In this document: positions 1 to 42,412 of the stretch, in pieces
Position numbering within the stretch: the stretch's first letter is position 1
Layout: every line of letters starts with the position of its first letter
Assembly (NCBI GenBank): GCA_017519415.1
Contig: JAFWSI010000064.1
Coordinates: 1 to 42,412, forward strand
Length of the DNA stretch: 42,412 nt
Reading direction: 5' to 3'
From: Ruminococcus sp.
GTDB lineage: Bacteria; Bacillota; Clostridia; Oscillospirales; Ruminococcaceae
Notes under the pieces: model-generated
What the model saw: only the letters and a program-made list of their open reading frames with translations
Database searches by the model: none
Told to the model about the DNA's origin: nothing
Program-made: the position numbers and the translations under genes

Positions 1-867
1 CGTGATAACGCCCATCATAAATGCAAGAACAACGCCGAGTTTTGCGCCCTTTGCGACGAGTGCTTCTGCAATGGGGATACACCCGAATATATCTGCATAC
101 ATCGGTATTCCGCATATCGTGGCAATGATAACGCCGAACGGATTGCCAGTACCGAGCAGCTTTATCACCCATTCTTCGGGTATCCAGTTATGGATAACTG
201 CACCGATACCTACACCAACTATGACATAGGGAAAGACCTTTTTTACCGTTCCCGTGACCTGTTCCCATGAGTATTTCAGCCTGTCACGCTTTGTCAGCTC
301 GTTCTGCGGAGTGTCAATGCTCTTGCCGTTGCGGATAAACTCCTCGACCTCACTTTCAAGGTGCAGCTTTTCGATCAGCGTACCGCCGGCGACTGCGATC
401 ACAAGCCCGACGATCACATAAACCACAGCGACCTTCCAGCCGAATATGCTCATCAGAAGAATAAGAGAGCCGAGGTCAACCATTGGCGATGAAATAAGGA
501 ACGAGAATGTCACACCAAGCGGCAGTCCTGCACTTGTAAATCCCATAAACAGCGGTATTGATGAGCATGAGCAGAACGGTGTGACCGTACCAAGCAAGGC
601 GGCAATGCAGTTCGCACCGATGCCGTGAAACCGTCCGAGTATCTTCTTTGTCCTCTCAGGCGGAAAGTAGCTCTGAATGTAGGATATAAGGAATATCAGC
701 ACTCCGAGCAGCACCATGATCTTGATCACATCATAGATGAAAAACTGCACACTTCCGCCGATTTTTTCGCTTGTATCAAGACCGCAGGCATTCAGCAACG
801 AGCCGATAAGCCTGTTCAGCCATTTCATACCGAGAATCTCGTCTTGTATGAAGTCCCAAATTCCCAT
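1..867 (-). CDS. Permease of the YraQ/ArsP (DUF318, COG0701) family, partial, runs off the left edge
   Basis: The minus frame from the ATG at 867 stays open to base 1, giving 289 codons without a stop, so the C-terminus lies outside the window. The protein has several hydrophobic segments, starting at about residues 30-50, and the Cys-rich membrane motif TPFCSCSSIPLF that is typical of the ArsP-like permease family, whose members export methylated arsenicals or other soft metal compounds. It lies downstream of an ArsR regulator and a C_GCAxxG_C_C protein on the same strand, which fits an inducible metalloid or redox-stress operon. The substrate cannot be read from the sequence. A truncated paralogue starts at 12658. 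Confidence 0.85.
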   Translation of the reverse strand, partial: MGIWDFIQDEILGMKWLNRLIGSLLNACGLDTSEKIGGSVQFFIYDVIKIMVLLGVLIFLISYIQSYFPPERTKKILGRFHGIGANCIAALLGTVTPFCSCSSIPLFMGFTSAGLPLGVTFSFLISSPMVDLGSLILLMSIFGWKVAVVYVIVGLVIAVAGGTLIEKLHLESEVEEFIRNGKSIDTPQNELTKRDRLKYSWEQVTGTVKKVFPYVIVGVGIGAVIHNWIPEEWVIKLLGTGNPFGVIIATICGIPMYADIFGCIPIAEALVAKGAKLGVVLAFMMGVIT

Positions 868-947
868 AAAGCACCGCCTTCCATAGATAAATTGAAATCA
901 GTCGATTTATTTACGGGATAAAAAGCCGTATTTTTCATACGGCAGAA

Positions 948-1385
948 TTATTCGTTTATCAGCTTTTCTGCGATCAGCACGGCACTCTCTATCATCTTCG
1001 GACATTCTGTTGCATACAAACCATTTGCCCTTGCATAAGCCTTGCCCTCATCAGTGGAAATATCGCAGTCAAGCAGCTCACGGCAGATATAAGAGCCGTT
1101 TTGTTTCGCAAATTCATCAAGAAAACGCACGGCATAGCTGTTTGCTCTCTCTTTGCTTTCTAAGTCACCGTCTTCGCACATACCGTATTTTAGCCCTAAA
1201 GCCATAAGCGCACCCGTACACGCTCCGCAGACCTCAGCCTTGCACATACCGCCGCCGAAGCAAGCGCCGACTTTCAATGCCTGTTCCTTCGTCATTCCAA
1301 GCTCCTCGGCAAATGCCGCAAGCACCGCCTGAGAGCAGTAATACCGCTTTGAGAAAAGCTCACTTGCAATTTCTGTGTGTTTCAT
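948..1385 (-). CDS. C_GCAxxG_C_C family putative redox-active protein
   Basis: The 145-residue protein carries the cysteine pattern of Pfam C_GCAxxG_C_C: C17, C42 and C48 in the glycine-rich stretch, C53 and C56 in VCGACTG, then C101 and C107 in CRELLDC. Such proteins are small, cytoplasmic and predicted to be redox active or to bind metal; no reaction is firmly established. The start is set by GGAGG a few bases upstream. It sits between an ArsR regulator and a permease on the same strand, so a role in handling the ligand that the regulator senses is a reasonable inference. The paralogue at 12658-13104 has the same cysteines and the same neighbours. Confidence 0.85.
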   Translation of the reverse strand: MKHTEIASELFSKRYYCSQAVLAAFAEELGMTKEQALKVGACFGGGMCKAEVCGACTGALMALGLKYGMCEDGDLESKERANSYAVRFLDEFAKQNGSYICRELLDCDISTDEGKAYARANGLYATECPKMIESAVLIAEKLINE

Positions 1386-1397
1386 AGTTTACCTCCA

Positions 1398-1412
1398 ATA
1401 AATATATTTGAA
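1398..1412. promoter_or_regulatory. AT-rich palindrome upstream of the C_GCAxxG gene, candidate ArsR operator
   Basis: A 10-bp perfect palindrome (AAATATATTT, 1400-1409) lies in the gap between arsR and the C_GCAxxG gene, just ahead of the RBS. The second cassette has a comparable 12-bp palindrome in the same place (13130-13141). ArsR-family proteins often bind AT-rich dyads of this kind. The assignment rests on position only. Confidence 0.35.
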
Positions 1413-1460
1413 TTTATCTATACATACTGCAAATAAAAATTCCGAGGTACCACGGACATT

Positions 1461-1766
1461 TTATTTACAGCAGCATTCTCCGCTGTCAGACACTTTTGTC
1501 AGCTCACGCAGAGCTTTCACGGCTTCTTCCATACCTTCCGCAGAAATGGAGTAGTACATCCACTTGCCCTCTTTTCTGCCGTTCACAAGACCACTGTCGC
1601 AGAGTATCTTCATGTGATGCGAAAGCGTAGGTTGGGTACACTGCATTGCTTCAAGCAGCTTGCAGGCACATTTCTCGCCGTTTTGCAGAAGCCTGAATAT
1701 CTGCACCCTGTTCTCATCGCACAGAGCCTTGAAAATTACGGTGATCTGCTTGTTTGTCAGTTCCAT
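1461..1766 (-). CDS. ArsR-family metalloregulator, copy 1
   Basis: This 101-residue winged helix-turn-helix repressor has the ArsR fold order: helix 1 around FKALCDENR, recognition helix around TQPTLSHHMK, and the wing around GRKEGKWMYYS. A CxC pair (C33, C35), C43, C56 and a C-terminal run of three cysteines (98-100) are candidates for a thiol site for As(III), Sb(III) or another soft metal. The RBS GAGGTG precedes the ATG. It is the first gene of a minus-strand operon with the C_GCAxxG protein and the YraQ-like permease. A close paralogue at 13183-13491 shares most residues, including the CxC pair, but differs in the C-terminal cysteines. Confidence 0.9.
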   Translation of the reverse strand: MELTNKQITVIFKALCDENRVQIFRLLQNGEKCACKLLEAMQCTQPTLSHHMKILCDSGLVNGRKEGKWMYYSISAEGMEEAVKALRELTKVSDSGECCCK

Positions 1767-1795
1767 TTGCTCACCTCATATTGATGATTTTCTAT

Positions 1796-1824
1796 ATTAT
1801 AGCATACAGATCGAGATTTGTCAA
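1796..1824 (-). promoter_or_regulatory. SigA-type promoter of arsR copy 1
   Basis: On the minus strand TTGACA (1824-1819) and TATAAT (1801-1796) are separated by 17 bp, about 30 bp upstream of the arsR start. The sequence from the -10 to the RBS is nearly the same as upstream of arsR copy 2, which suggests a conserved operator in the leader. Confidence 0.8.
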
Positions 1825-1849
1825 TATGTTTTTTGAAATTTGATGTTCT

Positions 1850-1880
1850 GTATAAAAGAAACCCTCATCGCTGAGGGCTT
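1850..1880 (-). terminator. Rho-independent terminator after the small 63-residue gene
   Basis: CCCTCA and TGAGGG (1862-1877) form a six-pair stem with a four-base loop. Read on the minus strand it is followed by a U-rich tract and lies just after the stop of the gene at 1891-2082. Confidence 0.7.
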
Positions 1881-1890
1881 CTCATTGCAA

Positions 1891-2082
1891 TTATGCCGTT
1901 TCAAACAGGCTCTTGAAATTCTTTTTGGAGAACGAGGTCAGCCTACCATTGCTCACCCATTCTATGAATACATTGTCGAGATCGTCGATGTATAAGACCG
2001 TGGCGATGCTGCCGACGGGAACGCTATCACTTATCTTCTCTCTGAGCTTGACCTTTGCTCCGGCTATTACTTCATCTATCAT
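1891..2082 (-). CDS. Small SH3-like (DUF4314/DUF4926-like) protein
   Basis: A 63-residue protein with a strong RBS (AGGAGG, seven bases before the ATG). The pattern of short beta strands (VKLREKI, GSIATVLYI, NVFIEWV, RLTSFSKKNF) resembles the small SH3/KOW-type barrels of DUF4314 or DUF4926 families, which have no established function. A terminator follows directly, and it is separated from the arsR promoter by that terminator, so it is probably transcribed on its own. The coding assignment rests on the RBS and terminator; the family name is tentative. Confidence 0.65.
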   Translation of the reverse strand: MIDEVIAGAKVKLREKISDSVPVGSIATVLYIDDLDNVFIEWVSNGRLTSFSKKNFKSLFETA

Positions 2083-2148
2083 TGCTATGACCTCCTAAAA
2101 ACACGCTTGTATTATTATACAACAGCGGAACAGGAGTGTCAAGCTCTG

Positions 2149-3345
2149 CTATTCTTTTATCAATAGTTTCTTATAACTCCTGTCGATCCCTATCGCCCCA
2201 AGCGGAGCTGTGATCAGTATCGCAAGCACCGCCACCGATAGCACGATCTTTCCGCATGGCAGACCAAGCGACAGCGGCACCGAGCCGATAGCCGCCTGCA
2301 CCGTCGCTTTCGGAAGATAGGCTATCACGCAGAAGATACGCTCCCTTGCGTTCAGCTCCGTACCGAGCAGACACAGACACACGCCCACAGCCCTGAAAGC
2401 AAGGGCTATGAATATCATCAGCACCGCCATTCCGCCTGCCGACAAGGTATAACGCACATCTACCGCCGCACCCACAAGTATGAACAGCATGACCTCAGCA
2501 GCTATCCACAGCTTGCCGAACTTCTCGGACAGCCGTGAGGATACTTTGCTGTCCGTTTTCAGCTTGACAACGCAAGCCATAGCCACAACAGCAAGCAGTC
2601 CCGATAATGCAATATAGGGCTTTACAAGCGATTCAATGCTCATCAGCAGAAACGCAGTACCAAGCAGGATAATGACCTTCGTGCTGTTCCTTATCTTGTG
2701 CTTGTGCTGATATGACCGATCAAACAGCAGATACAGTCCGCTCCCGACCACCGCACCGAGCAGAACGCCAAGCACAATGGATATGGGGATATTCAGGAAG
2801 TCCGTGACCTTTGCCGAGCCGCCCTGTGCCATAGTTACAAATGTGGAGAACAGCACGATCACAAAAATATCATCGCAGGACGCTCCGGCAAGTATCATCT
2901 GGGGTATGCTTTTTTTCGTACCCCATTTATCCTCAATCAGCTTCACCATTCGTGGTACGACCACCGCAGGAGACACCGCACTCAGCACTGCCCCCATGAC
3001 GGCTGCTTCGATACGATCTACCCCAAGCAAGATAGGTGCAAAAACAACATACCCGACTATCTCACAGCAGGCAGGCACAAAGGACATCAACACCGCAGGT
3101 CTGCCGACTTTTTTCAGGTCAGACAAATACAGCGAAAGCCCTGCCTTTATCAGTATGATGATGAGGGCTATCTGCCGAAGCTCAGAGGATATACCGAGTA
3201 TTTTCGGATCGAGCAGATCAAGCACATAGGGGCTTGCCACGATACCCACACCGAGCATACCGATGATACGGGGCAAGCCTATCCTTTCAAAGATCGCAGC
3301 GGCAGACAGCCCAACAAGAAAAATGATCGCAAGTGATAACAGCAT
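2149..3345 (-). CDS. Cation:proton antiporter (CPA2/NhaA-like fold), fluoride-riboswitch controlled
   Basis: A 398-residue polytopic membrane protein with about a dozen hydrophobic segments. It has the CPA-family SPAVVVP motif (125-131) and a double aspartate in ASCDD (D158, D159), the ion-binding pair of electrogenic CPA2/NhaA-type antiporters. An upstream in-frame ATG at 3378 exists, but the ATG at 3345 is preceded by GGAGG at the right distance, so I chose it. The leader holds a SigA promoter, a crcB-type fluoride aptamer and an intrinsic terminator. Sodium/proton antiporter-like genes are among the known targets of fluoride riboswitches beside crcB and CLC-F exchangers, so a role in fluoride tolerance is likely. 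The transported ion is not shown by sequence. Confidence 0.85.
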   Translation of the reverse strand: MLLSLAIIFLVGLSAAAIFERIGLPRIIGMLGVGIVASPYVLDLLDPKILGISSELRQIALIIILIKAGLSLYLSDLKKVGRPAVLMSFVPACCEIVGYVVFAPILLGVDRIEAAVMGAVLSAVSPAVVVPRMVKLIEDKWGTKKSIPQMILAGASCDDIFVIVLFSTFVTMAQGGSAKVTDFLNIPISIVLGVLLGAVVGSGLYLLFDRSYQHKHKIRNSTKVIILLGTAFLLMSIESLVKPYIALSGLLAVVAMACVVKLKTDSKVSSRLSEKFGKLWIAAEVMLFILVGAAVDVRYTLSAGGMAVLMIFIALAFRAVGVCLCLLGTELNARERIFCVIAYLPKATVQAAIGSVPLSLGLPCGKIVLSVAVLAILITAPLGAIGIDRSYKKLLIKE

Positions 3346-3363
3346 TAAAATTCCTCCATAAAA

Positions 3364-3408
3364 TAAAAAAGCCGACAACTATTGCGTAAAACGCAGAAGT
3401 CATCAGCT
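3364..3408 (-). terminator. Riboswitch expression platform: intrinsic terminator
   Basis: On the minus strand an 11-pair stem (3408-3398 with 3380-3370, including G-U pairs), extended by an inner TGCG/CGCA stem, is followed by a run of U. The 5' arm of the stem is the 3' conserved GAUGACU segment of the aptamer, so aptamer folding and terminator folding exclude each other. Confidence 0.8.
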
Positions 3409-3468
3409 TATGATAAGCGGTTTCGTAGGCTCAGTACGAGCCGTCCGTGGGAGAACATCATTCCCGAT
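3396..3468 (-). ncRNA. Fluoride (crcB) riboswitch aptamer, variant with an extra hairpin
   Basis: On the minus strand the leader reads GGGA-AUGAUGUUC-UCCC, then AAACCGCUU, then AAGCUGAUGACUUCUGC. These match the order and conserved parts of the crcB motif: a P1 stem-loop with AUGnnnUUC in its loop, an AAC(C)GC linker-stem, and GCUGAUGnCnnCUnC at the 3' end. The loop can pair with GACUUC in the 3' segment, except for one U-U, as the pseudoknot requires. Between P1 and the AAAC linker there is an additional GGCUC/GAGCC hairpin (about 22 nt) that the minimal aptamer lacks. The terminator overlaps the 3' part. Identification is by eye; a covariance search is needed. Confidence 0.75.
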
Positions 3469-3485
3469 ATTCAGTTTGTGTTATA

Positions 3486-3514
3486 ATTATACCACAGATC
3501 TATCCATAAGTCAA
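3486..3514 (-). promoter_or_regulatory. Promoter of the riboswitch-antiporter transcript
   Basis: TTGACT (3514-3509), 17 bp, then TATAAT (3491-3486) with an extended TGTGG ahead of the -10. Transcription would begin about 10 nt before the aptamer. Confidence 0.8.
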
Positions 3515-3522
3515 TCTTTTTT

Positions 3523-4074
3523 TCAAAACTCAGGATAAGCACCGAGCATCTTCCTGACCTCAGCAAGATACTCGTCCCGAACATTTGCAGGAGAAATCAG
3601 TTCAATTCCGTCACCGCAGCTCATTACCCAAAGATAGAATCTCTGGTTGACACCAACATGAACGGTAATAGTAACGCTATCGTCAGTTTCAGAGTATGGG
3701 GAAATTGAAGCATAGTCTCCGAAATGTTCAAGCATATCGTCAAGCAGATAGCACTTGACTCTGAGCGTGACATACTCAAAGTATTCCGTCTCAAACATAT
3801 CGGTCACAAAGCCTTCGGACTTTTTCTCTTTTGGCAGCAGAGTGTGTGAAACATCACCGCCTACGATATTTCTCATACGGTCAACACGGTAGATACGCCA
3901 GCGTTCATCTGCTTCGTTATAGCATTTCAGATAGATACGCTCATTGAAATATACCACCCTCACAGGCAGAAGGTCACGCTTCTTCTTGTAATGCTTTATA
4001 CCCTTGTCGGTATCATACCTCCCATACTCAAAGTTTATCTTCCTGCGGTCAGCGATCAGCCTGTGAATCTTCAT
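3523..4074 (-). CDS. WYL-domain protein lacking its N-terminal HTH domain
   Basis: The 183 residues match the WYL domain of YafY/PafC-type regulators: an N-terminal beta-rich part (INFEYG, RDLLPVRVVYFNERIYLKCY, RIYRVDRM) followed by the WCX-like C-terminal extension. WYL domains bind nucleic-acid-type ligands and control DNA-binding partners. Intact members begin with an HTH domain that is missing here. Instead the same frame continues upstream, without a stop for about 110 bases, into sequence similar to the C-terminus of the protein at 4786-5325. No good RBS precedes the ATG at 4074. The gene looks truncated at its 5' end by a recombination event and may not be expressed. Confidence 0.75.
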   Translation of the reverse strand: MKIHRLIADRRKINFEYGRYDTDKGIKHYKKKRDLLPVRVVYFNERIYLKCYNEADERWRIYRVDRMRNIVGGDVSHTLLPKEKKSEGFVTDMFETEYFEYVTLRVKCYLLDDMLEHFGDYASISPYSETDDSVTITVHVGVNQRFYLWVMSCGDGIELISPANVRDEYLAEVRKMLGAYPEF

Positions 4075-4188
4075 CCCTTTGTTGCAGAGAAAAGTTATAA
4101 GCCATGCCTTGCTCGTTACCCTGCCGTTCTGAGTAAGTGCAGAACGGAGTTTGCCTATTTCGATCCAGCAATTGGAACAATTAATTAT
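4075..4188 (-). pseudogene. HTH-protein remnant fused in frame to the WYL gene
   Basis: The frame of the WYL protein extends upstream to a TAG near 4187. It encodes a stretch with GKLRSALTQNGRVTSKAW, nearly the same as GTLRSALTQTGRVTSKAW in the intact protein at 4786-5325. No start codon is present. The duplicated piece and the in-frame join point to a deletion between two related loci. Confidence 0.65.
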
Positions 4189-4305
4189 CTATCGGCAAAT
4201 ATTGAATTAAATTCCAAATAATGATATTGTCAGGATTTTGATATGGTGCGGAAACAATTCAGCCCGCCTTGCCTTTTTAGCAAACCAGGCTGATGTGTTA
4301 TTCGG

Positions 4306-4624
4306 TTACGCCGGCTTGCCCTCGGCAAGCACCTTGACTTCCTCGACTGTAAGTCCGGAGTATAGAGCAATCTTTTCAAAGGATAATTCGCCGTCTTTGA
4401 TCATCGTCAAAGCAACTTCGATCTGTCTGTTTCTATCGGCTTCTCTCGCTGCCTTTTCGCTTAGCTTATTCATTATCTCACACATAGTCTCACGACCTCA
4501 TTCTGTGTTCTTTATCGTTTCTACACGACTGGCTAACTGTGAATAGTACATTTCGTCGGGATTCTTGCATTTGAAATCGTGCATCAGCTTGCTGAGAGGG
4601 GTGTCCTCGCTGTCGATATTTCGT
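4306..4624 (-). pseudogene. Rpn/PD-(D/E)XK nuclease-family transposase remnant (C-terminus)
   Basis: The minus frame encodes the typical C-terminal part of Rpn-family proteins: SEDTPLSKLMHDF, then MYYSQLASRVETIKNTE, a TGA stop near 4500, then MCEIMNKLSEKAAREAD and the ending GLTVEEVKVLAEG. The TGA probably replaces a glycine codon, because the two halves join in frame. The catalytic N-terminal half is absent. A SigA-like promoter (TTGATT, 17 bp, TATAAT at about 4630-4660) lies immediately upstream. Confidence 0.7.
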
Positions 4625-4646
4625 TTTTATTATACCACAGTTCTAA

Positions 4647-4785
4647 TCAAAAATCAATAGTCCTTGAGCGAGGTGTTTCACAGAATTCCAGCAAATCTTG
4701 GATACTGACCTGTTCCTCAACTTGTTCTGCGGAACAAGTTGTTAGTGCTTCGTCAAGAGCAACCGTTACCGACCGCACTGTTCTT
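4647..4785 (-). pseudogene. Possible frameshifted C-terminal tail of the HTH protein
   Basis: Directly after the stop of the HTH gene at 4786 a different minus frame stays open to the TGA at 4647 and has protein-like content (VTVALDEALTT, EEQVSIQDLLEFCE). It has no start or RBS. It may be the original C-terminus, split off by a one-base shift, or the debris of another gene. Confidence 0.3.
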
Positions 4786-5325
4786 TTATTCTGCCGACCT
4801 CAGCAGCTCCCGATGCCACTCATTCTTCTTCGTTATCCTCATTCCCTTGCCGCAGAGAAAGTCTATAAGCCATGCCTTACTCGTTACCCTGCCGGTCTGT
4901 GTGAGCGCGGAACGAAGGGTTCCTTTGTCAAGCCAACGATTCACAGAGGTGTCGGAGTAGCAGGTCAGCCTGCTGACGGTCACAGGAACAAGGATATCGG
5001 GGATGCTGTACCACTCGTCCTCCAGCGCAAGTCGGAGGGCTTCGGTATCGACCTTCGGGGTGATGCAAGGCTTTGAGTTGAACTGCCCTGCCGGAGCAGC
5101 AAAGCTGTCGGGAGAGCGCTCGTACTCTTTGATGAATCTGATAGCATCTTCAAGGCGGATAGTGTAACGTCTGGTCCTGGCGCCGTTGTCGGTGTGAGGT
5201 ATGTAATTCTGCATCAGCCAGACGCATCTGCGTTTGCTGACGTGAAGCAAGATGCGGAGCTGCTCACTTGATATGATCGGCGGGTAGGCATGCCAAATAG
5301 CTTCGGGATCAGTCATCGGAGCCAC
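4786..5325 (-). CDS. Helix-turn-helix protein of a mobile-element regulatory pair
   Basis: A 179-residue protein with two DNA-binding-like segments: one at about residues 17-60 (ISSEQLRILLHVSKRRCVWL, then TRRYTIRLEDAIRFI, an excisionase-type HTH with wing) and one at about 100-165. It overlaps the stop of the upstream excisionase-like gene by 17 bases, so the two are probably translated together. This pair is common in integrative elements of Ruminococcus-type genomes, where it may control excision or integrase expression. I do not recognise a named family. A truncated duplicate of its C-terminus lies at 4075-4188. Confidence 0.6.
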   Translation of the reverse strand: MAPMTDPEAIWHAYPPIISSEQLRILLHVSKRRCVWLMQNYIPHTDNGARTRRYTIRLEDAIRFIKEYERSPDSFAAPAGQFNSKPCITPKVDTEALRLALEDEWYSIPDILVPVTVSRLTCYSDTSVNRWLDKGTLRSALTQTGRVTSKAWLIDFLCGKGMRITKKNEWHRELLRSAE

Positions 5326-5584
5326 CTGCCTTGAAACGGCTGCCGCTGCTGTCCTCGCAATGCTCCGCGAGGTAGTCGATGAGGTCAGCCCTGCTGATGA
5401 TGTATCCGCCCTGATATTTGAACGATCTTAGCTCTCCGCTTTTCAGAAGCTCATATATCCTGTTCTTTCCGAGGGGCGACCATCTGGCTGCCTTTGCCGG
5501 GGTGAGGATGTCGGGGCATTTCCTTAGCAGGTGTTCCAGCTGCTGACGGTAGTATTCTGATCTGGTATCAAATTCTTCGTTCAT
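5309..5584 (-). CDS. Excisionase-family HTH DNA-binding protein
   Basis: A 91-residue protein with the winged helix-turn-helix of the excisionase (MerR-like) family: LTPAKAARWSPLGKNRIYEL as the helix-turn-helix, then LRSFKYQGGYIISRADLIDYL as the wing and last helix. Such proteins bend DNA at attachment sites and bias a tyrosine integrase toward excision. Its neighbours fit: an HTH gene overlaps its 3' end, direct repeats at 5641-5670 lie just upstream, and a tRNA-Ser 3' half (att-like) lies at 5766-5823. The integrase beyond it is broken, so the element is probably no longer mobile by itself. Confidence 0.75.
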   Translation of the reverse strand: MNEEFDTRSEYYRQQLEHLLRKCPDILTPAKAARWSPLGKNRIYELLKSGELRSFKYQGGYIISRADLIDYLAEHCEDSSGSRFKAGGSDD

Positions 5585-5640
5585 AGTCGAACATTCCTTT
5601 CGATATTCTGTCCAAAGATTTGGTCAGTTGTTCCACTATG

Positions 5641-5670
5641 TTTCTCGCACTTTTCTCGCAAATTTCTCGC
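5641..5670. repeat. Three direct repeats of TTTCTCGC with an 11-bp period
   Basis: TTTCTCGC occurs at 5641, 5652 and 5663, exactly one helical turn apart, about 60 bp upstream of the excisionase start and about 100 bp from the tRNA-Ser 3' half. The spacing is that of arm-type or Xis-binding sites. Confidence 0.7.
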
Positions 5671-5765
5671 AGATTTCCAAAAAAGGCGTTAAATACCGTT
5701 AAATTTCGCCGTTTTGAGGGTTCAGAAATGACGCCCGGGGACGAAACGGGACGAAGTCCGAAGGG

Positions 5766-5823
5766 CTCGAAATGCGTTAGCCCTTAAACGGGCTCGTGAG
5801 TTCGAATCTCACCGTCTCCGCCA
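5766..5823 (+). other. tRNA-Ser (CGA) 3' half: attachment-site remnant
   Basis: From the anticodon loop CTCGAAA onward the sequence has a long variable arm, a T arm (GTGAG TTCGAAT CTCAC), the acceptor strand CGTCTCC, a discriminator G and CCA. This is the 3' part of a serine tRNA. The upstream bases do not form the D arm or the 5' half of the anticodon stem, so no functional tRNA is encoded. Such 3' halves are left at element ends after integration into tRNA genes. Confidence 0.75.
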
Positions 5824-5845
5824 GCGGCAGCGGCCGCGCGCAATT

Positions 5846-5880
5846 CCCTCGCCATTTACTTTGGCGAGGGCTTTTCATTT
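5846..5880 (+). terminator. Terminator following the tRNA-Ser 3' half
   Basis: CCCTCGCC (5846-5853) pairs with GGCGAGGG (5863-5870) and is followed by CTTTTCATTTT. It is probably the native terminator of the tRNA gene. Confidence 0.75.
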
Positions 5881-5998
5881 TGTTTGGCTCGGGGTCGGGC
5901 TTTGTGCAGAGCTGAACATTATAAGCCCTATGATTTTTCAACTTCCCTGTCCTATCGGCAGGGATTTTTGCTGCCCTATATAATAGTATAGTCTATGC

Positions 5999-7010
5999 TC
6001 ACCCCTTCCTCGGCTCGTTTTCAGCCAGCGCCAGCTCTATTGCCTTTGCGGACATCTTCTTGCTCTCACTGTCAACGTGGGAATAGACATTGCTCGTCGT
6101 TGAGATGTCACTATGTCCTAACCACTCCTGTATCAGCTTCATCTGCACGCCGTTGGCAAGGAGCAGGCTGGCACACGAATGTCGCAGATCATGGAACCGT
6201 ATCTTTCGCAAGCCGTTCTGTTTGAGTATCACCTTGAAATGATCGGTCACATAGTTCGGCTTGATAAGCTCCCCTACCGCATCAACGCAGATGTATTCTT
6301 CATAATTGCGGTTGTAGCTCATCCCGAAGACACGCTTCATCTCGGCCTGCCGCTCACGCTCTGCTATCAGCTCCTGCTCGACTATGGGAATCAGCGGCAG
6401 GGTTCTGTATGACGACTTAGTTTTCATCACATCGAAGCCTTTGAGGTCGGATCTGTCCTGCAAGACTTTGTGCTTGATGTTCACCGTCCGTCCGCTGAAA
6501 TCTATTGCCGACCATTTCAGCCCCACAACCTCGCTCCGGCGCAATCCGTAGTATGCGGCTATCAGTATGACGATGTGCAGAGGGTCATTCTTTGTGCAGT
6601 CAAACAGAGCCTTGATCTCGTCAGCGTTGTAAAAGCTCCCGCACTTTCAGCATCATCGGCTTGAAAAACGGTATCATGTGGACGTTGATATACATCTGAT
6701 AGCTCTCGTAGGTCGAGTCGGTGACGCTGCCCTTGTAGCCTGCGAGCTACTCGGTCAGGTAGTCTTCTATTTTCAGATCGGCTATCCGGTTTCGCTCACG
6801 CTCCGCGTGGGTCATCGTCTCGCGGAGGTAAAGGTCGCCGCTGTTGTAGCGCTCCAGTATCTGATTGAGGCGGTGGTTGGCCTCGGTCTTGGTGCCTTTC
6901 TTTGCAGCGAGATCGAGGCTCTGCCATTTCTCGATGCGTAGCTCCTTTGCCGCCTCCGGCACCGACATCATATCGGGTGTATGCCGGAACATTGCATCTG
7001 TTTTTATCAT
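5999..7010 (-). pseudogene. Tyrosine recombinase/integrase, broken by a nonsense and a frameshift mutation
   Basis: Three pieces on the minus strand make one phage-type integrase. The first starts at the ATG at 7010 (RBS GAGAGG) and holds the arm-binding region (AAKKGTKTEANHRLNQILER). It stops at a TAG at 6747-6749 that most likely replaces Trp in LTE-W-LAGYKGSV. The core-binding piece follows (STYESYQMYINVHMIPFF) and loses frame near 6640-6655. The catalytic domain then has all active-site elements: GLRRSE, HDLRH, LGHSD and the tyrosine in SNVYSHV. The catalytic piece (5999-6544) could be made alone but would lack DNA-binding domains. It lies between two tRNA 3' halves. Confidence 0.8.
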
Positions 7011-7141
7011 CGTTTTCCTCTCTTTCATAATCCGTTTTAAGCGCCCACAAACCCTCACAACCGCCCCTACACCCCCTCCGACCCGTTCCCCGTCAACGCG
7101 TTCGGCTCGGAGCATCGGCGGCACACAGGGCGCTGTGGGGC

Positions 7142-7453
7142 TTACATCGTCTGCTCATCCATTTGCTGTTCCTGTTCTTGTTCTTCGGTTTCTTCTGTCC
7201 GTTCTTCCTGCTCCGGCTCGGTTTCAGGCTCCGGCTTAGCCTCCCGCTCCGATTCATTACGCACCTCATCTGGAAAGGACTGCGCCGTTCTCCGCTCGTC
7301 TATCTCGTTGAGTTTCTCCAACAGCTTTACGATAATATCCATAACGAATTTAAGATTCTGCGATGCGAGATATGCTTCATACCTCCGGCGCTGTTCCTCG
7401 GGATCGTTGGAAGAGTCTAACTCAGCCAGTGCAACGGCGACGTGGGTAAGCAT
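7142..7453 (-). CDS. Hypothetical acidic protein of the integrated element
   Basis: I do not recognise a family. From the ATG at 7453 the product has 103 residues: a helical N-terminal part (about 1-60) and a very Glu-rich tail (about 70-103, many EE and EQ steps) that looks disordered. An open frame continues upstream to 7597 with a hydrophobic stretch, but no RBS supports that start, and none is clear for 7453 either. It is on the same strand as the integrase and probably belongs to the same element. Confidence 0.4.
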   Translation of the reverse strand: MLTHVAVALAELDSSNDPEEQRRRYEAYLASQNLKFVMDIIVKLLEKLNEIDERRTAQSFPDEVRNESEREAKPEPETEPEQEERTEETEEQEQEQQMDEQTM

Positions 7454-7654
7454 TGGCTTGCGCTCTACACCACCAAGGATAAGGCAGCAGGCGTACAAGA
7501 ATAAAATGAAAAGCAGCCGGGCTGAAATAGTCCGGCTGTTGCTATATGAAAATATGAAACTTAAATCTGTGGGGGTAATACAGGGCTTTCCGACCAAATG
7601 AAAGTGAGTTTTTCAAAAACAGTGCCCTAATAGTGCCCTGAAACAGAAAAATGG

Positions 7655-7691
7655 ACAAAAAACACGCTGCTTAAGATGCCTCAAACAGCGT
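7655..7691 (-). terminator. Terminator following the tRNA-Met 3' half
   Basis: On the minus strand ACGCTG (7691-7686) pairs with CAGCGT (7669-7664) and is followed by GTTTTTTG. It sits a few bases after the CCA of the tRNA-Met fragment. Confidence 0.6.
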
Positions 7692-7698
7692 ATTTGCG

Positions 7699-7741
7699 TG
7701 GTTGCGGGGGCAGGATTTGGACCTACGACCTTCGGGTTATG
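7699..7741 (-). other. tRNA-Met 3' half: attachment-site remnant
   Basis: Read on the minus strand from the anticodon CAT: CATAACCCGAAGGTCG, then a T arm with loop TCCAAAT, the acceptor strand and CCA. The 5' half is absent; upstream sequence does not fold into D and anticodon arms. It is a second att-like scar, oriented toward the integrase remnant and facing the tRNA-Ser half at 5766. Confidence 0.75.
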
Positions 7742-7776
7742 CACTTTTCGAGGCCTTTTTGTGCTATTCTATTTTA

Positions 7777-8268
7777 TCACAAACACATTCCCGTTCTGAT
7801 GTAATGCCCTTCCTGAACAGCTGCAAAAGTCGCCACTGTACATACCGTAATCGCTGAATATTTCAGTTGTACTATCGAAAATGTCAACGGTAGTATAAAA
7901 AGCAATATCCCTGTCACCTTATTCATTATTGAATGAACAGCCACCAGCTTTCTTTGTGCATTGAATCCTGAAATGATGTTGACTATCTTTATCAGCGCTA
8001 TCAATACGATCCATACATATAGCCATGTAGGGATATTAAAGACAGGGAGCAGCTTTATCAGGCAACAGACTACAAAAATAAAATCAGCAGCAGTATCAAG
8101 TTTCGATCCAAGTGCACTGACGGTACCTGTTTTCCTTGCAACCGTACCGTCTATCATGTCGCTGATCCCCGCTGCAATGTACAGAGTATAAAACGGCGGT
8201 GAAAATGCGGGAAAGAGCAGCAAAGCTATACTGCAAACAATTCTGATAGCGGTAATAATATTCGCCAT
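7777..8268 (-). CDS. CDP-alcohol phosphatidyltransferase family protein
   Basis: A 163-residue membrane protein with the full CDP-OH-P signature D37-x2-D40-G-x2-A-R45-x8-G54-x3-D58-x3-D62, which binds two metal ions and the CDP-lipid. The family transfers a phosphatidyl group from CDP-diacylglycerol to an alcohol (glycerol phosphate, serine, inositol). The acceptor cannot be told. It is shorter than the usual 180-200 residues of PgsA. The ATG at 8268 begins a natural signal (MANIITAIRI) and lies two bases after the stop of a VOC remnant; an upstream in-frame start at 8313 would run through that remnant. The C-terminus ends close to the tRNA-Met scar and may be shortened. Confidence 0.8.
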   Translation of the reverse strand: MANIITAIRIVCSIALLLFPAFSPPFYTLYIAAGISDMIDGTVARKTGTVSALGSKLDTAADFIFVVCCLIKLLPVFNIPTWLYVWIVLIALIKIVNIISGFNAQRKLVAVHSIMNKVTGILLFILPLTFSIVQLKYSAITVCTVATFAAVQEGHYIRTGMCL

Positions 8269-8269
8269 T

Positions 8270-8376
8270 TTAAACAGGTGTTCCCACTTCGATAAGATTG
8301 CCGTCAGGGTCATAAAATCGTATCACCTTCTGTCCCCAGCTGTGCGTCATGAGGCGGTTCACATTCCGAAGAAAGT
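8270..8376 (-). pseudogene. VOC (glyoxalase/bleomycin-resistance) family C-terminal fragment
   Basis: The frame encodes HSWGQKVIRFYDPDGNLIEV and a stop, the classic last strand and metal ligand region (Glu in LIEVG) of VOC proteins. Only about 33 residues remain, with a stop just upstream and no start. It abuts the next gene by two bases, as expected of an operon partner that was truncated. Confidence 0.65.
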
Positions 8377-8523
8377 ACCTTCCTTAGGCATACTGTAAAT
8401 TCTCGTTTCTTTTTGTATGAAATCATTGATGTTTTCATCAAAAACATATGTAAGAAGACCACGATTATCGACTCGCGAGCGAAGCCTGTATATTTTCACT
8501 TTTTCAAATAATTCTTTTATCAT
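8359..8523 (-). pseudogene. Fragment resembling the N-terminus of a dTDP-sugar 3,5-epimerase (RmlC-like)
   Basis: A 54-residue open frame with VDNRGLLTYVFDENINDFI and SMPKEGTFFGM, similar in order to the start of RmlC-type epimerases (DNRG...SxSxxGxxRGxH). It stops where the conserved GxH motif should follow and there joins the VOC remnant. There is no convincing RBS. The family call is tentative. Confidence 0.35.
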
Positions 8524-8552
8524 CACATTCAATCACATTAACAGAATTTATG

Positions 8553-9209
8553 TCATTTGTGTATTTTACTCTCAATACGCAAACTTGCTTCTATATGCAT
8601 AATCCAATGTCTTGAAAACGGCATCTGTATCAAACCGCGAATATCTTTGCCGCACCAATAATCAATAAGCCACACAGCATTCTCGTTACTGCTTACAACA
8701 TTCAATTTCTGCAGGATTTCTTTGCGTTCCGCCGATATTCTTTGTTTAAGCATTTCATAAGACAATTCACGCAGAATTGCTTCGGTACTTTCTTTGACCT
8801 CCGAAATATATGAATATAGTTCATTTATATCTAATTGCTTTGAAAAATCAAATATTTCATTTTTTACAAGCTCGTTACCTGTTGTGATGATAGGGGAATT
8901 AATGCGCTCTTTGTAATTGCCTGAAAAGAATATCTGTTCATCACAATTTATCAGTGTGTGTGCGACAATATCCTCAATTCTGAAAATATGCCATAAAGAA
9001 TATGCGATCGTCTTACTATGGTAGCCGTCTGCATTTATGAAAGGAATCGCATTAAATTCCTCTCTGTGAAGATTATTCTTGAATGATATGATTGTCCGCA
9101 TAAGACTATTACGCAATTCAAATAAGGTGCTTATTCCGTCAATATAAGTATCTTTCTTTTTCATTTGAGCTTGCATTGTTTTGTTAAGTTCAGACAATTC
9201 TTTATTCAT
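8553..9209 (-). CDS. DinB-like four-helix protein
   Basis: A 218-residue, mostly helical protein. SLWHIFRIEDIVAHTLI near the middle and MPFSRHWIMHIEASLRI near the end place histidines where DinB/YfiT-type proteins hold their metal ligands. Family members include thiol-transferases and damage-inducible proteins; the substrate is unknown. The ATG at 9209 has AGGTG six bases upstream and overlaps the stop of a truncated isochorismatase-like gene by eight bases, so translation may be coupled. An upstream ATG at 9224 is less well placed. The base composition is AT-rich compared with genes further right. Confidence 0.5.
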   Translation of the reverse strand: MNKELSELNKTMQAQMKKKDTYIDGISTLFELRNSLMRTIISFKNNLHREEFNAIPFINADGYHSKTIAYSLWHIFRIEDIVAHTLINCDEQIFFSGNYKERINSPIITTGNELVKNEIFDFSKQLDINELYSYISEVKESTEAILRELSYEMLKQRISAERKEILQKLNVVSSNENAVWLIDYWCGKDIRGLIQMPFSRHWIMHIEASLRIESKIHK

Positions 9210-9357
9210 ATTTTTCACCTGCATGCTTGATATAATTGATCTGCATATTCTCTGTCACAGCCCAGTCGATAGCCTGATTGATCCGATCAATGATCTTTCT
9301 GTAATTCTTAGTAATATCATTTTGAATGTCAATGATGACGAGTGCTTTATTATTCAT
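9202..9357 (-). pseudogene. Isochorismatase-family (cysteine hydrolase) N-terminal fragment
   Basis: The first residues MNNKALVIIDIQNDIT match the start of isochorismatase-like hydrolases, including the catalytic aspartate of the DxQND motif. The frame ends after 51 residues where the family continues for about 130 more, including the catalytic cysteine, so it cannot be active. Its ATG overlaps the last codons of the tetR gene, so it was the second gene of a tetR operon before it was cut. Confidence 0.65.
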
Positions 9358-9952
9358 TTCTATCACTCCCATAAGTTTTGATAAAATGCCGGCTGAATGC
9401 TTTGATCTGTGATATAGCCTCAGCCGCTTTTCCAGGCTCACGGTCACAAAGATGTATCAGTGAAGAAACAGGCGCAGTATAGGCAAACGCAAGCATTTTG
9501 GGGTCATCGTTCCTCAGCAAGCCTTTATTCATCATGCCGTCAAAAATATATGTGAACATCTCGGTCAGTCCCGTCAGGAAGTGCTTCGTTGCGAGCTGCC
9601 TTGCACGGTCGTCACGGTACTGCTCAATAGACAGCAGCTTTCTTGTCATCACTATTCTTTCATCATGCACCGTAATATCGACCATTCGCATTGTCATTGC
9701 AACAAGTTCATCAAGAGTATCGGGTACAGGCGGCAGATTCTCCGCCGAACCGAAGCGTTCATTGTAATATACGATCATTCTGTCCAGCAAAGAGTTCCAT
9801 ATCTCCTCCTTGCTCTTATAATGCTTATACATTGATGACTTCACAAGCCCCAGCGATGCGGTCAGCTCACGGATATTCGTACCGTCATATCCCTTCTGCG
9901 AAAACTGCCTGAGTGCTTCATCGAGTATTCTTTCCTTTGTATCCTTTGCCAT
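9350..9952 (-). CDS. TetR/AcrR-family transcriptional regulator
   Basis: A 200-residue repressor: the N-terminal HTH (about residues 8-52) includes ALRQFSQKGYDGTNIREL and GLVKSSMYKHYKSKEEIW, the standard TetR signature with the recognition helix ending in YKHYKSK; the rest is a helical ligand-binding domain. A perfect RBS (GGAGG) precedes the ATG. Its promoter carries a 15-bp inverted repeat, so it very likely represses itself and the genes after it (isochorismatase-like fragment, DinB-like protein). The ligand is unknown. Confidence 0.9.
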   Translation of the reverse strand: MAKDTKERILDEALRQFSQKGYDGTNIRELTASLGLVKSSMYKHYKSKEEIWNSLLDRMIVYYNERFGSAENLPPVPDTLDELVAMTMRMVDITVHDERIVMTRKLLSIEQYRDDRARQLATKHFLTGLTEMFTYIFDGMMNKGLLRNDDPKMLAFAYTAPVSSLIHLCDREPGKAAEAISQIKAFSRHFIKTYGSDRNE

Positions 9953-9972
9953 AATTTCCTCCGATAATAAAG

Positions 9973-10029
9973 AGTGACCTATCGTTCACTTACTATCTAT
10001 ATTATAGCGAACGATAGGTCACTTGTCAA
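9973..10029 (-). promoter_or_regulatory. tetR promoter with a pair of 15-bp inverted operator arms
   Basis: The promoter is TTGACA (10029-10024), 17 bp, TATAAT (10006-10001). The arms AGTGACCTATCGTTC (9973-9987) and GAACGATAGGTCACT (10009-10023) are perfect inverted copies 21 bp apart. One arm fills almost the whole -35/-10 spacer and the other covers the start of the transcript, a layout for autorepression. Confidence 0.85.
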
Positions 10030-10086
10030 TAGGCATTTATATATTTGCGCATATCAAACAACCAATCCGATGATCTTTTAGTGTTA

Positions 10087-10323
10087 ATGGCGAAAAACAC
10101 TTGGGATGCCCTTTATGATATCGTTGGCGACGAGGAAGTAGAAGTTATCATCACTCTTAACGACTATGATGTAACTACTCCCGATGAGTCCGAGCCTAAG
10201 GAGACCGAGAGCAAGGCTGACGAGAAGAAGTCCGATAACCCCAAGACCGGTGCTGTTGCAGCTGTTATCGCTGTTACCGCTCTTGCCGGTGCTGCAGTAG
10301 TTATCACCAAGAAGAGAAGCTGA
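10087..10323 (+). pseudogene. C-terminal fragment of a sortase-anchored surface protein (NPKTG signal)
   Basis: The frame ends with a cell-wall sorting signal: DNPKTG, a hydrophobic stretch of about 20 residues (VAAVIAVTALAGAAVVI) and TKKRS. Before it there is an acidic Ser/Glu-rich linker and a short beta-rich part. No RBS precedes the possible starts (ATG 10087 or TTG 10045), there is no signal peptide, and the frame emerges directly from the tetR control region. This is most likely the tail of a larger protein whose 5' part was lost. Confidence 0.65.
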
Positions 10324-10369
10324 TCAAGCCTTAAATAGACCTGACAGTTTTATCTGAATAATAATTATG

Positions 10370-10403
10370 CGCCTCTGCGGAACGCTCCGCGGAGGCGTTT
10401 TTC
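10370..10403 (+). terminator. Terminator after the surface-protein fragment
   Basis: GCCTC-T-GCGGA pairs with TCCGC-G-GAGGC (10371-10396) and is followed by GTTTTTCTG. Confidence 0.85.
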
Positions 10404-10454
10404 TGTCCCGGGGGAAAGGCGGCAGGAAATTGGTTTGATATGACCCGCAAACAC

Positions 10455-10483
10455 TTGAAGAATAACAGCAGTTGTATTATAGT
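10455..10483 (+). promoter_or_regulatory. Promoter of the GGDEF gene
   Basis: TTGAAG (10455-10460), 17 bp, TATAGT (10478-10483), about 35 bp upstream of the ATG at 10520, which has AAAGGAAG as RBS. Confidence 0.6.
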
Positions 10484-10519
10484 ATTATTCGGAGATCAAA
10501 CGAAAGGAAGTTCCGGTCG

Positions 10520-12178
10520 ATGAATTCCATAAGGACGAAAACAACGCTGATAACCGTTGCGTCCATAGTTCTTGCGGTCACGGTGACTGCTGTGCTGGCT
10601 ATCAATGCGATCATAGATATAGGCAAGAAAAGCTCGGATCAGATCCTCCGTCTGCTCTGCGAGACAGGCGAGAAGAACCTGGACGCATATTTTGACAGCG
10701 TGGAACACGCTGTTGCCACCGTGTCCTCCTATGCGGAGACCGACCTTGAAGAGACCGATTCTCTTGAGCTGGAGAGCCACATGGAGCGCTTCAACACCTT
10801 TTTCAGAAAGGTGGCTTCACAGACCAACGGCGTTCTTACATACTACTATCGTATAGACCCCGCCTTTTCCAAGGAAAGCAAGGGCTTCTGGTATGTGAAT
10901 GAGGAGGGCACCGGCTTCGTTGAGCACGAGGTCACGGATATAACCTCCTATGACACCACCGACACCTCCGCTCTTGTGTGGTTCACGGTGCCGAAAATGA
11001 CCGGTAAATCGGTATGGCTTCAGCCTTATTTCACGGAGAACCTGGATGTGCTGGTGCTTTCCTATAACGTTCCGATATATCAGTTCGGCAGGTTCGTGGG
11101 GGTCATCGGCATAGAGACAGATTACAACATTATCTCCGAGATCGTGAACAGCATAGAGCTCTACGACAACGGCTATGCCTTCATCAACGAAGACAACGGA
11201 GATATAATCTGCCACCCGAATATCAATGTTGAGACCATTACCGGGCCGAACAAGCCGAAGGTGCCGGAGGGGCTTTTGAGCAGCGAATCAGTGATAACCT
11301 ACACCTTCGAGGACGTCGAAAAGCAGGCGGTGTGGTTAAGGCAGGGCAACGGAATGCGGCTGAACGTTACGGTGCCGGTGTCGGAGGATAAACGGAGATT
11401 GGGAGAGCATCGTGTGGAAGATAGCTATTGTCTCTGTGGTGCTGCTTATCGTGTTCATCCTTATCACTACCCATTTTTCAGGGCATATCACCAAGCCGCT
11501 GCGGGAGCTTACCAAGGCTGCGGCACAGGTTACTGAGGGCAATTACGATGTCAAGCTCGACTACCACGGCAGCGACGAGGTGGGAGTGCTTTCCCAGAGC
11601 TTCGGGCAGCTGGTGGGGAATATCAAGACCTACATTGGCGAGCTCAACGAGCTGAACGATCAGCTTAAGGAGGACAACCTTACTCTTGAAGCCGCCACGC
11701 TCCGGGACTCTCTGACCGGTGTACGGAACCGCTTTGCGCTGCGCCGGGACTACAATTTCTACGGCGAACAGCACATTCATCTTATGATGCTGGATATAGA
11801 CGATTTCAAGGGAGTCAACGACAATTTCGGTCATTCGGTGGGAGACTATCTGCTGAAAAAGACCGGAGATGCACTGATAGACATTTTCGGCTCGGAGTAC
11901 AGCTATCGCTACGGCGGCGACGAGTTCACGGTTATTCTTCCGGACTATGCGGAGGAAGATTTCCAGAGTGCTGTAGAGGTGCTGAAAGATAGGCTGGAGT
12001 CTATCCGCCTTGAAGACAAAAAGCTGCCTGTGCATTTCTCGGCGGGTTATGTTTACGGGAGGACGGACTTAGGCGACGACCTGCGGCTCATGCTCCGGCA
12101 GGCGGATGAGCTGCTTTACAAGTCCAAGGGCAGCGGCAAGAGCACCTTCAAGGGGGAGCCCTACGACAGGGAATACGC
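10520..12178 (+). pseudogene. Membrane diguanylate cyclase (dCache-HAMP-GGDEF) with a one-base frameshift
   Basis: Two overlapping frames form one sensor of about 550 residues: TM1 (about 8-30), an extracytoplasmic dCache-like domain (about 35-285, with WFTVPKMTGKSVWLQPYF and FVGVIGIETDY), TM2 and HAMP, a coiled linker, then GGDEF with an intact RYGGDEF site and IDDFKGVNDNFGH. The frame shifts at 11386-11388, where one extra G in TCGGAGGATA breaks VPVSE-INGDWES. No RxxD inhibitory site precedes GGDEF. The sequence stops matching just after KSTFKGEPYD, next to an nrdD scrap on the other strand, so the last residues may also be lost. Intact, it would make c-di-GMP in response to an outside ligand. 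A sequencing error at the extra G is possible. Confidence 0.8.
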
Positions 12179-12362
12179 TGCCGACAACTCTGGTACGGCA
12201 GCCCATATAAGCGATCTCGCTGTTGGGGTCGCCCTTTTTATAATAGTGCAGGTTGTATGGAGCGTCGATGAAGGAGAAGTTGGGGAAAAGTCTCTTTGCC
12301 GATACGCGGCAGGCCAGCTTGAAGAGGTCGTAGTTGCTGTGCTTTTTGCAAGTTTTTCTGCA
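12179..12362 (-). pseudogene. Internal fragment of anaerobic ribonucleotide reductase (nrdD)
   Basis: The minus frame encodes about 55 residues, including SNYDLFKLACRVSAKRLFPN, FSFIDAPYNLHYY and MGCRTRVVG, which resemble the central part of class III ribonucleotide reductases (NrdD), where the conserved MGCRTRV stretch occurs. A TGA lies upstream near 12370. No start, no active-site glycyl region and no stop of its own are present. It is wedged between a truncated permease and the end of the GGDEF gene. The family call is from memory of the motif. Confidence 0.55.
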
Positions 12363-12429
12363 AGCAAATAGTCAGTATTGAATATCTTTCTTCTCGATAT
12401 GCGGCTGAACTCATGCAATTCAACACACG

Positions 12430-12658
12430 AGTGAAGTGTCTTCTTTGTGCGCTCGGGCGGAAAGAAGCTCTGGATATACGAAACAATAAATATCAGCAGA
12501 CAAAGCAGCAGCATTATCTTTATGATATCATAGATAAAGAATTGCAGGCTTCCGCCAACCTTGCCCCCGGTATCAAGACCGCAGGCGTTCAGCAGCGAGC
12601 CTATGAGCCTGTTCAGCCATTTCATTCCGAATATATCGTCTTGTATGAAGTCCCACAT
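12430..12658 (-). pseudogene. YraQ/ArsP-type permease, copy 2, truncated after about 76 residues
   Basis: From the ATG at 12658 the first 76 residues (MWDFIQDDIFGMKWLNRLIG to FPPERTKKTL) are nearly identical to the start of the permease at 867. Then similarity ends abruptly and the frame runs on into unrelated sequence and the nrdD scrap, to a stop at 12161. The TPFCSCS transport motif is missing, so the product cannot transport. Its ATG overlaps the stop of the C_GCAxxG gene (TAATG), showing that the three genes of the cassette are translationally coupled. Confidence 0.8.
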
Positions 12659-13104
12659 TACCGATCCTCTCTCCCGAGCATTTCGGCAACGATCTCGGCG
12701 GCTGCCCTTACCATTTCAGGGCACAGGGAACGGAAAAGACCGTTAGCTCGTGCGCAGCTTTTGCCCTCATTGTTGGAGATATCACAGTCAAGCAGCTCCC
12801 GGCAGATATACGAGCCCTTACGTTTTTTGAACTCCTCAAGGAACTGAGCTGCTTTTGCCCCCTGAGCGGCGCGGCTGTCGGTATCGTTCAGATCGAACTG
12901 ACCGTATTTCATTCCGAGCACCATCAGCGCACCGGTACACGCACCGCAGACCTCTGCCTTGCTCATACCGCCGCCGAAGCAAGCACCTATCAGAAGCGCC
13001 TGTTTTTCAGTTATCCCGAACTGATCCGCAAATGCGGCAAACACCGCCTGTGAACATATAAATCCGTTTTTGTAGTACTGTACTGCTTTCGTTGCAGTAT
13101 CCAT
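12658..13104 (-). CDS. C_GCAxxG_C_C family putative redox-active protein, copy 2
   Basis: A 148-residue paralogue of the protein at 948-1385 with the same cysteine layout: FICSQAVFAAFAD, GACFGGGMSKAEVCGACTG and CRELLDCDIS. The cysteine in GGMC of copy 1 is a serine here (GGMS), a difference between the copies inside the most conserved stretch. It is followed without a gap by the truncated permease and preceded by arsR copy 2. The function is unknown beyond the predicted redox or metal-binding character of the family. Confidence 0.85.
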   Translation of the reverse strand: MDTATKAVQYYKNGFICSQAVFAAFADQFGITEKQALLIGACFGGGMSKAEVCGACTGALMVLGMKYGQFDLNDTDSRAAQGAKAAQFLEEFKKRKGSYICRELLDCDISNNEGKSCARANGLFRSLCPEMVRAAAEIVAEMLGREDR

Positions 13105-13129
13105 TTTCTTACGCTCCTATCGTTATATT

Positions 13130-13141
13130 TAGATATATCTA
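13130..13141. promoter_or_regulatory. 12-bp palindrome upstream of C_GCAxxG copy 2, candidate ArsR operator
   Basis: TAGATATATCTA is a perfect palindrome in the gap between arsR copy 2 and the C_GCAxxG gene, at the same relative place as the AT-rich dyad in cassette 1. Confidence 0.4.
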
Positions 13142-13159
13142 TATAAAGCCGTTTTTATA

Positions 13160-13180
13160 AGCCGTATCAGGGATACGGCT
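13160..13180 (-). terminator. Hairpin between arsR copy 2 and the C_GCAxxG gene
   Basis: GCCGTATC (13161-13168) pairs with GATACGGC (13172-13179) around a 3-base loop; on the minus strand TTATAAAAAC follows. It may attenuate read-through from arsR into the two distal genes. Confidence 0.5.
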
Positions 13181-13182
13181 CG

Positions 13183-13491
13183 TTATTTATTACAGCATTT
13201 ACTTTCTGTGTCTTTAACAGCGGTGATATCTTTCAGGCAATCCATAGCGATCTCAGCGCCCTCGGAAGAAATGGAATAGTGCATCCACTTGCCCTCTTTC
13301 CTGCCCACCACAAGACCGCTGTCGCAGAGGACTTTCATATGGTGAGAAAGCGTGGGCTGGCTCAGGTGCAGTTCTTCAAGAAGATGACAGGCACACAGCT
13401 CACCTTTTTGCAGGATCCTGATTATCTGCACTCTGTTTTCATCGCACAGGGCTTTGAAGATAACTGTTATCTGCTTGTTGGAAAGCTCCAT
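13183..13491 (-). CDS. ArsR-family metalloregulator, copy 2
   Basis: A 102-residue ArsR repressor, closely similar to copy 1 at 1461-1766: the same first residues (NKQITVIFKALCDENRVQI), the CxC pair (C33, C35), recognition helix SQPTLSHHMK and wing GRKEGKWMHYS. It lacks C43 of copy 1 and ends KCCNK instead of ECCCK, so metal selectivity may differ. The promoter (TTGACA, 17 bp, TATAAT) and leader are almost the same as for copy 1. It heads the second cassette with the C_GCAxxG protein and a truncated permease. Confidence 0.9.
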   Translation of the reverse strand: MELSNKQITVIFKALCDENRVQIIRILQKGELCACHLLEELHLSQPTLSHHMKVLCDSGLVVGRKEGKWMHYSISSEGAEIAMDCLKDITAVKDTESKCCNK

Positions 13492-13520
13492 TCAATCACC
13501 TCATATTGAAGATTTTCTAT

Positions 13521-13549
13521 ATTATAGCACACATATAGAAAGTTGTCAA
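13521..13549 (-). promoter_or_regulatory. SigA-type promoter of arsR copy 2
   Basis: TTGACA (13549-13544), 17 bp, TATAAT (13526-13521). The leader from the -10 to the RBS matches that of copy 1 almost base for base. Confidence 0.8.
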
Positions 13550-13579
13550 TGTGTTTTTGAAAGATTTTTCGGAATAATA

Positions 13580-13610
13580 TAACGGAGCTGCTGCGTACAG
13601 CTGCTCCGTT
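13580..13610 (-). terminator. Hairpin after the MBL gene
   Basis: GGAGC-A-GCTG pairs with CAGC-A-GCTCC (13584-13607). On the minus strand GTTATATTATT follows, a weak U tract. Confidence 0.55.
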
Positions 13611-13615
13611 GTTAT

Positions 13616-14434
13616 TCATAGGATCCCGCTCACTGTTTCCCCGCTGTGCAGAGCGCGGAGCTTATCTCCCATGACCGTTTTCATCAAGTCAAATGCGGGG
13701 ATGCCCGTGCAGTGGCCACTGTAAAAGACGGTGTTCAGCTGCACAAGCTCACGGGCTGTTTCGAGGATGACTGATTTTTCTTCGACGGTATGTTCACCGT
13801 CTTTTTTCATCATATGGAAACCACTAAGGACATAGTCCGGCTCACTGCCGAACACCTCGCGGTAGCGGTCGAGGATGTTCAGTATGCCGTTGTGGGCGCA
13901 GCCGGACAGCAGCAAGCGCTTTCCGTTCTGCGTGATGACAAGGCACTGCTCATGTCTGAAATCGTCGGGGACTTTCCCGCCGTTTTCTATACGCGAGAGC
14001 TTACAGTTGCCCTGGGGATAGCACCGTCTGCCGGTGATGCCGCTGAACAGGAAAAGCTCATCGTCGAGGCGCAGATCACCGTCGATAAGCCGGACATTCG
14101 GCAAATCGAGGATATCCTTGTCGATGCCGATATAACGCTCACCGTTATAGTGCGGTTCTGCTGCCCGGCGCTGCATGATTATATGCGCTTTACTGTTTAT
14201 CTTTGATAACGGGACGATCCCGCCCGAGTGATCGTAATGCCCGTGGCTGAGTATCACGGTATCAACTGCTGAAAGGTCAACGCCCACAGCCTCGGCATTC
14301 TTCACAACAGCGTCCGTCTGTCCCGCATCGAGAAGGAGCCTGTGCTTTTCGGTCTCGATGTAGAGCGAGAGGCCGTGCTCGGCGATGCAGTCCTCCCGGC
14401 CGCAGGTGTTCTCCACAAGTGTGATAATTTTCAT
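13616..14434 (-). CDS. MBL-fold metallo-hydrolase (dihydropterin-phosphate synthase-like)
   Basis: A 272-residue metallo-beta-lactamase-fold protein with the metal site HGHYDHSGG (about residues 64-72), DAGQ before it, LSGCAHNG at about 175-182 and SGHCTG near 240, the pattern of COG1237 proteins related to archaeal ribofuranosylaminobenzene 5'-phosphate metabolism. Members are soluble; the bacterial substrate is not settled. Its start codon overlaps the stop of the DUF134-NifX gene (TGATG), so the two are co-translated, and the pair is divergent from chromate transporters. A role in cofactor or metal handling is an inference from this context. Confidence 0.8.
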   Translation of the reverse strand: MKIITLVENTCGREDCIAEHGLSLYIETEKHRLLLDAGQTDAVVKNAEAVGVDLSAVDTVILSHGHYDHSGGIVPLSKINSKAHIIMQRRAAEPHYNGERYIGIDKDILDLPNVRLIDGDLRLDDELFLFSGITGRRCYPQGNCKLSRIENGGKVPDDFRHEQCLVITQNGKRLLLSGCAHNGILNILDRYREVFGSEPDYVLSGFHMMKKDGEHTVEEKSVILETARELVQLNTVFYSGHCTGIPAFDLMKTVMGDKLRALHSGETVSGIL

Positions 14435-15147
14435 CAGTGCTTACCGCAGCCGTGGTCGCCGCAGGAGTGCCCCTCGCCGTGATCGTGGTGGTGATCGCAG
14501 GTGGGGTTGGAATTCTGAACAAGGGTCTGTGCGAGGAAGGCTTTTACTGCGTCGTCGGCGCTGCCGGAGTTACCGCCGTAGAGGGTGATGCCCGCTTCCT
14601 GCATAGCCATCTGAGCGCCTCCGCCGATGCCTCCGCAGATAAGCACATCGGCTCCCGCGTTTTTCAAGAATCCCGCAAGTGCGCCGTGGCCTGCGCCCAT
14701 TGTTCCGACCACCTGCTCGCTGATTATCTTGCCGTCGGCGACGTCATAGAGCTTGAAATGCTCCGTTCTGCCGAAGTGCTGGAAGATCTGTCCGTTTTCA
14801 TAAGTTACTGCTATTCTCATAATCGTGCTTCCTTTCCGTGCGATCTCCTCCGAGACCGTGTTATCGAGAGTGTAATTTCCGCCCGAAATGACGATGCGCC
14901 TGCCCTCCACCAAAGCCTGTGCCAGCTTTTTCCGGGCACTGTCGTATATCGCCGTAACGGTGGTCCGGGCAACGTTCATCTCGCCCGCGCACTGCTCCTG
15001 GGTCTTGCCGGCGTAGTCGATAAGGCGTATGGTCTCAAACTCGTCCAGCGACATTGTCACCGTATCGTTTGCCGTGTCCTGATCCGGGGCAAAGCTCCAG
15101 TAATCGGGGTAACAGCAGATACGGCGGGATTTCTGAGGTCTTGGCAT
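14434..15147 (-). CDS. DUF134 DNA-binding domain fused to a NifX/NifB-type FeMo-co-binding domain
   Basis: A 237-residue fusion. Residues 1 to about 95 are DUF134: MPRPQKSRRICCYPDY and a sigma-70-like HTH (EFETIRLIDYAGKTQEQCA, then VARTTVTAIYDSARKKL). Residues 110 to about 210 are a dinitrogenase iron-molybdenum cofactor domain (FQHFGRTEHFKLY, GAGHGALAGFL, CGGIGGGAQMAM). The tail is His/Cys-rich (DHHHDHGEGHSCGDHGCGKH) and likely binds metal. The ATG at 15147 has AGGAG upstream; an in-frame ATG at 15204 lies in the promoter and is rejected. At the domain border an internal AAAGGAAG seven bases before ATG (14820) could start the NifX part alone. No nitrogenase genes are nearby, so the cluster or metal carried is unknown. 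Confidence 0.85.
   Translation of the reverse strand: MPRPQKSRRICCYPDYWSFAPDQDTANDTVTMSLDEFETIRLIDYAGKTQEQCAGEMNVARTTVTAIYDSARKKLAQALVEGRRIVISGGNYTLDNTVSEEIARKGSTIMRIAVTYENGQIFQHFGRTEHFKLYDVADGKIISEQVVGTMGAGHGALAGFLKNAGADVLICGGIGGGAQMAMQEAGITLYGGNSGSADDAVKAFLAQTLVQNSNPTCDHHHDHGEGHSCGDHGCGKH
14820..14835 (-). promoter_or_regulatory. Internal ribosome binding site at the DUF134/NifX domain border
   Basis: On the minus strand AAAGGAAG (14835-14828) lies seven bases before the in-frame ATG at 14820, the natural first residue (MRIAVTYENG) of stand-alone NifX-like proteins. It may give a short second product. Confidence 0.5.
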
Positions 15148-15175
15148 GGTCACATCTCCTTTCTGACTTATGTCG

Positions 15176-15204
15176 ATTATAACACAGTTTTCGACGTATG
15201 TCAA
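15176..15204 (-). promoter_or_regulatory. Promoter of the DUF134-NifX/MBL operon
   Basis: TTGACA (15204-15199), 17 bp, TATAAT (15181-15176), back to back with the chromate-transporter promoter on the other strand. Confidence 0.85.
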
Positions 15205-15222
15205 GTATTAACACAAAATTCA

Positions 15223-15251
15223 TTGACTGTATTCTTTGCCTGTGATATAAT
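15223..15251 (+). promoter_or_regulatory. Promoter of the chromate-transporter genes
   Basis: TTGACT (15223-15228), 17 bp, TATAAT (15246-15251), about 20 bp before the ATG at 15273, whose RBS is GGAGGTG. The two -35 boxes of the divergent promoters are only about 18 bp apart. Confidence 0.8.
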
Positions 15252-15272
15252 GACCTTGACGGAGGTGACGGC

Positions 15273-15830
15273 ATGAAAAAGAGCATAGAACTGTTCCTGA
15301 CCTTTATGAAGATCGGGGCATTCACTTTCGGAGGCGGGTATGCCATGATCCCGCTGATACAGAAAGAGGTCTGCGAGAACAAGAAATGGCTGAGCGAGAA
15401 GGATATCTCCGATATCGTTGCGATCTCCGAATCCACCCCCGGCCCCATAGCCATAAACGCCGCCACATTCATCGGATACCGCAGAGCAGGGCTTTTCGGA
15501 GCCTGTATGGCTACCCTCGGAGTTGTGCTGCCGTCGTTTCTGATAATATCCCTGATCTCTCTGATGCTCACGGAGTTCCAGAACTATAAGCCTGTCCGCT
15601 ATGCTTTTATGGGCATCCGAGCGGCGGTGCTGGCTCTTATACTTAAAGCCCTGTGGATGATGTTCAGGTCCTCAAAGAAAAATGTGATCTCCTATTGCAT
15701 TATGGGCGTTTCTCTTGTCCTTACCGCGTTTCTGAAGATCGACGCTGTCTTTGTCATTATCGGCTGCGGGCTCTTCGGGCTGCTGTGGTCGCTGACGGCG
15801 GGAAAGGAGCAGAGCAATGATACTGACTGA
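15273..15830 (+). CDS. Chromate transporter, half-size CHR subunit 1
   Basis: A 185-residue membrane protein made of one CHR domain with the family signature FTFGGGYAMIPLIQKE (about 16-31) and SESTPGPIAINAATFIG (about 50-66), then hydrophobic helices. Short CHR proteins work as pairs of oppositely oriented halves and export chromate or take up a related anion. It overlaps the next gene by 14 bases, as expected of a heteromeric pair. Many such pairs in anaerobes are not proven chromate carriers. Confidence 0.9.
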   Translation: MKKSIELFLTFMKIGAFTFGGGYAMIPLIQKEVCENKKWLSEKDISDIVAISESTPGPIAINAATFIGYRRAGLFGACMATLGVVLPSFLIISLISLMLTEFQNYKPVRYAFMGIRAAVLALILKALWMMFRSSKKNVISYCIMGVSLVLTAFLKIDAVFVIIGCGLFGLLWSLTAGKEQSNDTD

Positions 15831-16383
15831 GCTGTTCCTTATCTTTATGAAGATCGGCGCCTTCACCTTCGGCGGCGGGTATGCCATGATCGCCATGATC
15901 CAAGCCGAGGCAGAGCAAAACGGCTGGCTGACACAGGAGCAGCTTGTGGATTTTGTGGCTCTGAGCGAGAGCACTCCCGGGCCTCTTGCCTTAAATATGG
16001 CCACTTTCGTGGGTCTGAAAACAGGAGGCATACTCGGTGCTATGATCGCCACGGCGGGCATCGTTCTGCCCTCATTCATTATAATACTTATCATAGCCAA
16101 GTGCTTTGAAAAGTTCAGAAAGAGCAAGGCCTTGGACGGGATAATGTCTGGCTTGAAGCCTGCCGTTGTGGGACTCATCGGAGCCGCATTTATCTCCGTT
16201 GCAAGGACAGTCTTCTTTCCCTCGGGGGTCAGCTTCGCTGCTTTGTCCGAAGCGAGCTTCTGGGTATTCCTCAGCATATTTGCGCTGACCGCAGTGCTGG
16301 CATTCAAAAAGATACACCCCATCCGCATTATCCTGCTCTCGGCTGCAATAGGCATCGGGGCAGGGTACGGCTTGGAACTATAA
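15817..16383 (+). CDS. Chromate transporter, half-size CHR subunit 2
   Basis: A 188-residue CHR-domain partner of the preceding gene with FTFGGGYAMIAMIQAE and SESTPGPLALNMATFVG at the same relative places. The 14-base overlap with the first subunit suggests coupled translation and a 1:1 complex in the membrane. The two copies are related but clearly diverged, so this is an old pair rather than a recent duplication. Confidence 0.9.
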   Translation: MILTELFLIFMKIGAFTFGGGYAMIAMIQAEAEQNGWLTQEQLVDFVALSESTPGPLALNMATFVGLKTGGILGAMIATAGIVLPSFIIILIIAKCFEKFRKSKALDGIMSGLKPAVVGLIGAAFISVARTVFFPSGVSFAALSEASFWVFLSIFALTAVLAFKKIHPIRIILLSAAIGIGAGYGLEL

Positions 16384-16402
16384 AATTATTAGGAGAATAG
16401 GA

Positions 16403-16597
16403 ATGACAGAAGTTCAGCTCATCCCCCTCGACCCCTCTGACCGGGAGCAGTTCATCAGGGACAATCAGGAGGCCTTCAAGTACGGTGCTTTGGAGGAGTT
16501 CGGGCAGCGTGACGATCACTTTGAGGAAGACGGCGCCACAATCCCCGTAGATGTGCGATCTACGGGGGATTTTTTTTGCTTGTGTAACGGTAAATAA
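16403..16597 (+). pseudogene. Truncated GNAT-family acetyltransferase N-terminus
   Basis: The frame starts after a good RBS (AGGAG) with MTEVQLIPLDPSDREQFIRD and has the start of a GNAT-type protein through about FGQRDDHFEEDG. It then runs straight into the stem of a perfect terminator, so the acetyl-CoA-binding part is missing. It is the third gene of the chromate-transporter transcript. A deletion that joined the gene to a terminator explains the layout. Confidence 0.6.
16541..16578 (+). terminator. Strong terminator of the chromate-transporter operon
   Basis: ATCCCCGTAGAT pairs with ATCTACGGGGGAT (one bulge) around GTGCG and is followed by eight T. Confidence 0.9.
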
Positions 16598-16655
16598 TGA
16601 CCAAGAATATTGTTCTGCTGAAACGATTCAAAATGCATCATCGGTTTTGCCTGAA

Positions 16656-16687
16656 CAAAAAACCAGACCGCCTTTTCAGACGGTCTG
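16656..16687 (-). terminator. Terminator at the end of the metallophosphoesterase gene
   Basis: CAGACCG (16687-16681 on minus) pairs with CGGTCTG (16670-16664) and is followed by GTTTTTTG. The stem overlaps the last codons of the gene. Confidence 0.7.
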
Positions 16688-17284
16688 ATCGGATTGCTTG
16701 GGTCTTAGGCTCATTTGATTCTGCATATAATCTTCTTCGGTTTGATTCTTTATGTATTCACGTATGACTTTTTCGTTTCGTCCTACAGTGATGACATACT
16801 TTCCTTCCGGTCTTGCCTTGAGCTCATTCACGGCGATGCGTTTATCACAGTCATAGTCCTCTCTGCCGAGGATCACAAGATCATCAAGTTCAAAATATTC
16901 ATCACATAGAATGTGGATCCCGTTTGATGTTATCGCATTTTCCAGTTCGCTGTCAGAGTAGGTCCTGCCGCCCACGTCATCACTGTGGTTCTGACGGTCA
17001 TGATTGCCGTAGGTAAAATAGGTGGGGATACCCAGCGAGCCGATCAGCTCATAGATATACTCCATATCCTCTTTCGTCGTGAACTCATCGGTGATATCGC
17101 CGCCCAGCACCAATAGTTCCGGCTGCTCGTTTTTGATCTCGTTAAACACCTTTTCGACTGTTCCCTTGGTCTGGGTATTTCCATAGTGCAGATCTGAGAT
17201 ATAGACCAGCTTATGATCGCGCATGAGTTTGTCTGAGGTATAAGTATGGATCTTCGGAGTGACGACCTGCGAATTGATCACCAT
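16676..17284 (-). CDS. Metallophosphoesterase (YkuE/calcineurin-like), C-terminally replaced
   Basis: The 202 residues hold the first metal-site motifs of calcineurin-like phosphoesterases: SDLHYG (about 30-35), GGDITDE (about 61-67) and GNHDRQ (about 95-100). The later GHTH motif that completes the di-metal site is missing. From about residue 165 the sequence changes to VITVGRNEKVIREYIKNQ and a short tail that resembles the C-terminus of IS200-type TnpA transposases. Its N-terminal membrane part is broken off at 17285-17629. The whole locus is a decayed YkuE-type membrane phosphoesterase and is unlikely to be active. Confidence 0.65.
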   Translation of the reverse strand: MVINSQVVTPKIHTYTSDKLMRDHKLVYISDLHYGNTQTKGTVEKVFNEIKNEQPELLVLGGDITDEFTTKEDMEYIYELIGSLGIPTYFTYGNHDRQNHSDDVGGRTYSDSELENAITSNGIHILCDEYFELDDLVILGREDYDCDKRIAVNELKARPEGKYVITVGRNEKVIREYIKNQTEEDYMQNQMSLRPKQSDQTV

Positions 17285-17629
17285 TTACGCAAGATACGCA
17301 AGGGTCACTGTCATGCCTGCGATAAAACGGAGGAGCATTTTCATGCCGTTCTTTTTAAACAGTTTAATAAGGAGGAATACCAGCTCTGTCACGGCATCCG
17401 CCAGCAGCGCTGTATAGAGCATAGCAAGGAAGCACTGGAGCAGACGCGGCAAAAGTGCTGCGGACGCGATATCAAGATAAGCGCACACGACAGCAAGCAG
17501 TGTTTCCGAAACGATACCTATAACACTGATCCACCGTCTGTCTTTCTGAGAGGTATCCACGCCGCGAACAACGCGCCGTAAACCGCCGCAGTCAATATGA
17601 ACCAAAGGATGAATTTGAATACTGTCATA
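17285..17629 (-). pseudogene. Broken N-terminal membrane domain of the metallophosphoesterase
   Basis: From the ATG at 17629 (RBS GGCGGTG) the frame reads MTVFKFILWFILTAAVYGAL and stops after about 36 residues. Another frame takes over near 17515-17540 and continues through two hydrophobic helices (VSETLLAVVCAYLDI, LLPRLLQCFLAMLY) and KNGMKMLLRFIAGMTVTLAYLA, ending in TAA three bases before the phosphoesterase ATG. Together these are the 3-4 helix membrane anchor typical of YkuE-like proteins, split by a frameshift and a stop. Confidence 0.6.
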
Positions 17630-17639
17630 TTATCACCGC

Positions 17640-18037
17640 CATTAGCTTTCTCTGATATAATCGGTAATGTAATGCATGCTTACTGCAAAAAGGAAACGCT
17701 GAACCTATCCTGCATTTCATGTCCGGTCACTATTCAGTCTGACCATCTGCTCATTATGAGCAACGCTCTGAACAAGTGAATCTGAACAACGCCCTGGGCA
17801 AGACCTCGGCTCCCACCTGTGGCAGAATATTGCTCACCGCGTTGCACGCACCCGCCGCTGAACCTGATCACACATATAAACAAAGGCCGACCCGGACTAA
17901 CGTTCAGGTCGGCTTTGATGTTTTCATTGCAGCGGGTGCAGGTCTTTATGTTTATTTCAGAATGACCCACTCCCCCAGCTCGGGCGGGCATTTATGTGTG
18001 ATCCTGCTCTAGGGATGGGCGTGCCCTCCCGGGGAGA
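17640..18037. other. Gene-free stretch with a hairpin and an 11-bp inverted repeat
   Basis: No convincing gene is seen. GCCGACC/GGTCGGC (17886-17913) form a hairpin followed by TTTGATGTTTT on the plus strand. GATCACACATA (17866-17876) and its inverted copy TATGTGTGATC (17992-18002) flank that hairpin and about 115 bp of sequence, which could be a small element or an RNA fold. Confidence 0.5.
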
Positions 18038-18223
18038 TCACTTTGTATTTGTTTTGACAGCGTGGCACTTACCGTGCATAGCACAGTTCGCACAGCCGCA
18101 TCCGCAGCCGCCCTTGCCGGACTTTTTGTCCTTTATCATCGAACGAACCGCAAGAGCGATCACCGCCGCCAATACGAGGATAACGATAATAGTTCCGATG
18201 TTTGCGCTTAACCATGCTGCCAT
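18038..18223 (-). CDS. FeoB-associated Cys-rich membrane protein
   Basis: A 61-residue protein with one transmembrane helix (about residues 9-27), a basic stretch (KDKKSGKGG) and the cysteine cluster GGCGCGCANCAMHGKC. This is the pattern of the small FeoB-associated Cys-rich proteins that follow feoB in Firmicutes, a likely functional analogue of FeoC. It lies 13 bases after feoB on the same strand and is the last gene of the feo operon. The cysteines may bind iron or an Fe-S cluster; this is an inference. Confidence 0.85.
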   Translation of the reverse strand: MAAWLSANIGTIIVILVLAAVIALAVRSMIKDKKSGKGGCGCGCANCAMHGKCHAVKTNTK

Positions 18224-18236
18224 ACTTACATCTCCT

Positions 18237-20747
18237 TTATGCCTTGCTGTTTGCGAGCCTTGCGCTCAGTTTTGTTGCTTCCTTATAGGGCCTGAAAAGC
18301 ATATAGATCATACCGGCGAGTATCAGCACAGCGGCGATAAGGCCGATGACGTTGACACCGCTCGTAAAGAGCAGGCCAAACTGGTTTATCATCAGCGCGA
18401 TGCAGTACGCAAAGCCGCACTGATAGCCTACTGCGAACAGCGTCCACTTGGGGCTGTTCATCTCGCGCTTGATAGCGCCGATAGCCGCAAAGCAGGGTGC
18501 GCAGAGCAGGTTGAACACCAGGAATGAGAAGCCTGCAATTCCGGTGAAGGAGACGGCAAGGTTCTGCCAGGTGGTGAGCTCTCCGCCGCCGTAGAGGATA
18601 CCCATTGTGCCGACGATGTTTTCCTTTGCCACTAGACCAGTGAAGGAGGCCACAGCTGCCTGCCAGTTGCCCCAGCCGAGAGGCGAGAAGATCCATGCGA
18701 TGCCGTTTCCGATCTTCGCAAGGATAGACGCATCAAGCTGATCCTTCTCAAGCATTGAGAAGCTGCCGTCAACAAAGCCGAAGCGGCTGGTGAACCATAC
18801 AAAGATAGTTGAGATCAGGATGACAGTACCTGCTTTCTTGATGAAAGACCAGCCGCGCTCCCACATTGAGCGGAGCACGTTGCCCGCGGTGGGCAGGTGG
18901 TAGGCCGGCAGCTCCATAACGAAGGGAGCAGGGTCGCCGGCAAACATCCTGGTCTTTTTCAGCATAATGCCGGAGATGATTATTGCCGCCATACCGATGA
19001 AATATGCCGAGGTGGATACCCAGGCCGAGCCGCCGAAAAGGGCTCCTGCTATCATTGCGATGAACGGCACCTTTGCTCCGCAGGGGATGAAGGTGGTGGT
19101 AATTATGGTCATACGGCGGTCACGTTCATTCTCGATGGTACGGGAAGCCATGATACCGGGAACTCCGCAGCCCACGCCTACCAGCATAGGTATGAAGCTC
19201 TTGCCCGAAAGACCGAACTTGCGGAAGATCCTGTCAAGGACGAAGGCGATACGAGCCATATAGCCGCAGGCTTCAAGGAAGGCCAGCAGCAGGAACAGCA
19301 CAAGCATCTGCGGAACAAATCCGAGAACTGCGCCCACACCTGCGATGATGCCGTCAAGGATCAGTCCCTTGAGCCATTCGGCAGCGCCTGCATTGTCGAG
19401 ACCTTTCTCAGCAAGCGCAGGCAGTGAGGGTACGAACACGCCGTAATCCTCCATAGCGGGGGCATCATAATGGGGCTTGTATTCGGTATTGAGATACTGG
19501 GCAGCCGCATCCTCCAGAGCTGCTTTGTCAGCGGTCTCGGTGGAGGTCTCCAGAGTTTCCTCATCTTCAAGGGTGTACTCCACGCTCGCATCAGCCGGCG
19601 TTGCTGCGATCAGCCCGTCAAGAGCCGCCTTTGCGGCTGCCTCGTCGAAATCCTCAGCCTCGGTGTCGAGAGTTGCGGAAAAAGCCTCGACGTCGCCGTA
19701 CTGCTCCGCAAAGGCGAGGAGTATGTCATTGGTGTCTCCGTATTTTTCCTCCGCCTCTTCAAAGTCTCCGGAGCCGATACCCAGCAGGTGCCAACCGTCA
19801 CCGAAGACGCCGTCGTTGACCCAATCGGTCATGGGAGTTCCCACGGCTACCATTGAGATCCAGTAGACCGCGAACATTATCACCGCGAAGATCGGCAGAC
19901 CCAGCCAGCGGTTAGTAACTACCCTATCGATCTTATCAGATGTGGAGAGTGACGCGGTGCTCTGCTTCTTGTAGCAGGACTTTATCACATCAGATATGTA
20001 GATATAGCGCTCGTTGGTGATGATGCTCTCGGCATCGTCATCAAGCTCCTTTTCTGCGGCGGCGATGTCCTTCTCGATGTGGGAGAGGGTCTGCTCCGGG
20101 AGGTTAAGCTGTTCAAGGACTTTTTCGTCACGCTCGAATATCTTTAAGGCGTACCAGCGCTGCTGCTCCTCCGGCAGATCGTGAACGACAGCCTCCTCGA
20201 TGTGGGCAATGGCGTGCTCCACTACGCCGTTAAAGGTGTGCATGGGAACAGTCTTTTCGTTCTGCGCCGCGTCGATGGCTGCCTCGGCGGCCTCGGTGAT
20301 GCCCGTACCCTTTAGAGCGGAGATCTCCACTGCCCGACATCCGAGGCGCAGACCCAGCTCTGCGGTGTCGATCTTATCTCCGTTCTTCTTCACCACATCC
20401 ATCATATTTACTGCAAGCACCACCGGGATGCCCAGCTCGGTGAGCTGTGTGGTGAGGTAGAGGTTTCGCTCCAGGTTCGTGCCGTCGATGATGTTCAGTA
20501 TGGCATCTGGGCGCTCACCGATGAGGTAATTCCTCGCCACCACTTCTTCAAGGGTGTAGGGCGAGAGCGAATAAATGCCCGGCAAGTCAACAATAGTGAC
20601 GTCCTCGTGCTTTTTGAGCTTGCCCTCTTTTTTCTCCACAGTTACTCCCGGCCAGTTCCCGACAAACTGATTTGAACCTGTAAGCGCATTGAAAAGCGTG
20701 GTCTTTCCACAGTTCGGATTACCCGCAAGCGCTATTTTAATACTCAT
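18237..20747 (-). CDS. feoB: Ferrous iron transport protein B, with a large acidic insertion
   Basis: An 836-residue GTP-gated Fe(II) transporter. The N-terminal G domain has GNPNCGKT (9-16), DLPG (54-57) and NMMD (114-117), followed by the GDI-like helical domain. The membrane core contains GFVPQM, CGVPGIMASR and PCGAKVPF. Between TM1 (about 288-305) and the next helices there is an acidic insertion of about 110 residues (about 322-435, rich in E, D, A, T) that is absent from FeoB proteins of about 700 residues. The start at 20747 has GGAGG upstream; an in-frame ATG at 20762 overlaps the RBS. It is preceded by two feoA genes and a DtxR-like box (20766-20781). Confidence 0.95.
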   Translation of the reverse strand: MSIKIALAGNPNCGKTTLFNALTGSNQFVGNWPGVTVEKKEGKLKKHEDVTIVDLPGIYSLSPYTLEEVVARNYLIGERPDAILNIIDGTNLERNLYLTTQLTELGIPVVLAVNMMDVVKKNGDKIDTAELGLRLGCRAVEISALKGTGITEAAEAAIDAAQNEKTVPMHTFNGVVEHAIAHIEEAVVHDLPEEQQRWYALKIFERDEKVLEQLNLPEQTLSHIEKDIAAAEKELDDDAESIITNERYIYISDVIKSCYKKQSTASLSTSDKIDRVVTNRWLGLPIFAVIMFAVYWISMVAVGTPMTDWVNDGVFGDGWHLLGIGSGDFEEAEEKYGDTNDILLAFAEQYGDVEAFSATLDTEAEDFDEAAAKAALDGLIAATPADASVEYTLEDEETLETSTETADKAALEDAAAQYLNTEYKPHYDAPAMEDYGVFVPSLPALAEKGLDNAGAAEWLKGLILDGIIAGVGAVLGFVPQMLVLFLLLAFLEACGYMARIAFVLDRIFRKFGLSGKSFIPMLVGVGCGVPGIMASRTIENERDRRMTIITTTFIPCGAKVPFIAMIAGALFGGSAWVSTSAYFIGMAAIIISGIMLKKTRMFAGDPAPFVMELPAYHLPTAGNVLRSMWERGWSFIKKAGTVILISTIFVWFTSRFGFVDGSFSMLEKDQLDASILAKIGNGIAWIFSPLGWGNWQAAVASFTGLVAKENIVGTMGILYGGGELTTWQNLAVSFTGIAGFSFLVFNLLCAPCFAAIGAIKREMNSPKWTLFAVGYQCGFAYCIALMINQFGLLFTSGVNVIGLIAAVLILAGMIYMLFRPYKEATKLSARLANSKA

Positions 20748-20765
20748 ATCTCTTTCCTCCATGTT

Positions 20766-20781
20766 GTTAGCCTTAGCTAAC
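20766..20781. promoter_or_regulatory. DtxR/IdeR-like iron box between feoA and feoB
   Basis: GTTAGCCTTAGCTAAC, an almost perfect dyad of the TTAG...CTAA type, lies 19 bp upstream of the feoB start. Confidence 0.6.
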
Positions 20782-20829
20782 CCTGCATCAAAAATTTATC
20801 GCCCCAGGCGATACCTGAATCATCAACTG

Positions 20830-21051
20830 TCAATTAACCTCGACCATTTCCGCATCGGCCTTACGGATCGACAGCTCGTAGCCGCGGACGGTTATCTCCA
20901 CCGGGTCCCCGAGGGGTGCTACCTTGCGGACGGTGACATCCGTACCCTTGGTCATTCCCATATCCATAATGCGCCTTCTTACCGCGCCCTCGCCGTGTAT
21001 CTTGACTATCTTAGCCGTCTGCCCTATGGGTATATCTCTGAGTGTTTTCAT
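20830..21051 (-). CDS. feoA: FeoA-family protein (SH3-like), copy 1
   Basis: A 73-residue SH3-like protein with the FeoA pattern: MKTLRDIPIGQTAKIVKI, RRRIMDMGMTKGTDVTVRK, DPVEITVRGYELSIRK. FeoA binds the cytoplasmic part of FeoB and is needed for iron uptake. It lies between a second feoA gene (9 bases upstream) and feoB (82 bases downstream) on the same strand. Confidence 0.92.
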   Translation of the reverse strand: MKTLRDIPIGQTAKIVKIHGEGAVRRRIMDMGMTKGTDVTVRKVAPLGDPVEITVRGYELSIRKADAEMVEVN

Positions 21052-21060
21052 TCTTTCACC

Positions 21061-21273
21061 TCATATCATTATCTTTCTTGCAAGCTCTTCGCTGACTGCG
21101 ATACGCGACTCCTTGACCTTGACTATCACATTGCCGCCCAGCTTTGAAACCACGCTGACCGTGCCTCCCGCATGGAAGCCCAGATCCTCAAGGTGTTTCT
21201 TAACCTCGGGAGTCCCGCCTATCCTGCGGATGACGAATTCCTTTTCCATATCAGCCATTACCAAAGGCATCAT
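21061..21273 (-). CDS. FeoA-family protein (SH3-like), copy 2
   Basis: A 70-residue FeoA-like protein (MEKEFVIRRIGGTPEVKKHL, DLGFHAGGTVSVVSKLGGNV, SRIAVSEELARKIMI). It has diverged from the first FeoA, and such two-FeoA operons are common in Clostridia. The start at 21273 follows GAGGTG; an upstream open frame would cross the DUF2325 remnant and is rejected. Its RBS is shared with the end of that remnant, which shows they were one operon. Confidence 0.88.
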   Translation of the reverse strand: MMPLVMADMEKEFVIRRIGGTPEVKKHLEDLGFHAGGTVSVVSKLGGNVIVKVKESRIAVSEELARKIMI

Positions 21274-21278
21274 TGTTT

Positions 21279-21491
21279 CACCTCTTATCCCTGTATTCTG
21301 AAAACAGCTCCCTGAGCGCACTGACACTTGAACTGTGCAGGTGTCTAACAGGCGTTCCCGACCTTTCGGAATGCTTCTTGACCCCTCCCGGCATCTTGTG
21401 CGAACACATTTGATTTGAAGCCCCTTGCGGTGCATATATCCTTATACCGGCCTGCCATGCGGTCGTTTCCGCCTACGATCACTACACTCAT
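21279..21491 (-). pseudogene. DUF2325 protein with an internal deletion and frameshift
   Basis: The ATG at 21491 with a strong RBS (GGAGG) begins MSVVIVGGNDRMAGRYKDIC, the typical start of DUF2325 proteins often found next to feoA. The frame stops after about 48 residues. In another frame the family's C-terminal motif HSSSVSALRELFSEYRD follows, ending in TGA just before feoA copy 2. The middle (with the usual second beta-alpha unit) is missing. Confidence 0.7.
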
Positions 21492-21509
21492 TTTCGCCTC
21501 CGTTACTAT

Positions 21510-21525
21510 GTTAGTCAAAGCTAAC
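21510..21525. promoter_or_regulatory. DtxR/IdeR-like iron box in the feo leader
   Basis: GTTAGTCAAAGCTAAC, a dyad with the same half-site as the box before feoB, lies downstream of the feo promoter. Confidence 0.55.
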
Positions 21526-21542
21526 CGATAAGCATTAAATAC

Positions 21543-21560
21543 GATTAGCTCTCGCTAACC
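21543..21560. promoter_or_regulatory. DtxR/IdeR-like iron box next to the feo -10
   Basis: GATTAGCTCTCGCTAACC is a TTAGC/GCTAA dyad just downstream of the -10 element, placed to block the polymerase when iron is present. Confidence 0.6.
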
Positions 21561-21567
21561 TACATTT

Positions 21568-21596
21568 ATAATATCACCTTATCTGACGGCTGTCAA
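21568..21596 (-). promoter_or_regulatory. Promoter of the feo operon
   Basis: TTGACA (21596-21591), 17 bp, TATTAT (21573-21568), about 100 bp upstream of the DUF2325 start. Confidence 0.7.
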
Positions 21597-21641
21597 GAAC
21601 GAACCGCCGGATCAATAAGAATTTGTAGATTTGTATAAATA

Positions 21642-21657
21642 ATTAGCCTAACCTAAT
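21642..21657. promoter_or_regulatory. DtxR/IdeR-like iron box upstream of the feo promoter
   Basis: ATTAGCCTAACCTAAT is very close to the classical DtxR/IdeR consensus (TTAGGTTAGCCTAA type). It lies about 45 bp upstream of the -35. Confidence 0.65.
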
Positions 21658-21826
21658 CGATTTTTATAGAATATTGAGAACTGATCTCAACATACTGCAG
21701 ACTTATCACCGGTTTCCGACTTGTGTCAGGTATTTACACAAAGCACATAAAACAATTTATAAAAGCTAAATCCGTAAGACACGCCGCCCGCGCATCTTCC
21801 GGCTTTTCACAAACTCAGTAATATAC

Positions 21827-21970
21827 AGGCAATACCGCACAATGCACACTAAAAACGAGATATATCCCACCTGTTTCAGTTCCGCAGGGCGCACTTTATC
21901 AAGCCAACAAGTTTTTCTTGTCAGCCAGATAAAGATTCGCCAGTGCGAATGTGATATTGAATTTGGCCTG
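21827..21970 (-). mobile_element. End of an insertion sequence: terminal repeat and transposase C-terminus
   Basis: The minus strand encodes AKFNITFALANLYLADKKNL and a TGA at 21899-21901, which looks like the last residues of a DDE-type transposase. About 60 bp further the sequence AGGCAATACCGCAC (21827-21840) equals the terminal inverted repeat of the MITE-like repeats at 24131, 38302, 38671 and 42274. The rest of the IS is gone. It abuts a truncated protease gene. The transposase call is by resemblance only. Confidence 0.45.
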
Positions 21971-22386
21971 CTGTTTTCTCCGAGAGTCGTGCTGACGAAC
22001 CATGCGAACTGCCGCTCGGAAAAATCGGGCAGCTCAGACGCATCGCAGTTATTGGCATCTATGCCCAGCTTGTAAAGCACATCGGTCTCCAGACAGGCCA
22101 TAGCGGAGTATGCCCAGCAGTTATTCGCCTGGTGCTGATTTTTAACGGGAGTTACATAATTCTTCCCGTCAACATCACGCAGATCTAACTTTCTCTGTGC
22201 AGGAGCGGGAACTGGTATTTCCGGGTCATCAACGGTATAGTTAAAAATTGTATCGACCATTGACCTTGCACAGACCGTTACAAGGTCATTGAACTTCTCC
22301 TCATAGCTTTTATTCCCTTCGGGAGCGCCGTCATCGGCGAATGAGGTAAAGGCAGCTGACTGTGCCGTATAGGCCAGCATCATCAC
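21970..22386 (-). pseudogene. Papain-like (C1) cysteine protease, truncated at both ends
   Basis: The frame contains the propeptide-like start and the active-site region of C1 proteases: LDLRDVDGKNYVTPVKNQ, then QANNCWAYSAMACLE with the catalytic cysteine (about residue 89 from 22386), and FSERQFAWF. Similarity stops at about 21970, where an IS end begins, so the His and Asn of the triad are missing. At the 5' end MMMLAYTAQSAAF looks like the second half of a signal peptide without its charged start, and no RBS is present. Another C1 protease, a lipoprotein, is intact at 24476-25822. Confidence 0.7.
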
Positions 22387-22395
22387 GTATCACGA

Positions 22396-22424
22396 TTGAC
22401 TATGCAAGGGACATATGATATAAT
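22396..22424 (+). promoter_or_regulatory. Promoter of the sigma-factor gene
   Basis: TTGACT (22396-22401), 17 bp, TATAAT (22419-22424). The leader to the ATG at 22678 is about 245 nt; I see no gene or known riboswitch in it. Confidence 0.7.
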
Positions 22425-22677
22425 AATAATCAACAGTTCAGGCCATAAACAGGATCAAACCTTAAGTCTGTATTACATATCCGGGTCAGGGACAGGCGGA
22501 TACAGCAAGATTGTTTTTGTAAGTCGTGCACAAATCGCAGCCTCGCTATTTGTGCATTACATAGAAAGAAAAATGTTTTTCAGTTTTTTTCAGACCAAAG
22601 GAGCTGTTTCAGTCATACTGAGATGCAAGGGCTGATACAGCAGACCTTATGTCGGAAAAACGAAAGGAAGTTAAACA

Positions 22678-24132
22678 ATGAACGATGAGAAATGGCGGGA
22701 ACTCACCAGACGGGCGTTAAAGGGCGACAGCTCTGCCTTCGGGGAGCTTTACGAAGCGTCGAAGAAGTCGGTGTACTTCATCTGCCTCAAGATGATCGGC
22801 AATGAGAATGACGCCAAGGACGCGATGCAGAACACCTACCTGACGGCCTATCAGAAGCTCGGCGAGCTTGACGACGGCGCTAACTTCGTAAAATGGGTCA
22901 ACGGTATCGCTGCCAACAAGTGCCGGGAGATGTTCCGCATCCGCAGCGATGACTCTCTGGACGAGAAGGTCGAGGAGGGTGTAGAGTTCCGGGACGAGGA
23001 ATTCATCCCCGAGGACTACATCACCGACAAGGCAAAGCGCAGGATCATAATGCAGATCATCGAGCGGGAGCTCACGGACGTTCAGCGCCAGACTGTGATA
23101 CTCTACTATTACAATCAGCTGACCGTCACGCAGATAAGCCAGATAATGGGCTGCACCGACAGCGCCGTAAAATACCGCCTGTGTACCGCCAGAGACAAGA
23201 TCCGGGAGGCGGTGCTTATCTACGAAAAGGAACACGACGACAGGCTCCACGCTATCATACCCACACCTGTCCTCACCAAGATATTCCGCGCAGAAGCGGA
23301 AGAACTGATCGTACCCGACATACGATCAGCTGCCGTGAATGCTGTATCGAAGTCCTCTGCAAATTCTATTACTGAAGAATTAGGAGGAAATCAAATGAAA
23401 AACGCAGTTATCGGAAAGGTAGTCGCAGGAGTTGCAGCAGGAGCATTGGCAGTAGGAGGTCTGGTATTCGTACTGACCCGAAACAGTGAGCCGGAGAAGG
23501 TAAAGGAAGTTCCCTCTGTTGAGAGCACTGCTGTGAGCGACACAGTCACAAGCGCCCCGGCCTTTGTCCCGGAGGATGTATCCTCACAGGAGGTCTCGGA
23601 GGCTTCTTCCACTGAGGGATCCCAGGCAGCGCAGTTCTCCTTTGAGGGGATGGACTCGTTCAGAGTATCTCTGCCGGAATACAAGGCTATCGTGGTCTAC
23701 TTTGACAAGGAGACCTGGACAAAGAGCGGAGAGTCTGCCGGCAAGAAATGTACTCTGCACAATAATGAGCTGGACTTCGATGTCGAGCTCCGCAACGAGA
23801 CCTGGAAGCTCGCCGATTTCAGCGGTATGGGCGCCGAGGAGGTCTACATAGGCGGCAGCTTCAAGACCCACGTTGAGTATCGCTCCGAGGAATTCGCTAC
23901 TCAGTACCATTGGGAGCTTGCCGAAAAGGAGACCCGGGAGATCAACGACTACACTGTTCCCTCAGCCGCGTCAACACAGGGAGACCGGTACAAGAAGGCA
24001 TACTACTTCATCATCGGAGAGAACCAGGTGCTGGTATATGAATTCATCTGCAATTCAGCCGATAAGGATAACGCAGTCAAGGCTGTGGAGACCCTCTTTG
24101 AGCACTTTTATTATCCGCCCCTCGGGAATTAA
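22678..24132 (+). CDS. ECF sigma factor fused to a transmembrane and extracellular domain
   Basis: A 484-residue protein. Residues 1-180 are an ECF sigma factor: region 2 (AFGELYEASKKSVYFICLK, NDAKDAMQNTYLTAYQKL) and region 4 (LTDVQRQTVILYYYNQLTVT, GCTDSAVKYRLCTARDKI). A linker leads to one transmembrane helix (about 245-265), then a Ser/Thr/Glu-rich spacer and an unrecognised beta-rich extracellular domain (about 325-484). The RBS is GAAAGGAAG. The linker holds a perfect internal SD (AGGAGG, 23382-23387) seven bases before in-frame ATG 23395, so the membrane part may also be made alone. A sensor that tethers or releases its own sigma domain is the likely logic. The stop codon lies in the first bases of a MITE copy. 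Confidence 0.85.
   Translation: MNDEKWRELTRRALKGDSSAFGELYEASKKSVYFICLKMIGNENDAKDAMQNTYLTAYQKLGELDDGANFVKWVNGIAANKCREMFRIRSDDSLDEKVEEGVEFRDEEFIPEDYITDKAKRRIIMQIIERELTDVQRQTVILYYYNQLTVTQISQIMGCTDSAVKYRLCTARDKIREAVLIYEKEHDDRLHAIIPTPVLTKIFRAEAEELIVPDIRSAAVNAVSKSSANSITEELGGNQMKNAVIGKVVAGVAAGALAVGGLVFVLTRNSEPEKVKEVPSVESTAVSDTVTSAPAFVPEDVSSQEVSEASSTEGSQAAQFSFEGMDSFRVSLPEYKAIVVYFDKETWTKSGESAGKKCTLHNNELDFDVELRNETWKLADFSGMGAEEVYIGGSFKTHVEYRSEEFATQYHWELAEKETREINDYTVPSAASTQGDRYKKAYYFIIGENQVLVYEFICNSADKDNAVKAVETLFEHFYYPPLGN
23382..23397 (+). promoter_or_regulatory. Internal ribosome binding site at the sigma/membrane-domain border
   Basis: AGGAGG (23382-23387), seven bases, ATG (23395) in frame, beginning MKNAVIGKVVAGVAAG, a credible start for a signal-anchor protein of 245 residues. 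It is a stronger SD than that of the full-length start. Confidence 0.6.
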
Positions 24133-24307
24133 GGCAACACCGCACGACCCGCGGCTGACGCCTCTGCACGCCATCTGCTTGCCAGCTTTCCGTCATATTA
24201 CCCAAATTCTCCTTGCCGGGCGCCAGCCCGCCTGCGTCGAATTTATGCACTCTGACGGAAAAATTGACTGCGTATCTGACGCACAGGGGTTGTGCGGTAT
24301 TGCCTAA
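24131..24307 (+). repeat. MITE-like repeat, complete copy a
   Basis: About 175 bp with terminal inverted repeats AAGGCAACACCGCACGACC and GGTTGTGCGGTATTGCCT. Internally it carries CATATTACCCAAATTCTCCT and GACGCAGG...GCACTCTGACGG segments shared with the copies at 38302, 38671 and 42274. It is inserted at the stop codon of the sigma gene. It has no transposase. Confidence 0.8.
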
Positions 24308-24475
24308 ATGCAGCGTTGAGCAATACGGGCTGCTCACCACGACAAAGAGAGCAGAAAAAGTCGGGACAAAAGCATCCCTGTATGATATAATGATACTGCA
24401 CCGGATTCCTTTAAGCAGGGCATCAAAGCGGTGAAACAATACTAGAACGATCATTCAAAAGGAGAATCTCAGGGT

Positions 24476-25822
24476 ATGAAGAATATGAAAAAAGCCATCA
24501 CAGTATTTCTTCTTGCAGGTATGCTGCTCCAGAGCGGCTGTGCAGGCACGGAGAGCAGCTCAGAGACGGAAACTACGGCCGCCGCTGCGGTTAGCAACTC
24601 GGCAGCTCCGGTCAATTACGACTACGTCCACGGCGACGACGGATACTATAACCTCGCCGATGAACTCACATATCTGAAAATGCCTTTGCAGACTTCCGGT
24701 ACCTGCTGGCTGCACGCCGCAAGGGCGAGCATAGAGACCGCCTATGAAAAAAGCACAGGCAAGGAGATCAAGCTTACCATTGATGAGCTTCTGGAGGATA
24801 TCTACGGCAGCGAAAAGCAGGACGGCATTTTTATCAAAGAGGGTATAGCCAGAGACGCTATCGGCGGCTATCAGGGATTTGTCACCGAAAGGCTGTCAAG
24901 AGACTGTAAATACGGCGTCACCCTGGACAGCTCAATGCTGATCGACCCCTCCGACCGGGAGGCTGTCAAAAACGCCGTAAAAACAAGGGGCGGCGTTGCG
25001 GTTTCCATCTGCGAAAAAAATGTTAACAACGGAACGTTCGGAAAATACGTGACTTTAAACTACGATCAGCCCGAAGAATATGACCACTATGTTACTATCA
25101 TCGGCTGGGACGACCACTTTCCTAAGGAGTATTTCAAATTACCCGCAGCGGAAGACGGTGCATGGATAACCTACAATTCAAACGTTGCCAGCGGGACCTA
25201 TTACTACATCTCCTACTGCTCGCCCATCGACCACATGGTGAGCCATACGGTCAGCGATGAATATTCAGAGGTGCTAAGCTACGATGCCGGCAACGAAATA
25301 GATGCCTACATCACAACAGGCGACTCCGCCAGGGCCGCAAATGTTTTCCATAAAAAAGGCAAGCTTGCAGCCGTCGGTACCTTCAACGATTTCGACAGTC
25401 AGGACATAAAGATCGAGATCATGTCCGCCGACTTCAAGGATCTGTTATACTCTCAGGACGCTTCCCTTGACTGGCACGGCTACCAGACGGTCAAGCTGAC
25501 TACGCCCGTTGATGTCGAGGACTTCGCTGTCGTTATCACCTACTCAAAGGGCGCACCTGTTGAGGGCGAGAGCATTGATACCGCTGCGGCCTGCTACAAG
25601 ACCTCCATAGAAAAAGGCCAGTCCTTCGTATTTGTTGACGGCAAATGGAAGGATATGTCCGACAGCGACATAAAGACGGCGGTCAGGGCCGAAAAAGGCA
25701 AGCCGGTCTTCTTCAACGAGAAGGGTGCCTGGAGGAACTTCCTGAGCGACAGTGATATGGAGGCGCTGCTCAAAGCGGATTTTGCCCCGGGCAACTGCTG
25801 CATCAAGGCGCTGTTCCTGTGA
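24476..25822 (+). CDS. Lipoprotein papain-like (C1) cysteine protease
   Basis: A 448-residue secreted protein. The signal peptide ends in a lipobox (LLQSGC, lipidated C22), followed by an Ala/Ser/Thr/Glu linker. The protease domain has the C1 residues in order: TSGTCWLHAA (C77), DHYVTIIGWDD (H204) and TYNSN (N234). After about residue 270 a second beta-rich domain follows that I do not recognise. It acts outside the membrane, perhaps on surface proteins or peptides. It is directly downstream of the membrane-linked sigma factor on the same strand but separated by a MITE and its own TATAAT at about 24385-24390. A SigA-type signal there suggests independent expression. Start: ATG 24476 after AGGAG. 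Confidence 0.85.
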   Translation: MKNMKKAITVFLLAGMLLQSGCAGTESSSETETTAAAAVSNSAAPVNYDYVHGDDGYYNLADELTYLKMPLQTSGTCWLHAARASIETAYEKSTGKEIKLTIDELLEDIYGSEKQDGIFIKEGIARDAIGGYQGFVTERLSRDCKYGVTLDSSMLIDPSDREAVKNAVKTRGGVAVSICEKNVNNGTFGKYVTLNYDQPEEYDHYVTIIGWDDHFPKEYFKLPAAEDGAWITYNSNVASGTYYYISYCSPIDHMVSHTVSDEYSEVLSYDAGNEIDAYITTGDSARAANVFHKKGKLAAVGTFNDFDSQDIKIEIMSADFKDLLYSQDASLDWHGYQTVKLTTPVDVEDFAVVITYSKGAPVEGESIDTAAACYKTSIEKGQSFVFVDGKWKDMSDSDIKTAVRAEKGKPVFFNEKGAWRNFLSDSDMEALLKADFAPGNCCIKALFL

Positions 25823-25835
25823 TCGGATAAAGAAT

Positions 25836-25877
25836 AAAGGCTATACATCGCCGGGATGGGATGGATAGCCTTTTTGT
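25836..25877 (+). terminator. Terminator after the lipoprotein protease gene
   Basis: AAAGGCTAT (25836-25844) pairs with ATAGCCTTT (25865-25873) and is followed by TTG TTTC. An A-rich 5' side gives some function on the other strand for the flippase gene too. Confidence 0.7.
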
Positions 25878-25961
25878 TTCATTTGATAAGATACTATGCC
25901 GCCGGCCGGAACGCGCTGCGGCAGCGCACAACGTATCAGCTTTTTTGCCGGACGCCGCTTT

Positions 25962-27398
25962 CTATGCCCTCTTTCTGTTTATCAGCTTACGTATCATTAA
26001 CAGCATGGGCTTGATGTTCAATAAGATCAGTACCGCACCCGGTATCAGCGTGATGAGGAAGTACTCCTCCTGCGCCGCTATCACACACCCGCACATCACG
26101 AACAGCAAAAAGGTGTTGAGTATCAGCTTGCCCTTTGAGTAGGAAAAAGGCTCAAAGCGCTGAATGTCCTGCATTCGTATGATAAAGCAGATGATGTAGC
26201 TGCAGCAGGTCGCCAGAGACGCCCCCTGTATCCCGATAAGAGGGATGAACACGGCGTTCATCGTAAGGTTCGAGCAAAGCGCCGCTGCTACTGTATAGAA
26301 TGCGTTACGGCTGTGTTTCGTCGCGGTATATATGCCGTATTCAAAATGATTGAGACACACAAATACCGCCGCCGTAATAAGAAGCGGAGTGTAGAGGTAT
26401 GCCCTGCCGTATTCCGGGAAGGTATTTATGTTTATCAGCAGCATGGATACCGGCTTCACCAGCAGTATCAGCCCTGCTGCTCCCAGGAACAGCACAGATT
26501 GGTAGGCATCGAATACGTTGGAATAGAATACGTGCTTGTCCTTTGACCTGTTCTCCGTGATAGCCGACATATTCCACGCCATGGAAAAAATGGTAGCCAC
26601 CATTGAAAGCAGGTTCGGCACCTTTGTTGCCGCTGAGTATATACCCGCTGCGGCTTCACCCAGCTGCACCCGGCTGCTGTGCATATTGGATATGAATATC
26701 TGGTCGGAAAAGCCTGTCAGCGTCCACATTACCGTGGTGGGTATCAGCGGCACCGCAAAGCGGAGCATCTTCTCTCCGAGGCGGCGGTCTATACACCGCA
26801 GATCAAAATATTTCCTGATGCTCGCCGCAAGGAACAGGAACATCGCCGAAAAGCTGTCCGAGAGTATGGTGGCAAGCATAAAGCCCTTTACGCCCAGATC
26901 CATATAGCTGATGAAGATCAGGCTGAATATGAACAGCGTCACCGTGGTGGCTATGCCGTCGAAGGAGAAAATCTTTACAAGATTCCGGGACCTTGCGAAC
27001 TGCGAACACAGCGCCCTCATCGACGAGGCAAACACATATATGCAGAGCAGCCCCGAATAGCCGCTGATCTGCCTGAGTACCGGGATGAAATGCAAAAACG
27101 GGACTATCGCCGCCATCAGAGCCATTCCGAAGGCTATGATGCAAGTGGCGGTGGTAAAGACCTTTTTCTTGTTATATGCGTCGTCGAGGCCGAAGCGGAT
27201 CACAGCCTCGGTCATCGAGAAGGTGAACACCGGGATCAGGAACAGGGCTAGGGTCTCAATAAGCGACTTGGTATAGAATGAGGCAGGGTCGATCCGCTTG
27301 GTATAGAGGTTGTTGAGGATAAGAGCGAATATCTTGGAGGAAAAGCTGCCCACCGCGAAAATGAATATATTGAGTATCAGGCGCTTGTATTTATTCAT
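25962..27398 (-). CDS. Oligosaccharide flippase family (MOP/Wzx-like) membrane protein
   Basis: A 478-residue protein with about 14 hydrophobic segments along its length, starting MNKYKRLILNIFIFAVGSFS and including LYTKRIDPASFYTKSLIE, the entry typical of Wzx/PST-type flippases that move lipid-linked sugar units across the membrane. RBS GAGGGGGA precedes the ATG. Its neighbours carry no polysaccharide genes, so the substrate is open. The promoter at 27470-27510 (GTGACA, 17 bp, TATACT) is on the minus strand. Confidence 0.85.
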   Translation of the reverse strand: MNKYKRLILNIFIFAVGSFSSKIFALILNNLYTKRIDPASFYTKSLIETLALFLIPVFTFSMTEAVIRFGLDDAYNKKKVFTTATCIIAFGMALMAAIVPFLHFIPVLRQISGYSGLLCIYVFASSMRALCSQFARSRNLVKIFSFDGIATTVTLFIFSLIFISYMDLGVKGFMLATILSDSFSAMFLFLAASIRKYFDLRCIDRRLGEKMLRFAVPLIPTTVMWTLTGFSDQIFISNMHSSRVQLGEAAAGIYSAATKVPNLLSMVATIFSMAWNMSAITENRSKDKHVFYSNVFDAYQSVLFLGAAGLILLVKPVSMLLININTFPEYGRAYLYTPLLITAAVFVCLNHFEYGIYTATKHSRNAFYTVAAALCSNLTMNAVFIPLIGIQGASLATCCSYIICFIIRMQDIQRFEPFSYSKGKLILNTFLLFVMCGCVIAAQEEYFLITLIPGAVLILLNIKPMLLMIRKLINRKRA

Positions 27399-27580
27399 CT
27401 TATCCCCCTCACATCATCTTACTCGGCCGGAAAACCGCGGGAGTTGTATATCCAGTAAAAATCCGACGATCTGTGTTTTGACAACAATAAACAGTATATC
27501 ACACTTTTCTGCATTTGTCACTATTTTCTGCGTTTTTTATATGCAGATTTACATAAAGCGCCAAAATACGGCGAAAGCCC

Positions 27581-27609
27581 TTGACGCAGGTATGCGTTTG
27601 TGATACAAT
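27581..27609 (+). promoter_or_regulatory. Promoter of the TIM-barrel/YqeG/VanW operon
   Basis: TTGACG (27581-27586), 17 bp, TACAAT (27604-27609), about 60 bp upstream of the ATG at 27673. Confidence 0.7.
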
Positions 27610-27672
27610 TCTATTTGTCGAATTATTGATTTTTGTAGATGTATGGGAATTAGTAAACTGAGGGTGATAAAT

Positions 27673-28356
27673 ATGAAGAATACCCCTGAGCTTATAGTTA
27701 TGCTCACTTATAACGACAAGACCGCCGCGAACGCGCCCGAGATATTCGAGAGCTGCCGCAGCTGCAAGGCTGACTACTTCGGCTTCAAGGAAGAGGACCT
27801 TCCACTGCCCGAGATGAAGAAGCTGTTTGCCGAGATAAAGAAATGCGGCAAAAAGACTGCTCTTGAGGTAGTTGCCTACGACGAGGAGCACTGCCTTGCA
27901 GGAGCGCAGATGGCAGTTGACTGCGGCTGCGATTTCCTTATGGGAACGATGTTCTACGACTCGGTCCTTGAGCTGTGCAAAAAGCACGGGATGAGATATA
28001 TGCCCTATGTGGGGAAGGTCTATGACAGACCTTCGGTGCTGGGCGGAACGATAGACGGTATGATCGCCGAGGCAAACAGCCTTATCGAAAAGGGTGCCGA
28101 CGGCTTCGACCTTCTTGCTTACAGATACACCGGCGATGCTCACGAGCTTATCCGCAGGTTCGTTTCCGAGGTAAAGGCTCCTGTATGCCTTGCCGGAAGC
28201 GTGGACAGCTACGAAAAGCTGGACGAGATACTTGAAGTATCTCCCTGGTCGTTCACCATTGGCAGCGCGTTTTTTGACAATCAGTTTGACGGCACCTTTG
28301 CCGAGCAGATCGACAAGGTCTGCGATCATCTTACCAAGACGGCTGTGGCAGTATAA
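27673..28356 (+). CDS. TIM-barrel-like protein of unknown function
   Basis: A 227-residue protein with regular beta-alpha repeats of a (beta/alpha)8 barrel: VMLTYND, DYFGFKEEDL, KTALEVVAYD, CDFLMGTMF, MRYMPYVGKVYDRPSV, GFDLLAYRY, PVCLAGSVDSYEKLDEI, WSFTIGSAFF. The last segments resemble a phosphate-binding end of such barrels. I do not recognise the enzyme. The start at 27673 has GAGGGTG upstream; a start at 27643 would have none. It lies 9 bases before a YqeG-type phosphatase gene and then a VanW gene, all on one transcript. Confidence 0.75.
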   Translation: MKNTPELIVMLTYNDKTAANAPEIFESCRSCKADYFGFKEEDLPLPEMKKLFAEIKKCGKKTALEVVAYDEEHCLAGAQMAVDCGCDFLMGTMFYDSVLELCKKHGMRYMPYVGKVYDRPSVLGGTIDGMIAEANSLIEKGADGFDLLAYRYTGDAHELIRRFVSEVKAPVCLAGSVDSYEKLDEILEVSPWSFTIGSAFFDNQFDGTFAEQIDKVCDHLTKTAVAV

Positions 28357-28365
28357 GGAGCAGAT

Positions 28366-28896
28366 ATGCTTAAGATGTTTTATCCCTGGGAATACGCACA
28401 AAGCGTGTTTGCCATAGATTACGAAAAGCTATACGAATACGGCTTCCGCGGGCTTATCTTCGATGTGGACAACACCCTTGTCCACCACAACGACGACTCG
28501 ACGCCGGAGGTTGACGAGCTTTTCCGGAGGCTTCACAGGATAGGGTTCAGGACCGTACTGCTCTCAGACAATGAGAAAAGCCGGATGGAGCGATTCATCA
28601 GAAACATAGACACGCCCTATATCTGCGATGCTGACAAGCCTTCGCCGGAGGGCTACAAAAAAGCCCTTGCGATGCTTAAAATGAAGAAAGCCAAGACCGT
28701 TTGCATAGGCGACCAGATGTTTGTTGATATTATCGGTGCGAACAGGCTGGCTATCCCGAATATCCTTGTCCACTACATCACAGTGCCCGGCGAGACCAGG
28801 ATAGGCAAGAAGCGCTACATCGAAAAGCTGATACTTAAAATATACAGTCACAGGAAGAAATACACTCACCGCCTGGGTGAGGGCGTTGCAAAGTAA
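28366..28896 (+). CDS. YqeG-family HAD IIIA phosphatase
   Basis: A 176-residue HAD-superfamily protein with motif I DVDNTLVHHND (about 34-44), motif II LLSDNE (about 66-71), Lys in DADKPSPEG (about 88-96) and motif III GDQMFVDIIGANRL (about 115-128). This matches the YqeG family, which includes phosphatidylglycerophosphatases of the Gep4 type as distant relatives. The bacterial substrate is not certain. It overlaps no gene, sits 9 bases after the TIM-barrel gene, and the VanW gene follows after 69 bases. Confidence 0.88.
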   Translation: MLKMFYPWEYAQSVFAIDYEKLYEYGFRGLIFDVDNTLVHHNDDSTPEVDELFRRLHRIGFRTVLLSDNEKSRMERFIRNIDTPYICDADKPSPEGYKKALAMLKMKKAKTVCIGDQMFVDIIGANRLAIPNILVHYITVPGETRIGKKRYIEKLILKIYSHRKKYTHRLGEGVAK

Positions 28897-28965
28897 ATAC
28901 CGCTTTGGGTATCCTGCGCTCCCGCTGACGGCGAGGGCAAGAAAACACAAAAAGGAGAACATTCC

Positions 28966-29802
28966 ATGATCTTTCTGAAAGGCAAGAATTTCTGCGACCT
29001 CGGCCCCATACCCTATGCTATCTCTGAGAAGAAGGAGATATTAAAGCACAAGGCCAGGGACATAAAGAACGGAGTTAAGTTTGCTAAAGACAGGAAAAAC
29101 AAGAAGCTCCCATGCCTTGTATCCTCCCACGTGGGCACGATAGTCAAGACGGGGCCGGGTATCGACCCTGTGCTCCAGGAGAACAAGGCGGTGAACATAA
29201 GGCTTGCAGGCGGAAGGATGAACGGGCTTATCATACATCCCGGCGAGGAATTCTCCTTCTGGAAGACAGTAGGCAGCATCACCAAGAAGAAGGGCTACAA
29301 GGACGGAAGGATCATATTCCAAAACAAGCTGATCCCGGGGCCGGGCGGCGGGCTCTGCAATCTGAGCAACACCGTCCACCTCTTAGTGCTGGACAGCCCG
29401 CTGGAGGTAACCGAATTCCACACTCACTCAGACGCACTTGCGCCTGACGGTGAGAAGAGAGTCCCCATGAGCGCCGGGACATCCGTATATTACAACTACA
29501 TAGATTTCAGGTTCAAGAACAACACGGATCAGGACGTTCAGCTCTGCATCTGGACTAAAGACGGCAAGCTCTACGGAGAGCTCCGCAGCGAGAGGCCCTT
29601 CCCCTACACCTTCGGCATCTCGGAGGAGGGGCATCATTTCCGCAAAGAGGGAGATAAATACTTCCGGGTATCCAGGATCTACAAGGACACATACGACAAA
29701 GAGACCGGAGAGCTGATAGACAAACAGCTGATCTGGGACAATCACTCGGAGGTAATGTTTGATTACAGCCTTATCCCGGCGGATCAGATTAGAGAAGACT
29801 GA
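28966..29802 (+). CDS. VanW family protein
   Basis: A 278-residue protein with the VanW core: GLIIHPGEEFSFWKTVGSIT, PGPGGGLCNLSNTVHLLVLD and FHTHSD with conserved Gly, Cys, Asn and His residues. It lacks the signal peptide and peptidoglycan-binding domains of longer VanW proteins. VanW is an accessory gene of some vancomycin-resistance clusters but its reaction is unknown, and stand-alone copies such as this one are not evidence for resistance. RBS AAGGAG. It closes the operon; a terminator follows. Confidence 0.88.
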   Translation: MIFLKGKNFCDLGPIPYAISEKKEILKHKARDIKNGVKFAKDRKNKKLPCLVSSHVGTIVKTGPGIDPVLQENKAVNIRLAGGRMNGLIIHPGEEFSFWKTVGSITKKKGYKDGRIIFQNKLIPGPGGGLCNLSNTVHLLVLDSPLEVTEFHTHSDALAPDGEKRVPMSAGTSVYYNYIDFRFKNNTDQDVQLCIWTKDGKLYGELRSERPFPYTFGISEEGHHFRKEGDKYFRVSRIYKDTYDKETGELIDKQLIWDNHSEVMFDYSLIPADQIRED

Positions 29803-29852
29803 ATAAGACAGCCTCCCGATCTGCGGGGGACGAACTAAGAGATATTGATATT

Positions 29853-29890
29853 GACGCTTTCGCCAGATTACTGACGAAAGCGTCTTTGCG
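29853..29890 (+). terminator. Terminator after the VanW gene
   Basis: GACGCTTTCG (29853-29862) pairs with CGAAAGCGTC (29875-29884), followed by TTTGCGTTTT. Confidence 0.75.
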
Positions 29891-29940
29891 TTTTATTTGA
29901 TATGGAGCTGTTTTCTCGTTTCATTAAATGGGCGGCTGAT

Positions 29941-31104
29941 CTATGCCGATTCCCCGATGCGGCGGTAAGCGAATTCGAGAAGACCGATATTCAGCACCGC
30001 AAAGACCGCAAGGTAAACCGGCATTATCCCAATGCCGACGGCCTGCTGCAAAAGGCCGAAGACCATAGGCATGAACGTGCTTCCGATATAGGCCGAGGCC
30101 ATTTGCAGACCTATCACCGCGGCGCTGTTCTTCCTACCGAAATTGGCAGGTGCCATATGCTGTATGGCGGGGTATACAGGCCCCATTCCTGTTCCGATGA
30201 TGACAAAGGCAATTGCCGCGAAAACATATCCTGGCAGCGGCAGGAACAGCAGCAGTATGCCGAAAGTCTCGACTGCGATGCCGATCCGTATGAGCAGCTT
30301 GTCCCCAAGCCGGTTTGACACGAATGCGGAGATGAGCCTCCCCAGCATAAGTCCTCCGAATATCAGCGAGCCGAAGGCCGCCGCGAGCTTGGCGCTCACA
30401 CCCTCCTTCGTTCCGGCGAAGTAGCTCGAAGTCCAGAGAAAGCAGGTCGCTTCACCCGCACAGTAGGCAAAGAACGCGCTCAGCGTCGGGATCACTCCCC
30501 TGATCCTCAAAGCTTCCAAAATGCCAGTGCTGTCGCTCTCATCGTCCTCCTCCGACTCTGAATTCTTTCTCCACAGCGGAACGGAAAGCAGGCACACAAG
30601 CATTATCCCCGACTGTATGTAAGCCGTCCAGCGGTAGCCCTCGTTCCAATGTGCGCGGGCAAGTGCCAGGGACATTATATAGGGGCTTATCATAGCGCCC
30701 ACGCCGTAAAAACAGTGAAGGAAATTCATCACCGAGGAGGAATAGTGCTTAGCGACATAATTGTTGAGGGCAGAGTCAACTGTCCCCGCGCCGAAGCCGT
30801 AGGGAACGACGAACAGGAAAAGCATCCCGTAGCTTGTGGAGAATGAAAAGCCGATGAGTCCTATCACGGTCAGGAGTATCGAGAAGACGACCAGCCATTG
30901 GGTCCTGACCTTCCGGATAAGCGTAGGTGCCAACAGAGCTGACAGTATGGTCATAAAGGAGATGGACATCGAAACATATCCCGCATAGGACGAGGGCACG
31001 CCGAAATCGGTCTGCATCGCAGGCCATCCCGAACCGAGCAGCGAATCCGGCAGCCCGAGGCTGACAAATGCAAGATATATTACTGCAAGGAGCAGGCCGG
31101 TCAT
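29941..31104 (-). CDS. MFS transporter
   Basis: A 387-residue protein with 12 predicted helices in two halves, with a charged central loop (RKNSESEEDDESDS) at about 185-200. The first helix reads GLPDSLLGSGWPAMQTDFGV, a motif common in sugar-type or FucP/YfkF-like MFS carriers. The substrate is unknown. RBS GAAGTG. It follows a nucleoside-phosphorylase gene on the same strand after 74 bases, so nucleoside or sugar uptake is possible but not shown. Confidence 0.85.
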   Translation of the reverse strand: MTGLLLAVIYLAFVSLGLPDSLLGSGWPAMQTDFGVPSSYAGYVSMSISFMTILSALLAPTLIRKVRTQWLVVFSILLTVIGLIGFSFSTSYGMLFLFVVPYGFGAGTVDSALNNYVAKHYSSSVMNFLHCFYGVGAMISPYIMSLALARAHWNEGYRWTAYIQSGIMLVCLLSVPLWRKNSESEEDDESDSTGILEALRIRGVIPTLSAFFAYCAGEATCFLWTSSYFAGTKEGVSAKLAAAFGSLIFGGLMLGRLISAFVSNRLGDKLLIRIGIAVETFGILLLFLPLPGYVFAAIAFVIIGTGMGPVYPAIQHMAPANFGRKNSAAVIGLQMASAYIGSTFMPMVFGLLQQAVGIGIMPVYLAVFAVLNIGLLEFAYRRIGESA

Positions 31105-31178
31105 AGTATCACTTCTTTCGGTTATTCATTTGGCCTCGACCGGATCAAGCAGAAGATCAGCCTTTTGAACGCCGATCA

Positions 31179-31925
31179 TCATATCTCCGCTGCCGCATCC
31201 AAAGCAATAAGCAGCTTACCGATGCTGTGGTTTGCCTCGTGGAGGCCTTCGGTCTCGTAGCCGCTCTCCGCGAGGACATCCCCCGCTTCAAGGAATGCAT
31301 AGAGCTCCAGGCCGAAGGAATCACAAACTGCCTGCACTCCCGCCAGCTCCATTTCAACGGCTATGCAGCCTTCTTCCTTCCGCTTTGCGACAAGTCCCCT
31401 GGTCTCGCGCAGCATAGAATCCGTCGTCCATACTCTGCCCTTGACATAAGGGATGCTATGCCTGTCAAATATTACAGCCAGCTTATGGGAGTTTCGTATC
31501 TTTATGTAATCGGCAGGGGGAGCGTAATAGTACGAGGTCCCTTCACCACGATAGCTCTCGGTGGGGATGATGAATCTGCCCGTGGTCTTTTCTCTGTCAA
31601 GACTTCCGCAGGAGCCGAACAGGATGAACTTATCAGCCCCCACCACCCAGTGAGCTTCATAGCACATACCGGATGCAACAGCAGAGCCCAGCCTCGACAG
31701 ATAAAAGGCTATCTTCTCACCCTTATACTCCATAGCATAGATCGGGATATTGCCGTTGCACGAGCCTATCATCCCTATCAGCTCACAGTCATGATTATCG
31801 AGCAGATGATCGTGTATCTGCGCCGAAAATATGATCAGACATTTTTCGGCGATATGCTTCTGCTCGCCGTAAAAGCTCTCGACGTTTGTCAAAGGTTCGG
31901 TTTCATCATAGCATTCGGTTATCAT
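31179..31925 (-). CDS. Nucleoside phosphorylase-like protein
   Basis: A 248-residue member of the PNP/UDP phosphorylase superfamily: a central strand with KFILFGSCGSLD (the phosphate-binding GxxG region), WTTDSMLRET and the substrate-site motif AVEMELAGVQAVC (family M-E-x-x-A/G). These enzymes split a nucleoside with phosphate into a base and ribose-1-phosphate. It shows no signature that fixes purine or uridine specificity. It starts two bases after the stop of the upstream hypothetical gene and precedes an MFS transporter. Confidence 0.8.
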   Translation of the reverse strand: MITECYDETEPLTNVESFYGEQKHIAEKCLIIFSAQIHDHLLDNHDCELIGMIGSCNGNIPIYAMEYKGEKIAFYLSRLGSAVASGMCYEAHWVVGADKFILFGSCGSLDREKTTGRFIIPTESYRGEGTSYYYAPPADYIKIRNSHKLAVIFDRHSIPYVKGRVWTTDSMLRETRGLVAKRKEEGCIAVEMELAGVQAVCDSFGLELYAFLEAGDVLAESGYETEGLHEANHSIGKLLIALDAAAEI

Positions 31926-31927
31926 AG

Positions 31928-32233
31928 TTATCTCCCGGAGTCGTCATCATCAAGTCCGTAATTGAGCACGTTGTTATATACTGTATTCGCCCTCTCGCAC
32001 TCTTTCTTCTCGCGCCACCTGTCAATATCGCTTTTGATCGCCAGCATCTCGTCAACGATGAGCTCAACGCGCTCGGGGCGGACATAGCAAAGATATGAGA
32101 TCATCCGCTCCATACCCTTGGGGCTGCCGATATGCTCGGCGATGACATTTCCCAGCTCCGCAGGATATCCGAGGGATACCAGCGCGGATATAAGCCTGTC
32201 GCGGGTCTGCGACCAGATAGTTCTGCTGTCCAT
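31928..32233 (-). CDS. Hypothetical helical protein
   Basis: A 101-residue protein that I do not recognise. It is mainly helical (TRDRLISALVSLGYPAELGN, GMERMISYLCYVRPERVELI, DEMLAIKSDIDRWREKKECE) with an acidic end, and it has no membrane segment. It is tightly packed between sfsA (6 bases) and the nucleoside-phosphorylase gene (2 bases), so it is certainly part of that operon. Confidence 0.7.
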   Translation of the reverse strand: MDSRTIWSQTRDRLISALVSLGYPAELGNVIAEHIGSPKGMERMISYLCYVRPERVELIVDEMLAIKSDIDRWREKKECERANTVYNNVLNYGLDDDDSGR

Positions 32234-32239
32234 ACCCTC

Positions 32240-32908
32240 TCACTTTCCTTCGATCATTCCGGTGATAACAAGGCTGTCGGGCTCAACGCGGCAGGGAAAG
32301 AACAGCACCTTAACCCCGGCCTTTTTCGCATCCTCAAGAGCGGAGGCGAATTCCGGGTGAGTGGCGGTGTTCCCTCGGACTTCGCTGACGCCCTCCATCT
32401 GTATCACAAAGGCGATAGCGGCGTTGTACCCCTCAGAATTCGCCTTTATCAGTTCCCGGATATGCTTGATCCCCCGCTCCGTCGGCGCATCGGGGAAATA
32501 ACCTATGCCGTCGAATTCAAGAGTGCAGCCCTTGACCTCCATAAGATAGTTCTCGCCGCTGCGCTCCATATAAAAATCTATCCGCGAATCGCCGTAGGTG
32601 TACTCGGGGATGACCTTATCAAAGCCCTGCTCTGCCAGCCATTCTCCCATGACCTTGTTGGGGGCCTGGCTGTCGATATTGAAAACCGTCCCCGTGGCTT
32701 TTCTGACGGAAATAAGATCGTACTTCGTTTTCCTGCCGGGCGATCCGGGAGCCGTGAGCCAGACCTCGCAGCCGGGGATAAGCAACTCTTTGCACCTGCC
32801 CGTATTCTTAACGTGAACGGTCTCCTCTTTACCGTCTGTCTCCACCACGGCTATAAAGCGGTTGGGGCGGGAGATAAACTTCCCTTTGATGAAGTTATCG
32901 TATCTCAC
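32240..32908 (-). CDS. sfsA: SfsA family DNA/RNA nuclease
   Basis: A 222-residue SfsA homologue: an N-terminal OB-like half (FIKGKFISRPNRFIAVVE, VKNTGRCKELL) and a C-terminal PD-(D/E)XK-like half with RIDFYMERSGENYLMEVKGC, FPDAPTERGIKHIREL and VLFFPCRVEPD. E. coli SfsA has been tied to sugar fermentation stimulation and to nuclease activity. I place the start at the GTG at 32908 (VRYDNF) because GCAGGTG lies six bases upstream; an in-frame GTG at 32917 is itself part of that SD. Confidence 0.9.
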   Translation of the reverse strand: MRYDNFIKGKFISRPNRFIAVVETDGKEETVHVKNTGRCKELLIPGCEVWLTAPGSPGRKTKYDLISVRKATGTVFNIDSQAPNKVMGEWLAEQGFDKVIPEYTYGDSRIDFYMERSGENYLMEVKGCTLEFDGIGYFPDAPTERGIKHIRELIKANSEGYNAAIAFVIQMEGVSEVRGNTATHPEFASALEDAKKAGVKVLFFPCRVEPDSLVITGMIEGK

Positions 32909-32961
32909 AAATATCACCTGCTGCCGGATGTTCTTAACTGTCCGATTTTATGGACAGTAAT

Positions 32962-33633
32962 TCATTGTTCTGCAACGAGCCTGCGGTCCTCTATCCTGTA
33001 GACCTTATCCGTCAGGTCAAGGATACGGGTATCGTGGGTCACCATTATCGCTGCCTTATTGCGCTTCTTGACCTCGGCCTTAATCATTTCCGCCACAGCT
33101 CTGCCCCTCTCGGCGTCAAGGCTGGCAGTGGGCTCATCGGCAAGGATGATATCGGGGTCATTGATAAACGCTCTTGCGATGGCCGTCCGCTGTCTTTCTC
33201 CGCCGGACATTTTTGCAGGGTATGAGCTTCTGCAGCTCTCGATGCCAAGCTCCCGCAGGAGCTCGTCGATCTTGCTTTTATCCTTAACGCCCCTGTCCTG
33301 CACGAAGGAGAGCTGATCCTCGGTCTTCAGGAAGGGCAAAAGATTGTGGTTCTGAAAAACAAATCCTATCTGCCTGCGCCTGATGCCTGTACGCTCCCTC
33401 TTGGAAGCGGACGTCACATCCTTGCCGGCGATAAGTATGCTCCCGCTGTCGGGAGTGAGAAGAAGCCCTGCAACGGAGAGCAGCGTGCTCTTGCCCGAGC
33501 CCGAGGGGCCGACTACCGCCGCGAATTCTCCCGCCTCAACGGAGAGGGATATGTTTTCGAGTATCAGTCGTTTCTCCGAACCGTCCTGATAGGCTTTGCA
33601 GATGTCTTTAAGCTCCAGCAATACTTTACTCAT
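32962..33633 (-). CDS. ABC transporter ATP-binding protein (MacB/LolD type)
   Basis: A 223-residue ATPase with Walker A GPSGSGKST (about 41-49), Q-loop FQNHNLLPF, signature MSGGERQR, Walker B DIILADEPTASLD and the switch His in MVTHD. The order and length fit the LolD/MacB/FtsE group that works with FtsX-like permeases. The start overlaps the permease gene by eight bases. Such pairs often act in lipoprotein release, peptide efflux or envelope stress; the substrate is unknown. Confidence 0.92.
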   Translation of the reverse strand: MSKVLLELKDICKAYQDGSEKRLILENISLSVEAGEFAAVVGPSGSGKSTLLSVAGLLLTPDSGSILIAGKDVTSASKRERTGIRRRQIGFVFQNHNLLPFLKTEDQLSFVQDRGVKDKSKIDELLRELGIESCRSSYPAKMSGGERQRTAIARAFINDPDIILADEPTASLDAERGRAVAEMIKAEVKKRNKAAIMVTHDTRILDLTDKVYRIEDRRLVAEQ

Positions 33634-34720
33634 TGTCCCCGCCTCCTATCGCTATGATCGGATCAATACGCGAAATGTTTATCACCGAAAGCAAACTGCT
33701 CAGCACCGAGATCACCACAAAGGCCGCCGTTACTGTGACCGCATTGGACACCTCAAGATAGAAGGGCATCTTCTCAGGCATTGCCGCAGCCATACCGAAG
33801 GTCAGCCCGAGTGAAACGATACCCGCAAAGACCGACACGATGCATACCTCGCATATCAGCATACCCGCCAGTTCTCCGCCGCTTAGACCTATGGCTTTCA
33901 TCACGCCGAACTGCCGGCGCTTCTGCAGGGTCATGATGTAGTTGAATATCCCTATGATCACCGCCGAAATGATCACCAGCACCCAGACGATCATAGTAAT
34001 GGTCATATTCTCCGCGGTATATGAGGGGATGTTTTTGATGATCTCCTTTTTGCTGACGCTCTCCAGGATATCGGGGTCAAGCCCAAGATCCTTATCGCCC
34101 TTTACGGCGATAGCGTGATACTCTGGGACGTACATAGGGCTGAGGGCCTGACGCAGCTTTGTGTAGCTGTCCGTGGTGATATATCCCACGGAGGTATGCC
34201 CGTACATCCTGTCCTTGACAAATCCCGCCACGGTGAACTCGGTCCCTGCGGCAGCATCGACCACCTTATCACCTACGGAGATGCCCTCGACTCTGAAGTC
34301 GTCGTCAAGCAGGATAGTAGCCTCGCCGTCTGAATGTGAGAGCCCCTTGCCCTCAATGACCTCCGGCTCGATAAAGCTGCCGGCTTCTATGGCAAAATAG
34401 GTGATGTTCAGCTTCTCGTCATCGTCCTGCTTTCTGATATGCATTCTATGGATATCGAGGGGCGCTGCCTCAACGCCCTTGGCTCTCAGCTCATCGAGGA
34501 GGCCGGTCTCCACCTTGGATACGGTGATCATCTTTTCGGCGGATTCATCCACCACAAAGCTGTCAGCGTCCATAGTTTCTATTGCCGAAGTCACCGCCCG
34601 ACCGAGACCCGAAGCCAGTCCCGACAGGAAAAGCACCATAAACATCAGCAGTATCAGGAGCAGCTCGATCAGTATGTATTTTTTCTTTTCAAAAGCTATT
34701 TCTTTCAAGGCATATCGCAT
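33626..34720 (-). CDS. ABC transporter permease, FtsX-like
   Basis: A 364-residue MacB/FtsX-type permease: one N-terminal helix (about 16-36), a large extracytoplasmic domain (about 45-235) and three C-terminal helices with MTLQKRRQFGVMKAIGLSGG as the coupling loop. The ATG at 34720 (MRYALKEIAFEKKKY) has GGGAGG upstream; an in-frame start at 34756 has none. It is coupled with the ATPase gene downstream. The extracytoplasmic domain lacks obvious known motifs. Confidence 0.88.
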   Translation of the reverse strand: MRYALKEIAFEKKKYILIELLLILLMFMVLFLSGLASGLGRAVTSAIETMDADSFVVDESAEKMITVSKVETGLLDELRAKGVEAAPLDIHRMHIRKQDDDEKLNITYFAIEAGSFIEPEVIEGKGLSHSDGEATILLDDDFRVEGISVGDKVVDAAAGTEFTVAGFVKDRMYGHTSVGYITTDSYTKLRQALSPMYVPEYHAIAVKGDKDLGLDPDILESVSKKEIIKNIPSYTAENMTITMIVWVLVIISAVIIGIFNYIMTLQKRRQFGVMKAIGLSGGELAGMLICEVCIVSVFAGIVSLGLTFGMAAAMPEKMPFYLEVSNAVTVTAAFVVISVLSSLLSVINISRIDPIIAIGGGDNE

Positions 34721-34764
34721 TGTCAGACCTCCCCTGTCATGAGATGAATAATACAACGGCCTGC

Positions 34765-35058
34765 CTACCGAACCTTTTCACCGTTCACAAGGACAACGTT
34801 CATAACTTCGACCTCGGTCTTCACCCATACGCCCTCGGTGACATAGGGCTCCTCAGCCAGGTATTTATCCACAGCGGCACGGTCGGGGAGATCGACTACC
34901 AGCAGCGAGCCCTTCATCCTGCCTTCATCGTCAAGGAGGCCGCCTGCACAGATCACCTGCCTGCCGAGCTTAGCCATACCCTCCAGATGCCTCGGACGTA
35001 CTTGCATCCTCTTTTCCAGCATATCCTCGCCGTCAAGCGCTTTTATCATAAACTGCAT
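34765..35058 (-). CDS. YciI family protein
   Basis: A 97-residue dimeric alpha-beta (ferredoxin-like) protein: MQFMIKALDGEDMLEKRMQV, RPRHLEGM with the conserved HxxH/D-type position, and GSLLVVDLPDRAAVDKYLAE, EPYVTEGVW. YciI-like proteins often act as small-molecule hydrolases or dehydrochlorinase-like enzymes, but most are uncharacterised. The ATG at 35058 follows AGGTGG. It lies 44 bases upstream of the ABC permease and is the first gene of the long minus-strand run. Confidence 0.85.
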   Translation of the reverse strand: MQFMIKALDGEDMLEKRMQVRPRHLEGMAKLGRQVICAGGLLDDEGRMKGSLLVVDLPDRAAVDKYLAEEPYVTEGVWVKTEVEVMNVVLVNGEKVR

Positions 35059-35059
35059 A

Positions 35060-35138
35060 TTATCCACCTATCACCTTTCCCGCAAACTCTGCTGCGGCTT
35101 TGATATATTCTTCGTTGGGGATGCCCACCTTTTCTGCT
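35060..35138 (-). pseudogene. Short gene remnant ahead of the YciI gene
   Basis: The minus frame reads TEAEKVGIPNEEYIKAAAEF, then AGKVIGG and a TAA one base before the YciI start. It is protein-like and ends as an upstream operon partner would. However, a good promoter -10 (35150-35145) interrupts its 5' end and no start codon is present. It is either a remnant or a very short leader peptide from GTG at about 35130. Confidence 0.3.
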
Positions 35139-35144
35139 TCCGTT

Positions 35145-35173
35145 ATTATACCATATTCCCGAATGCTTTTCAA
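35145..35173 (-). promoter_or_regulatory. Promoter of the YciI-ABC gene run
   Basis: TTGAAA (35173-35168), 17 bp, TATAAT (35150-35145) with TATGG ahead of the -10. Confidence 0.7.
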
Positions 35174-35232
35174 CCACATTTTCCAACATCCTGACGTTCC
35201 CCGAGCATTTTGTATAAACGGTAATAAGCGAT

Positions 35233-35272
35233 AAGCCCCGGAAGCGGCCTTGAACGGCTTCCGGAGCTTTTC

Positions 35273-35275
<3 letters not shown>
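35233..35275. terminator. Strong hairpin at the 3' end of the beta-galactosidase gene
   Basis: AGCCCCGGAAGC and GCTTCCGGAGCT pair around a CG-rich loop. The T tract is on the plus side (TTTTCTTAT); on the minus strand, the direction of lacZ, the run is weaker (TTATCGCTTATT). It may separate lacZ from the YciI promoter. Confidence 0.6.
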
Positions 35276-38269
<2,994 letters not shown>

Positions 38270-38301
38270 TTACGGTACAGCCCGGCGTATCGACGTTTGT
38301 A

Positions 38302-38397
38302 TTAAGGCAACACCGCACAACCACCGGCTAACGCCTTTGTACATCATCCGCTTGCATATTTTCCATCATATTACCCAAATTCTCCTTGCCTTGCGTT
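38302..38397 (+). repeat. MITE-like repeat, truncated copy b
   Basis: Left terminal repeat AAGGCAACACCGCACAACC and the following 75 bp, with CATATTACCCAAATTCTCCT, match copies a and d. The right half is missing after about 38397. It lies in the leader of the beta-galactosidase gene. Confidence 0.75.
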
Positions 38398-38534
38398 AAA
38401 AACGGCGTCCTCAAGAGTACCGCTTCTGCGGGCACCGATATACTGTTCACGGTCATCTTCTTCTCTCAGGATGACGGCTGTAAAACACTTCACTGTCGGT
38501 CAAACGGAAAGCACCCGTTTGCCTTACAATATAT

Positions 38535-38563
38535 ATTATAACACAGCATTTATCATTTTTCAA
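38535..38563 (-). promoter_or_regulatory. Promoter of the beta-galactosidase gene
   Basis: TTGAAA (38563-38558), 17 bp, TATAAT (38540-38535). The region between it and the MITE (38400-38530) holds no gene that I recognise. Confidence 0.7.
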
Positions 38564-38591
38564 GGACGGGATTGAAAAAAACGGGATCCTG

Positions 38592-38660
38592 TCATTCCTT
38601 GACCGCCCCGGAGACTAGGCCGCTGATAAGACCGTGCCTGTTTTCATAATAATTCCTCCA
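38592..38660 (-). pseudogene. C-terminal scrap of a carbohydrate ABC transporter permease
   Basis: The frame encodes WRNYYENRHGLISGLVSGAV, then KE and a stop, the usual end of MalG-like sugar permeases (…GAVKx). It is cut on its 5' side about 10 bp from MITE copy c. Confidence 0.6.
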
Positions 38661-38670
38661 TTCCATTTGA

Positions 38671-38870
38671 TTAAGGCAATACCGCACAACCCCTGTGCGT
38701 CAGATCGCGCGCAAGCTCAATAAAGTTGAGCTGAGATTTTTCGTCAGAGTGCATAAATTTGACGCAGGCGGGCTGACGCTCGGCAAGGAAAATTTGTGTG
38801 CTATGACGGAAAATATGCAAGCAGATGACGTGCAGAGGCGCAAGCCGCGGGTTGTGCGGTGTTGCCTTAA
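38671..38870 (-). repeat. MITE-like repeat, complete copy c (inverted orientation)
   Basis: About 200 bp between AAGGCAATACCGCACAACC and GGTTGTGCGGTGTTGCCTT, flanked by TTAA on both sides. Its reverse complement aligns with copy a over the full length. Copies a and c both keep a frame that encodes FDAGGL...KENL and PRVVRCCL; copies b and d have a stop there. Confidence 0.8.
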
Positions 38871-38913
38871 GTTTATCCATCCAGTTAAACTCAACCTGTG
38901 TGAAGAATAACTC

Positions 38914-38942
38914 TGGACTTTTAGGTCATACCGTGGTATAAT
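38914..38942 (+). promoter_or_regulatory. Promoter of the sugar-kinase gene
   Basis: TGGACT (38914-38919), 17 bp, TATAAT (38937-38942). Confidence 0.6.
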
Positions 38943-38970
38943 GAGATTATCAACGATAACCGATACCGCT

Positions 38971-39168
38971 TTCAAGGAGTTTTCGCTGGTGCTTGCCGAT
39001 GTGCTCACGCCGGTTTATCGCGGCGGTGAGTTGATGCTGCGGTTTCTCGGTGAGACCGTGTCCTCTGCGAGGATGTACCCTGCCGATACACAGGTGAAGC
39101 ACATAACCTAGGGCATCACAGGCACGCTTTACACACTTAACGGAATAGAGGTGAGCTTTGATGAATGA
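38971..39168 (+). pseudogene. Unrecognised gene remnant upstream of the PfkB kinase
   Basis: A plus frame with protein-like sequence (FKEFSLVLADVLTPVYRGGE, FLGETVSSARMYPADTQVKH) has a TAG at 39109-39111 and continues in frame to GTLYTLNGIEVSFDE, ending with a TGA that overlaps the kinase start by 8 bases. It looks like the C-terminus of an operon partner, perhaps a glycosidase, that lost its front part. I do not recognise the family. Confidence 0.45.
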
Positions 39169-40132
39169 TATACTTGCAGCGATAGGCGAGGCGCTTATCG
39201 ACTTCATCCCCGACCGAAGCGGCTGCGGATTTGATGAGGTTGAGGCATTCGCGCCGAAGGTAGGCGGTGCGCCGGCGAACGTCTGCGCCGCATTCTCGCG
39301 GCTCGGAGGGAAATCAAGGCTGCTGACCCAGCTTGGCGACGACCCCTTCGGGCACAGGATAATCCACAGGCTGGAAAGCGTCGGAGTGGATACAAGCTGC
39401 ATCTCCCTGACCGACAGGGCCAACACCGCTCTCGCTTTTGTATCCCTTGCCGAGAACGGCGACCGCACATTCTCCTTCTACCGCAAGCCCTCGGCGGATA
39501 TGCTTTACAGCGCCGAAAGCATCCGCGAGAATTACTTCGACGGTGTCTTCTGCCTGCACTTCTGCAGCGTATCCATCGGGGATTTCCCCATGAAGGACGC
39601 CCACAGGCGAGCCATAGATATCCTGAAGCGCCGCGGCGGCATCGTGAGCTTCGACCCCAATCTGCGGTTCAACCTCTGGGAGAGCCTCGAAGCGCTGAAA
39701 ACCGCCGTCCGGGAATTCATACCTTTCAGCGATATCGTAAAGCTTTCTGAGGAGGAGCTGGAGTTCATCACGGGCTGCACCGCCCCGGAGGAGGGTGCAA
39801 AATGGCTGTTTGATCAGGGCGTGAAGCTGATGCTCTATACTCTCGGCAGCAAGGGGGCTTATGCCTTTACCGAAAACACCAAGGCCTTCTCCCCTGCATA
39901 CAAAGTCTGTGCAGTTGATACCACAGGTGCCGGGGACGGCTTCACAGGGGCTTTTCTCTACAGGCTGCACGAGCTCGGCGCAGAGGCCGGGAGCCTTGGG
40001 GCGCTGTCGGCAAAAACGCTTACGGAGTGCCTCGATTTCTCCAACAGGTTCTGCGCGTTGAGCGTTACAAAAAAAGGAGCTATCGCATCCTATCCCGACG
40101 CAGAGGAGCTGCGCAGCCTTGAACTGAAATAA
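39161..40132 (+). CDS. PfkB-family carbohydrate kinase (fructokinase-like)
   Basis: A 323-residue ribokinase-fold enzyme. The N-terminal sugar-binding signature VGGAPANVCAAFSRLGG is at about residues 27-43, and the C-terminal signature DTTGAGDGFTGAF carries the catalytic base D259. Proteins with GGAPANVA plus RKPSADM are mostly fructokinases, but 2-keto-3-deoxygluconate or other sugar specificity cannot be excluded. ATG 39161 has GAGGTG upstream; a TTG codon just before it is ignored. It lies between a broken gene and a GH120 gene on the same strand, with its own terminator after it. Confidence 0.88.
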   Translation: MNDILAAIGEALIDFIPDRSGCGFDEVEAFAPKVGGAPANVCAAFSRLGGKSRLLTQLGDDPFGHRIIHRLESVGVDTSCISLTDRANTALAFVSLAENGDRTFSFYRKPSADMLYSAESIRENYFDGVFCLHFCSVSIGDFPMKDAHRRAIDILKRRGGIVSFDPNLRFNLWESLEALKTAVREFIPFSDIVKLSEEELEFITGCTAPEEGAKWLFDQGVKLMLYTLGSKGAYAFTENTKAFSPAYKVCAVDTTGAGDGFTGAFLYRLHELGAEAGSLGALSAKTLTECLDFSNRFCALSVTKKGAIASYPDAEELRSLELK

Positions 40133-40138
40133 TGAGCC

Positions 40139-40175
40139 AGCCCCGGTACGGATTATCTGCACCGGGGCTTTCTTA
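40139..40175 (+). terminator. Terminator after the PfkB kinase gene
   Basis: AGCCCCGGT (40139-40147) pairs with ACCGGGGCT (40161-40169), followed by TTCTTATCTT. Confidence 0.85.
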
Positions 40176-40212
40176 TCTTGGAATATGGATGATCCGGTCA
40201 TAGGATTTGCAA

Positions 40213-40241
40213 TTGAAATCCGATCAGGGCTGTGGTATAAT
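40213..40241 (+). promoter_or_regulatory. Promoter of the GH120 gene
   Basis: TTGAAA (40213-40218), 17 bp, TATAAT (40236-40241) with TGTGG before the -10. The ATG at 40283 has AGGAGG as RBS. Confidence 0.75.
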
Positions 40242-40282
40242 ATACATCAAGCAATTATTCTTACAGACAGGAGGTCGTTCAA

Positions 40283-42268
40283 ATGATATTCTATGTTGAT
40301 GCAAACGCAGGCAGAGGCGGCAACGGCTCCAAAGAGATGCCCTTCAAGCGTATCGGCGAGGCGGCTGCTGCAGCGAGAGCCGGTGATGAAGTCCTGGTTA
40401 TGCCCGGAGTTTACCGGGAGTATGTTGACCCCCGCTTCGGGGGCAGCAAGGACGCCAGGATCGTTTACCGGAGCGCCGAGCCCCTCGGTGCCGAGATCAC
40501 GGGAGCCGAGCTGCTGACAGGCTGGGAGCCCTATGAGGGCACCGTCTGGACCGCAAGCGTGGACAGCAGCATCTTCGGGGATTACGACCCATATACCACC
40601 TTCGTTTACGGCGATTGGTACTTTGCCGGCAAGAGCAAGCACACCGGTGCCGTGTACCTCAACGACCGGGCTCTCTACGAGGCTTCAAGCATTGAGGAAT
40701 GTGTGAAAGGCGAGAGATCGGTCTACTCATGGGAGCCGGAGAACTCGGTATATAAATGGTATGCCGAAAAACAGGGCAGCAGGACGGTTTTCTACTGCAA
40801 TTTCCAGGATAAGGATCCCAACAGGGAAAAGGTGGAGATAAACGTCCGCAGAAGATGCTTTATGCCCTCTCATAAAGGCGTGGGGTATATAACCGTCAGC
40901 GGGTTCAGGATCAGCAAGGCTGCTACCACCTGGGCGCCTCCCGCTGCCTATCAGGACGGAATGATCGGCCCCCACTGGTCAAAGGGCTGGATCATCGAGG
41001 ACTGCGATATCAGCAACAGCAAGTGCGCGGGGATCAGCGTCGGGAAATACTATGACCCCGACAACGACCACTACTTCACAAACAAGCACGTCAAGAACGC
41101 CACCCAGATGGAGCGCGACGCCGTCTGCCGCGGACAGTACCACGGCTGGCTCAAAGAAAAGGTGGGCAGCCATATCATCAGGCGCAACAACATCCACCAC
41201 TGTGAGCAGGGCGGCATCATCGGCAGAATGGGCGGCGTGTTCTCGGTCATCGAGGATAACCACATCCACCACATCAACAATATGATGGAGCTGGGCGGCG
41301 CCGAGATCGCAGGCATCAAGATGCACGCTGCTATCGACGTAACAATGCGCCGCAACCACATCCACCACTGCACTATGGGCATCTGGTGCGACTGGGAGGC
41401 TCAGGGCACCCGCCTCTCCCAAAACCTTCTCCACGACAATCAGCGCCCCGGCTTTGCCAAGCCTCTGCCCGGCGGTATGATGAGCCAGGATATATTCGTT
41501 GAGGTCAGCCACGGCCCCACCATCATTGACAATAACATCCTGCTCTCCGAGGCCTCACTGCGTATGCCCTCAGAGGGCATCGCCGTGGTGCATAACCTGA
41601 TATGCGGCGCTTTCACCTCTATCGACGCCGGATGCGACAATGTGGTGGAGGGCAGGCTCCGTCAGCGCTACACTCCTTACCATATGCCCCACCGCACCGA
41701 GGTCATGGGCTTTATGACTATCCTCCACGGTGACGACAGGATCTATAACAACATCTTTGTCCAGAGGCAGAGCCAAGAGGGTCACGACGACCGGGACAAC
41801 CATGAGGTCGGCACCCGGGTCTTCGATGCCTTCCCCACCTACGACGAGTGGATCGTCAATTTCGATATGGACTCCGACACTCCCGATATGGGCAAGCTGG
41901 ACAAGTTCCACCACCGCTATCTTCCGGTATGGTGCGCAGGCAACGTTTATCTGAACGGAGCTAAGTCCTGGAAGAACGAGACCGCGAACCTCGTTGACGA
42001 CGGCGCTGTATCCGTTGAGCTGGAGGATATGGACGGCCAGCCTGTACTGAAGACAGATATCTACGGCAAGCTCTCCGGCTTCACTGCCGGGCTTATTCAG
42101 ACCGGAATGCTGGGGGCGGCTTTTGAGCCGGAGCAGAGATTTGAAGCCCCCGACGGCCGAGATATCGTCTTTGACCAGGATTACCGCGGCGACCATCGGG
42201 GCACAGTGATCCTCCCCGGACCCTTTGCCGCCCCCTCGGACACCTTCGACGGGCTGTTTGCTCTGTAA
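40283..42268 (+). CDS. GH120 beta-xylosidase (right-handed beta-helix)
   Basis: A 661-residue protein that resembles the Thermoanaerobacterium GH120 xylosidase XylC over its length: FYVDANAGRGGNGSKEMPFK, PGVYREYVDP, GPHWSKGWIIEDCDI, KMHAAIDV, IWCDWEAQGTRLSQN and VEVSHGP. The nucleophile D370 and acid/base E407 correspond to D382 and E405 of XylC as I recall them. Between them lies an extra stretch of about 14 residues (QRPGFAKPLPGGMMSQ region) not in XylC. The beta-helix coils carry HIHH repeats. There is no signal peptide, so it is probably cytoplasmic and cleaves xylo-oligosaccharides. A MITE starts 6 bases after the stop. Confidence 0.85.
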   Translation: MIFYVDANAGRGGNGSKEMPFKRIGEAAAAARAGDEVLVMPGVYREYVDPRFGGSKDARIVYRSAEPLGAEITGAELLTGWEPYEGTVWTASVDSSIFGDYDPYTTFVYGDWYFAGKSKHTGAVYLNDRALYEASSIEECVKGERSVYSWEPENSVYKWYAEKQGSRTVFYCNFQDKDPNREKVEINVRRRCFMPSHKGVGYITVSGFRISKAATTWAPPAAYQDGMIGPHWSKGWIIEDCDISNSKCAGISVGKYYDPDNDHYFTNKHVKNATQMERDAVCRGQYHGWLKEKVGSHIIRRNNIHHCEQGGIIGRMGGVFSVIEDNHIHHINNMMELGGAEIAGIKMHAAIDVTMRRNHIHHCTMGIWCDWEAQGTRLSQNLLHDNQRPGFAKPLPGGMMSQDIFVEVSHGPTIIDNNILLSEASLRMPSEGIAVVHNLICGAFTSIDAGCDNVVEGRLRQRYTPYHMPHRTEVMGFMTILHGDDRIYNNIFVQRQSQEGHDDRDNHEVGTRVFDAFPTYDEWIVNFDMDSDTPDMGKLDKFHHRYLPVWCAGNVYLNGAKSWKNETANLVDDGAVSVELEDMDGQPVLKTDIYGKLSGFTAGLIQTGMLGAAFEPEQRFEAPDGRDIVFDQDYRGDHRGTVILPGPFAAPSDTFDGLFAL

Positions 42269-42273
42269 TAACA

Positions 42274-42412
42274 TTAAGGCAACACCGCACGACCCGCGGC
42301 TAACGCCTCTGCACATCATCTGCTTGCCAGCTTTCCGTCATATTACCCAAATTCTCCTTGACTTGCGTCAGCAAGCCTGCGTCGAATTTAGGCAATCTGA
42401 CGAAAATCTGGA
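42274..42412 (+). repeat. MITE-like repeat, copy d, cut by the right edge
   Basis: Left terminal repeat AAGGCAACACCGCACGACC and about 120 further bases match copy a closely, including CATATTACCCAAATTCTCCT. The right end is outside the window. It is in the same orientation as copies a and b. Confidence 0.8.

Follow-up and report, generated by a model that had tools for sequence, protein, structure and literature searches.

Sigma factors and anti-sigma factors are usually separate proteins, and the ratio between them decides the response. Factors of group ECF243 carry a fused anti-sigma domain of the FecR type. The chemotaxis protein CheA is made in long and short forms by way of an internal start. 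ECF groups with regulatory extensions, including IutY (ECF243), SCO4117 (ECF52) and ECF262, are listed in PMC8999054, which also describes the activation of IutY by proteolysis; tethering of a sigma factor is therefore already known in itself. For ECF262, the table in PMC8999054 names an example from Ruminococcus albus and enters the mechanism as 'Others'. A functional in-frame internal start is reported for spaO in PMC13059759.

We analyzed a 42,412-nucleotide stretch of DNA from Ruminococcus sp. (contig JAFWSI010000064.1; hereafter, the window). It contains a gene in which a predicted membrane-tethered ECF sigma factor is combined with an internal Shine-Dalgarno (SD) sequence and start codon. 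The features of this gene and of its two neighbors are as follows.

22678 to 24132, + strand: whole ORF, 484 aa, comprising ECF sigma factor, linker, transmembrane helix and outer domain
22747 to 22938, + strand: sigma-70 region 2, residues 24-87 (Pfam PF04542, above cut-off)
23068 to 23199, + strand: sigma-70 region 4, residues 131-174 (Pfam PF08281, above cut-off)
23245 to 23322, + strand: linker segment RLHAIIPTPVLTKIFRAEAEELIVPDI, residues ~190-215, kept among close fused relatives in alignments
23382 to 23387, + strand: internal SD AGGAGG, read ..A GGA GG.
23395 to 24132, + strand: predicted second product, 245 aa, comprising the tail MKNAVIGK, helix and outer domain (from the in-frame ATG and its conservation)
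23419 to 23475, + strand: predicted transmembrane helix, residues 248-266 (hydropathy)
23623 to 24129, + strand: outer domain, about residues 316-484, with no recognized fold (no Pfam or PDB match)
21766 to 22386, - strand: papain-like gene adjoining the sigma gene
24476 to 25822, + strand: papain-like gene adjoining the sigma gene

The frame runs uninterrupted through 484 codons, and its product is, on the evidence of profile matches, an ECF sigma factor. Sigma70_r2 (32.1 bits, cut-off 24) and Sigma70_r4_2 (36 bits, cut-off 25.7) both exceed the curated Pfam thresholds, and the NCBIfam model TIGR02937 for sigma70-ECF matches at 74.7 bits, with a cut-off of 42.9. Region 4 is followed in the same frame by the most hydrophobic 19 residues C-terminal to the sigma part (248-266, mean 2.46), an extension into the membrane that is common to the fused relatives. 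K247, which adjoins this helix, is invariant in two homologue alignments, and the linker segment RLHAIIPTPVLTKIFRAEAEELIVPDI is a candidate self-inhibitory part. A further 218 residues lie C-terminal to the helix; this region has no Pfam family at E 0.1 and no meaningful match to solved structures (PDB, best E-value 0.62). The spacer between AGGAGG and the in-frame ATG at 23395-23397 (residue 240) is AAATCAA, 7 nt long. The primary start at 22678 has AAAGGA upstream, with a pairing energy of -10.4 kcal/mol, similar to the -10.9 kcal/mol at the internal SD.

These results bear out the observation made in a preliminary description of this locus, which had recognized an ECF sigma factor joined in one frame to a helix and an unfamiliar outer domain, and had pointed out the AGGAGG seven bases ahead of an in-frame ATG. 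It had also seen no anti-sigma gene next to the sigma gene, and both adjacent genes indeed match the papain family in Pfam, not anti-sigma factors. As a guess, the sigma factor may control these two genes. The profile match of the gene at 21766-22386 covers only positions 3-44 of 220, and this gene may be truncated.

Two other observations concern the window itself. Between 2075 and 40699, the contig is also present in G720, a genome assigned to a different genus (g95), at 99.5-100% identity over 38.6 kb in the two stretches compared, and it has probably been misassigned to one of the two metagenome bins; a near-identical contig has been deposited as Ruminococcus sp. RGIG6843 from sheep rumen. 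The sequence GTGCGGTATTGCC, together with its one-mismatch form, occurs in seven copies in the window, with 0.87 expected. Two copies form an inverted pair that bounds 172 bases (24133-24304) directly 3' of the sigma gene stop and resembles a small mobile repeat; the others lie at 21828, 38306, 38675, 38854 and 42278. Elsewhere, GTGCGGTATTGCC is found as single copies in a few other loci.

Profile searches recovered fusions of ECF sigma factor, helix and outer part in several families of the order. In an order-wide search of 295 genomes, the open frame was 333-1303 residues long in 27 of the best 28 rows (at least 137 bits) and 197 residues long in the other, L161; below 137 bits, fused and short sigma factors were mixed. 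Judged from these comparisons, the ECF-helix fusion is itself ordinary, old and widespread in the order. The preliminary description had called for homologues in which the two parts are separate genes. We sought such homologues and found none, either on inspecting L161 as a possible split version or on searching 148 genomes with the sensor part alone, which matched only its own genome. The sensor-only search is weak because outer domains diverge very fast, and it would also miss fused relatives. L141, whose frame looked short but has an undetermined base (X) just before its end, was not counted.

The internal start has a restricted distribution among these fusions. Our first set comprised 70 fused ORFs with a clear helix; 3 of 72 loci, L136, L138 and L142, all in long frames, were left out with hydropathy below the threshold, and in L136 and L138 the helix is not preceded by a Met. 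Eight of the 70 carry GGAGG or a longer SD together with an in-frame ATG that precedes the helix by 8-10 codons: the window gene (L143 in the homologue set), L144, L174, L177, L178, L179, L180 and L186. Four more, L139, L140, L049 and L052, have a weaker AAAGG, which is followed by a GC-rich stretch and, five codons ahead of the helix, by an in-frame ATG. We counted these separately, as a possible weaker form of internal start. From genus g89, 11 genes were fetched later, of which 10 carry the site 5-10 codons before the helix, with the mild circularity that the search profile was built from seven carriers. In two other carrier genera (7 and 11 genomes), only the already-known member was found at E 1e-50. 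Among 81 fused homologues, the tally is 18 strong sites, 4 weak sites and 59 genes without an internal start. One of the carriers, L233, has GGAGG seven bases upstream of its ATG. It has a paralogue, L236, on the same strand of G787 contig 1 (24126-24986 and 26132-26995, ~1.1 kb apart by match ends), and both have an internal SD-ATG.

Trees place nearly all strong carriers together. In a 76-row tree of the N-terminal ~215 residues, which leaves out the long-branch rows L162, L163, L187, L217 and L219 (none with an SD), 17 carriers fall within a clade of 19 (SH-aLRT 97) that includes the window gene. Thus, in 17 of the 19 clade members, the gene contains a strong SD and an in-frame ATG, 5-10 codons before the helix. 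The two remaining members, L137 and L234, group with carriers and lack both SD and ATG, so the internal start is dispensable. An earlier tree, made with more care from 70 rows, unites the carriers known at that stage, minus L186, with L137 and the weak-SD group in a clade of 12 (99/90); the weak-SD group lies inside the clade on this tree and outside it, on weak branches, on the 76-row tree. L186 is the one strong carrier outside the clade, and the larger tree places it elsewhere, beside the non-carrier L152. Its SD is in another codon phase: AAAGGAGG is present while encoding Lys-Glu-Ala.

Absence of the internal SD from homologues that keep the fusion had been named in advance, in the preliminary description, among the findings that would refute its proposal. 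Such homologues exist outside the clade, and 59 of the 81 fused homologues have no internal start, but within the clade the start is largely retained. Because it is kept there at 39-53% protein identity to the window gene, the startless fusions map where the internal start occurs and do not refute it. Clade members cannot be aligned over the segment that runs from VPDI, where the conserved linker ends, to the Gly-Gly pair encoded at the SD, and the spacing from SD to ATG ranges from 4 to 10 nt.

Several features look like the result of selection on the RNA. All 17 carriers of the clade use GGA for the first residue of the Gly-Gly pair at the SD, whereas among the remaining Gly-Gly pairs of the 81 ORFs this codon comes first in 58 of 306. 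At less than 70% identity, the count is 13 of 13, with a product of own-ORF GGA frequencies of 1.5e-7. AGGAGG itself is found at this Gly-Gly in 13 of 17 carriers versus 17 of 306 other pairs. In the first 70 ORFs, a strong SD precedes 13 of 709 internal in-frame ATGs, and eight of these 13 are at the internal-start site before the helix; out-of-frame SD-ATG pairs at that site number 0 of 15. A Met stands 4-12 residues before the helix in 11 of the 12 clade rows then known, versus 3 of 58 others (L186 included), and the corresponding p of 2e-9 is not strict, as the rows are related. RNA structure around the ATG is weak (Fisher p 6e-5, 13 genes), with L174 an exception in which it is not reduced (0.49). 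A synonymous-codon test with amino acids held fixed gave combined p values of 0.0025 for exact match and 0.02 for pairing energy in the first eight genes, 0.006 and 0.04 without the window gene, and 0.015-0.31 for single genes; its support is only moderate. Codon choice points to selection on the RNA, and these sequence comparisons, taken together, show the internal start to be under selection in the clade.

Within its own genome alone, the site is only modestly unusual. We sampled 442 kb of the genome, made up of the window and 20 stretches of 20 kb. Of the 334 ORFs in this sample, 5, the window ORF among them, have an internal in-frame AGGAGG-N5-8-ATG, which counts in favor of a strong SD-ATG pair having fallen in the linker by chance. 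Ordered by anti-SD pairing energy, the site comes 16th among the 2012 internal in-frame ATGs of this sample, and genome-wide the pattern has 384 occurrences versus 120 for a reversed control pattern. By conservation, however, the site clearly exceeds chance, and its recurrence in the clade and in the later-fetched g89 genes makes a chance origin hardly credible. Alternatively, the SD-like sequence could act as a pause site: by holding back the ribosome it would let the helix reach the membrane while translation is still under way, and no second product would be made. The position of the SD, always just before the helix, would suit such a role, as would L183 and L197, two genes outside the clade with an SD-like sequence near the helix and no start codon. 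Yet a pause requires no ATG, and an ATG accompanies the SD in each of the 17 carriers of the clade, while the two exceptions lack both; the low RNA structure around the ATG also fits initiation. We therefore regard a pause as unlikely.

Selection could instead act on the protein, with Gly-Gly and Met kept as a hinge or cleavage site. Gly-Gly is retained in 17 clade members, but the codon bias at this pair, the varying distance from Gly to Met and the presence of an SD without Gly-Gly in L186 render this explanation improbable. The preliminary description had also raised the possibility of a fusion that retains the old start of a formerly separate second gene; as a relic, this start would persist unused. 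The internal product would indeed begin like a normal membrane-anchored protein, and turning a TTA ahead of the SD into TAA, by a single base change, would divide the gene in two. Our data do not support this origin: startless fusions are scattered across the order, our weak search for a split version found none, the helix region can be aligned across start-bearing and startless fusions, and an unused start would not retain GGA codons at such divergence. We judge a relic very improbable.

We favor the explanation that one gene gives two products, a tethered sigma factor and a sigma-less sensor, with a probability of about 0.6, because the SD-ATG is conserved in the clade and the GGA codon is chosen at the SD. 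The preliminary description had anticipated two products, and conservation lends this idea support. Initiation at 22678 would yield an ECF sigma factor that its own C-terminal helix and outer domain hold at the membrane. If IutY is a guide, this form would be inactive until a proteolytic cut within or close to the membrane sets the sigma part free. Initiation at 23395, directed by the AGGAGG in the linker, would yield a protein with no sigma part, in which an 8-residue inner tail precedes the helix and outer domain. This short product could insert in the membrane and modulate the tethered sigma factor, sharing with the full-length form a signal, partners or the releasing protease. Such sharing might set a threshold or gain for sigma release, with the ratio fixed by the two start sites. 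Control of the ratio of sigma and sensor, also raised in the preliminary description, is plausible. Because pairing at the internal SD is about as strong as at the primary start, the amount of the short form may equal or exceed that of the full-length form.

Outer domains differ in appearance among clade members, and of ten members scanned only L174 has a Pfam family (DUF6273) above cut-off in this region. A likeness of the outer domain to L136-type fusions was considered and rejected (hhalign probability 0.3%). The module of sigma factor, linker, SD and helix is thus kept while outer domains differ, which suggests that the short form has a general role, such as competing for a signal or releasing protease, or diluting sigma factors in receptor assemblies. 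More tentatively, and at somewhat below even odds, the genes of this clade of Ruminococcus relatives may contain a built-in decoy, in which a bare receptor is made from an internal site about as strong as the primary one and a gene-coded ratio sets the threshold; L186 would be an independent instance. Compared by eye, with ORF starts as the sole guide, the gene neighborhoods of six SD-positive genes had nothing obvious in common. Downstream of the L174 gene lies an ORF (L211:4775-5635, - strand) that encodes collagen-like Gly-Pro-Pro repeats.

The window gene resembles IutY (ECF243) and SCO4117 (ECF52) in joining a sigma factor and a membrane-spanning regulator in one polypeptide, for which tethering until proteolysis has been described or proposed (PMC8999054). 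It differs from IutY in that no fused anti-sigma factor was found, and from SCO4117 in that no zinc finger was found between sigma part and helix (Pfam, E up to 1, for both). The available portion of PMC8999054 makes no mention of an internal start in factors of either type. ECF262, compared by its table entry alone (PMC8999054), is likewise an ECF group with a regulatory extension, exemplified in Ruminococcus. The new part is the internal start, not the fusion; in partial coverage of the literature, by titles and abstract openings, we found no report of an internal start in a tethered sigma factor. A single-gene fusion loses the free ratio of its two parts, and a conserved internal start would restore the tuning of receptor to factor. 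A conserved membrane protein of this kind would escape gene callers that assign a single product to each frame. In having an in-frame internal site from which one gene would give a full-length and a C-terminal form, the window gene is like spaO and CheA; these are parts of secretion and chemotaxis systems, whereas the short form predicted here is a membrane sensor freed of its sigma factor.
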